IMG/VR virus record: IMGVR_UViG_3300031974_004930
Span: 1-28,591 of that record
Direction: 5' to 3' (one strand)
DNA length: 28,591 bases
Source: a virus
This document shows positions 1 to 28,591 of this stretch, piece after piece. The position numbers and the translations under genes were made by a program. Under the pieces are notes generated by a model. It saw nothing but the letters and a program-made list of their open reading frames with translations. It was not told where the DNA came from and did no database searches. Each line of letters starts with the position of its first letter. Positions within the stretch are counted from its first letter, which is position 1.

Positions 1-17
1 TGACATTAAATGTATCC

Positions 18-25
18 TATAAATA
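18..25 (+). promoter_or_regulatory. T4-type late promoter octamer for gp4
   Basis: A perfect TATAAATA octamer lies 5 nt before the ATG at 31. In T4 the late promoter is this octamer alone, recognised by gp55 with gp33 as coactivator. No Shine-Dalgarno sequence is visible before the ATG. With usual T4 spacing, transcription would start at or next to the ATG. The same arrangement occurs at 19666-19673 and 23833-23840. Confidence 0.65.
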
Positions 26-30
26 TACTT

Positions 31-465
31 ATGGCTTATAAAGGTAAATTTAAACCTAAAAATTATTACAAGTATTTAGGTAACCCTACAAACATTATTT
101 ATAGAAGTTTATGGGAATGTAAACTCATGTCTTATTTAGATAGTCATCCTGATGTTATTGGATGGGCAAGTGAAGAGATAGCTATACCTTATAAAAGCCC
201 TATCGATAATAGAAGACACAGATATTATCCAGATTTTTATGTTAAACGAAAAATAAACGGAAGAATAAAAGAGTCATTAATTGAAGTTAAACCATATAAG
301 CAAACTATACCGCCAAAGATGTCAGCCAAACCTAATAAGAAGTATCTAACTGAAGTTAAAGCATATGGTATCAATGAAGCAAAATGGATAGCAGCTCAAA
401 GCTATTGTAAAGATAGAGGATGGGATTTTAAAATTATGACTGAAAAAGAATTAGGGATCAAGTAA
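31..465 (+). CDS. 4: T4 gp4-like head completion protein
   Basis: Small basic protein of about 144 aa. It matches the T4 gp4 (gp50/gp65) head-completion family, which acts after DNA packaging before tail joining. The N-terminal half carries the typical stretch with RSLWECK, then a YYPDFYV motif and ESLIEVKP further on. This D...E-x-K arrangement recalls TnsA/restriction-type nuclease folds. The start at 31 (MAYKGKF) is preferred over an in-frame ATG at 10 because the late promoter octamer covers 18-25. The stop overlaps the next start (TAATG), so the two are probably translationally coupled. Family assignment is by recognition of motifs, not by a search. Confidence 0.8.
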   Translation: MAYKGKFKPKNYYKYLGNPTNIIYRSLWECKLMSYLDSHPDVIGWASEEIAIPYKSPIDNRRHRYYPDFYVKRKINGRIKESLIEVKPYKQTIPPKMSAKPNKKYLTEVKAYGINEAKWIAAQSYCKDRGWDFKIMTEKELGIK

Positions 466-1115
466 TGGCATTAAAATTTTTATTTCAAAAAGTATTAAAA
501 GACGCTGCTTTACTTAATATAGCTGCAAGTGTTAATAAGCGTTCAAGAGAATATTTTATAAGTAAAGCTAAAGAGATCGAGAATCAAAGACCTAATCGTA
601 TTTTAGATAGAAAAGATATAAAGGACAACTTACAGTCTGAATTGCCATTTAAACCAGGTGATATTTTTCTTTTTAATTATTATCCCAAAAATGCTGAAAA
701 TGAAAAAAAGCTTCCTTATTATGATAGGTACCCATTAATACTTTTATTAGATATTCAACCTGAATTTATACTTGGTCTTAATTTTCATTACTTACCATAT
801 CTTGAAAGAGCAATATTATTATCACAATTATACAGGTATTTAAGTGAAGATCAAATAACTGTTGATAATATACCATCAGTATTAGGAGAAAAAGCATTCG
901 TGGATATAGATTATACTAAAGTGCAAAATTTAAACGTACCTAAGAAATATTGGAAGCCATGTTTTAAAAAGTACCTAAATACTAATATAAGGGGTAAAAT
1001 GCTTAAAGTACATCCACAAGAGTGGGATATATTATTGCAATTACCTTTAGAAAGATTTGTTAGAGCAAACAGACAGACAGTTTGGAGAGAATCCAACGTT
1101 AAATGGAATAAGTAA
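465..1115 (+). CDS. Conserved T4-like morphogenesis/structural protein
   Basis: 216 aa, coupled to gp4 (TAATG overlap) and to the following gene (TAATG overlap). The core has a recognisable pattern: a PGDIFLFNY segment, then LPYYDRYPLILLLDI, then a GLNFHYLPY segment, and a C-terminal part with KPCFKKYLN and VWRES. I associate this pattern with a protein found widely in marine T4-like phages; by memory some entries call it a DNA end protector (gp2), but I could not confirm this. It does not resemble T4 gp53, which sits at this position in T4. Predicted soluble, with no signal peptide or membrane segment. A virion assembly role is inferred from the neighbours. Confidence 0.6.
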   Translation: MALKFLFQKVLKDAALLNIAASVNKRSREYFISKAKEIENQRPNRILDRKDIKDNLQSELPFKPGDIFLFNYYPKNAENEKKLPYYDRYPLILLLDIQPEFILGLNFHYLPYLERAILLSQLYRYLSEDQITVDNIPSVLGEKAFVDIDYTKVQNLNVPKKYWKPCFKKYLNTNIRGKMLKVHPQEWDILLQLPLERFVRANRQTVWRESNVKWNK

Positions 1116-1903
1116 TGGCTTTCAATGTAAATGATATAAAAGCAAAAGTACATGGAATGAGTGGACTGCAAGTTCCTAATTTATGCCGTTTAAAATTTTC
1201 AGCTAAAAACCCGTCACAAATTAATACATTTGCAGGGACTGAAAATTTAGATGCTTTAAGTCTTTTAGGATATAAATTTCAAGTACCAAACCTTACTATA
1301 GCTACTACAGAAATAAAAAGACAAGGCTTTGGACCAATAGAAAGAAGAGCTAATAATTATGTGCCAAGTACATTAGCTGTAGAATTATTTTTAGACAACA
1401 ACAATTTAGTTTTAGATTTTCTTAATAATTGGGCATTAGCTCACGTACAATACCAGCCTGCAGGTTTAGATACTGTAAAAATGAAAGAAGGGACTGAAGC
1501 ATTTTTTGGACAGGTCGGGTATTTTGATGATTATGCTATGGATTTAGATATAGAAATTTATGATCCTAGAGAGAATAAAATAGTTAATTATAGAGTAATA
1601 GATGCTATTATATCTAATCTAGGTACAATTGAACTAGGTTGGCAGCAAAATAATGAGCTAACTACTATATCATTACAATTAAGCTACAGAGGAATTATAC
1701 CATCTACTACAAAAGCTCCTTCTGGTAAAGACGGGGATAGAGGTTTAAACTTATTCCAATTTATATCAAAAATGAAAGGGGCAGTAGAAGTAGTAAAAAG
1801 TTTTGAAAAACCTTCAAACGTTCAAGATGCATTAAACTTATTGAATAATGCAAAAACTCTAGGCTCTGGATTTACGGGTGGTTCAGAAGCTGATAAATTT
1901 TAA
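1115..1903 (+). CDS. Tail-tube/baseplate tube-initiator-like protein (gp54/gp48/gp19 type)
   Basis: 262 aa. The central part has features of the contractile-tail tube fold: a beta-rich region with TTEIKRQGFGPIERRANNY and then STLAVELFLDNNNLVLDFL, followed by a segment with GWQQNNELTTISLQLSYR. T4 gp19, gp48 and gp54 share this fold; gp48 and gp54 form the platform on which the tube polymerises. In T4 they lie close to the tape measure gene 29, and here the tape measure is two to three genes downstream. The length is shorter than T4 gp54 (about 320 aa). Which of the three T4 paralogues it represents cannot be settled by eye. Confidence 0.55.
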   Translation: MAFNVNDIKAKVHGMSGLQVPNLCRLKFSAKNPSQINTFAGTENLDALSLLGYKFQVPNLTIATTEIKRQGFGPIERRANNYVPSTLAVELFLDNNNLVLDFLNNWALAHVQYQPAGLDTVKMKEGTEAFFGQVGYFDDYAMDLDIEIYDPRENKIVNYRVIDAIISNLGTIELGWQQNNELTTISLQLSYRGIIPSTTKAPSGKDGDRGLNLFQFISKMKGAVEVVKSFEKPSNVQDALNLLNNAKTLGSGFTGGSEADKF

Positions 1904-1917
1904 TATGGAGAAATATT

Positions 1918-2658
1918 ATGTTACCTAAAATTGATGCACCTCAATTTAATATTGAATTGCCGGTGAGTAAAAAATCTGTTAAGGTTAGACCTTTTACAGT
2001 AAAAGAAGAAAAGATCTTACTTTTTGCACAGCAAGAAGAGAAAGATAAGAGTATTATTGAAGCTATTATACAAGTTATTAATAACTGTGTATTAGATAAA
2101 ACAAAAGTTGAACTTCTTAATACTTTTGAACTAGAGTATTTATTTATTAAATTAAGAGCAATATCAGTTAATCAAATTATTACTTTAAACATAAAAGACG
2201 AAGAGTTATCAACAGAAGAAGAGCCAGTTTGGGATAAAGCTGAATTTGATTTAGATGATATGGAAATTAAATTCGCTACTAAAGAGGCTGAAAGTAAAAT
2301 AGAACTTAATGATACTTATATGATTAAGTTGAGATACCCTTCATATAATACAATAGGTAAATTTAGTAAAGAAGCATTATCAGATAAACCAGCAAGTCAA
2401 ATTGCTGTAGAGCTAGTAGGAAGTGTTATTGAGTCAGTTTACTCAAAAGATGGTGAAGAAGTATTTTTACTAGATGATTATACTGATGAAGAAAGAGAAG
2501 AATTTTATTCAAGTTTGTCGACAGCAAACTTTGCAAAGGTACAAGAATTTATGGCGTCAGCACCATACATTTATGGTGAATTAAAATATGAAAATAGTAA
2601 AGGTGAGACAGTAATAAAGGAGCTGAAAGGGTTGAGTGATTTTTTTATGTTAGCCTAA
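1918..2658 (+). CDS. 26: gp26-like tail assembly chaperone/baseplate hub assembly protein
   Basis: 246 aa. It fits the T4_baseplate family (T4 gp26 and gp51), with the typical N-terminal block (KVRPFTVKEEKILLFAQQEE) and a later block ELEYLFIKLRAISVNQII. A good Shine-Dalgarno (GGAG) precedes the ATG. Position between a tube protein and the tape measure is where lambda-type phages carry the G/GT tail chaperones. The last codons run through a T7 tract (2640-2646) before the TAA at 2656-2658, and the tract is followed by a hairpin. A fraction of ribosomes should therefore shift to the -1 frame and append the 60 codons at 2646-2825. T4 gp26 itself is 208 aa. Confidence 0.75.
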   Translation: MLPKIDAPQFNIELPVSKKSVKVRPFTVKEEKILLFAQQEEKDKSIIEAIIQVINNCVLDKTKVELLNTFELEYLFIKLRAISVNQIITLNIKDEELSTEEEPVWDKAEFDLDDMEIKFATKEAESKIELNDTYMIKLRYPSYNTIGKFSKEALSDKPASQIAVELVGSVIESVYSKDGEEVFLLDDYTDEEREEFYSSLSTANFAKVQEFMASAPYIYGELKYENSKGETVIKELKGLSDFFMLA

Positions 2659-2676
2659 GCCACACGGACTTAGGTT
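2640..2676 (+). promoter_or_regulatory. Programmed -1 ribosomal frameshift site
   Basis: The slippery heptamer T_TTT_TTT (2640-2646) is in register with the zero frame (gaT TTT TTT ATG). Five nt later starts a hairpin: AGCCTAAG (2652-2659) pairs with CTTAGGTT (2669-2676) with one G-U pair, and the loop can add a CC/GG pair. The zero-frame stop (2656-2658) lies inside the stem. The -1 frame has a TGA at 2637-2639, directly before the heptamer, and then stays open to 2828. So a shift must happen here for a fusion to form. This matches the standard layout of slippery site, 5-9 nt spacer and stem. Confidence 0.8.
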
Positions 2677-2828
2677 CTCATTATCAATTGCAGTTTAACC
2701 TTATGCAGCATCATAAATACTCTTTAACGGAGATTGAAAATATGTATCCGTTTGAGCGAGAGTTATATACAGAAATGTTAATGGATTATTTGAAAGCTCA
2801 AGAGGAAGCAAGAAAGAGGAACAAATAA
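2646..2828 (+). CDS. -1 frame extension: gp51-like 'T' part of tail chaperone fusion
   Basis: Reading -1 from 2646 gives 60 codons ending at TAA 2826-2828. The peptide starts YVSLSHTDLGSHY, continues through MQHHKYSLTEIENM (ATG at 2703) and ends in a charged helix with YPFERELYTEMLMDYLK. The block before the ATG looks as conserved-type as the part after it, and there is no Shine-Dalgarno before 2703, so independent initiation is unlikely. Fused to the first 243 residues of the upstream protein it gives about 303 aa. Lambda GT and similar chaperones use the extension to bind the tape measure, which here lies just downstream. The stop overlaps the next start (TAATG). Confidence 0.7.
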   Translation, partial: YVSLSHTDLGSHYQLQFNLMQHHKYSLTEIENMYPFERELYTEMLMDYLKAQEEARKRNK

Positions 2829-3196
2829 TGGCAAAAGATAATGACAGAAATGAAGTTGAAATAGATCTTGATAAGTATATGGCTCTAATCGAAAAGATTG
2901 ACAGCCAAGAAGATGTAATAAAAGAATTAAAAGATGAGGCAGAAGCGGCTAGAAAGCAGCTAGCTCCACCTAAAAGAAAATTCATGGATCTATTTTTAGA
3001 TGATAATGACGTAAATGAAAAAGCAATAATAGGTTTTATTTCATTTAGTTTAATGACTGTGTTTGGTATCTGTGACTTAGTTACAGCATTCATGGGTCAA
3101 GATCTAGTTATATCTGATACTATTTACACATCATTTGTTGTAGTAACACTTGGTGCTTTTGGTATTAGTGAAGCTGGTAAAGCATTCGGAAAATAG
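2828..3196 (+). CDS. Small protein with N-terminal helix and two membrane segments
   Basis: 122 aa, function not recognised. Residues about 10-50 are charged and likely coiled coil (EIDLDKYMALIEKIDSQEDV). Two hydrophobic segments follow, about 67-90 and 96-115, with a short loop between. The start has an AGAGGA Shine-Dalgarno and overlaps the stop of the frameshift extension; the tape measure starts 4 nt after its stop. Being locked between the tail chaperone and the tape measure suggests a tail role, such as a partner of the hydrophobic part of the tape measure or a DNA-ejection membrane protein. A holin-like role cannot be excluded, but the lysozyme lies elsewhere on the opposite strand. 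Confidence 0.7.
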   Translation: MAKDNDRNEVEIDLDKYMALIEKIDSQEDVIKELKDEAEAARKQLAPPKRKFMDLFLDDNDVNEKAIIGFISFSLMTVFGICDLVTAFMGQDLVISDTIYTSFVVVTLGAFGISEAGKAFGK

Positions 3197-3199
3197 TAA

Positions 3200-5587
3200 A
3201 TGGCTGAGGACAATAAAGGCGGTGGTACTTTTAACCAACCTAAAATTGGTAAAAGACCTTTGCCTAAAGGTTCTGGTGATTTAAAAACAAACTCGCAAGT
3301 GTTTGGCCTTATTGGTCAGCAAGTAATGCGTATTAATAAGCTTAGTGCAGCAGTTGAAAATAGTAATTTTTCTCTTATAGAAGTTTTAAGAGAAGAATTT
3401 GATGCAAGTCATGCAATAGGCGAAAAACAATTAGCAGTTTACAAAGAAGTAAACAAATCTCTACTATCTATCAATGATAGTTTATTACCATTTAAACAAC
3501 TTTCTTTAGAGTTAATGGAAGAAGGTGTTGGAGGTTCAAAAACCGGTACTAATAGCTCTACAAATGCTACTATAGGTGTAAAGGTAACTCCAAGTTCAGG
3601 TGCTCAGGTAGAAGCATTAGAAAAGAAATTATTAAAACTTGAAAAATCCTTAGAGCGTTTAGGAGGTAAAAAAGGTGGCGGTGGTTTCCTAGGGGGTGCA
3701 GCTTTAGGTGGTATTGCAGCTAGAACTGGTGGTGCTATGGCAGGTGGAGCTGCTGGAGGAACATTAGGTGGTGCTGCTTTAGGTCTATTAGGTGGTGTTG
3801 GTTTAGGATTAGCGGCTATAACTGGTGCTCTTTATCTAGGGGCAATGGCAGTAGATAAATTTGGTACCGGGTTACAAAACGTTGCTACAGGTTTAGATGC
3901 TCTTGATAAACTAGATATTACAGCTGATAATTTTAAAAATTTAAATCAAGCAATAAACAATTTAACTGATGATGTTAGTATAAGAGGTGCAAGAGGTCTT
4001 AGAATATTTTCAGGAGCTGCATTTATAGATATGGCAATGGGGCTTGAGGCCCTTAATAATACTGATTTAGATGCTGAAAATTTTAAAGTACTTCAAGAAG
4101 CAATATATCGATTATCTACATCAACTACAGGTTTAGGTGCTATAGGATTAAAAATATTCTCTGGCGTAGCATTTGAAGAAATAGCCAGAGGTATGACAGT
4201 TTTAAGTGAAACTGACTTTGATCAACAAGGTTTAAAAGATGCTGCTGATGGTTTAGGCTATTTAATGAAGCAACTTAACCAATTTAAAGCTTCTATAGCA
4301 ATTCAAATTTTAAGTGGAGCTGATTTAAAAAATCTTTCTGAAGGACTACGTGATTTAGACGGTCTTAGTGATTTAAGTGATCTTAAAGGTAATCTATTAA
4401 ACGCTGGTGATGCAATTGGAAGCTTCTTATTAACATTTGTAGATACTGAAAGATTTTTTGGAAGTGATTTTAAAGACGGTGCTAAAGTAATTGAAAGAAT
4501 AGGTAAAGGTAATGCTTTAGGGCATTTAGCAGACGGTATTGTTACATTATCTGAAATAAAGAATCCAGATGATGCATCATTTGCATTAACTGTGTTAGGT
4601 GTAGGTTTAAGTAATTTACTTAAGCAAATGAATTATATTAATGTAGGAGCTATGAAGTGGCTAGACTCAGGCTCGTTTAAAGATGTAGCTGACGGTATTA
4701 ATGAAATAATGATGTTTACTAATGCAACTAAAGAGGTATTAAATCCAGACGGTACTACATCTTTAGTAAGAAATGCTGATTTAGTAGCTAGTGACTTTGA
4801 AGAAGTAGGAAAGGCATTATCAAGTATTAATGACAGTGTTACCTATATGGGTACATATAATTTAAAAGTTTTGGCAAAAGGTAAAGGTGGTTTCTTTGGT
4901 GATAATATAAATGTGCTAAATGAAGTAGCTGAGGGTCTTCAAAGCCTTCAAAATATAGAAGATTTTGATGTAGATAAATTTATAGGTATAGGTACTGCTC
5001 TATATACATTAGTAACAGCTGCAAGGGGAGAAGGCTTAAGTGATGTATTTCAAAATGAATCTGATATGAGTGCCTTTGACAAATATTTAATTTCATGGGA
5101 TTTTGCAGTAAAATCATTTGCTGGACTATTTAGAAATCCATTACAAGATACTGCAACCGGTTTTCAGCTTCTAGGGCAAGCACTAGATGAGTATAAGAAT
5201 TTGGATGAAAATAAACTAGCTAATTTCGAAAGAGCTGTTCCTGCTCTTAAAAGAGCTATTATACTTTTACAAGATAAAAATATAGGTGAGAACGCTAATT
5301 TTACTGTTCTATCTAGATTCGGTAAAGCGTTAGATAAAATTAATCCAAATAATCTTAGGGCTATATCAGAATTATCAGAATCATTAGGTCTAGCTGTAAG
5401 AGGTATGCCTATAACACCTGATCAAGTAAGTGCTTTAAAAAATTCAGTAGTTAGTGAAATATTATATTCTCAACAAGTTAACGTTATGGAAGGTAGTACA
5501 TCAGTAATTGATAACACTCAAATAACAACTCCATACCAAGGTCAACTTGGTTCATATCAACCTGCAGTAATTCACGTTTCAAAATAA
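3200..5587 (+). CDS. Tail tape measure protein (gp29-like role)
   Basis: 795 aa, the largest protein of the window. Residues 1-110 are polar and helical and 135-155 coiled coil. Residues 158-215 are a Gly/Ala-rich hydrophobic stretch ending in a likely membrane-spanning segment, common in tape measures. From about 220 there are imperfect repeats near 50 residues long, each with a pattern like SGxxFxxxAxGLxxL: clear copies start near 270, 320 and 371, a weaker one near 220, and degenerate copies near 435 and 489. The gene directly follows the tail chaperone pair, the usual place for a tape measure. The T4 counterpart gp29 is 590 aa; a longer protein would mean a longer tail. Assigned from position and composition. 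Confidence 0.7.
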   Translation: MAEDNKGGGTFNQPKIGKRPLPKGSGDLKTNSQVFGLIGQQVMRINKLSAAVENSNFSLIEVLREEFDASHAIGEKQLAVYKEVNKSLLSINDSLLPFKQLSLELMEEGVGGSKTGTNSSTNATIGVKVTPSSGAQVEALEKKLLKLEKSLERLGGKKGGGGFLGGAALGGIAARTGGAMAGGAAGGTLGGAALGLLGGVGLGLAAITGALYLGAMAVDKFGTGLQNVATGLDALDKLDITADNFKNLNQAINNLTDDVSIRGARGLRIFSGAAFIDMAMGLEALNNTDLDAENFKVLQEAIYRLSTSTTGLGAIGLKIFSGVAFEEIARGMTVLSETDFDQQGLKDAADGLGYLMKQLNQFKASIAIQILSGADLKNLSEGLRDLDGLSDLSDLKGNLLNAGDAIGSFLLTFVDTERFFGSDFKDGAKVIERIGKGNALGHLADGIVTLSEIKNPDDASFALTVLGVGLSNLLKQMNYINVGAMKWLDSGSFKDVADGINEIMMFTNATKEVLNPDGTTSLVRNADLVASDFEEVGKALSSINDSVTYMGTYNLKVLAKGKGGFFGDNINVLNEVAEGLQSLQNIEDFDVDKFIGIGTALYTLVTAARGEGLSDVFQNESDMSAFDKYLISWDFAVKSFAGLFRNPLQDTATGFQLLGQALDEYKNLDENKLANFERAVPALKRAIILLQDKNIGENANFTVLSRFGKALDKINPNNLRAISELSESLGLAVRGMPITPDQVSALKNSVVSEILYSQQVNVMEGSTSVIDNTQITTPYQGQLGSYQPAVIHVSK

Positions 5588-5588
5588 T

Positions 5589-5665
5589 TGGCGCGCCTAC
5601 CAGGAGTCGAACCTGGAACCTACAGCTTAGAAGGCTGTTGCTCTATCCAATTGAGCTATAGGCGC
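5589..5665 (-). tRNA. tRNA-Arg (anticodon UCU)
   Basis: A full cloverleaf reads on the - strand. The acceptor GCGCCTA pairs with TAGGCGC, followed by G and an encoded CCA. The anticodon stem ACAGC/GCTGT holds the loop CTTCTAA with anticodon TCT, decoding AGA. The T arm has GGTTCGACTCC. AGA is a favoured Arg codon in this AT-rich sequence (many AGA codons in the tape measure gene). It starts 1 nt after the tape measure stop on the opposite strand, and lies just downstream of the gp32 terminator. Confidence 0.95.
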
Positions 5666-5670
5666 TCAAA

Positions 5671-5701
5671 CAAAAAAATGGGGCAGCATGATACCGCCCC
5701 C
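5671..5701 (-). terminator. Rho-independent terminator after gp32
   Basis: On the - strand GGGGCGG pairs with CTGCCCC (one G-U) around a 7-nt loop, followed by A and seven T (5678-5672). It lies 14 nt after the gp32 stop. The tRNA-Arg begins only about 6 nt beyond the T run, so the tRNA needs read-through, processing from a longer transcript, or its own start. Confidence 0.8.
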
Positions 5702-5714
5702 AGAAGAGAATTAG

Positions 5715-6617
5715 CTATTCAGCTAATTTTTGAAAAAACGACATTGTGTCGTCATCATCAGAATCAGAAGAAAGAGGAACATCTTCGTCAGCTGACGTAG
5801 TTGGAATTGATGGTGCAACTGCCTCAGGTTGAGGTTGAGGTGCTGATGCAACAGTTCCAGCTGTTTCACCTAAAGCCAAAACTCTATAGAGCTTAGTCTT
5901 TAATTCATCATATGACTTGAAGTTTTCGGCAGTAGTAAACTCATTAAGAGCATGCTCTGATTTCCAAACATTTTCAAGTAAGCTGTCGTCACTGCTCAGC
6001 GGAGCTGGACTATCAAATTCCGACTTATCATAATTCCTGTAACCTTCTACATTACGTATTTTAAGCTTGAAGTCAGCTCCAGCCCAAAGGTCAAACGGGT
6101 TAACAGGTTTTTCATCTTCAAATTGTGGATTCATAAGATCATTTAATTTCTCAAAGATCTTTTTACCATATTTGTAGAGGAATACTTTACCTTCATTTTC
6201 AGGTCTAGTAGGATCTTTAACAATATAGATATTAGAATAAAAAGAAAGCCTTCTTTTATATTTTCTAACTAAATCTTTATTAGCTTCAATACCTGAATTC
6301 CAAAGCATAGTATTATACTCAGATACAGGATCTTTCTGACCAATAGTAGTTAAAGATTTTTCGATATACCATTGTCCAGTAGGGCCTTGAAAACCATGAT
6401 CCCAAACTCTAACGAATGGAACGTCTTCACCTTCTGGTGCTGGTAAAAATCTGATTACTGCATAGCCGTTACCTGCTTTATCCACATCAGGTTTCCAGAT
6501 TCTATCGTCTGGTCCGTTCTGCTTCTTAGGACTGCTATCCAGTTTAGTGAGTGCCTCGGTGAGTTTGTTTAGCTCAGAAGCCGAGTTCTTCTTAAGTGCT
6601 TCAAATGATTGCGACAT
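5715..6617 (-). CDS. 32: T4 gp32-like single-stranded DNA-binding protein
   Basis: 300 aa, the same size as T4 gp32 (301 aa). The N-terminal basic domain (about 1-20) is the cooperativity region in T4. The core (about 35-210) shows the family pattern RFLPAPEGEDVPFVRVWDHG and NIYIVKDPTRPENEGKVFLY. The T4-type zinc knuckle is not obvious: no Cys is visible in the core, as in many marine relatives. The C-terminal tail (about 255-300) is Pro/Ala-rich and then strongly acidic (SSDSDDDD), the part that contacts replication partners such as gp59 in T4. The next gene upstream on this strand is gp59, as in T4. Shine-Dalgarno AAGGAG precedes the ATG. The leader holds CCGCAA repeats, a possible autoregulatory site. 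Confidence 0.92.
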   Translation of the reverse strand: MSQSFEALKKNSASELNKLTEALTKLDSSPKKQNGPDDRIWKPDVDKAGNGYAVIRFLPAPEGEDVPFVRVWDHGFQGPTGQWYIEKSLTTIGQKDPVSEYNTMLWNSGIEANKDLVRKYKRRLSFYSNIYIVKDPTRPENEGKVFLYKYGKKIFEKLNDLMNPQFEDEKPVNPFDLWAGADFKLKIRNVEGYRNYDKSEFDSPAPLSSDDSLLENVWKSEHALNEFTTAENFKSYDELKTKLYRVLALGETAGTVASAPQPQPEAVAPSIPTTSADEDVPLSSDSDDDDTMSFFQKLAE

Positions 6618-6627
6618 ATTTTTCTCC

Positions 6628-6663
6628 TTGCGTATTGCGGTATATATTGCGGTTTATTTGCGG
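6628..6663 (-). repeat. CCGCAA tandem repeats in the gp32 leader
   Basis: The 47-nt leader between the gp59 stop and the gp32 ATG contains TTGCGG (+ strand) at 6635-6640, 6647-6652 and 6658-6663, plus a partial TTGCG at 6628-6632. The spacing is 11-12 nt, separated by A/T. As RNA the leader reads CCGCAA with AU spacers and has almost no self-complementarity. T4 gp32 represses its own mRNA by binding an unstructured leader; these repeats are in the right place for a similar operator. The regulatory role is inference. Confidence 0.6.
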
Positions 6664-6664
6664 T

Positions 6665-7258
6665 TTATCTATCATTAAAATAATCCAAAGTAATGGCCTT
6701 AAACTTATCTAGATCAATAGATAGGAACGGCCTATACTTGGTTATTATAGTATATTTATCTTCCCAGATCAAGTCTTTTTGTAAAAATTTATTCCAGGTT
6801 TTACTATAATTAACTAGCATATCTAATATGCACATTGTTTCGATACATACCTCATTCCTTAAGTATAGTCTCAACAAATGAGGATGTCCATACTTTTCGA
6901 CAACAAAGTTTTTATCAAAATCTTTATCAAGATTTTCTAACTCATTTTTATATGTATAAGTTAAAGCCTCTTGTCTTTTTTTCCATTTTCTATAAACGTC
7001 TTCTGGTGCTGTTTCTCTCAATTCACCAATCCAGAAGTCTTTATCGCCATCGACGATATTAGCTAATAAAAAATTTTCTACATCTTTATGTTTAGATAAC
7101 TTCATAAAGAAATATTTGTCTTTTCTAATATTAAAAGCATGCTCTGATGCTCTTACCTTACCATTGTATGTAAAGTAATTATAATGTTCTGTAGTAAAAT
7201 GCTGCTTAAGAGCAAGATATTTTATATAAACCTCATAAGGGGATATCGTACTTTTCAT
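6665..7258 (-). CDS. 59: T4 gp59-like replicative helicase loader
   Basis: About 197 aa (T4 gp59 is 217). It aligns well to T4 gp59 by eye: an N-terminal helix (YEVYIKYLALKQHF), then Y-N-Y..YNGKVRAS with RKDKYFFMKLSKH, and later ANIVDGDKDFWIGEL. gp59 loads the gp41 helicase on gp32-coated forked DNA. An in-frame ATG exists at 7321, but 7258 has a clear Shine-Dalgarno (AAGAGGT) and gives the T4-like N terminus, so I chose it; the gene then overlaps the upstream oxygenase by 26 nt. It is directly upstream of gp32, as in T4. Confidence 0.85.
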   Translation of the reverse strand: MKSTISPYEVYIKYLALKQHFTTEHYNYFTYNGKVRASEHAFNIRKDKYFFMKLSKHKDVENFLLANIVDGDKDFWIGELRETAPEDVYRKWKKRQEALTYTYKNELENLDKDFDKNFVVEKYGHPHLLRLYLRNEVCIETMCILDMLVNYSKTWNKFLQKDLIWEDKYTIITKYRPFLSIDLDKFKAITLDYFNDR

Positions 7259-7943
7259 AGTACCTCTTAAATCTTTCGTATCCCTCTGAAGGGATTTGAT
7301 CATTTTCACTCCACCAATCATAAAATTCCTCTAAATCATATAACCATATAATAGTTGAATATCTAATACCTTCAGTAACAGGAGTAACTCCATGATACAT
7401 CCTTGAATCAAATATAACAGCGTCACCTAAATTTAAATCAACATTATTGGAAACTGACTCATAATGATTCTTACGGTCTCCATCAGGTTGAATTTTAAAG
7501 TCACCTCCATTATAATCGCTTTTATTGTTTAGTGCAACTGTTATTGAGACTTTTCTTTTAGGGCGTGAGTTAACAATAAAAAAATCTTCTGGATCAGAAA
7601 TTTTTCTACCACGATTATCTACATGCACGGTATAATCAATATCATCAGTATGATAGTCAAATTTTGCCTTTAACCTGGAATCATACTTAAGAATACTAAT
7701 ATACTCATTAGTATAAAGTTTTTTATTAAAAAGCATATTAGCTTTTTTTATAATTTTAGCAGGAATAGGTCCTAGCTTATGAAATGGTAAAAGAACTTGT
7801 TCTGTTATTCTTGACGCATCAATTGTTACATCAAGACCATTACTTTCTATTGCAGTAGCTCTTTCCCAATCAGTATTAAAACTTGAACAAAGATGATCTA
7901 CTTCTTCTCTTGAAAGAAGATTTCTAATAACAAAACTTTTCAT
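7233..7943 (-). CDS. 2OG-Fe(II) oxygenase, prolyl-4-hydroxylase type
   Basis: 236 aa. It shows the double-stranded beta-helix signature: H98-x-D100 (YHTDDID), distal H184 (MYHGVTPV) and R194 for 2-oxoglutarate (GIRYSTIIW). Between them are ITVALN and the YNGGDFKI turn typical of P4H-like enzymes that need 2-oxoglutarate, O2 and Fe(II). The substrate is unknown; phage members could modify proteins or DNA. The gene sits between gp33 and gp59, genes that are adjacent in T4, and its start abuts the gp33 stop. It ends in an aromatic/acidic tail (EEFYDWWSEND). One of six such folds in the window. Confidence 0.85.
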   Translation of the reverse strand: MKSFVIRNLLSREEVDHLCSSFNTDWERATAIESNGLDVTIDASRITEQVLLPFHKLGPIPAKIIKKANMLFNKKLYTNEYISILKYDSRLKAKFDYHTDDIDYTVHVDNRGRKISDPEDFFIVNSRPKRKVSITVALNNKSDYNGGDFKIQPDGDRKNHYESVSNNVDLNLGDAVIFDSRMYHGVTPVTEGIRYSTIIWLYDLEEFYDWWSENDQIPSEGYERFKRYYEKYDIPL

Positions 7944-8206
7944 TAGATAGGTAGTTTATTACCTGATGCCTTTAATAGTTTTTTACCTTCAGATTCAGCA
8001 GCAAGCTTAGCTTTTAATACATGGCTATTCTTTACTAAGGAAGCTATAGTTTCAATCTCAACATTATTTTGATCGGCATAATGTGTAAGTGCGTCTAAGT
8101 AGCCAATTTTTTTATCGTTTACAAAGGATTCAATCGAAAGAGCAAAATCTCTTACGGTAATTATTTTTTCGTCAATTTGTTGTTGGATGCTTTTTTTATC
8201 CTGCAT
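7943..8206 (-). CDS. 33: T4 gp33-like late transcription coactivator
   Basis: 87 aa; T4 gp33 is 112. The central pattern SIESFVNDKKIGYLDAL then ETIASLVKNSHVLKAKLAAE matches the T4 gp33 block around its SYLEATTAFLEEN helix. In T4 gp33 bridges RNA polymerase, the sliding clamp and the late sigma gp55, acting at TATAAATA promoters. The order gp33-gp59-gp32 is T4-like apart from one inserted gene. It overlaps the lysozyme end by 11 nt. The presence of gp33 agrees with the late-promoter octamers in this window. Confidence 0.75.
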   Translation of the reverse strand: MQDKKSIQQQIDEKIITVRDFALSIESFVNDKKIGYLDALTHYADQNNVEIETIASLVKNSHVLKAKLAAESEGKKLLKASGNKLPI

Positions 8207-8642
8207 TTCTCATTCTTTCAACTAACCTTACTGATCTATTGCCTACTTGATGATACCATCTTGAGTCCATCATTTGATTAGCTGCCTCATCATAATTTTC
8301 TTCATTAAGAGCTCCAATAAATTTTTTAAATTTACTTAATCGAGTTCTTCCCATATTAAACATCATATTAATAAGTATTTCTTGCACTTCGTCTAACTTC
8401 TCATCAAAGTCAGGGAATAATACTTTACACTCATTAACAGTAACTTCAAGATCATGATCAAAGACTTCTAAACATCTTTCTTCCGAAACTGGTGTTCCTA
8501 CTTCTTGTCCGTATTCAGGATCTGAATCTAATACTAAATGACCAATACCGAATGTAGGATAACCTAAATGATCTTTGTAGATCTCATAAACTATACCTTC
8601 GTCAATTTTTAATTGATCAATTACTTTTTGTTTATCGTACAT
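8196..8642 (-). CDS. e: T4-type lysozyme (GH24 endolysin)
   Basis: 148 aa (T4 lysozyme 164). The catalytic triad has exact T4 spacing: E15, D24 and T30 (LKIDEG, IYKDHLGYPT), followed by the FGIGHL motif. The C-terminal half has INMMFNMG and SRWYHQVGNRSVRL, as in T4 (AINMVFQMG, SRWYNQTPNRAKRV). It cuts peptidoglycan at the end of infection. There is no signal peptide, so a holin is needed; no certain holin is seen nearby. Shine-Dalgarno CGGAG lies 5 nt before the ATG, with a sigma70-like promoter just upstream. Confidence 0.93.
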   Translation of the reverse strand: MYDKQKVIDQLKIDEGIVYEIYKDHLGYPTFGIGHLVLDSDPEYGQEVGTPVSEERCLEVFDHDLEVTVNECKVLFPDFDEKLDEVQEILINMMFNMGRTRLSKFKKFIGALNEENYDEAANQMMDSRWYHQVGNRSVRLVERMRNAG

Positions 8643-8655
8643 ATTTACTCCGTGT

Positions 8656-8684
8656 ATTATATAATAGATTATGTGTTAGTTCAA
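8656..8684 (-). promoter_or_regulatory. Sigma70-like promoter before lysozyme
   Basis: On the - strand TTGAAC, 17 nt, TATAAT. The expected start would fall at or inside the CGGAG Shine-Dalgarno, giving a leader of only about 8-12 nt. It lies in the 56-nt gap between 8642 and 8699. Confidence 0.5.
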
Positions 8685-8698
8685 CTATTTATTAGACC

Positions 8699-9160
8699 CT
8701 AAATAGTGCCTACTCTAGGACATTGTTCCGGATATTTTTTAACTTTATCAATTATTTTATAATTATGATAAGCAACTAAAGCTATCATTCCTGTTGCCCA
8801 CATAATGTCTTTATTTTCTACAACATATTTATTATAGTCTGGATGATAAATTGGATATAATGTAATTGCTTTATGTACTACCAATCTTTCTAGTGACGGT
8901 CTCTTTGGTAGTAGAGGATTGGCTTCATATACACATTCATACTGCATTGCTTTATTTGTAGAATCAACATCAGCGATATTTACAAGAGTTAAAGCAGCCC
9001 ACCAATACCAATCAGCTGGTTCTAACCAGTCTTTCTTAATTGACAGTGTAAATGGTGACGGGCTCTGTCTTTCCTTTAACAGTGATGGTATCGACTTTAG
9101 AGAATTCTCCAGATGTACAGCTTTCACGAGTGAAGGATGATAGCAACAAGTCCACCCCAT
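8699..9160 (-). CDS. Putative membrane protein, start unresolved
   Basis: The convincing part begins near 9030 with DWLEPADWYWWAALTLVNIAD, then YEANPLLPKRPS and a C-terminal hydrophobic segment (IMWATGMIALVAYHNYKII). This pattern, an aromatic helix, a Y-E-x-NP-x-L motif and a second membrane segment, recurs in small membrane proteins of marine phages. The start is unclear. In-frame ATGs at 9160, 9208 and 9328 all overlap the cyclase gene by 125-293 nt and lack a Shine-Dalgarno. The frame opened at 9328 has a signal-peptide-like N terminus, but the overlapped cyclase residues are conserved catalytic sequence, so that may be chance. A non-ATG start near 9040 (ATT overlapping the cyclase TAA) or the ATG at 8947 is also possible. 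Confidence 0.5.
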   Translation of the reverse strand: MGWTCCYHPSLVKAVHLENSLKSIPSLLKERQSPSPFTLSIKKDWLEPADWYWWAALTLVNIADVDSTNKAMQYECVYEANPLLPKRPSLERLVVHKAITLYPIYHPDYNKYVVENKDIMWATGMIALVAYHNYKIIDKVKKYPEQCPRVGTI

Positions 9161-10853
9161 CGTAATTGCGTGTTTGGCTTTCGAGTCTAGCTGCAAGGTT
9201 GACGGCATCTCCAATGACGGAATAGTCAAATCTAACTTCTGATCCCATGTTTCCGACGATGCATTCACCTGTATTGACACCAATGCCAACATTGATAGGA
9301 GGAAGGTTGAGAGGTTTAAGTTCTTCATTTAATTTTTTTGTTGCTTCTATTATTTCAATTGACGTTTTAACAGCCATATCGGCATGGTTATCACAGGGTA
9401 AAGGAGCATTCCAAAACGCCATGATACAGTCACCCATATATTTGTCAACCGTTCCACCATTATTTAGTATTATCTTTGTTTGTAAGTCTAAAAATTTATT
9501 AACTAGTTCCACAAGACCTTCCGGATCATCATTATTTTTATAATGCTCACTAATTGGAGTAAAGCCACATATATCCATAAACATAAAACTCATCTCTTTT
9601 CTTTCTCCACCAAGCTTAAGTAATGATGGATCATCTTGTAATTGTTTAACTAAGTCAGGTGAAACATAAGTTCCAAACTGTTTCTTTATCTCCTGCTTTT
9701 GTTTATACGTATTATAAAATTGTACAAATGCGCCATGGCTAAATACTAATACAGTAGATATAATTATCCAGGTTGGATCAAATAAGAGATATTTTGAATA
9801 GAAAACTGAAGAAGAAGCTAAACCAACAAACCCAACGAAAAAGAGGCTGGCAACACCGGATATCCAAACGGCAGCTCGACTTAATAGAACGAGACAAAGA
9901 AGACCAAGAAGTGCTTGAGCGATTAGCTCAAAGAAAAAGAAATGGTTGGGACGAGTAATAACAGTACCGTCTATTATTGTTTTAACTAAGTTAGCTTGAA
10001 TATCGTGAGGATACATTGCACCAACTGGAGTAGGAATTATATTAGTACCTTCAAAGGTAGCTCCTATTATCAAGATACTACCTTCTGGTATACTCTCTCC
10101 CCTTATATCCCCTAAGCTAACGCGTTTAAATTTGTTCCAATATGTGTTGTATACAGTTCCATTATCTAATGTAGAGATCTTATCATACGCAGGGATACGT
10201 ACCCATTCTATACCAACATCGTTAGTTTTTATTTGATATGAAATATCGCCAACGGCAACTCTTAGAATTTCTAAAGCAAAAGAAGGATATACCTTTTTAT
10301 TAGCTGAAACAACTATAGGTACTTTTCTTACTACTCCATCAACATCAGGCAAGGCGCCTATAGAACCGTAACCGTTTGCTGAATTAGCTAGAGGTTCCCA
10401 TGGTATTAAGATACCAGGAAAATCTAAAGTATATTCTTGAGCTGGTACTCTTCCTAAAGTGGCTGTACCGACATGAAGTTCTTTTTCTGTTTGTATTTGA
10501 TTGGTAGGAGCTGTAGCTAATATAGAAGGATAATATTGAAGAGTTTCTGCTAAGTTCCAATCCCCGTTGAATCTATCTTTTTCTGAAAGAATAACAGAAA
10601 GAGCAACGAGGTTATTAGGAGGTATATTATTAAGTTCAAATGCTAGTTCTTTTCTAGGCCAGGGCCATTGACCTAATTTTTGTATAGACTTTTCATCTAT
10701 ATCAACTAATATTATTTGTTCAGATATTTTCTCTTCGTGATTACGTTGAAGCATATCAAAATAATTTAATCTTGTTGCTTCTAATAAAAATGGATCAGCT
10801 ACTCTTAAAGATAAAAGAGCTAGTAATGTTATTCCGGCGTGCCAGAGTTTCAA
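9036..10853 (-). CDS. CHASE2-domain class III adenylate/guanylate cyclase
   Basis: 605 aa with a TTG start (AAGG 7 nt before) directly after the curlin stop. Order: membrane segment about 4-20; CHASE2 extracytoplasmic sensor about 28-300 (signature VDIDEKSIQKLGQWPWPR); three membrane segments about 306-325, 330-351 and 360-380; a cytosolic linker; and a class III cyclase domain about 418-605. Catalytic residues are intact: metal-binding D427 and D475, purine-site K471 and D549, transition-state N552 and R556 (GDAVNLAARLES). K and D at the purine site favour cAMP. It should turn ATP into cAMP in response to a periplasmic or membrane cue. CHASE2 cyclases often sit beside FecR-domain genes in bacteria (from memory), and one is present here. 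Very unusual for a phage. Confidence 0.9.
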   Translation of the reverse strand: MKLWHAGITLLALLSLRVADPFLLEATRLNYFDMLQRNHEEKISEQIILVDIDEKSIQKLGQWPWPRKELAFELNNIPPNNLVALSVILSEKDRFNGDWNLAETLQYYPSILATAPTNQIQTEKELHVGTATLGRVPAQEYTLDFPGILIPWEPLANSANGYGSIGALPDVDGVVRKVPIVVSANKKVYPSFALEILRVAVGDISYQIKTNDVGIEWVRIPAYDKISTLDNGTVYNTYWNKFKRVSLGDIRGESIPEGSILIIGATFEGTNIIPTPVGAMYPHDIQANLVKTIIDGTVITRPNHFFFFELIAQALLGLLCLVLLSRAAVWISGVASLFFVGFVGLASSSVFYSKYLLFDPTWIIISTVLVFSHGAFVQFYNTYKQKQEIKKQFGTYVSPDLVKQLQDDPSLLKLGGERKEMSFMFMDICGFTPISEHYKNNDDPEGLVELVNKFLDLQTKIILNNGGTVDKYMGDCIMAFWNAPLPCDNHADMAVKTSIEIIEATKKLNEELKPLNLPPINVGIGVNTGECIVGNMGSEVRFDYSVIGDAVNLAARLESQTRNYDGVDLLLSSFTRESCTSGEFSKVDTITVKGKTEPVTIYTVN

Positions 10854-11540
10854 TTAGTTACCTTGTGAGACAGAAACAGTACAACCACCTACAGTTTGAC
10901 AATTCTGAGTTAATGAGTATGATTGATTAGTAGATCCTTGCTGTAAAAGATTAAGTGTAGTATTTTCAGAACCTTGTAAGATAATACTAGCTGAATGAGA
11001 ACCAGATCCTTTTTGCATTAAAGATGTATCTGAATAAGATGATGAACCGTAATAATAAACATGACTATAATGTGAGCCTGTTCCTTCTTGCCATGCTTCA
11101 TGATCTACTTCACTAGCATGAATATCAATCCAATGGGTATGTGTACCGCTTTGATAAACGTCTACAGTATTATTATTACCCCATATATGTCTGCCATACG
11201 TTGCACCATTCCATTGTTCAACTGATTCAGTATTACCTGAACCGTCTACATCACCACCCCAACTTAAACCTGAACCCCAATATGAAACCCAACCTATATA
11301 ATTGTCACCACCGTTTTGTTCGAATGTAAAAGAATTATTAGCGTGATCAAATGAAAAATTAATTTCATTACCATATCCAATTTGAGTTACATTTAAGCTA
11401 AAATTATCTCCACTGCCTACTTGCTCTACATGAACATGATTATCATCAGTAGGACCAGCAAAAACTGGTATAGCAATTAACATAGACATTGTCCATGGTC
11501 TTATCCAATATTTAAAAAAGGTGTTCCAAATATTCCTCAT
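10854..11540 (-). CDS. Curlin-like (CsgA/CsgB-type) amyloid repeat protein
   Basis: 228 aa. An N-terminal signal peptide (cut near A28) is followed by repeats with the curlin pattern Q-x-G-x-x-N (EQVGSGDN, QIGYGN, LQGSENTT, QQGSTNQ). E. coli CsgA has five repeats of S-x5-Q-x-G-x2-N-x5-Q that stack into an amyloid fibre. The middle is rich in Gly, Ser, Trp and His. The mature N terminus (TDDN...EQ.G....QIG.GN) matches the other curlin-like protein at 13144-13875, and both have two Cys close together near the C terminus. Start supported by GAGGA. It overlaps the upstream small gene (ATGA) and abuts the cyclase. Predicted to be exported through CsgG. Confidence 0.75.
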   Translation of the reverse strand: MRNIWNTFFKYWIRPWTMSMLIAIPVFAGPTDDNHVHVEQVGSGDNFSLNVTQIGYGNEINFSFDHANNSFTFEQNGGDNYIGWVSYWGSGLSWGGDVDGSGNTESVEQWNGATYGRHIWGNNNTVDVYQSGTHTHWIDIHASEVDHEAWQEGTGSHYSHVYYYGSSSYSDTSLMQKGSGSHSASIILQGSENTTLNLLQQGSTNQSYSLTQNCQTVGGCTVSVSQGN

Positions 11541-11689
11541 CCTTGTCCTCTATATTTCTTCCAAGATCTTTTTTTGTTTTTATTCATTGTAGCTCTAGCT
11601 ACATTATTTCTTCCTTGCGAAGTTTTTTTACCCCTGATTCCAGCAGTAGGTGTATGCATTGATTGATATGATTTAGATTTAGTCGCCAT
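11537..11689 (-). CDS. Small basic protein (50 aa)
   Basis: Lys/Arg-rich throughout, with the central pattern TAGIRGKKTSQGRNNVARAT and a C-terminal KKYRGQG. It starts 1 nt after the stop of the previous gene and its TGA overlaps the curlin ATG (ATGA), so it is tightly coupled. By memory similar peptides occur in marine T4-like phages next to a homologue of the 66-aa upstream neighbour. A nucleic-acid-binding or ribosome-associated role would suit the charge, but nothing proves it. Confidence 0.65.
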   Translation of the reverse strand: MATKSKSYQSMHTPTAGIRGKKTSQGRNNVARATMNKNKKRSWKKYRGQG

Positions 11690-11890
11690 CTATTCCCAAA
11701 CTAATTTAACGCCTCTTCGGGCTAGTTCATTTCTGCATTTCTGCTTTATTTTTGGTTTCTGTCCATTATTTATATAGTCAATAAGTTCCTGTTTAGGAGT
11801 TTGCTTAATATAAAAATGTTCTATAGGTGCATTCGCAGGACTTCCACCTCTTACGAATTTTTTTGCTGACGGTTTAAATTTTGTTGGCAT
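11690..11890 (-). CDS. Conserved hypothetical phage protein (66 aa)
   Basis: Basic N terminus (MPTKFKPSAKKFVRGG), then IEHFYIKQTPKQELIDYINN, ending KCRNELARRGVKLVW. I recognise the HFYIKQTPK...L..YIN pattern from small marine T4-like phage proteins, but no function is known. AGGAG lies 7 nt before the ATG. Predicted soluble and helical. It sits inside the curli locus between the FecR gene and the second curlin gene, so the phage-type genes and the curli genes are interleaved rather than in separate blocks. Confidence 0.75.
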   Translation of the reverse strand: MPTKFKPSAKKFVRGGSPANAPIEHFYIKQTPKQELIDYINNGQKPKIKQKCRNELARRGVKLVWE

Positions 11891-12003
11891 AATAATACTC
11901 CTGCTCTTCTAGCATCTTTTATTTTTGCTTCATCTCTTATCTTTTTTCTTTTATCAGAGATAGGTTTAAGCATCCATAAATATTCTGTTTTAATATTATT
12001 CAT
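11851..12003 (-). CDS. Possible small charged protein (50 aa)
   Basis: Open frame from ATG 12003 with a weak AAAGG upstream, reading MNNIKTEYLWMLKPISDKRK and continuing as a charged helix before ending in the overlap with the 66-aa gene (40 nt). It fills an otherwise empty stretch after the FecR gene. The last dozen residues are Gln/Asn-rich and may be overlap noise. Not recognised; the alternative is a plain intergenic leader. Confidence 0.4.
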   Translation of the reverse strand: MNNIKTEYLWMLKPISDKRKKIRDEAKIKDARRAGVLLCQQNLNRQQKNS

Positions 12004-12032
12004 ATTATATAGCCTTTTATCATAAAAATCAA

Positions 12033-13190
12033 CTAGTTAGCTTGTTTAATTACTATGATTATATCATCACCACCGTTACCAAGAATAGTACCTTGATAGC
12101 CATCAACGTCAGTTGATAAGCTAAAGCTTGCTCCTGCTCCAAATGTAATACTAATAACTCCATTAACATTTCTATAAACTACAAGCTTACCATCTTCTTC
12201 AAATACATTATATTGACTATCATTATTTAAACCAAATTGAGCTCCTTTAAGAGCCCAGCCACCAATATTACCTGTTCCTGCTTGAGCATCACCTAACTCT
12301 TCTGTTGTTCTTAATAACTCTTCTACAGCATCTAATAAATCTGGTAAGAAGTCACCAGCTAGATAATCAATGTCTATTCTACCGTTTCTTGCATCATATT
12401 CTGGGTCGTTAGCATAATCATCATAATCTTTATCTAGTTCATCATATTCTAAAAAGTCAACATCAAGTATACCTTGATCTTGATTCATATCTGCTCTTGC
12501 TTCTTCTTCTATTTGCTCTTTTACTTCAGGTGGTGGATTAACAATAAACATATTATCAATCATATTAGGTGTAATGTTATTAAGCGTTAAAGTTTGACTA
12601 GGAGGTGTATCTAAAGTATTAACCATTGTAGCTTGATATGCTTCATTTAAAGTTATTGTACCACCTAAATTAGTAACTGTTATTTCACCAGATGCGTCCC
12701 CGTTTTCATCTGGTAATAATATAATTAATGACCTACCTATTTCATCTACTGTAGTTGTAAAATCTGTTCCTCTAATACCAATAGTAGCAGTAGGTGTTTT
12801 TATATCTATATTTTTTTTGTTCATTATAGCAAGTTTACCAGATGCAAATCTTGCTGTACCTTGAACAAATTGCATAGTCATTTTTGACTTACTAGGATCC
12901 GGATCATAAATGACTTCGTCTATTAAAATTTTTGTATGTTCAGTAAGAGCTAATTCTGCTTCATCTTTAAATTCAATAAGCATTCTACCGTTAGCAGTTT
13001 CAGCGGTATCATATAACTCTATTTCTGGAAGAAAATCCTTTGATAGGATAAGTTGGTCGTTATTTCTAACTATTTGACCGGCACCGGTCTGCTCAATTAT
13101 GTCACCGATGGGGTCGGCAAAGACCCCATTGATGAGTAACAAATTAAGAATCGTTAGCTGCGTCTTTTTGATTAATTTGTATTGTAGCAT
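12033..13190 (-). CDS. Secreted FecR-domain protein
   Basis: 385 aa. Signal peptide about 1-25 (KK then a hydrophobic run to VFADP). A FecR domain spans about 28-150: GRMLIEFKDEAELALTEH, then VQGTARFASGKL and a strong DIKTPTATIGIRGTDF block, which is the family hallmark. Residues about 225-290 are very acidic with many Asp/Glu/Tyr. The C-terminal part (about 300-385) is Gly-rich and beta-like, ending near NGGDDIIIVIK. Unlike FecR itself it has no obvious membrane anchor to an anti-sigma region, so it is probably periplasmic or exported. Its first 47 nt overlap the end of the curlin gene. The pairing with a CHASE2 cyclase suggests a sensing module; this is inference. Confidence 0.8.
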   Translation of the reverse strand: MLQYKLIKKTQLTILNLLLINGVFADPIGDIIEQTGAGQIVRNNDQLILSKDFLPEIELYDTAETANGRMLIEFKDEAELALTEHTKILIDEVIYDPDPSKSKMTMQFVQGTARFASGKLAIMNKKNIDIKTPTATIGIRGTDFTTTVDEIGRSLIILLPDENGDASGEITVTNLGGTITLNEAYQATMVNTLDTPPSQTLTLNNITPNMIDNMFIVNPPPEVKEQIEEEARADMNQDQGILDVDFLEYDELDKDYDDYANDPEYDARNGRIDIDYLAGDFLPDLLDAVEELLRTTEELGDAQAGTGNIGGWALKGAQFGLNNDSQYNVFEEDGKLVVYRNVNGVISITFGAGASFSLSTDVDGYQGTILGNGGDDIIIVIKQAN

Positions 13191-13875
13191 TATCAGATGT
13201 AATATCTAAATTAATAGTAGCGTTTGGAGTAGAACACCCTGTTGCAGCAGGTGTACATGTACCACTAATTTGGTTAATATCTATATCAGCTGAATCACCA
13301 TTAAGTTCAACAGTTAAGGACTGTGAACCGTCATTTTGTAATGTATTAATGTTATTACTATCTCCAGTAATATCAAAATTCCATGTTATATCATCAGCTT
13401 CCCAATCTATATCAAATATATTAGAACTACCTAATAATATTAGATCAGCATCTAATCTTTCTGCGCTTGCTACATAACCTTGATCTAAATCAAAAGTATT
13501 AGAATCTCCGGTTACGTCAAAGTTAATATTAGATGAATCTGAACTTCCAGTTTCACCAATACTCCAATCTATTTCATTTGAATCGCCAGTAAAATCTAGC
13601 TTATAGTATGAACTATCAGCTGTAACTGAACCAAATAAAATGTTTTGACTGCCTAAAAAATCTAAATCAAACTCTAGAGTAGCACCAGTTATTAACATAT
13701 CTGAGCTTGAACTAGAAAAATCAGTTCCACCTATTTTGTTACCAAAACCAATTTGGTCTATGTATAACTTTAAGGTGTCACCAGTTTGTTCGATTAAAAT
13801 TTCGTTATCATCAGTGGCTTGCGCGAAAACAAAAGAAGTCGACAATAGCAATGCTATACTTATAAGTTTATTCAT
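13144..13875 (-). CDS. Curlin-like repeat protein, acidic
   Basis: 243 aa. Clear signal peptide (about 1-19, cut after VFAQ). The mature part starts TDDNEILIEQTGD and runs as repeated strands of the form (I/V)TGDSNxIDxxQ, with many Asp, Asn, Ser and Thr and hardly any Lys or Arg. Spacing of Q-x-G and G-(D/S)-x-N recalls curlin repeats but is looser than in E. coli CsgA. Two Cys (about 207 and 214) could form a disulfide. The ATG overlaps the CsgG stop by 8 nt, so this is likely a CsgG substrate made with its pore. It differs from the other curlin mainly by its acidity and may be the main subunit or a nucleator. Confidence 0.75.
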   Translation of the reverse strand: MNKLISIALLLSTSFVFAQATDDNEILIEQTGDTLKLYIDQIGFGNKIGGTDFSSSSSDMLITGATLEFDLDFLGSQNILFGSVTADSSYYKLDFTGDSNEIDWSIGETGSSDSSNINFDVTGDSNTFDLDQGYVASAERLDADLILLGSSNIFDIDWEADDITWNFDITGDSNNINTLQNDGSQSLTVELNGDSADIDINQISGTCTPAATGCSTPNATINLDITSDNATIQINQKDAANDS

Positions 13876-14881
13876 TTTCGTTTACCTTTTCTTTGTGAGA
13901 ATGCAAGTCATTCGTACCATTACTTTGGTGCGGATGTCTATGACCATCCTCTATTACCCAGTACCCTCTATCGTGGCCCTGGTAGATTAATTCCAGTACT
14001 CCAGCTTCAATAGCTGTACGTACCGCGTATGTCACCGATTCATTATTTCCCACACCATCTTCAAACTCGACTAATTGAGTTCCTTGCTCGATAAAACGGA
14101 AGACGTCTCCTCCTGAGCCATAACTCAGTAAAGTCTTTCTCGTTTGAACATTTAATAATATTTCACCAGTGAGAACCGACACTGCTCTCATTGAAACCGT
14201 AACAACATCTTGACGATATCGTTTACTATAACCTATTCCTAGAGTACGAGCACCTCGTCCTCCAGATTTGATATTAGTATCATACCCTATTATTCCACCT
14301 TCTATAATTATACCAGCGAATAATAATGGTTGAATACCTTTATCATCTTGACCTGTTTTATTTGCCATATCAGTTCTTGCTGATCTGATAATTTGTCTTT
14401 CTCTAACTAAGTGATCTATTCCATTTCTTTCTACTACTCTAAACCAGGTACCATTACCTGCTGTTTTAAGAGCATCAATAACCATTTCTACACCACCTTG
14501 AGTTACAGCGGTAGAGAAATCAGCTATTCCTTCTCTAGCTTTTCTTTGCCCTGTTTTATCTATAAAATTATAAACGGTAACAACTGGCATTTCTTTTGCT
14601 GGAGGTAGTTGTAATAATTCTAGGTAAGAAGGTAATCTAACTACTTCAGCTTTTTCTACACATATTTGCTTTGTTTCAATATATTTACGAGTACCAGTAT
14701 AACCTTGTTTGACTATACCAAATAAATCATCGTTTAATATACCATCAGAATCAAAGTCAGTATTCCATCCTTGGGCATATTTACCTTCTCCGTATTCACA
14801 GTTAGCTGGACCCTCAGACCACTGAGGCATTTGTGCACAACCTTGTAAGAGTAATACTAAAGCTAAAAGATATCTAACCAT
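13868..14881 (-). CDS. csgG: CsgG-like curli secretion pore lipoprotein
   Basis: 337 aa (E. coli CsgG 277). Lipobox LLQGC with lipidated C15. The CsgG domain spans about 99-308 and matches E. coli by eye: VYNFIDKTGQ, FSTAVTQGG, RQIIRSA, then GGIIGYDTNIKSGGRGAR, LGIGYSKRYRQDVVTVSMR, TGEILLNVQTRKTLLSY and VFRFIE. CsgG forms a nine-subunit outer-membrane channel for curli subunits. Differences: about 50 extra residues after the lipobox with a DFDSDG motif, a His-rich C-terminal tail (about 312-330), and a changed constriction loop: Phe is kept (F122), Asn is Asp (D121), and the E. coli Tyr has no clear match. It overlaps csgF and the curlin gene by 8 nt each. Confidence 0.95.
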   Translation of the reverse strand: MVRYLLALVLLLQGCAQMPQWSEGPANCEYGEGKYAQGWNTDFDSDGILNDDLFGIVKQGYTGTRKYIETKQICVEKAEVVRLPSYLELLQLPPAKEMPVVTVYNFIDKTGQRKAREGIADFSTAVTQGGVEMVIDALKTAGNGTWFRVVERNGIDHLVRERQIIRSARTDMANKTGQDDKGIQPLLFAGIIIEGGIIGYDTNIKSGGRGARTLGIGYSKRYRQDVVTVSMRAVSVLTGEILLNVQTRKTLLSYGSGGDVFRFIEQGTQLVEFEDGVGNNESVTYAVRTAIEAGVLELIYQGHDRGYWVIEDGHRHPHQSNGTNDLHSHKEKVNENE

Positions 14882-15353
14882 TGTCTGGATCTTGTCCGAA
14901 GTTTCCTGTACCTACTGGTATCTCTATTACTGTTTCAGTACCGTCTTCTGATACTACCGTTAATCTTATAAACTCTGCACCTGATTCATCCGTAATAACT
15001 TCCCAAGTAATAATATTACCTTCTAAAGCAAATGATCCGAACCCTGCAGGGCTATCATTAGCAAACATTGATTCAACTAATTGTTTAGCGAACTGTGCGT
15101 AAATTCTTGATTCTAAGTTACGAATGAACTTAGCTAAGGTGGTATTTTCTGCTTCTCTCTCAGCTGTTTTTCTAGCTGATTCAAGAGCTTCTTGTATCGC
15201 TTTCTTTCTTGAGTGTTCTTGGTTTTCTATTGTAAGGTAATGCGCACCCTGACCAATTCCACTGAATGATGGATTTTTAAACTCATGGACTATTTCCTGA
15301 GCAAATACTGATGATGTAATTAAAAATAAGCTACTTACGACTACCTTTTTCAT
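14874..15353 (-). CDS. csgF: CsgF-like curli accessory protein
   Basis: 159 aa (E. coli CsgF 138). Signal peptide about 1-18 (cut after VFA). The mature N terminus, EFKNPSFSGIGQG, keeps the F-x-N-P-x-F-x-G signature of the CsgF peptide that plugs into the CsgG channel and makes a second constriction. A helix follows (about 45-98) and then a beta-rich C terminus (NIITWEVITD, FIRLTVVSEDGTETVIEI), as in the E. coli head domain that couples CsgB to the pore. The helix is longer than in E. coli. AAAGGA lies before the ATG; the end overlaps csgG. This is the order csgF-csgG, with no csgE recognised. Confidence 0.88.
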   Translation of the reverse strand: MKKVVVSSLFLITSSVFAQEIVHEFKNPSFSGIGQGAHYLTIENQEHSRKKAIQEALESARKTAEREAENTTLAKFIRNLESRIYAQFAKQLVESMFANDSPAGFGSFALEGNIITWEVITDESGAEFIRLTVVSEDGTETVIEIPVGTGNFGQDPDNG

Positions 15354-15636
15354 TGACTTTTTCCTTTAATTTTTCCACTTCTCTGTATTCTAATACTACA
15401 TTAACTTTTTGTTGAAGTCGAATAAGATCTTGATCAAGCATTCTAGTTTGATCAATTACTCTTATCAATGCCATGTGCATTTCTTCTATTTGAGGTTCAA
15501 TATGTTCTCCAATGAACCACCATACATAATAAATGAAATACCCCATACCTATTGACATTATAACGGGAAAGCCATAATCATTAACAAGTTGTACTAAAGT
15601 AGGATCCTCAGATGCGACTAAAACTATATCATCCAT
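15331..15636 (-). CDS. Small single-pass membrane protein with coiled coil (second copy)
   Basis: 101 aa. A short N terminus is followed by a membrane segment about 22-43 (FPVIMSIGMGYFIYYVWWFI) and then a long amphipathic helix (about 50-100). Layout resembles small BhlA/UviB-like holin-type or YvrJ-like phage proteins, but no function is proven. It looks paralogous to the next gene: both have G-x-P-(I/V) before the membrane segment and MG(Y/F)FI(Y/F) inside it. Its start overlaps the upstream stop (TAATG) and its end overlaps csgF by 23 nt, so it is part of the curli transcript. Confidence 0.75.
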   Translation of the reverse strand: MDDIVLVASEDPTLVQLVNDYGFPVIMSIGMGYFIYYVWWFIGEHIEPQIEEMHMALIRVIDQTRMLDQDLIRLQQKVNVVLEYREVEKLKEKVNEKGSRK

Positions 15637-15932
15637 TAGTCTCTCCTTACATCCAACTTGTCATCTTCGATAAAATTCTCAGCACGAGCAATTCTTTCGA
15701 TATCGGGTTTTAACTCAAGTGCACTACTAACAAGAAGATCTATTTTAATCATCTCATTACTCATAGTGCGTGCTCTATTTTCAAGCATTTTACAGAAACC
15801 TGTTAACGTCTTAATATCGTCAACAATTCCTTCTAGAATTTGTTTAATAACGGTAAAAATAAAGAAGCCCATCACTAAGGATCCAGCAATGGGAGCTCCG
15901 AGTTCGCCGACTAATTCTAAAAAGGTTTCCAT
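15636..15932 (-). CDS. Small single-pass membrane protein with coiled coil (first copy)
   Basis: 98 aa. Membrane segment about 13-35 (GAPIAGSLVMGFFIFTVIKQ), then a helix (about 38-85) with likely coiled coil and a charged tail ending DDKLDVRRD. Paralogue of the following gene. It is first in the curli set, 27 nt after the carbamoyltransferase stop. Its weak AGG ribosome site is in a hairpin (15935-15950), so translation of the first curli-set gene may be damped. The helix would be cytoplasmic or periplasmic depending on topology, which I cannot fix. A holin-like role is possible. Confidence 0.75.
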   Translation of the reverse strand: METFLELVGELGAPIAGSLVMGFFIFTVIKQILEGIVDDIKTLTGFCKMLENRARTMSNEMIKIDLLVSSALELKPDIERIARAENFIEDDKLDVRRD

Positions 15933-15934
15933 AT

Positions 15935-15950
15935 TGCCTATATTTAGGCA
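15935..15950 (-). promoter_or_regulatory. Hairpin over the ribosome site of the first curli-set gene
   Basis: Perfect inverted repeat TGCCTA-AATA-TAGGCA in the 27-nt gap before the ATG at 15932. The 3' arm ends 2 nt before the ATG and contains AGG, the only Shine-Dalgarno-like bases. There is no T run, so it is not an intrinsic terminator. The loop side reads CCTAAATA, one mismatch from the NATAAATA late octamer, so a degenerate late promoter is also possible. Confidence 0.5.
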
Positions 15951-15959
15951 AATTAAGGG

Positions 15960-17399
15960 TTAATAAAAGACTTTAACCCCGTACTTCTCTTCAAACCTAT
16001 TTGCATCGGAAATATTATTTACCATAGGTTCACCTCTTATGTTAAGAGAAGTATTAAGAAGAACTGAACAGCCTGTTCTCTTCTTCCATTCCTCTAGAAT
16101 TGCTCTAAAGATTGTAGGTTCGTTTTTAGAAACGGTTTGTATTCTTGATGTGCCATCTTTGTGAGTAACAGCAGGTAGATTAGGATCAATACAATCAACT
16201 ACCATTTGCATATACGGTGAAACATAAGATGGTGCAAAATGTTTCATAGTATCTTCTTCTAATACAGCAGGAGCAAAAGGTCTAAACTTTTGTCTTCGTT
16301 TTATAGTATTAACTTGATCTTGTGCATTAGCTCCTCTCGGGTCAGCAAGTAAAGATCTATTACCAAGTGCTCTAGGGCCAAATTCAGCAGGACCTACAGC
16401 TACACCACACATACCATACTTTTTAATATGAATAACTATATCTCTAGCTAATGCTTTAATGGGTTTAGATGGTTCTATATTAAAACCAAGGTAAGGATGT
16501 TCCCAATTTACTTTTTTGCCGTAGGCTAAAGCGGCAGCGCCAAGCGAGCCCCCTGCATCACCAGGATTAGGAAATATCCATAAGTTACCATGACATTGCT
16601 CATGTAGTTTAGTATTAGCTACACAGTTAAGAGCCACCCCGCCACCGTAAACAACATTATCAGAATATGTTAAAGCTTTATCAAATAAAAACTCTAATTT
16701 ATTCTCTAAAATAATTTGTGCATTGAAGGCAATATCAGCAGGTTTATATCTATCAAGGCCCATTGCTTTAACCATTGATTTAGGAATACCTTTATGTAAA
16801 TTATGACTAAACAAACTAAAAAGTTTAGGTAGTAAATCTTTTTTATACTTACCAAATGCAGCCATACCCATAAAGATGTATTCTTCATCTAAAGGTCTAA
16901 GTCCTACAAAGTGAGTTAATGCAGTATACCACAGACCTATTGAATTAGGATAGCTTTTAGAAAATACTTTTTTGTATTGAGCATAACCATCTTTATCATA
17001 ACTACATTTCCATATAGTTGTTGTATCCCATTCACCAATACTATCAACTACTACAGCAGCTGCTTCATCATAATTAGAAGTTTGAAACGTTGCTGCGGCA
17101 TGCGACTTATGATGATGATGAGTTTGGTTAGGTTCCCATGCTAATTGTCTTTTTGAAAAAACAGTATTAAATTGACCAGCATATAACTGCCTAGTTTTTT
17201 TAAGAAATGGTTTTTCAAAGAAAGAATTAACTTTTATATCAAAGTTATTATTAATATACTCTTTAAGCTCAGATGAGACATATTTCTCATGCTTATTACC
17301 TGAAAACCTCTCTGAATGAGAGGCAAATACGATGTTGCCGTTTTCGTCGATTACAGATGCTGCTGCATCATGAAATCCTTCACTCCATCCTAAATACAT
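15960..17399 (-). CDS. NodU/TobZ-family carbamoyltransferase
   Basis: 479 aa. N-terminal domain starts with GWSEGFHDAAASV; the His motif HHHHKSH (94-100) is the family's metal/carbamoyl site; then MGMAAFGKY, YGGGVALN (251-258) and the C-terminal GPRALGNRSLLADPR block (341-355). The enzymes use carbamoyl phosphate and ATP to O-carbamoylate sugars or natural products. Shorter than NodU (about 560-600 aa), which I believe is usual for marine T4-like phage copies. Shine-Dalgarno GAGGTGAT lies before the ATG, 3 nt after the SGNH gene. A role in decorating a phage or host surface glycan is plausible because SGNH-like proteins and a glycosyltransferase lie in the same region. Confidence 0.92.
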   Translation of the reverse strand: MYLGWSEGFHDAAASVIDENGNIVFASHSERFSGNKHEKYVSSELKEYINNNFDIKVNSFFEKPFLKKTRQLYAGQFNTVFSKRQLAWEPNQTHHHHKSHAAATFQTSNYDEAAAVVVDSIGEWDTTTIWKCSYDKDGYAQYKKVFSKSYPNSIGLWYTALTHFVGLRPLDEEYIFMGMAAFGKYKKDLLPKLFSLFSHNLHKGIPKSMVKAMGLDRYKPADIAFNAQIILENKLEFLFDKALTYSDNVVYGGGVALNCVANTKLHEQCHGNLWIFPNPGDAGGSLGAAALAYGKKVNWEHPYLGFNIEPSKPIKALARDIVIHIKKYGMCGVAVGPAEFGPRALGNRSLLADPRGANAQDQVNTIKRRQKFRPFAPAVLEEDTMKHFAPSYVSPYMQMVVDCIDPNLPAVTHKDGTSRIQTVSKNEPTIFRAILEEWKKRTGCSVLLNTSLNIRGEPMVNNISDANRFEEKYGVKVFY

Positions 17400-17402
17400 A
17401 AA

Positions 17403-18140
17403 TCACCTCATAAAATTTTCGTATAAATATTTAGCATACTCCTCATGCGCTTCTGGTCCTGGATGACCTAGTGGCATTTTATCTAAATTATTTTTTTCTG
17501 TAAATTCATTAAAAGACAGAGAACGGCTATCAAACCCTATTCTCTGATTACCTGTTAGTATTTCTTTTAAATCAAGTACATAATTTTCCACAAACTCTAA
17601 GCCTGTCTTAAGACCTAGATTACGGTTGTTAAAAGTTTTTGATATTGTATACTTGTTTCCTTGATGAAACCAGCCTTGATAATAATCAATATTTAAAAGT
17701 TTACATGTCATAACAATATCATACATATAAAAAAAGGTTTTACAAATTCCTGTTTCGTTTGTATAAACTTTAGAATAATAATCCTCATACTCAGTTTTAA
17801 GAACTTTCCAAGGATCAGAATCTAATCTAGCTGGAGAAAATTGAAAATAGGGATCAGGCCTAGATAATTCCCACTTATAATTAATTAAATGGTTATCTAA
17901 GTGAACATTTTCTACTCTTGCTATATCACTCCATAATATTAAACATTTTGTAATGTTTCTATCTTTAAATAGTTGCTCTTTAGTCGTGCGCCATATTCTT
18001 TCATTTGAAGATCCAGGCCATGCTTTATTAACAACATCAATGTCAAGAAGCTTGCCAAGATGAGTAGAATACCTTTCTTCTTCAGGATTCTGTAACTCAT
18101 CACCATAACTAAAACTACAACCGTTAACTAATAAAGTCAT
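17403..18140 (-). CDS. SGNH/GDSL-like hydrolase family protein (copy B)
   Basis: 245 aa. Block I is VNGCSFSYGDE (Ser near residue 9, with Cys in the place of the usual Asp of GDS). Block II GSSNERIW is near 43-50, LWSDIAR is near 69-75, and a block V-like LGHPGPEAHEEYA lies near the C terminus. SGNH enzymes remove or transfer acyl groups. The usual Asp before the block V His is not in the expected place, so activity is uncertain. Tandem paralogue of the next gene; the starts and stops overlap (17 nt). Placement beside the carbamoyltransferase suggests surface glycan work. Confidence 0.75.
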   Translation of the reverse strand: MTLLVNGCSFSYGDELQNPEEERYSTHLGKLLDIDVVNKAWPGSSNERIWRTTKEQLFKDRNITKCLILWSDIARVENVHLDNHLINYKWELSRPDPYFQFSPARLDSDPWKVLKTEYEDYYSKVYTNETGICKTFFYMYDIVMTCKLLNIDYYQGWFHQGNKYTISKTFNNRNLGLKTGLEFVENYVLDLKEILTGNQRIGFDSRSLSFNEFTEKNNLDKMPLGHPGPEAHEEYAKYLYENFMR

Positions 18141-18879
18141 TTTCTTTTAAATAAGTACTTACCCAATCACCCATAAATTTATGAGCTTCTCTTCCTGGAT
18201 GCCCCAGACTAAATAAAGAGTTAGGTAAGTTATTTTCCTTTCTTAATGTTTCAAATGAGTGCATGTCTTGAGGTTTATAACCATATACATGATCTTTTGT
18301 ATCAAAAAAATCAATATAATAGTTAATGTTATCTAATAATAACTTATTATCTCTTACATTAGTATCTAGAACCATACTATGTCTTATATATCGTTCTAAA
18401 TTAGATTTATAATGCATTTGTAAAATTGGTATATTTTTAGCTTCACAAAGTAGTTGAATATTAGCCATCATAGTTAAAGTATCTAATGCTAATTTAGATT
18501 CATTAGCAATAAAGCCAAAATATCCTTCAAGTGCTTCTCTTACATAATAATCTTTTATATTTTGCGTATTTTGAGGAGTAATTTGATTAATGCCGCAATC
18601 AAAATGACTGTTATCCCAGAGTTCAGGTTTAAAAAGTTCAAACCTTAACGGATCAGACCACATTATAACTACAGCTTCTGGATTATTAGAACTTAAATAC
18701 TTAGTTGTTTTCCTAAAGATATTAAAGTTGCACGAAGCTGGTTCTGCCTCATTAACAACTTCTATATCTAAATTATTAGAAACTACTGTAGGGTAACAAT
18801 ACTTGCTGCAAATTTGTAACGTATCGTGCCTACCAGTACCTATTCCATATGTATAACTACATCCATTAAAATAAATCAT
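18124..18879 (-). CDS. SGNH/GDSL-like hydrolase family protein (copy A)
   Basis: 251 aa. Same blocks as the following gene: FNGCSYTYGIG at the N terminus, MWSDPLRFELF in the middle, and SLGHPGREAHKFMGDWV near the end. Overall identity to copy B looks low, so the duplication is old or the two arrived separately. Its ATG overlaps the stop of a 43-aa gene (ATGA). No signal peptide, so it would act in the infected cell's cytoplasm or on virion proteins. A long Asn/Tyr-rich middle (about 100-200) has no recognised motif. Confidence 0.75.
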   Translation of the reverse strand: MIYFNGCSYTYGIGTGRHDTLQICSKYCYPTVVSNNLDIEVVNEAEPASCNFNIFRKTTKYLSSNNPEAVVIMWSDPLRFELFKPELWDNSHFDCGINQITPQNTQNIKDYYVREALEGYFGFIANESKLALDTLTMMANIQLLCEAKNIPILQMHYKSNLERYIRHSMVLDTNVRDNKLLLDNINYYIDFFDTKDHVYGYKPQDMHSFETLRKENNLPNSLFSLGHPGREAHKFMGDWVSTYLKENDFIS

Positions 18880-19007
18880 TCTTCATAAATGAAAGGGTCA
18901 TTCTTTCTCATTCTCCATAATTTATATTTAACTAATAACTTTCTATAAATTCTTTGAAAGAAATTTAGTTTCACTTTTTTATTTTTAAACTTTGATAATT
19001 CATCCAT
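18876..19007 (-). CDS. Small basic protein (43 aa)
   Basis: Reads MDELSKFKNKKVKLN, a basic amphipathic helix (FFQRIYRKLLVKYKLWRMRK) and a C-terminal NDPFIYEE. It is coupled at both ends: ATG overlaps the oxygenase stop (TAATG) and TGA overlaps the SGNH ATG (ATGA). The K-L-W-R...DPFIYE ending is familiar from tiny marine T4-like phage proteins. Function unknown; possible membrane-surface helix. Confidence 0.65.
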   Translation of the reverse strand: MDELSKFKNKKVKLNFFQRIYRKLLVKYKLWRMRKNDPFIYEE

Positions 19008-19660
19008 TATTTAAGCCTTTTAAAATTATCACCATATAAAGAGACAAAAGACGTATTCTCTATATCTTCTGTTGCTACAGTTTTTCTTTCTTCACTTTTA
19101 GGAAAACCAAGCGGGTCTTGATAAGCAATTGAAAAACGTCCATAACCTTCATGTATTTTAGTAGGTGCAATTCCTGCATGATCAATATTGCCTGCAAAGA
19201 TAACTACTCTACCAGGTTTAGGATTAACACAATCAATTACATTATGTTCTTCATCTGCAAATTTAGTTTCACCACCCCAGTTATAATCCCAGCACATATT
19301 AGGATATACCATATAAGTTAAACCCTCTGGGTTATTAGGTGAGTCTTTATGAAACATAGGTGAGTCACCAAACTTAAAGTTATTCATTAAAGCTCTAGAG
19401 AATAATGGTGTTTCAATACCAATCTCTAATAACCTTGTTTGCATTATATCATTTATATCTTGAATTATAGCATGAAACCCAACCCATTGTTCCCATTTAA
19501 GAGATTTACATAATGTGGCTGACTTAGCTCCATATTCTTGCATATCATAACCTAGTCCCCAGAAAGGGTAACTTGCAAAATAGTTATCCATTATTTCTAA
19601 TTGAGCATCAGAAAAGATGCCATCGACCACAGTACATACTTTAGATTTTATCACCTTCAT
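19007..19660 (-). CDS. 2OG-Fe(II) oxygenase
   Basis: 217 aa. H104-x-D106 (MFHKDSP), a Trp-Gly-Gly-Glu turn (NWGGETKF), distal H161 (NIDHAGIAP) and R175 (GRFSIAYQ) make a complete Fe(II)/2-oxoglutarate site. The type resembles phage hydroxylases near P4H/PiuC families. Its substrate is unknown. It has a perfect TATAAATA late octamer 5 nt before the ATG and no Shine-Dalgarno, so it may be made late from a leaderless mRNA, unlike the neighbouring upstream genes. The stop overlaps the next small gene. Confidence 0.88.
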   Translation of the reverse strand: MKVIKSKVCTVVDGIFSDAQLEIMDNYFASYPFWGLGYDMQEYGAKSATLCKSLKWEQWVGFHAIIQDINDIMQTRLLEIGIETPLFSRALMNNFKFGDSPMFHKDSPNNPEGLTYMVYPNMCWDYNWGGETKFADEEHNVIDCVNPKPGRVVIFAGNIDHAGIAPTKIHEGYGRFSIAYQDPLGFPKSEERKTVATEDIENTSFVSLYGDNFKRLK

Positions 19661-19665
19661 ATTAT

Positions 19666-19673
19666 TATTTATA
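19666..19673 (-). promoter_or_regulatory. T4-type late promoter octamer
   Basis: TATAAATA on the - strand, then ATAAT, then the ATG at 19660. Same spacing as at 18-25 and 23833-23840. It lies in the 18-nt gap between the 19679 stop and the oxygenase start, and could drive the whole stretch through the SGNH, carbamoyltransferase and curli genes. Confidence 0.65.
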
Positions 19674-19678
19674 CTACT

Positions 19679-19945
19679 TTAAGAACGGCTATAAGCATCT
19701 ATTAATGCATCACCTTTTAATTCTTTACCAAAATAAACTATTGAACCGTCTTGACAAGTTCTCTTAATTAGCCCATTATTATACTCAACATCACAGACGT
19801 TTTTACCTTTACTAGTATCTTGAGGTCTATTATCATACCACATTGAATTTAGACTATGAGCATGAATACAATTAACATTCTTAGCCCATTCTTCTGCTTC
19901 TAATAAAAGTCTCTGTCTTTCTACTCTTTCGTCATATTGTCCCAT
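19679..19945 (-). CDS. Hypothetical phage protein (88 aa)
   Basis: Starts MGQYDERVERQRLLLEAEEW with a charged helix, then CIHAHSLNSMWYDNRPQDTS and two further Cys (VCDVEYNNG, RTCQDGSIVYFG). The open frame extends upstream to 20056, but TAGGAG lies 5 nt before the ATG at 19945 and the extension is antisense-like noise overlapping a membrane-protein gene. The C-terminal part looks like a small beta domain. No known function; it belongs to the run of co-directional genes that starts at the 22170-22198 promoter. Confidence 0.7.
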   Translation of the reverse strand: MGQYDERVERQRLLLEAEEWAKNVNCIHAHSLNSMWYDNRPQDTSKGKNVCDVEYNNGLIKRTCQDGSIVYFGKELKGDALIDAYSRS

Positions 19946-19953
19946 AAACGCTC

Positions 19954-20097
19954 CTAATGATGTCCTATATGCATTCCTAATAATACACCTAGGCCGAATA
20001 CTATCCAGTCCATAAAAAAATGAAGAATAAATGACATAGCAAATATCTCTCTCCAATGAACTTTACATATATTTATTTTTTCTTTGATATATTCCAT
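19954..20097 (-). CDS. Small membrane protein (47 aa)
   Basis: A basic N terminus (EYIKEKINICKVHWRE) is followed by a hydrophobic span (about 18-42, MDWIVFGLGVLLGMHIG) ending in HH. GGAG lies about 10 nt before the ATG; its TAG forms part of the TAGGAG ribosome site of the next gene, typical of coupled phage genes. Function unknown. Confidence 0.65.
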   Translation of the reverse strand: MEYIKEKINICKVHWREIFAMSFILHFFMDWIVFGLGVLLGMHIGHH

Positions 20098-20098
20098 A

Positions 20099-20533
20099 TT
20101 AAAAATCTCCAGGAGCTACTTGACAGCAAATAAGTCCTCTATCTCTCCACATATTTACAACAGCATCTCTATCATCAAATACTAATGTAGGATTATAGCC
20201 TAAACTTATTAGATGATCAAGCATACCTGATTTTAGATCCTGATCAGCATCATAGTTATCATCAGGTCTCATAATCATAGTATCATAAGGAATATCTTTT
20301 AACTGTAAAGCAGTAATATCATGCTGTGCTTGATTCCTACCAGTTAAAATAACTATTCTATGACCCTGCGCTGCAAGCGCTTTAGCAACAGAATGAATCT
20401 GATCTTTAGGAGTATCATCTTTAGTAGCATCTACAAAACCAGACCAATCTTTTCTACCCATAGAACCATCTAGGAATTTTCTCCTATGATCTAAATCCAT
20501 TAATGTACCATCTACGTCAAAAATTACGTCCAT
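20099..20533 (-). CDS. PseT-like 3'-phosphatase domain (HAD family), without kinase domain
   Basis: 144 aa. HAD motif I FDVDGTLMD (D6, D8) at the N terminus, motif II LTGRN near 63-67, and a C-terminal block VFDDRDAVVNMWRDRG then QVAPGDF that closely matches the end of T4 polynucleotide kinase/phosphatase (IDDRTQVVEMWRR, QVASGDF). T4 PseT repairs cleaved tRNA with RNA ligase after host anticodon-nuclease attack. Here only the phosphatase half is present, so the 5'-kinase must be separate or absent. AGGAG lies before the ATG, which overlaps the end of the small gene upstream. Confidence 0.85.
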   Translation of the reverse strand: MDVIFDVDGTLMDLDHRRKFLDGSMGRKDWSGFVDATKDDTPKDQIHSVAKALAAQGHRIVILTGRNQAQHDITALQLKDIPYDTMIMRPDDNYDADQDLKSGMLDHLISLGYNPTLVFDDRDAVVNMWRDRGLICCQVAPGDF

Positions 20534-20708
20534 TATCTACTCCTGGTTCATGCATTAATTTTATTATTATAAATTTACCTTCTTTTCTACCTTGACTATA
20601 AAGCATATCATACATTTGACCTGCTCCGTCTTTATGCCCTTGTCTATAACCAATATACTGCGCAAGCATACCTATACCAATTACCGTCGCTACTAATAAT
20701 TCATTCAT
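20517..20708 (-). CDS. Small membrane-anchored protein (63 aa)
   Basis: N-terminal membrane segment about 3-20 (LLVATVIGIGMLAQYIGYR), then a Gly/Lys/Asp-rich soluble part with two near-repeats (QGHKDGAGQMYDML, QGRKEGKF). GAAGG lies before the ATG. It overlaps both neighbours (8 nt and 17 nt). Not recognised; small N-anchored proteins of this kind are common in T4-like early regions. Confidence 0.7.
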   Translation of the reverse strand: MNELLVATVIGIGMLAQYIGYRQGHKDGAGQMYDMLYSQGRKEGKFIIIKLMHEPGVDNGRNF

Positions 20709-21207
20709 ATCTACCTTCCTCTAATCCTATCGAGAAACCAAACCTGGCTCCTTGAGGTTCGGGATCATGATATACACCGCACGGTATATAAAGTAAATCA
20801 CCGTTATATAAATTATAACTACTTCCGTCATCAAATGCAAATTTAGTTCTACCAGAACCTTGTATAAAAAACACGTTAGCTGTATCTTTATGCCTTCCAT
20901 GTGAGCCTGATTCAGCAGATAATGAGCCATAAAGATGTACTGACATATCACCAGTACGGGAAGGGAATGTATTTTGTAATTGTTCGGCAAGATCTACAAT
21001 ACTTTGAAACTTATCGTTTAAGAAGTGAATAAGAAAACCACCTGCTTTCATATACCTTGTTAATTGCTTATCCATATTAATAAGTTCAATAACATCATCC
21101 CACTTATAGTTAAGAGTAGGGACAGCATTAGGTATATAAAAAGGGGTGCGGCTGTTAACCGCATCCCTTAGATCTTTTGAGTTTAACCAATTAGGCAGCT
21201 TCTGCAT
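20701..21207 (-). CDS. Cupin/JmjC-like 2OG-type oxygenase
   Basis: 168 aa. After a helical N-terminal part, the cupin core has SHGRHKDTANVFFIQ (H106, D108), GRTKFAFDDG, GDLLYIPCGVYHDPE (distal H147) and R155 (GARFGFSIGLE). This resembles the JmjC/ROXA-type cupins that use Fe(II) and 2-oxoglutarate to hydroxylate proteins. A metal-binding sugar or small-molecule cupin is an alternative, since the 2-oxoglutarate site cannot be proven by eye. Its start lies in the end of the DUF932 gene (17-nt overlap). Confidence 0.7.
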   Translation of the reverse strand: MQKLPNWLNSKDLRDAVNSRTPFYIPNAVPTLNYKWDDVIELINMDKQLTRYMKAGGFLIHFLNDKFQSIVDLAEQLQNTFPSRTGDMSVHLYGSLSAESGSHGRHKDTANVFFIQGSGRTKFAFDDGSSYNLYNGDLLYIPCGVYHDPEPQGARFGFSIGLEEGRYE

Positions 21208-22126
21208 ACTCTAAAGCCTTTTCTAATGCCTTAATCTTAAGGTTTTTAGATTGACCATACCAAGCACTTTGAAGTCTTGCATCTGAGTCATTACCTCTCT
21301 CATGATCAGTATAGTAAGTAACAGCATTAAAAGCTGACCACCATGACCCTTGAGCGTAGTTAGCTCCAGGTTGAGAGTTAAGTAATTCTTCTAACCTTTG
21401 ACCAGGTCTAGATATTACAAGTTCGTCTGACTCTTTCTTAGAGTAAGTAGGGAATAAATCATTAAAGTATTCTCTAACGTTATCTAATTTAAACTGCCTA
21501 GTACCTAAGAACTGAGCCATCTCTTTATATTGATTCATCTTGAATTCAGCAACACCTAACATTCTTTTAACTTCATCAGCATCAAACTGCTTCTTATGAT
21601 TAAGTTTAACAACGTTATTAGCCTCTTGACTAAGAGAAAGAGTAAGAGTGTTATTACAAACTACTCTAATAGGTGTAAATCTAACATCAATAGATTGACC
21701 GAATCTATGTGGATTAGTAAATAAAAGATATGAATCAACTTTATCACCACCGAATAATTCAAACGAATCATTTACTTTAGCAAGACCCCATACAATTTGA
21801 CCACCTTTAAGTGAGCCAGCTGTATGCATCTGCATATCTCCTGATCTGACGAAGTCATCAAAGAATTCAAAAGCTTCGATATTCTGAACTGGGTTCCAGT
21901 TCTTACCAACTATATCTAATACTTTATTATCAGAAGATCTAACCAATGCTTTCTTTTCAGGTACTTCTGCACCTTCTAAAGTAACAAGGGTTTGTTTTTC
22001 AACTGACCAATCAAGTTCAGCTGCTTCCATCATTTGCTGGGGCGAAAGATCAGCAGGGACTTCGTGACCGAGTCCATGCCAAGGTAATTCTCCAGCGTAC
22101 GCCATAGTTTCAACTTCATGTGACAT
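21191..22126 (-). CDS. DUF932 family phage/plasmid protein
   Basis: 311 aa. Typical start MAYAGELPWHGLGHEVPA, then VGKNWNPVQNIEAFEFFDDF, and a central TNPHRFGQSIDVRFTPIRVVCNNTL block, which are the signatures of this widespread family (TIGR03299). Role unknown; members are found on phages, plasmids and near CRISPR or recombination genes. AAAGGAG lies before the ATG, and a near-consensus sigma70 promoter lies 44 nt upstream, so early expression by host polymerase is likely. First gene of the run down to 19679. Confidence 0.9.
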   Translation of the reverse strand: MSHEVETMAYAGELPWHGLGHEVPADLSPQQMMEAAELDWSVEKQTLVTLEGAEVPEKKALVRSSDNKVLDIVGKNWNPVQNIEAFEFFDDFVRSGDMQMHTAGSLKGGQIVWGLAKVNDSFELFGGDKVDSYLLFTNPHRFGQSIDVRFTPIRVVCNNTLTLSLSQEANNVVKLNHKKQFDADEVKRMLGVAEFKMNQYKEMAQFLGTRQFKLDNVREYFNDLFPTYSKKESDELVISRPGQRLEELLNSQPGANYAQGSWWSAFNAVTYYTDHERGNDSDARLQSAWYGQSKNLKIKALEKALEYAEAA

Positions 22127-22169
22127 AATATTTCTCCTTTTTATAATATATCAATTAATTTATAACTAT

Positions 22170-22198
22170 ATTATAGTCGCTAGAGCGCAAAAGGTCAA
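22170..22198 (-). promoter_or_regulatory. Sigma70-like early promoter for DUF932 operon
   Basis: TTGACC, 17 nt, TATAAT then ATAG on the - strand. The gap holds an AT-rich leader and an AAAGGAG ribosome site. Part of a set with the same spacing (also 24579, 25009, 26838). Confidence 0.8.
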
Positions 22199-22204
22199 CT
22201 CCTT

Positions 22205-22750
22205 TTACCAAATAATTCCATTTCTTTGTCTTAATCTAATTCTATCTTTTGAATGATATTGAATATTAAAACATAATCTTTCTTTTGAATCTTTTTGTGG
22301 GAGTGGTCTATGATACCACCAAAATGGCATTAAGTATAGTTTATTATTTTCTACTTGAATTATTTCTTCTTTAAATTTATTAATAGATGGATTAACATTA
22401 AGTAGTTGAAGCCCACCACCTTCTTTAGGAACATCTAAATAAAAAACTGTATTTAATTCTGCTTCAGGGTGATTGTGCCATACTGATCTACCGTTTGTAT
22501 TATTTTGAGCATATAACCAAACTTTAAATTCAGGTTGAGATAGAGGGAGGGGATGAAAGTGATAGCTTACAATATCAGTCCATAATGGTTTTATAATATC
22601 TAGTACAGCTTGTATTTTTACCTTTTTACTATACCCTGAACCATCACCTTTTTTTAAAGCATTATAGTAGTCACTTATAATCTGATCTTTAAATGGAGAT
22701 AATAAATCATTAATAGGAAATTTAGCAGAAAAAGGATGAGCTTGTTTCAT
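22205..22750 (-). CDS. Putative 2OG-Fe(II) oxygenase (PF13759/TIGR02466 type)
   Basis: 181 aa. Pattern VWHNHPEAELNTVFYLDVP, then GGGLQLLNVNP and LMPFWWYHRPL, R158 (KERLCFNIQY). The family has H-x-H spacing here (H92, H94) rather than H-x-D; distal H147 is present. Members seem common in marine phages, substrates unknown. It starts over the stop of the previous gene (TAATG) and ends just before the 22170-22198 promoter, so it closes the operon 23827-22205. Confidence 0.75.
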   Translation of the reverse strand: MKQAHPFSAKFPINDLLSPFKDQIISDYYNALKKGDGSGYSKKVKIQAVLDIIKPLWTDIVSYHFHPLPLSQPEFKVWLYAQNNTNGRSVWHNHPEAELNTVFYLDVPKEGGGLQLLNVNPSINKFKEEIIQVENNKLYLMPFWWYHRPLPQKDSKERLCFNIQYHSKDRIRLRQRNGIIW

Positions 22751-23133
22751 TAATATGAACGGGGTATAGGATGTCCTTGTGGATTAAGAGTAAAATCAAT
22801 ACCATTAATGTATAATTTATTATTTTTCCAGAATCTAATCACTTTGGGATTATCAGAATTATAAGCTTGAGTTAAAACAAGCAAAACTTCTGGATTATCT
22901 AATTCACCGTAATCAGTCATTCTATCAAGCTCAGTAAATGCAATATCTATATTTGTATAGAGAAATCTTTCCCAATATTCAACATTAGCAGGTGCCTCAA
23001 AAAGATTTTCTGTCCATAACAAGTAGTTTCCTGATTCAATTACATCTGAGTCAGGTAAAACTTTATATTTTTCTATTGCATAATCAGCAAGAGAAGGGTC
23101 ATCAGTAATATAATCATCTATACCATTAGCCAT
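22750..23133 (-). CDS. Hypothetical protein (127 aa)
   Basis: Acidic N terminus (MANGIDDYITDDPSLADYAI), a middle with LLWTENLFEAPANVEYWERF and a C-terminal part with KVIRFWKNNKLYINGIDFT. No motif I recognise; helical, soluble, no signal peptide. AAGGAG before the ATG. It lies between two oxygenase genes and overlaps both, so it may be a partner of one of them; this is inferred only from coupling. Confidence 0.75.
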   Translation of the reverse strand: MANGIDDYITDDPSLADYAIEKYKVLPDSDVIESGNYLLWTENLFEAPANVEYWERFLYTNIDIAFTELDRMTDYGELDNPEVLLVLTQAYNSDNPKVIRFWKNNKLYINGIDFTLNPQGHPIPRSY

Positions 23134-23827
23134 TTATATTCTCCTTGTAAAATTCTATTTCTTTATCTCTTATATCAGGCAAGTTATTATCTAATATTAA
23201 TCTATCAATATTTCCAGGCCAATAACTTTGATTACTAGTATCAAAATACTGGGCAAAAGAACCTACTTCTGATTCAACATCTATATAATGAAAATAGTGT
23301 TGAAAAGCATATTCATTATTATATGGTTCTCTATGATGAGGAATTTCACATCCTTTATAAACCAAAATATCTCCAACTTTAAGATCTACTTTTTGCTTAC
23401 CGTTTTTTGCTTCTAGCCATATAGGCCAAGGCGGTCCAGAATAAGCAAATGGCATAGTTACAGATACTTCACATGCTAGTCTATCAACATGCCATCTCAT
23501 ACCTTTAGAATCATTTAGATGAACTCTTCCAAAATGAAAGGTAGGAATAAGCCTTAATCCAAATTTTTCTTGCATTAAATCAAGTAAAAATGAATGCATC
23601 TTTGCATATGGATTATTTATACCATTGTGTGTCTGTATTTTATTCATAAATCCTGCATTAAAGCATTTATATTCAGTTTTAAATAAAATATCTTCTTCAT
23701 CAGTCTCAAACTGATCAATATTATCGTTCGCAAAATCTATTATATTTTCAATTAGTTCAATAGGTATAATATCCCTTAAGATAACATAACCATTATCTGT
23801 TAGTCTTTTACGATTTATGTTAGGCAT
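23126..23827 (-). CDS. 2OG-Fe(II) oxygenase, phytanoyl-CoA-hydroxylase-like
   Basis: 233 aa. N-terminal DNGYVILRDIIP is typical of the PhyH fold; the Fe site is H113-x-D115 (RWHVDRLACE) with distal H164 or H165 (EIPHHREP) after VGDILVYKG. The Arg that binds 2-oxoglutarate is not in the usual place after the distal His (QHYFHYID follows), so the cosubstrate site may differ. Substrate unknown. No Shine-Dalgarno; a late octamer CATAAATA lies 5 nt upstream of the ATG. Confidence 0.8.
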   Translation of the reverse strand: MPNINRKRLTDNGYVILRDIIPIELIENIIDFANDNIDQFETDEEDILFKTEYKCFNAGFMNKIQTHNGINNPYAKMHSFLLDLMQEKFGLRLIPTFHFGRVHLNDSKGMRWHVDRLACEVSVTMPFAYSGPPWPIWLEAKNGKQKVDLKVGDILVYKGCEIPHHREPYNNEYAFQHYFHYIDVESEVGSFAQYFDTSNQSYWPGNIDRLILDNNLPDIRDKEIEFYKENING

Positions 23828-23832
23828 ATAGT

Positions 23833-23840
23833 TATTTATG
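23833..23840 (-). promoter_or_regulatory. T4-type late promoter octamer (CATAAATA)
   Basis: CATAAATA, then ACTAT, then the ATG at 23827 on the - strand. It overlaps the stop of the 52-aa membrane gene. Same 5-nt spacing and lack of Shine-Dalgarno as at 18-25 and 19666-19673. Confidence 0.55.
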
Positions 23841-23994
23841 CAGTAAACGCCTCAATAAGCATAATAGTAATACCCATAACAAATGCACCATATAAAAAAT
23901 AGATAGCATTAAATACTCTATTAGCTGATTCATCTACTTTATCAAATGACTTCATTACTCTTTCATAATTTTCTTGAACTTTTGGATTTTCCAT
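23836..23994 (-). CDS. Small membrane protein (52 aa)
   Basis: Charged N-terminal helix (MENPKVQENYERVMKSFDKV) and a C-terminal membrane segment about 29-50 (YFLYGAFVMGITIMLIEAF). AGGAA lies about 10 nt before the ATG, 2 nt after the previous stop. Its stop codon is inside the late octamer of the next gene. Function unknown; topology would leave most of it in the cytoplasm. Confidence 0.65.
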   Translation of the reverse strand: MENPKVQENYERVMKSFDKVDESANRVFNAIYFLYGAFVMGITIMLIEAFTA

Positions 23995-23996
23995 AA

Positions 23997-24338
23997 TTAT
24001 TTTTTTCCTATATATTTTAAATCAGATTTAGGTATCACTTGATACGCTCCTTTATTATAGGCTGGAGCTATTGCATAACTAGAAGAAATTTTAAGTTGTT
24101 CTTCTTTAAAAGCCTTTTCCTCTCTAATACGTTTAACCCTTTGCTCTTCACTTTCTAATCTAGCTTTAAGATCTCTTAAATCAGACATATAAGAAGGCTC
24201 AGCGGCCCGGGAGGGCGCCTCATAGTTTCTGGAGGTATTGAAGCTATGAGACTTTTTAGGTTTAGATAAACTATTAGTCTTTCTTTTACGTCCATGCATA
24301 TCATAACGTAAAGAATTAACAGCGTTTATCATACCCAT
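23997..24338 (-). CDS. Hypothetical basic coiled-coil protein (113 aa)
   Basis: Strongly basic Ser-rich N terminus (HGRKRKTNSLSKPKKSHS), then a long charged helix (about 50-85, DLRDLKARLESEEQRVKRIR) and a short tail with AYNKGAYQVIPKSDLKYIG. A nucleic-acid or scaffold role would suit it but is not shown. A GC-rich patch (about 24203-24222, GCGGCCCGGGAGGGCGCCTC) encodes its Ala/Pro/Arg stretch and is unlike its surroundings. The ATG overlaps the stop of the previous gene by 1 nt. Confidence 0.65.
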   Translation of the reverse strand: MGMINAVNSLRYDMHGRKRKTNSLSKPKKSHSFNTSRNYEAPSRAAEPSYMSDLRDLKARLESEEQRVKRIREEKAFKEEQLKISSSYAIAPAYNKGAYQVIPKSDLKYIGKK

Positions 24339-24553
24339 TAAACGACCTTTAGTCCTTCACCAGACATTGCATAGTTATATGCAAAAGATAATAATCTTTC
24401 TGGGTTAGTTTCGTTCGCTACTTTTTGCATCGCTTTAGTTTTAGTTTCAGCTTTAGCATGAGACTCTATGATCATAGTAACCATAGCTTCTTTTCTTTCA
24501 CCTAAACTTCCTGCGTCGCGTACATTATTTAAATGTTCAGTTAAGTTTAACAT
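24338..24553 (-). CDS. Hypothetical helical protein (71 aa)
   Basis: MLNLTEHLNNVRDAGSLGER then an all-helical pattern ending MSGEGLKVV. AGGAG lies before the ATG and a TTGATT-17-TATAAT promoter sits 26 nt upstream, so it heads a short early operon. Not recognised. Confidence 0.7.
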   Translation of the reverse strand: MLNLTEHLNNVRDAGSLGERKEAMVTMIIESHAKAETKTKAMQKVANETNPERLLSFAYNYAMSGEGLKVV

Positions 24554-24578
24554 AATTTTTCTCCTAATATATTACTAT

Positions 24579-24607
24579 ATTATATACTCAGACGTATTTA
24601 AAATCAA
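24579..24607 (-). promoter_or_regulatory. Sigma70-like early promoter
   Basis: TTGATT, 17 nt, TATAAT then ATAG on the - strand, upstream of the 71-aa gene. It lies just beyond the terminator of the preceding gene (24615-24644). Confidence 0.75.
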
Positions 24608-24614
24608 CTGTTTT

Positions 24615-24644
24615 ATAAAAAGAAGGGAGGCTTTTCATCCTCCC
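24615..24644 (-). terminator. Rho-independent terminator
   Basis: On the - strand GGGAGG, 8-nt loop, CCTCCC, then TTCTTTTTAT. It ends the transcript of the winged-helix gene (24698-24955). The -35 box of the next promoter begins 8 nt further on. Confidence 0.85.
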
Positions 24645-24697
24645 GTGGGCTTTAAGTAACCACCTTGACATAGTAACGACTATGACGCCGAAAGCAA
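24645..24697 (-). other. Structured 3' leader-less spacer with a hairpin
   Basis: 53 nt between the winged-helix stop and the terminator. It holds a perfect CATAGT-CGTT-ACTATG hairpin (24669-24684) and a weaker GTGG/CCAC pairing near the terminator. No coding frame is convincing. It may be a 3' UTR, or a small RNA of about 85 nt together with the terminator. Confidence 0.4.
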
Positions 24698-24955
24698 TTA
24701 AGAAGCAGCTCTTAATGCTTTATATCCAGCAGCTACAACAGCTCTGGTTGGTGTACCTACTCTATAGAAAGTTTTAGTTCTTCCTTTAGAATCAGTTTTG
24801 CTATTTGCATATACTGCAACACCATTAGATCTTAAATCTGAGATTCGAGCTCTAATAGTTGCTGTTGAAGTATTATAAAAGTTAGCCATTTGAGCGGCTG
24901 TTCTTTCATTACCTTCTACAACTAATGTATTATATACTTTATCAAAAATAGACAT
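24698..24955 (-). CDS. Small winged-helix DNA-binding protein (85 aa)
   Basis: The helix-turn-helix is seen as ERTAAQMANFYNTSTATIRA followed by the recognition-type helix RISDLRSNGVAVYAN, then a wing-like hairpin (SKGRTKTFYRVG) and an Ala-rich tail. Layout fits a small MarR/ROK-type wing domain without effector domain. It would bind DNA as a dimer; target unknown, but the adjacent early promoters are candidates. GGAG before ATG; a TTGACT-17-TATAAT promoter 54 nt upstream; an intrinsic terminator downstream, so it is monocistronic. Confidence 0.75.
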   Translation of the reverse strand: MSIFDKVYNTLVVEGNERTAAQMANFYNTSTATIRARISDLRSNGVAVYANSKTDSKGRTKTFYRVGTPTRAVVAAGYKALRAAS

Positions 24956-25008
24956 ATGTCTTCTCCATAATTAATGTAAATACACCACGTATTTACTTCT
25001 AAGTCCAT

Positions 25009-25037
25009 ATTATATGAACTTTTATACTATAAGTCAA
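25009..25037 (-). promoter_or_regulatory. Sigma70-like early promoter
   Basis: TTGACT, 17 nt, TATAAT then ATGG on the - strand. The -35 box overlaps the last codons and stop of the glycosyltransferase gene. It serves the winged-helix gene. Confidence 0.8.
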
Positions 25038-25797
25038 CTACTTTAGGGTAATCTTTACAGTTTTTTACATATTGGTTATGATCAATCCATATACCATTCT
25101 TATCTGTATACCCATTCTGGTAGTTTTTCTTTTGTATTTTAAATAGTTCTTTATATGCAGCACTATCTCTAGGTGCAAAACGTTCACTACCAGGTGATGC
25201 TTGTACAGCTATTTTCTTTAACCTTGTATCAACGGCAAGACATTCACCGGCCATCTGAAGTGGTAATGTGTAATCAGAACCGTAAATCCATGCAAGAGTC
25301 ATATCATAACCGTACGTTTTGTTAAAAGCTTCCTTACTTATTATAAAACTATTAAGACATTGATGTTTTCTGCTCGGATCTTCTTTTAAATTTTCATAGA
25401 AAGTGCGAGCTCCACGAAAAAACTGAAAGGTTAGTGGGATATTAAACATCGGACCATAGAATTTAAGAAAATCACCGTCAATTAACATCTTTTTACACTT
25501 ATCATCATTAAAATCAATAACAATATCCATATCTAGTAGTGCGTTCCACATAAAATTGGTCTTTCTCATCAAAATATTACGGCAAACCTCGTTTCCCCAC
25601 CCTAAATCCTGTTCTACCCGGTACCCCTTCCAATTTTCCGGTAAATTCTCCGAGGTTAAGGGCTCATCTTGAGATCCATCATCGATTACCGTGAAATCGA
25701 AGTACTTTTCGTAAGGTTTATAGTGTTCTACTACTTCCATGAACAAATCATAGTTGTTATAGTACGTATAATTGATGTTAAGCCACTTATCTGTCAT
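25027..25797 (-). CDS. GT-A fold glycosyltransferase (family 2-like)
   Basis: About 256 aa from the ATG at 25797. Shows FTVIDDGSQDEPL (nucleotide-sugar binding) near 36-50, a D-x-D-type LLDMDIVIDF (about 89-98) for the metal, and IYGSDYTLPLQ in the acceptor half. The frame opens at 25857, but that start would overlap the oxygenase by 71 nt, while 25797 gives a normal N terminus for a GT2 enzyme (an 11-nt overlap). Likely transfers a sugar to a phage or host surface target, or to modified DNA; both are inference. Follows an oxygenase gene in the same operon. Confidence 0.8.
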   Translation of the reverse strand: MTDKWLNINYTYYNNYDLFMEVVEHYKPYEKYFDFTVIDDGSQDEPLTSENLPENWKGYRVEQDLGWGNEVCRNILMRKTNFMWNALLDMDIVIDFNDDKCKKMLIDGDFLKFYGPMFNIPLTFQFFRGARTFYENLKEDPSRKHQCLNSFIISKEAFNKTYGYDMTLAWIYGSDYTLPLQMAGECLAVDTRLKKIAVQASPGSERFAPRDSAAYKELFKIQKKNYQNGYTDKNGIWIDHNQYVKNCKDYPKVVDL

Positions 25798-26305
25798 AAA
25801 AGAATTGTATTGTACGTCTTTTCTTGTCTTGGAACACCGGGAGTGTAAAATGTACACAAGGTGCTATAACTAAGACACCCATTCCATAAGAAGGTGCGGT
25901 TATTATACTATCGCCGTAGGCGCCAACGCCGTCGGCAGCCGGTTCTCGCATACAAACGTTATGACCACCCCAATCTTCATCCCATACTTCATTAAGAAAG
26001 ATAGTTAACCCTGCAATATGATTAACATCTGAGTGAGGGGGAATGGCTTGACCGTAACCAACCTCATGAAAACCACGACGTATAGTACATGAACTATCTA
26101 ACTCATCGACATTATTAAATAAAAACTCATGTATAGATGTATCGTCAAACTGATTATTCCATTCATACTGACCTAATACCCAATGCTTATGCGTATCAGG
26201 GAAGTTAAAGTCCATGACATGATTATTAAAACAATCGTTATGATCAACATCAGTAACAAGATCTTTAAGTATGTAACAGTTAGAATAACGTTTAACTATT
26301 TGCAC
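25787..26305 (-). CDS. 2OG-Fe(II) oxygenase, GTG start
   Basis: 172 aa. H91-x-D93 (IPPHSDVNHIAGLTIFLN), DWGGHNV turn, distal H152 (PCVHFTLP) and R164 (KKRRTIQFFYD) give a complete site. The start is GTG (Met-Gln-Ile-Val), overlapping the stop of the small membrane gene (TAGTG). Paired with a glycosyltransferase, it could hydroxylate a target that is then glycosylated, as happens for hydroxylated residues or bases in other phages; there is no direct evidence here. Confidence 0.85.
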   Translation of the reverse strand: MQIVKRYSNCYILKDLVTDVDHNDCFNNHVMDFNFPDTHKHWVLGQYEWNNQFDDTSIHEFLFNNVDELDSSCTIRRGFHEVGYGQAIPPHSDVNHIAGLTIFLNEVWDEDWGGHNVCMREPAADGVGAYGDSIITAPSYGMGVLVIAPCVHFTLPVFQDKKRRTIQFFYDR

Positions 26306-26460
26306 TATCTATCGTCTACTATTTCTTCTAAGATACCGAGTGCTTCGGCGACTATTAATAATATACCGCAGGTAACCAAAGCTCCGAAGATGAGATATGC
26401 TCCGGCTGCGATACGTAATGCTGATTTAACGAGTGATACGTTAAGATGATTAAGATTCAT
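26305..26460 (-). CDS. Small membrane protein (51 aa)
   Basis: N-terminal amphipathic part (MNLNHLNVSLVKSALRIAA), then one hydrophobic span about 18-42 (AYLIFGALVTCGILLIVAEA) and an acidic tail (EEIVDDR). AGGAG before the ATG with a TATAAT box upstream. First gene of an operon with the oxygenase and glycosyltransferase. Function unknown. Confidence 0.7.
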   Translation of the reverse strand: MNLNHLNVSLVKSALRIAAGAYLIFGALVTCGILLIVAEALGILEEIVDDR

Positions 26461-26481
26461 AATATTCTCCTATAATCGTAT

Positions 26482-26510
26482 ATTATAGCCTCAAATAAGG
26501 CCGAGGTCCA
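26482..26510 (-). promoter_or_regulatory. Sigma70-like promoter, weak -35
   Basis: TGGACC, 17 nt, TATAAT on the - strand; the -35 agrees at 4 of 6 bases. The -35 box lies within the terminator stem at 26498-26536, so termination of one unit and start of the next are interlocked. Confidence 0.55.
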
Positions 26511-26536
26511 CTTCTTGTATATGGACCCGGCGGCCT
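26498..26536 (-). terminator. Two-part hairpin terminator after the 26557 gene
   Basis: On the - strand AGGCCG pairs with CGGCCT and an inner GGTCCA with TGGACC around an 11-nt loop; a short TTATTT follows. It lies about 20 nt after the stop at 26557. The T run is weak, so termination may be partial. Confidence 0.6.
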
Positions 26537-26556
26537 AAAGACATAAATATGTAGCT

Positions 26557-26814
26557 TTAATCAGTCTTTGAGGGCCATGTATGTTTAATCTCATCATACA
26601 AAGCATTGATAGTAGGTATGACCATAAAGTCTTCATGCCACTTAGGCATCTTCTTATGGGTCTTAGGATTGCATACCAGTGTATCTAAGAACTCAAATAC
26701 TGTGGTAGACCAATCTCCATATACCATACATGTACCTTCAATAGGACCATCTTTAAGTTCTACTCCCTTATCTAACCGACAAGCTTCTAATTTTCTTTCT
26801 ATTTCTTTGTTCAT
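26557..26814 (-). CDS. Hypothetical protein (85 aa)
   Basis: MNKEIERKLEACRLDKGVEL then EGTCMVYGDWSTTVFEFLDT and a C-terminal ALYDEIKHTWPSK. Two Cys pairs are too far apart to suggest zinc binding. No known family recognised. CGGAG precedes the ATG, with a TTGAAA-17-TATAAT promoter 24 nt upstream and a terminator downstream, so it is a single-gene early unit. Confidence 0.7.
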   Translation of the reverse strand: MNKEIERKLEACRLDKGVELKDGPIEGTCMVYGDWSTTVFEFLDTLVCNPKTHKKMPKWHEDFMVIPTINALYDEIKHTWPSKTD

Positions 26815-26837
26815 ATTATTCTCCGTATTATAGCCAT

Positions 26838-26866
26838 ATTATAATATAATCAGACCCCCCTTTCAA
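26838..26866 (-). promoter_or_regulatory. Sigma70-like early promoter
   Basis: TTGAAA, 17 nt (starting with six G), TATAAT then ATGG on the - strand. A second weaker TTGAAA-17-TATCTA lies just upstream. Confidence 0.75.
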
Positions 26867-26869
26867 CTA

Positions 26870-27058
26870 TTTTTTAGCGCGCAAAAATTTTTTAGATACG
26901 GGTTCTCAGAAAAAGTTTCAACCCTTTGAGAGACCGCTCACTGAACGCTGTTATCTAGATCCCCTATATCTGGAAAAAATCCTGCCCCGAATCTGAGTGG
27001 GTCGCAGCTCGTTTAGAAAGTCTCCGAGCTGCAAGAGACTGTAGTAGGGGGGTACTAC
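26870..27058. other. Gene-free stretch with several inverted repeats
   Basis: About 190 nt with no credible coding frame and a richer GC content by eye than its surroundings. Stems: GCAGCTCG (27004-27011) with CGAGCTGC (27025-27032); AGTCTC (27019-27024) with GAGACT (27035-27040), which overlaps and so competes with the first; GTAGTA (27041-27046) with TACTAC (27053-27058) around six G; and GGGTT with AACCC near 26900-26925. Some of this may end the DUF3846 transcript, but no clear T run follows. A regulatory RNA or replication origin is possible. Confidence 0.45.
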
Positions 27059-27424
27059 TTAAATGAGTTCAATTGCTTCGTGGAATTGAACAGACTTGAC
27101 GATGTTGTCTAAGTCAGATACACATCCGGTTAGGTCCCCTTCTTCTGTTGTAGCTAACAAAAGACCTTTTCCGGCATAAGCTTGGCCACCTATCTTGAAA
27201 AACTCCTGCCCTTCTTTAAGCAGTCCTTCCTCATCTACAATAAGTGTGTCTCTCCAATCAACAAATGTTGAGTTCGGATTAGCCATCTCTATCATGTCGC
27301 ACTCTAGTAGTTTGTAACACTCTTTTAGGGAGACTTTTTCGGAGACTTCTACTAGCTTTATACTCCTAGATGTGGGGTCAATTAAGACCCCATGTTGTTG
27401 CATATTAATAGTTACTTGATTCAT
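27059..27424 (-). CDS. DUF3846-like protein
   Basis: 121 aa. Typical pattern: GVLIDPTSRSIKLVEVSE, then LKECYKLLECDMIEMA, VDWRDTLIVDEEGLLK and a C-terminal GGQAYAGKGLLLATTEEGDL. This family is widespread in phages and plasmids as small early proteins of unknown role, often near replication or anti-restriction genes. It overlaps the previous gene (ATGA at 27424) and ends before the structured stretch. Confidence 0.8.
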   Translation of the reverse strand: MNQVTINMQQHGVLIDPTSRSIKLVEVSEKVSLKECYKLLECDMIEMANPNSTFVDWRDTLIVDEEGLLKEGQEFFKIGGQAYAGKGLLLATTEEGDLTGCVSDLDNIVKSVQFHEAIELI

Positions 27425-27672
27425 TATGCAGCACCCCCACCAAAGTTAGCTTTGAATGTTTCCGTTCTGATGTAATGCAAAACTTCATCTTTACCCCAAT
27501 TAGGTTTAGTGAAGTTAATCATCGCTTCATTATGCTCACAAGCTTCGCAGCAAGGGCCTTCTAAGTATCTTGATCTAGTAAAACTAGATTCACATACAAC
27601 GTTTGGAAGAAGACATACAACACAATCTTTAGTGTCACAATTTTCTTCGTTATTACAAAAATGTTTTATCAT
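27424..27672 (-). CDS. Cys-rich small protein, probable zinc binding (82 aa)
   Basis: Start at 27672 (MIKHFCNNEENCDTKDCVVC) has a perfect AAAGGAGG 5 nt upstream; the frame opens earlier (27726) but that part lies over the promoter. The Cys are spaced in pairs: C6, C12, C17, C20, then C27, and a CCEAC group near 41-45, which suggests one or two zinc knuckles. The C-terminal part (KDEVLHYIRTETFKANFGG) is helical. Not recognised. The promoter at 27709-27736 lies just upstream. Confidence 0.7.
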   Translation of the reverse strand: MIKHFCNNEENCDTKDCVVCLLPNVVCESSFTRSRYLEGPCCEACEHNEAMINFTKPNWGKDEVLHYIRTETFKANFGGGAA

Positions 27673-27708
27673 AATTACCTCCTTTGTATTTTGATTAAAC
27701 ATACTATT

Positions 27709-27736
27709 ATTATAGTAACATTTCAATTTTATTCAA
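27709..27736 (-). promoter_or_regulatory. Sigma70-like early promoter (16-nt spacer)
   Basis: TTGAAT, 16 nt, TATAAT on the - strand, upstream of the Cys-rich gene. The -35 box touches the last codons of the 27733-27942 gene. Confidence 0.6.
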
Positions 27737-27942
27737 CTGACTTCACCAGCTGATAAACGCGCTTCAAAATCGCGCATCCACTCACCTAAGATGGTTCTGG
27801 ACTGGTACTTGTCTAATCCAAATTCATCTTTAATGTAAGGGGCTGCACCATACATGTTAGTGACACCAGACTCTCTTAGATCATCTAAGTAAGTATATAC
27901 CTGGGATCGCATTTCGTTGCAAATACCTGTTTCAGTATTCAT
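27733..27942 (-). CDS. Conserved small phage protein (69 aa)
   Basis: Start at 27942 (MNTETGICNEMRSQVYTY) because GGAG lies 6 nt before it; an ATG at 27957 has none. The helical middle and YGAAPYIKDEFGLDKYQSR then LGEWMRDF recall a small protein common in marine phages, with a helix-turn-helix-like layout. DNA binding is possible. It follows the 27939 gene with a 4-nt overlap and precedes the 27709 promoter. Confidence 0.7.
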   Translation of the reverse strand: MNTETGICNEMRSQVYTYLDDLRESGVTNMYGAAPYIKDEFGLDKYQSRTILGEWMRDFEARLSAGEVS

Positions 27943-28187
27943 GCTATTCTCCAACATCGATATTCTCCTTCCGTCATTTTACGAACGGTGTAAATGGCAG
28001 TATTGCCTTCCTTTTTCCAATAGTTAATACAGTTACGTACATCAACCGAATCCTTATGAGTATTGATTACAAACGACTCACCTTTTTGCATCGAGTTAAT
28101 AGCATCATCATACCGCATCACTTTTGACGCTCTAGGACGCCTGAACTTTCGTTCAGGCAATCCCACTTTTTCAAGTTTAATTTTCAT
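27939..28187 (-). CDS. Hypothetical basic protein (82 aa)
   Basis: Basic N terminus (EKVGLPERKFRRPRASKVMR), then DDAINSMQKGESFVI, NCINYWKKEGNTAIYTVRK and GEYRCWRIA. The pattern, a short helix then strands around W/Y, is common in small phage early proteins but I cannot name a family. Starts over the stop of the previous gene. Confidence 0.65.
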   Translation of the reverse strand: MKIKLEKVGLPERKFRRPRASKVMRYDDAINSMQKGESFVINTHKDSVDVRNCINYWKKEGNTAIYTVRKMTEGEYRCWRIA

Positions 28188-28576
28188 TAAGCCCTCCCAG
28201 CTCTATAGTTATTTTCAACAAGCTCATCAACTTGCTTCCATCCCATGGAACAGCAAATCCAAAGCTCACCACAATCGGTCTTAACATGATCACCAACCGA
28301 AGTTGACCTCAGACCATATCTCTGACCTTTATAGACTTTAAGGGGCACAATTCTGCAAACCCTTTCGTCCCAATCACCATTTTCACTACCGTCAGGTAAT
28401 GTAGGTCCCATCGACCAGCTACCATCAATATTGTTGGTAAGCCTGAAGATGACTTCAAGATCTTGAATTCTGGACTGACCAGTCTGCTCAAGATCAATTA
28501 CCGCTACTTCAGTAGCAGTCTCATCAGCATCTAAAAATGCTGAGTGAATTAATGTATACCTTTTTAATGCTTTCAT
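28187..28576 (-). CDS. Hypothetical protein (129 aa)
   Basis: AAGGAG lies before the ATG at 28576. The centre has DGSWSMGPTLPDGSENGDWD and the end GELWICCSMGWKQVDEL; mostly beta by pattern, no membrane segment. Not recognised. First gene visible of the early operon 28576-27733; its promoter lies beyond the window. Confidence 0.65.
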   Translation of the reverse strand: MKALKRYTLIHSAFLDADETATEVAVIDLEQTGQSRIQDLEVIFRLTNNIDGSWSMGPTLPDGSENGDWDERVCRIVPLKVYKGQRYGLRSTSVGDHVKTDCGELWICCSMGWKQVDELVENNYRAGRA

Positions 28577-28591
28577 ATTTTTCTCCTTATT

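Follow-up and report, generated by a model that had tools for sequence, protein, structure and literature searches.

A 28,591-base virus record (IMG/VR record IMGVR_UViG_3300031974_004930; the whole stretch is called the window below) carries nine consecutive genes on its minus strand, from position 15932 down to 8699: tmA, tmB, csgF, csgG, curlin 1, fecR, curlin 2, a CHASE2 adenylate cyclase gene and a gene for a DUF5658 membrane protein. Together they appear to make up a type VIII secretion operon of the curli type, carried by a T4-like phage akin to the pelagimyophages, and we consider it rather probable that this operon encodes a curlin export system that is expressed late and acts at the surface of the infected cell. 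A fuller reading, to which we give about even chances, is that two bacterial modules, one for curli export and one of FecR with a CHASE2-cyclase, have become a late surface-amyloid system, leaderless in many relatives, with the addition of a DUF5658 protein in which the signal peptide and the periplasmic portion arose through overprinting of the cyclase's catalytic domain.

The gene set itself is already known from phages that infect SAR11 and OM43 bacteria. We add two points: the operon seems to be turned on late during infection, and part of its last gene is encoded within the preceding one. The available portions of the literature on these phages contain no mention of the late-promoter motif, the DUF5658 overprint, the FecR-cyclase module or the lack of a kinase domain in the proteins called "HK".

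Export genes and their conservation among phages

The pore gene csgG (13868–14881) encodes a protein of 337 aa that matches PF03783 (E = 3e-48) and the E. coli CsgG structures (phmmer, E = 7e-48) and has a readable lipobox, LQGC within LLLQGCAQ, as expected of an outer-membrane lipoprotein pore. The accessory protein CsgF (14874–15353, 159 aa) has the FKNPSFSG motif, a longer alpha-helical middle part and a match to PF10614 (E = 1.5e-11); a sequence search matched it to no solved structure. CsgG, CsgF, FecR and the cyclase all score above the Pfam cut-offs, and signal peptides can be read in the sequences of CsgF, FecR and both curlins. An export function of the predicted system is well supported by this homology: nonamers of the CsgG lipoprotein with CsgF would form an outer-membrane channel, through which the two Sec-exported curlins would pass and then assemble, on the infected cell, into amyloid-like fibres.

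The curlins are assigned at the level of families. Curlin 1 (13144–13875, 243 aa, acidic GxxN repeats) and curlin 2 (10854–11540, 228 aa) match PF07012 with E values of 0.014 and 4.6e-4, respectively, each below the Pfam cut-off, and matches at E ≤ 0.01 were obtained for 32 of 36 curlin 1 relatives and 10 of 27 curlin 2 relatives. HMMs built from the phage curlins match bacterial curlins encoded beside csgG with up to 56 bits, and the [hydrophobic]xxxGxxN repeats of curlin 1 exceed those of 5000 shuffles. AlphaFold2 predicts a beta-solenoid for both curlin 1 (pLDDT 77) and curlin 2 (pLDDT 81). VIA-align lists the E. coli CsgA fibril (8enq_A) among the matches of the curlin 2 model (Z 11.8, 109 residues, rmsd 8.5). 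The models show the solenoid class and not curlin identity, because Foldseek returned no significant match for them and SufB/SufD and other beta-helices rank above CsgA in VIA-align.

The initial annotation had described a phage-encoded curli locus with a pore, an accessory protein, two curlin-repeat proteins behind signal peptides, FecR and a cyclase, set among T4-like phage genes. The HMM searches that it suggested bear this out for CsgG and CsgF directly and for the curlins through their families, HMMs, repeat shuffles and solenoid models, and its coordinates are right. The neighbouring genes are indeed T4-like (gp32-type SSB, gp59-type helicase loader, gp4-type head closure, DNA end protector, tail tube, baseplate hub, lysozyme). 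The gene overlaps of 0–47 nt that it gave leave out two things, some 490 nt lying between fecR and curlin 2 (11541–12032) and a 293-nt overlap of the cyclase with the last ORF (8699–9328), and the genes at 15331–15932 and the last gene have to be added as members of the conserved operon. The stretch at 11541–12032 is an insertion of small phage ORFs, for example one of 66 aa at 11690–11890 that is found at the same position in four other viral contigs (L007, L010, L011, L072).

Three features of the export genes count against the proposed export system. CsgE, CsgC and CsgD were not seen in the window, a 28.6-kb fragment, with neither CsgE nor CsgD among the operon proteins compared with Pfam; the curlin sequences are acidic, have diverged and contain few of the canonical Gln residues; and the constriction Tyr of E. 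coli CsgG (PYPASNF) is not kept, the aligned phage segment being REGIADF. Bacterial curli systems (E. coli csgBAC/csgDEFG, alphaproteobacterial csgF-csgG-curlin) share with the phage locus the CsgG, CsgF and curlin repeat families, and differ from it in these missing csgC, csgD and csgE genes.

We scanned viral contigs for CsgG and kept 80 of the 156 relatives found. Where these contigs are of sufficient length, they repeat the order tmA-tmB-csgF-csgG-curlin1-fecR-curlin2-cyclase, often with DUF5658 after the cyclase. In a separate scan with tmA/tmB, the genes tmB-csgF-csgG lie downstream of tmA in 65 of 66 testable loci; one apparent tmA/tmB locus lacking csgG (L273) was dropped, its csgG being elsewhere on the same contig. 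The same operon is present in the complete isolate genomes HTVC008M and Melnitz. The initial annotation had raised the possibility of a host contig misassembled onto phage, in favour of which stands only the bacterial origin of the families. We reject this explanation as having a negligible chance of being correct, because about 80 metagenomic viral contigs keep the gene order and the two isolates carry the operon; furthermore, five contigs (L007, L010, L011, L014, L072) share flanks with the window on both sides.

The operon was reported in pelagimyophages by Zaragoza-Solas et al. 2020 (PMC7029224) and in Melnitz by Buchholz et al. 2022 (PMC9004378), and the available text of Wittmers et al. 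2022 (PMC9599517) describes CsgF-CsgG-CsgA/B-FecR-CsgA/B-adenylate cyclase in myo- and podo-pelagiphages. The view that the full set with sensor and cyclase was new is therefore wrong, since HTVC008M and Melnitz carry the cassette and the last of these papers described it. The HTVC008M locus (NC_020484), like the pelagiphage system as far as the available text of PMC9599517 describes it, agrees with the window in having two small ORFs, csgF, csgG, curlin, fecR, curlin and CHASE2-cyclase; its CsgG is about 51% identical to that of the window over 223 aa, and in contrast to HTVC008M, the window carries a DUF5658 gene that overprints the cyclase, together with the small-ORF insertion between fecR and curlin 2. 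Methylophilales phage Melnitz EXVC044M (MZ577097) likewise has the cassette with annotated FecR, two curlin-repeat proteins and a cyclase, but no DUF5658 gene was found in it and its cyclase is of another catalytic type (VSTAAR). It should be noted that the text of PMC9004378 describes Melnitz as being without csgA/csgB, yet the record MZ577097 annotates curlin-repeat genes. As judged by sequence comparison, the window phage is itself a new member of the group, because its CsgG is at most 51% identical to those of the isolates within our phage collection and the megablast matches listed cover tRNA only. Curli operons are widespread in marine phages, and the SAR11 and OM43 hosts are reported to be without them.

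Late-promoter motif, timing and the proposed role

The motif ATAAATA occurs within 60 nt upstream of tmA, with which the operon begins; 41 of 47 distinct relatives have it there, with 1 expected from shuffles, and its frequency upstream of tmB, csgF, csgG, curlin 1, fecR and the cyclase is about that of chance. In 22 of the 41, exactly 12 nt separate the first A of the motif from the A of the ATG. In the late promoters of T4, an 8-bp box occupies −13 to −6 of the transcript start (PMC2988020), here TATAAATA, and because the spacing matches a box beginning at −13, transcripts in many relatives are probably leaderless, starting at the tmA start codon. In many relatives a terminator-like stem with a T-run stands right ahead of the box. 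In Melnitz, the late motif TATAAATA lies just before tmA, the same box precedes capsid, prohead, tail, sheath, baseplate and fibre genes, and a late sigma factor and a coactivator are annotated. The window's own site (CTAAATA, 15941–15947, 15 nt before the tmA start) is a variant of the NATAAATA of its relatives, off the consensus and not at the leaderless spacing; this, too, counts against the proposed system.

Overall, judging from the motif, the operon looks to be transcribed late in infection, presumably by a phage sigma factor of the gp55 type. With late transcription, the likely role would therefore be on the surface of a cell that is already committed, and not in the support of early replication. 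The predicted timing separates the published hypotheses, with uptake for replication on one side and surface effects or lysis on the other. Most conjectural of all is the benefit to the phage: the fibres may shield the cell against superinfection, or they may hold cells and debris near the new virions. Superinfection defence and clumping have been proposed before (PMC7029224 and the available text of PMC9599517), and the absence of visible clumping from cultures infected with Melnitz (PMC9004378) counts against the proposed system.

Late timing would also suit a pore that times lysis. The two small genes at the head of the operon, tmA (15636–15932, 98 aa, phrog_18771 E = 2.5e-23) and its paralogue tmB (15331–15636, 101 aa, phrog_18771 E = 1.4e-26, in the same neighbourhood), each encode one membrane helix, N-terminal in tmA, and a coiled coil, and they nearly always precede csgF. 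The authors of PMC9004378 proposed a lysis-linked CsgG-CsgF pore; to this secretin- or pinholin-like pore we add tmA and tmB as holin-like partners, with the curlins as plugs or relics. The phage lysozyme gene right downstream of the operon in the window (PF00959, E = 1.6e-12) fits such a role, but lysozyme directly adjoins the operon mainly in the close relatives of the window, and tmA and tmB match no holin family (only YvrJ at E = 8.4). Furthermore, curlins, FecR and cyclase, which keep a strict order in nearly all loci, would be needless for a simple lysis pore. This is the main rival to curlin export, and we regard it as unlikely.

From their position, tmA and tmB are probably the genes termed "histidine kinase" in the literature, since the available text of Wittmers et al. 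2022 (PMC9599517) places "HK, sometimes two" there and its order HK - CsgF - CsgG - CsgA/B - FecR - CsgA/B - AC is otherwise that of the window. These proteins of 98 and 101 aa show no kinase domain: no HisKA or HATPase Pfam domain was found at E ≤ 10 in 12 members.

The FecR and CHASE2-cyclase module

The FecR-domain protein (12033–13190, 385 aa; PF04773 E = 1.3e-9, phrog_37870 E = 1.6e-64) is predicted to be periplasmic, and the cyclase (9036–10853, 605 aa, TTG start) joins a CHASE2 domain (PF05226, 1e-36) to a class III catalytic domain (PF00211, 5e-19). In the alignment, D427, D475, K471, N552 and R556 are in place, that is, the two metal-binding Asp, the adenine-selecting Lys and the transition-state Asn and Arg of a class III adenylate cyclase. 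The Melnitz-type cyclase has Ser where the catalytic Asn is expected, and we count this against the proposed system as well.

A FecR relative is encoded in 51 of 142 alphaproteobacterial genomes, and 47 of those 51 have a strong CHASE2-cyclase match; the two genes lie within 5 kb of each other in 23 of the 47. The same pairing of a FecR-domain gene with a nearby CHASE2 class III cyclase is found in Campylobacterota (PMC9239204), where the clusters are not joined to csgG/csgF, in contrast to the phage operon. Conversely, neither FecR nor the cyclase was found beside csgG in 71 bacterial csgG loci searched with phage-derived HMMs, or near csgG in the 51 alphaproteobacterial genomes compared by contig and coordinate, 6 of which have CsgG. 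Going by these loci and genomes, we reject the idea that curli operons of bacteria ordinarily include FecR or the cyclase, in agreement with the available text of Wittmers et al. 2022 (PMC9599517), according to which FecR, histidine kinase and cyclase do not belong to bacterial T8SS operons. FecR with the CHASE2-cyclase is a separate bacterial module, and because it stands apart from csgG in the bacterial loci and genomes examined, the phages appear to have brought two modules of bacteria together in one operon.

This gives a concrete signalling hypothesis: periplasmic FecR and the inner-membrane CHASE2-cyclase would act as a sensor-to-cAMP pair, which most likely reports on the exported subunits or on the envelope. 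The uptake hypothesis (PMC7029224 and the available text of PMC9599517) instead makes the pore a channel for nutrients or cofactors entering the infected cell and FecR an iron-linked sensor. A channel with no CsgE gate seen would suit uptake, but FecR is paired here with a CHASE2-cyclase and not with FecA/FecI, the two conserved exported curlins are left unexplained, and the late-promoter motif argues against early support of replication, so that we consider uptake improbable, more so than a lysis pore.

The DUF5658 gene overprinted on the cyclase

The last gene (8699–9328) starts inside the cyclase gene, and the overlap of 293 nt (9036–9328) covers the last 97 cyclase codons, with the +1 frame encoding the DUF5658 N-terminus. 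This overprinted part opens with a signal-peptide-like segment. PF18902 matches 10 of 12 DUF5658 relatives (best E = 2.5e-5); the window copy itself has no match.

Over these 97 codons the +1 frame has 0 stops in 22 distinct cyclases. Synonymous recoding gives a mean of 7–9 stops for each and never zero in 500 trials each, although the 22 cyclases are mutually related and are not 22 independent tests. Cyclases without this overlap (HTVC008M, L064, L085, L089) have 4–7 stops in the same frame; no DUF5658 match was found in HTVC008M, L064 or L085, and L089 has a weak match overlapping by at most 47 nt. A DUF5658 gene is recognised behind 21 of the 22 cyclases, and the remaining one (L007) likewise has an open frame, although its DUF5658 gene did not score. 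Synonymous codons in the overlap differ in about a third of comparisons. We base the case for overprinting on stop avoidance, because suppression at synonymous sites is weak (0.32 vs. 0.38, P = 0.04) and another part of the gene shows a comparable drop. On this evidence from reading frames, the DUF5658 gene is overprinted on the 3′ end of the cyclase gene. An antisense ORF in the cyclase (codons 300–359), likewise stop-free in the 22, is unsupported, with just 1.3–3.4 stops expected in each.

We regard the overprinted DUF5658 gene as a clear case of dual coding, of a kind that ordinary gene calling can miss. In a second lineage (L015, L021, L031, L049, L083), DUF5658 overlaps the cyclase by just 26 nt and has a signal-peptide-like N-terminus of its own; the cyclases of this lineage are longer and, where aligned, have another type of catalytic domain.

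Promoter-like box upstream of tmA

A late-promoter-like box lies at positions 15941–15947 of the window, upstream of tmA, the first gene of the curli-type operon, and in many of the related loci L008–L083 such a box, NATAAATA, is found 5′ of this gene. The spacing from the box to the start codon of tmA is 12 nt in many relatives, which suggests late transcripts that lack a leader. A small number of curlin 2, csgF, and cyclase genes likewise have the box at this 12-nt distance.

Variation within the operon

The cyclases of L003 (Methylophilales phage Melnitz), L031, and L083 carry a different type of catalytic domain, whose motif VSTAAR has Ser at the position of the catalytic Asn, and they are extended at the C-terminus; their CHASE2 part is nevertheless still homologous, and this looks like domain exchange. 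At positions 9036–9328, a single DNA segment encodes, in two frames, the 3′ end of the cyclase and the signal peptide of the DUF5658 protein, and the overlapping reading frame is free of stops in 22 distinct sequences. Inserted small phage ORFs separate fecR and curlin 2 at positions 11541–12032, an insertion common to the window and its close relatives.

Genomic surroundings and database records

The operon in the window is surrounded by several genes of the 2OG-Fe(II) oxygenase or JmjC type (positions 7233–7943, 19007–19660, 20701–21207, and 22205–22750). According to the text of the Melnitz paper (PMC9004378), csgA/csgB are absent from this phage, whereas its GenBank record annotates two curlin-repeat proteins within the operon. 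In the genome collection, contigs with phage curli genes (L084–L091) were sorted into bacterial MAGs labeled Synechococcus, Sphingobacteriales, Flavobacteriales, Rhodobacteraceae, and Pelagibacter, among others.

Follow-up and report, generated by a model that had tools for sequence, protein, structure and literature searches.

Why would a marine phage carry a membrane-bound sensor cyclase at the end of a set of curli genes, and what else is encoded where the cyclase gene ends? We address this question for a stretch of viral DNA of 28,591 nucleotides (IMG/VR record IMGVR_UViG_3300031974_004930), which is called the window below. Its features are collected in Table 1. Matches to PHROGs include head closure, DNA end protector, tail tube and baseplate hub proteins as well as a T4-type single-strand binding protein and a helicase loader. 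As these T4-like head, tail and replication genes are found on the contig, the carrier is a T4-like marine phage, and the phage origin of the cyclase gene, which had been assumed when only the sequence had been read, is borne out by the structural and replication genes on the same contig. A tRNA-Arg gene (tct) was noticed at 5589-5665, between tail and replication genes. A Nol-like carbamoyltransferase is encoded at 15960-17399, upstream of the curli module; such a gene is also annotated near the module in phage HTVC008M.

Table 1. Features of the window in the region of the cyclase gene and the curli module.
Feature	Position	Strand	Characteristics
Lysozyme-type endolysin gene	8196..8642	minus	PHROGs endolysin / tail lysozyme; just downstream of the overlapping gene
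Overlapping gene	8699..9328	minus	+1 frame relative to the cyclase; 209 aa; DUF5658-like membrane protein
Double-coding stretch, 293 bases	9036..9328	minus	cyclase codons 509-605 plus stop; residues 1 to ~97 of the overlap protein
CHASE2-class III adenylate cyclase gene	9036..10853	minus	TTG start; 605 aa; annotated phage homologues
Curlin-repeat protein	10854..11540	minus	Curlin_rpt E 4.6e-4, 0.2 bits under the Pfam cut-off; weak CsgB/CsgA models
FecR-domain protein	12033..13190	minus	PF04773 E 1.3e-9; proposed periplasmic partner of CHASE2
Second curlin-like protein	13144..13875	minus	weak CsgA model E 7.5e-4; shares an iterative profile with the curlin at 10854..11540
CsgG outer-membrane secretion pore	13868..14881	minus	PF03783 E 3.1e-48
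CsgF	14874..15353	minus	PF10614 E 1.5e-11
Two paralogous proteins of ~100 aa before CsgF	15331..15932	minus	both phrog_18771

The cyclase is complete in both of its parts. The CHASE2 domain (PF05226) covers residues 9-318 with 127.2 bits and nearly the entire model (positions 2-256 of 257), while Guanylate_cyc (PF00211) covers residues 419-600 with 69 bits, both over the cut-off. The complete sensor that the sequence-only reading had described is thus confirmed, with a hydrophobic segment following the CHASE2 match as is characteristic of CHASE2 receptors. The two hydrophobic segments (6-24 and 303-341) are consistent with one N-terminal helix and a C-terminal helix bundle. All catalytic residues named in that reading (D427, K471, D475, D549, N552, R556) are indeed there, including the two metal aspartates (D427, D475) and the transition-state asparagine and arginine (N552, R556) of class III cyclases. 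They are near-invariant across 82 aligned phage sequences, the exceptions being one D427Y (L039) and one N552S from a Melnitz phage. L039 and L083, the latter with a broken frame, are two relatives in which the cyclase is damaged. Judged by a dN/dS of 0.08-0.09 across the entire gene relative to the closest relatives, the cyclase gene is under strong purifying selection. Among solved structures, adenylate cyclases are nearest in sequence and match closely. K471 and D549, which we take to be the ATP-holding pair of class III adenylate cyclases, are conserved in the window protein, and ATP is therefore the predicted substrate. The window cyclase is probably an active, cAMP-making sensor enzyme.

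We considered whether the cyclase is novel to phages and rejected this because annotated homologues exist in isolates, hundreds are found in IMG/VR and the module has been published. Many phages already reported with the gene were also what the sequence-only reading had named as a refutation. A survey of a phage collection gave eight matching records, six of them almost full-length and annotated as adenylate/guanylate cyclase; two of these six are records of the single phage HTVC008M, and the other four are Melnitz isolates. In IMG/VR, a search with the window protein gave 217 relatives, and a search with the HTVC008M protein gave at least 585. The available part of PMC9599517 (2022) describes a module of CsgF, CsgG, CsgA/B, FecR and adenylate cyclase in podo- and myophages, including a cyclase tree. 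Curli genes are also described in PMC7029224 and PMC9004378, with "cyclase" absent from the main text of both. For analysis, 80 of the 217 window-query relatives, 80 of the at least 585 HTVC008M-query relatives and 80 of at least 534 bacterial relatives were kept, together with two further sets of relatives (80 of 135 and 80 of 169).

It is the 3′ end of the cyclase gene that holds a component missed by annotation, as a second, exported membrane protein appears to start in its last sixth. The overlapping ORF usually starts at an ATG formed by cyclase codons N509-E510, has 97 codons inside the cyclase gene and extends 283-337 bases beyond the cyclase stop (75 sequences with a contig reaching the end). 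The view that this ORF is simply a neighbour of the cyclase gene was rejected; it starts out of frame inside the cyclase gene, and the overlap is kept open. Its predicted product consists of a signal-peptide-like N-terminus (recognized by eye and by hydrophobicity), a GWTCCY stretch and a DUF5658-like C-terminal membrane domain. Of 61 members, 49 matched DUF5658 (PF18902) at E≤1, with a best value of 2.5e-6. The window copy is without any Pfam match, and four standalone copies, which are described below, stay under the gathering cut-off of 25.2 bits. A first profile of the downstream ORF had been built on stop-to-stop ORFs that included the overlap, and its overlap as well as its weak bacterial hits were discounted; a profile of the C-terminal domain only found no DUF5658-like gene near the cyclase in bacterial loci. 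The predicted structure of the overlap protein is of middling confidence (pLDDT 70.8), and a PDB fold search with this model gave no resembling fold. No match to the downstream protein was found in annotated phage records.

Comparison between relatives shows the cyclase 3′ end to be double-coding. The set used here comprises 80 sequences, the window and L004-L082; L001, which is the window itself, and L083 with its broken cyclase frame were left out. In all 80, the +1 frame is open throughout the overlap, the mean probability of an open frame upon synonymous-codon shuffling being ~1.7e-4 per sequence. This frame is closed in every one of the 78 HTVC008M-clade and 78 Melnitz-clade cyclases (two of 80 having been dropped in each clade due to an incomplete 3′ end), with 7 stops in HTVC008M and 9 in Melnitz, and none of these has the domain downstream. 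Bacterial cyclases (79 loci, one of 80 being dropped because it is without a long cyclase ORF) have an open +1 frame in four cases, all with a GC content of at least 0.63, and in none of 18 cases with GC below 0.45.

Strong conservation of the cyclase sequence in the overlap causes the frames of relatives to be correlated. One might therefore attribute the open +1 frame to chance or codon bias and assume that the downstream protein starts only after the overlap. The counts are not independent because the sequences are related, and we used a tree simulation with 46 representatives as a control. When third-position evolution was simulated along this 46-tip tree, all tips were open in none of 300 runs, with a mean of 254 stops compared to 0 observed. 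Synonymous change is also reduced: among the 46 representatives, the synonymous difference is 0.23-0.27 at codons 529-576 compared to about 0.45 elsewhere, and it is 0.335 over codons 511-603 compared to 0.452 over codons 419-508 (Mann-Whitney p 0.0014). An open frame beyond chance expectation and reduced synonymous change, the two properties by which overlapping genes are recognized, are thus found together. With the shuffle probabilities, the tree simulation, 156 related cyclases with a closed frame, the synonymous constraint and a motif match to a standalone form of the protein all standing against it, we consider an origin of the open frame by chance scarcely credible.

The content of the second frame is also unlike that of shuffled sequences. 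The first 24 residues of the overlap protein have a hydrophobicity of 2.41 compared to 1.17 in shuffles, and the TCC motif is encoded in 80 of 80 sequences but only in 1.2% of shuffles. It needs D568 to be encoded as GAC (80 of 80, with a background of 39%) and xTG codons at positions 569 and 570 (80 of 80 each). The start-site ATG is present in 72 of 80 sequences, while 58% were expected by shuffling; the remaining eight loci have ATG at -6 (six), ATG at +1 (one) or TTG at -7 (one). A Shine-Dalgarno-like motif is found ahead of 47 of the 72 ATG starts, with 19.5 expected from synonymous shuffles.

These start-site data bear on the question of whether a separate protein is made at all. The two frames share a strand and a +1 shift within the overlap would lead directly into the downstream domain, so that programmed ribosomal frameshifting might produce a cyclase-DUF5658 fusion. 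Such a fusion would cost the cyclase its C-terminus. Moreover, the stop-free stretch reaches at most nine codons further upstream of the start codon in all 80 loci, those without the usual ATG have a start nearby, sites resembling ribosome-binding sites are enriched, and the N-terminus resembles a signal peptide, as it does in the standalone version. We therefore regard frameshifting as very unlikely and continue with a separately initiated protein.

Some phages of the Melnitz clade have an ordinary, non-overlapping gene for this protein, located just upstream of the cyclase within the same module. These standalone copies have their own signal-peptide-like start and carry a motif at the matching place, which reads G-D-T-C-C-Y-S in several copies and N-Y-C-C-Y or W-H-A-P-Y in others. 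MAFFT aligns this motif onto the overlap-encoded TCCY motif. A profile that was built from the N-termini of four related standalone copies and stops short of the membrane domain matches each of the 80 overlap-encoded N-termini, with a median of 20.5 bits (best 31.4), while the controls (HTVC008M-clade, Melnitz-clade, bacterial and shuffled sequences) reach at most 7.1 bits. The predicted structures of both forms show an N-terminal helix, a helix, the TCC loop, a helix and three long helices; both predictions are of middling confidence and the underlying alignments share rows.

According to the cyclase phylogeny, phage and bacterial cyclases are separated at a support of 96, and sequences with the overlap form a single clade (SH-aLRT 100) with the HTVC008M and Melnitz clades as sisters. 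The phage collection searched contains no isolate of the overlap clade. This was a quick tree from 70 rows picked from the phage and bacterial sets, and it contains some long branches. In the overlap region, the cyclase shares homology with its bacterial counterparts; the cyclase gene is therefore the older of the two, and the +1 frame was superimposed on it, most simply in a single event. The likeness of the N-termini may have two reasons: the standalone form may have descended from the overlapping one, or both may have converged under the same demands. No ghost of cyclase sequence, from which the direction of gene movement could be read, is visible in the standalone genes.

We then turn to the module to which both genes belong. 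The tight coupling to curli genes, which had been suggested from the TTG start and the close fit behind a curlin gene, was corroborated, as the curlin stop codon TAA directly precedes the cyclase TTG and the module is conserved. Iterative profiles built from the window proteins detected FecR in 64, CsgG in 52, CsgF in 49 and curlin in 72 of 83 loci. The module genes occur in a single order on the cyclase strand, and many of the misses represent contigs that end near the cyclase. This order is CsgF-CsgG-curlin-FecR-curlin-cyclase, and the window has the gene set and order of the pelagiphage curli module. By eye, small phage-type ORFs (11541-12032) appear to interrupt the module between FecR and the second curlin of this order. 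One or two histidine kinases are placed ahead of CsgF in the available part of PMC9599517. The phrog_18771 paralogues in the window fall short of the length of a kinase and have no Pfam match at E≤5, including none to kinases.

What appears to be the module's counterpart in cells is found in a Caulobacteraceae MAG (L084), whose cyclase ranks first in BLAST identity (40%) among the bacterial matches listed. At 3974-10031, it encodes csgF-csgG-curlin-curlin-fecR-CHASE2 cyclase, with the fecR and cyclase genes overlapping by 17 bases. Glycosyltransferases, a peptidase and a TonB-type receptor were read from the surrounding ORFs. This gene order indicates that FecR and the cyclase can be part of a bacterial curli operon. 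When the phage-derived FecR profile was applied to 79 bacterial loci, many of which are short, there were 15 matches within 4 kb of the cyclase and 5 farther away.

The adjacency of both genes in L084, together with Campylobacterota gene clusters in which, according to the available part of PMC9239204, CHASE2 cyclases mostly occur with a FecR-domain outer-membrane protein, leads us to favour a periplasmic partnership of FecR with CHASE2 over a function in iron regulation. The name FecR refers to ferric-citrate signalling, and an iron-dependent regulation of the curli module, independent of the cyclase, has been proposed in PMC9599517 (available part). We consider such a role improbable for the window, as no sigma factor is among the PHROGs matches of the window proteins tested and as FecR and the CHASE2 cyclase are paired in L084 and in Campylobacterota. 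A finding that speaks against FecR as the ligand of CHASE2 comes from Sinorhizobium, where the FecR-domain gene smc02177 was dispensable for plant-signal perception (PMC5498481, available part).

Taken together, we assign a probability of roughly 0.82 to the following reading: the window carries a curli (type VIII secretion) module that ends in a membrane-bound CHASE2-class III adenylate cyclase with a double-coding 3′ end, the module would signal from FecR or curli to cAMP, and the DUF5658 protein would be an accessory. The periplasmic CHASE2 domain would sense the FecR-domain protein or the assembly state of curli, the cytoplasmic domain would convert ATP to cAMP, and a cAMP-binding regulator of the host may respond. 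This receptor is placed in the host because no cNMP-binding domain (PF00027) was found in 13 phage records; the domain is present in 86 of 115 genomes of the class that was sampled. The DUF5658 protein may serve as a membrane accessory of the cyclase or of the curli machinery, its synthesis being coupled through the overlap. The position of the standalone copies, just upstream of the cyclase and within the same module, supports such a partnership. In a marine alphaproteobacterium (L103), genes for cNMP-binding proteins appear to flank the CHASE2 cyclase, and the phages are without such a cluster; the cNMP-binding matches lie at 270392-275182 of contig C1 of G013 and the cyclase at ~272141-274210 of the record, the two contigs being assumed to be identical.

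The sequence-only reading had interpreted the cyclase as a general device for second-messenger takeover, which raises host cAMP upon an outside cue. Intact catalytic and sensor domains under selection would fit this. However, among the 83 loci, all contigs of sufficient length show the cyclase at the end of a curli module that includes FecR, which makes a curli-linked role at least as likely, and a cAMP receptor is lacking in the 13 phage records. Furthermore, the transition-state residue N552 is replaced by serine in 77 of 78 Melnitz-type cyclases (L003, L244-L323), and this clade keeps the gene nevertheless. Activity is likely to be lower or altered there, so that a role purely in making more cAMP does not fit every member. 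We thus consider general takeover unlikely and prefer curli-linked signalling.

If the overlap is as described, codons of the cyclase also specify, in another frame, the export signal and the cysteine motif of a second protein. What would be new is a long double-coding stretch over the catalytic core of an enzyme, kept in a widespread clade of marine phages. Because the same protein is a normal gene in sister phages, these provide natural controls for the origin and the cost of gene overlap. The phage curli module gains an unannotated component, and the finding that FecR and cyclase also belong to a curli operon of a bacterium is relevant to the regulation of the module. We tentatively suggest, at less than even odds, that in phage curli modules the CHASE2 cyclase has the DUF5658-like protein as an obligate partner and that one clade wrote its export signal and cysteine motif into codons of the catalytic domain, which would fix the ratio of the two proteins and prevent their separate loss. 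A literature search gave no paper with DUF5658 and none combining "overlapping gene" and "pelagiphage". As far as searched, the overlapping gene was not found in print; the cyclase itself is already on record.

Compared with known systems, the pelagiphage module of PMC9599517 is the closest, having the same gene set and order, a phage host and the cyclase as last gene. The available part of its text does not mention a CHASE2 sensor or an overlapping gene, takes FecR as an iron regulator and states that FecR and cyclase are not within bacterial T8SS operons, whereas L084 is a bacterium with the full set. HTVC008M gp019 (46% identity) and Melnitz gp104 (38% identity) have the domain architecture and the module of the window but are without the overlapping DUF5658 gene, their +1 frame being closed, and Melnitz is without N552. 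The Campylobacterota clusters (PMC9239204, available part) resemble the window in having a CHASE2 plus class III domain protein with a FecR-domain gene nearby; their phosphodiesterase and TPR genes are not seen in the window, which has curli genes instead. CHASE2 has also been connected to Sinorhizobium CyaD1 (PMC5498481, available part). With same-strand, out-of-frame overlaps that arose by overprinting, as presented in the available part of PMC8227390, the window shares a new frame over an older, conserved gene. It differs from those cases in that the overlap supplies the N-terminus only, with the remaining domain encoded beyond the older gene, and in that the overlap-encoded protein also occurs elsewhere as an ordinary gene.
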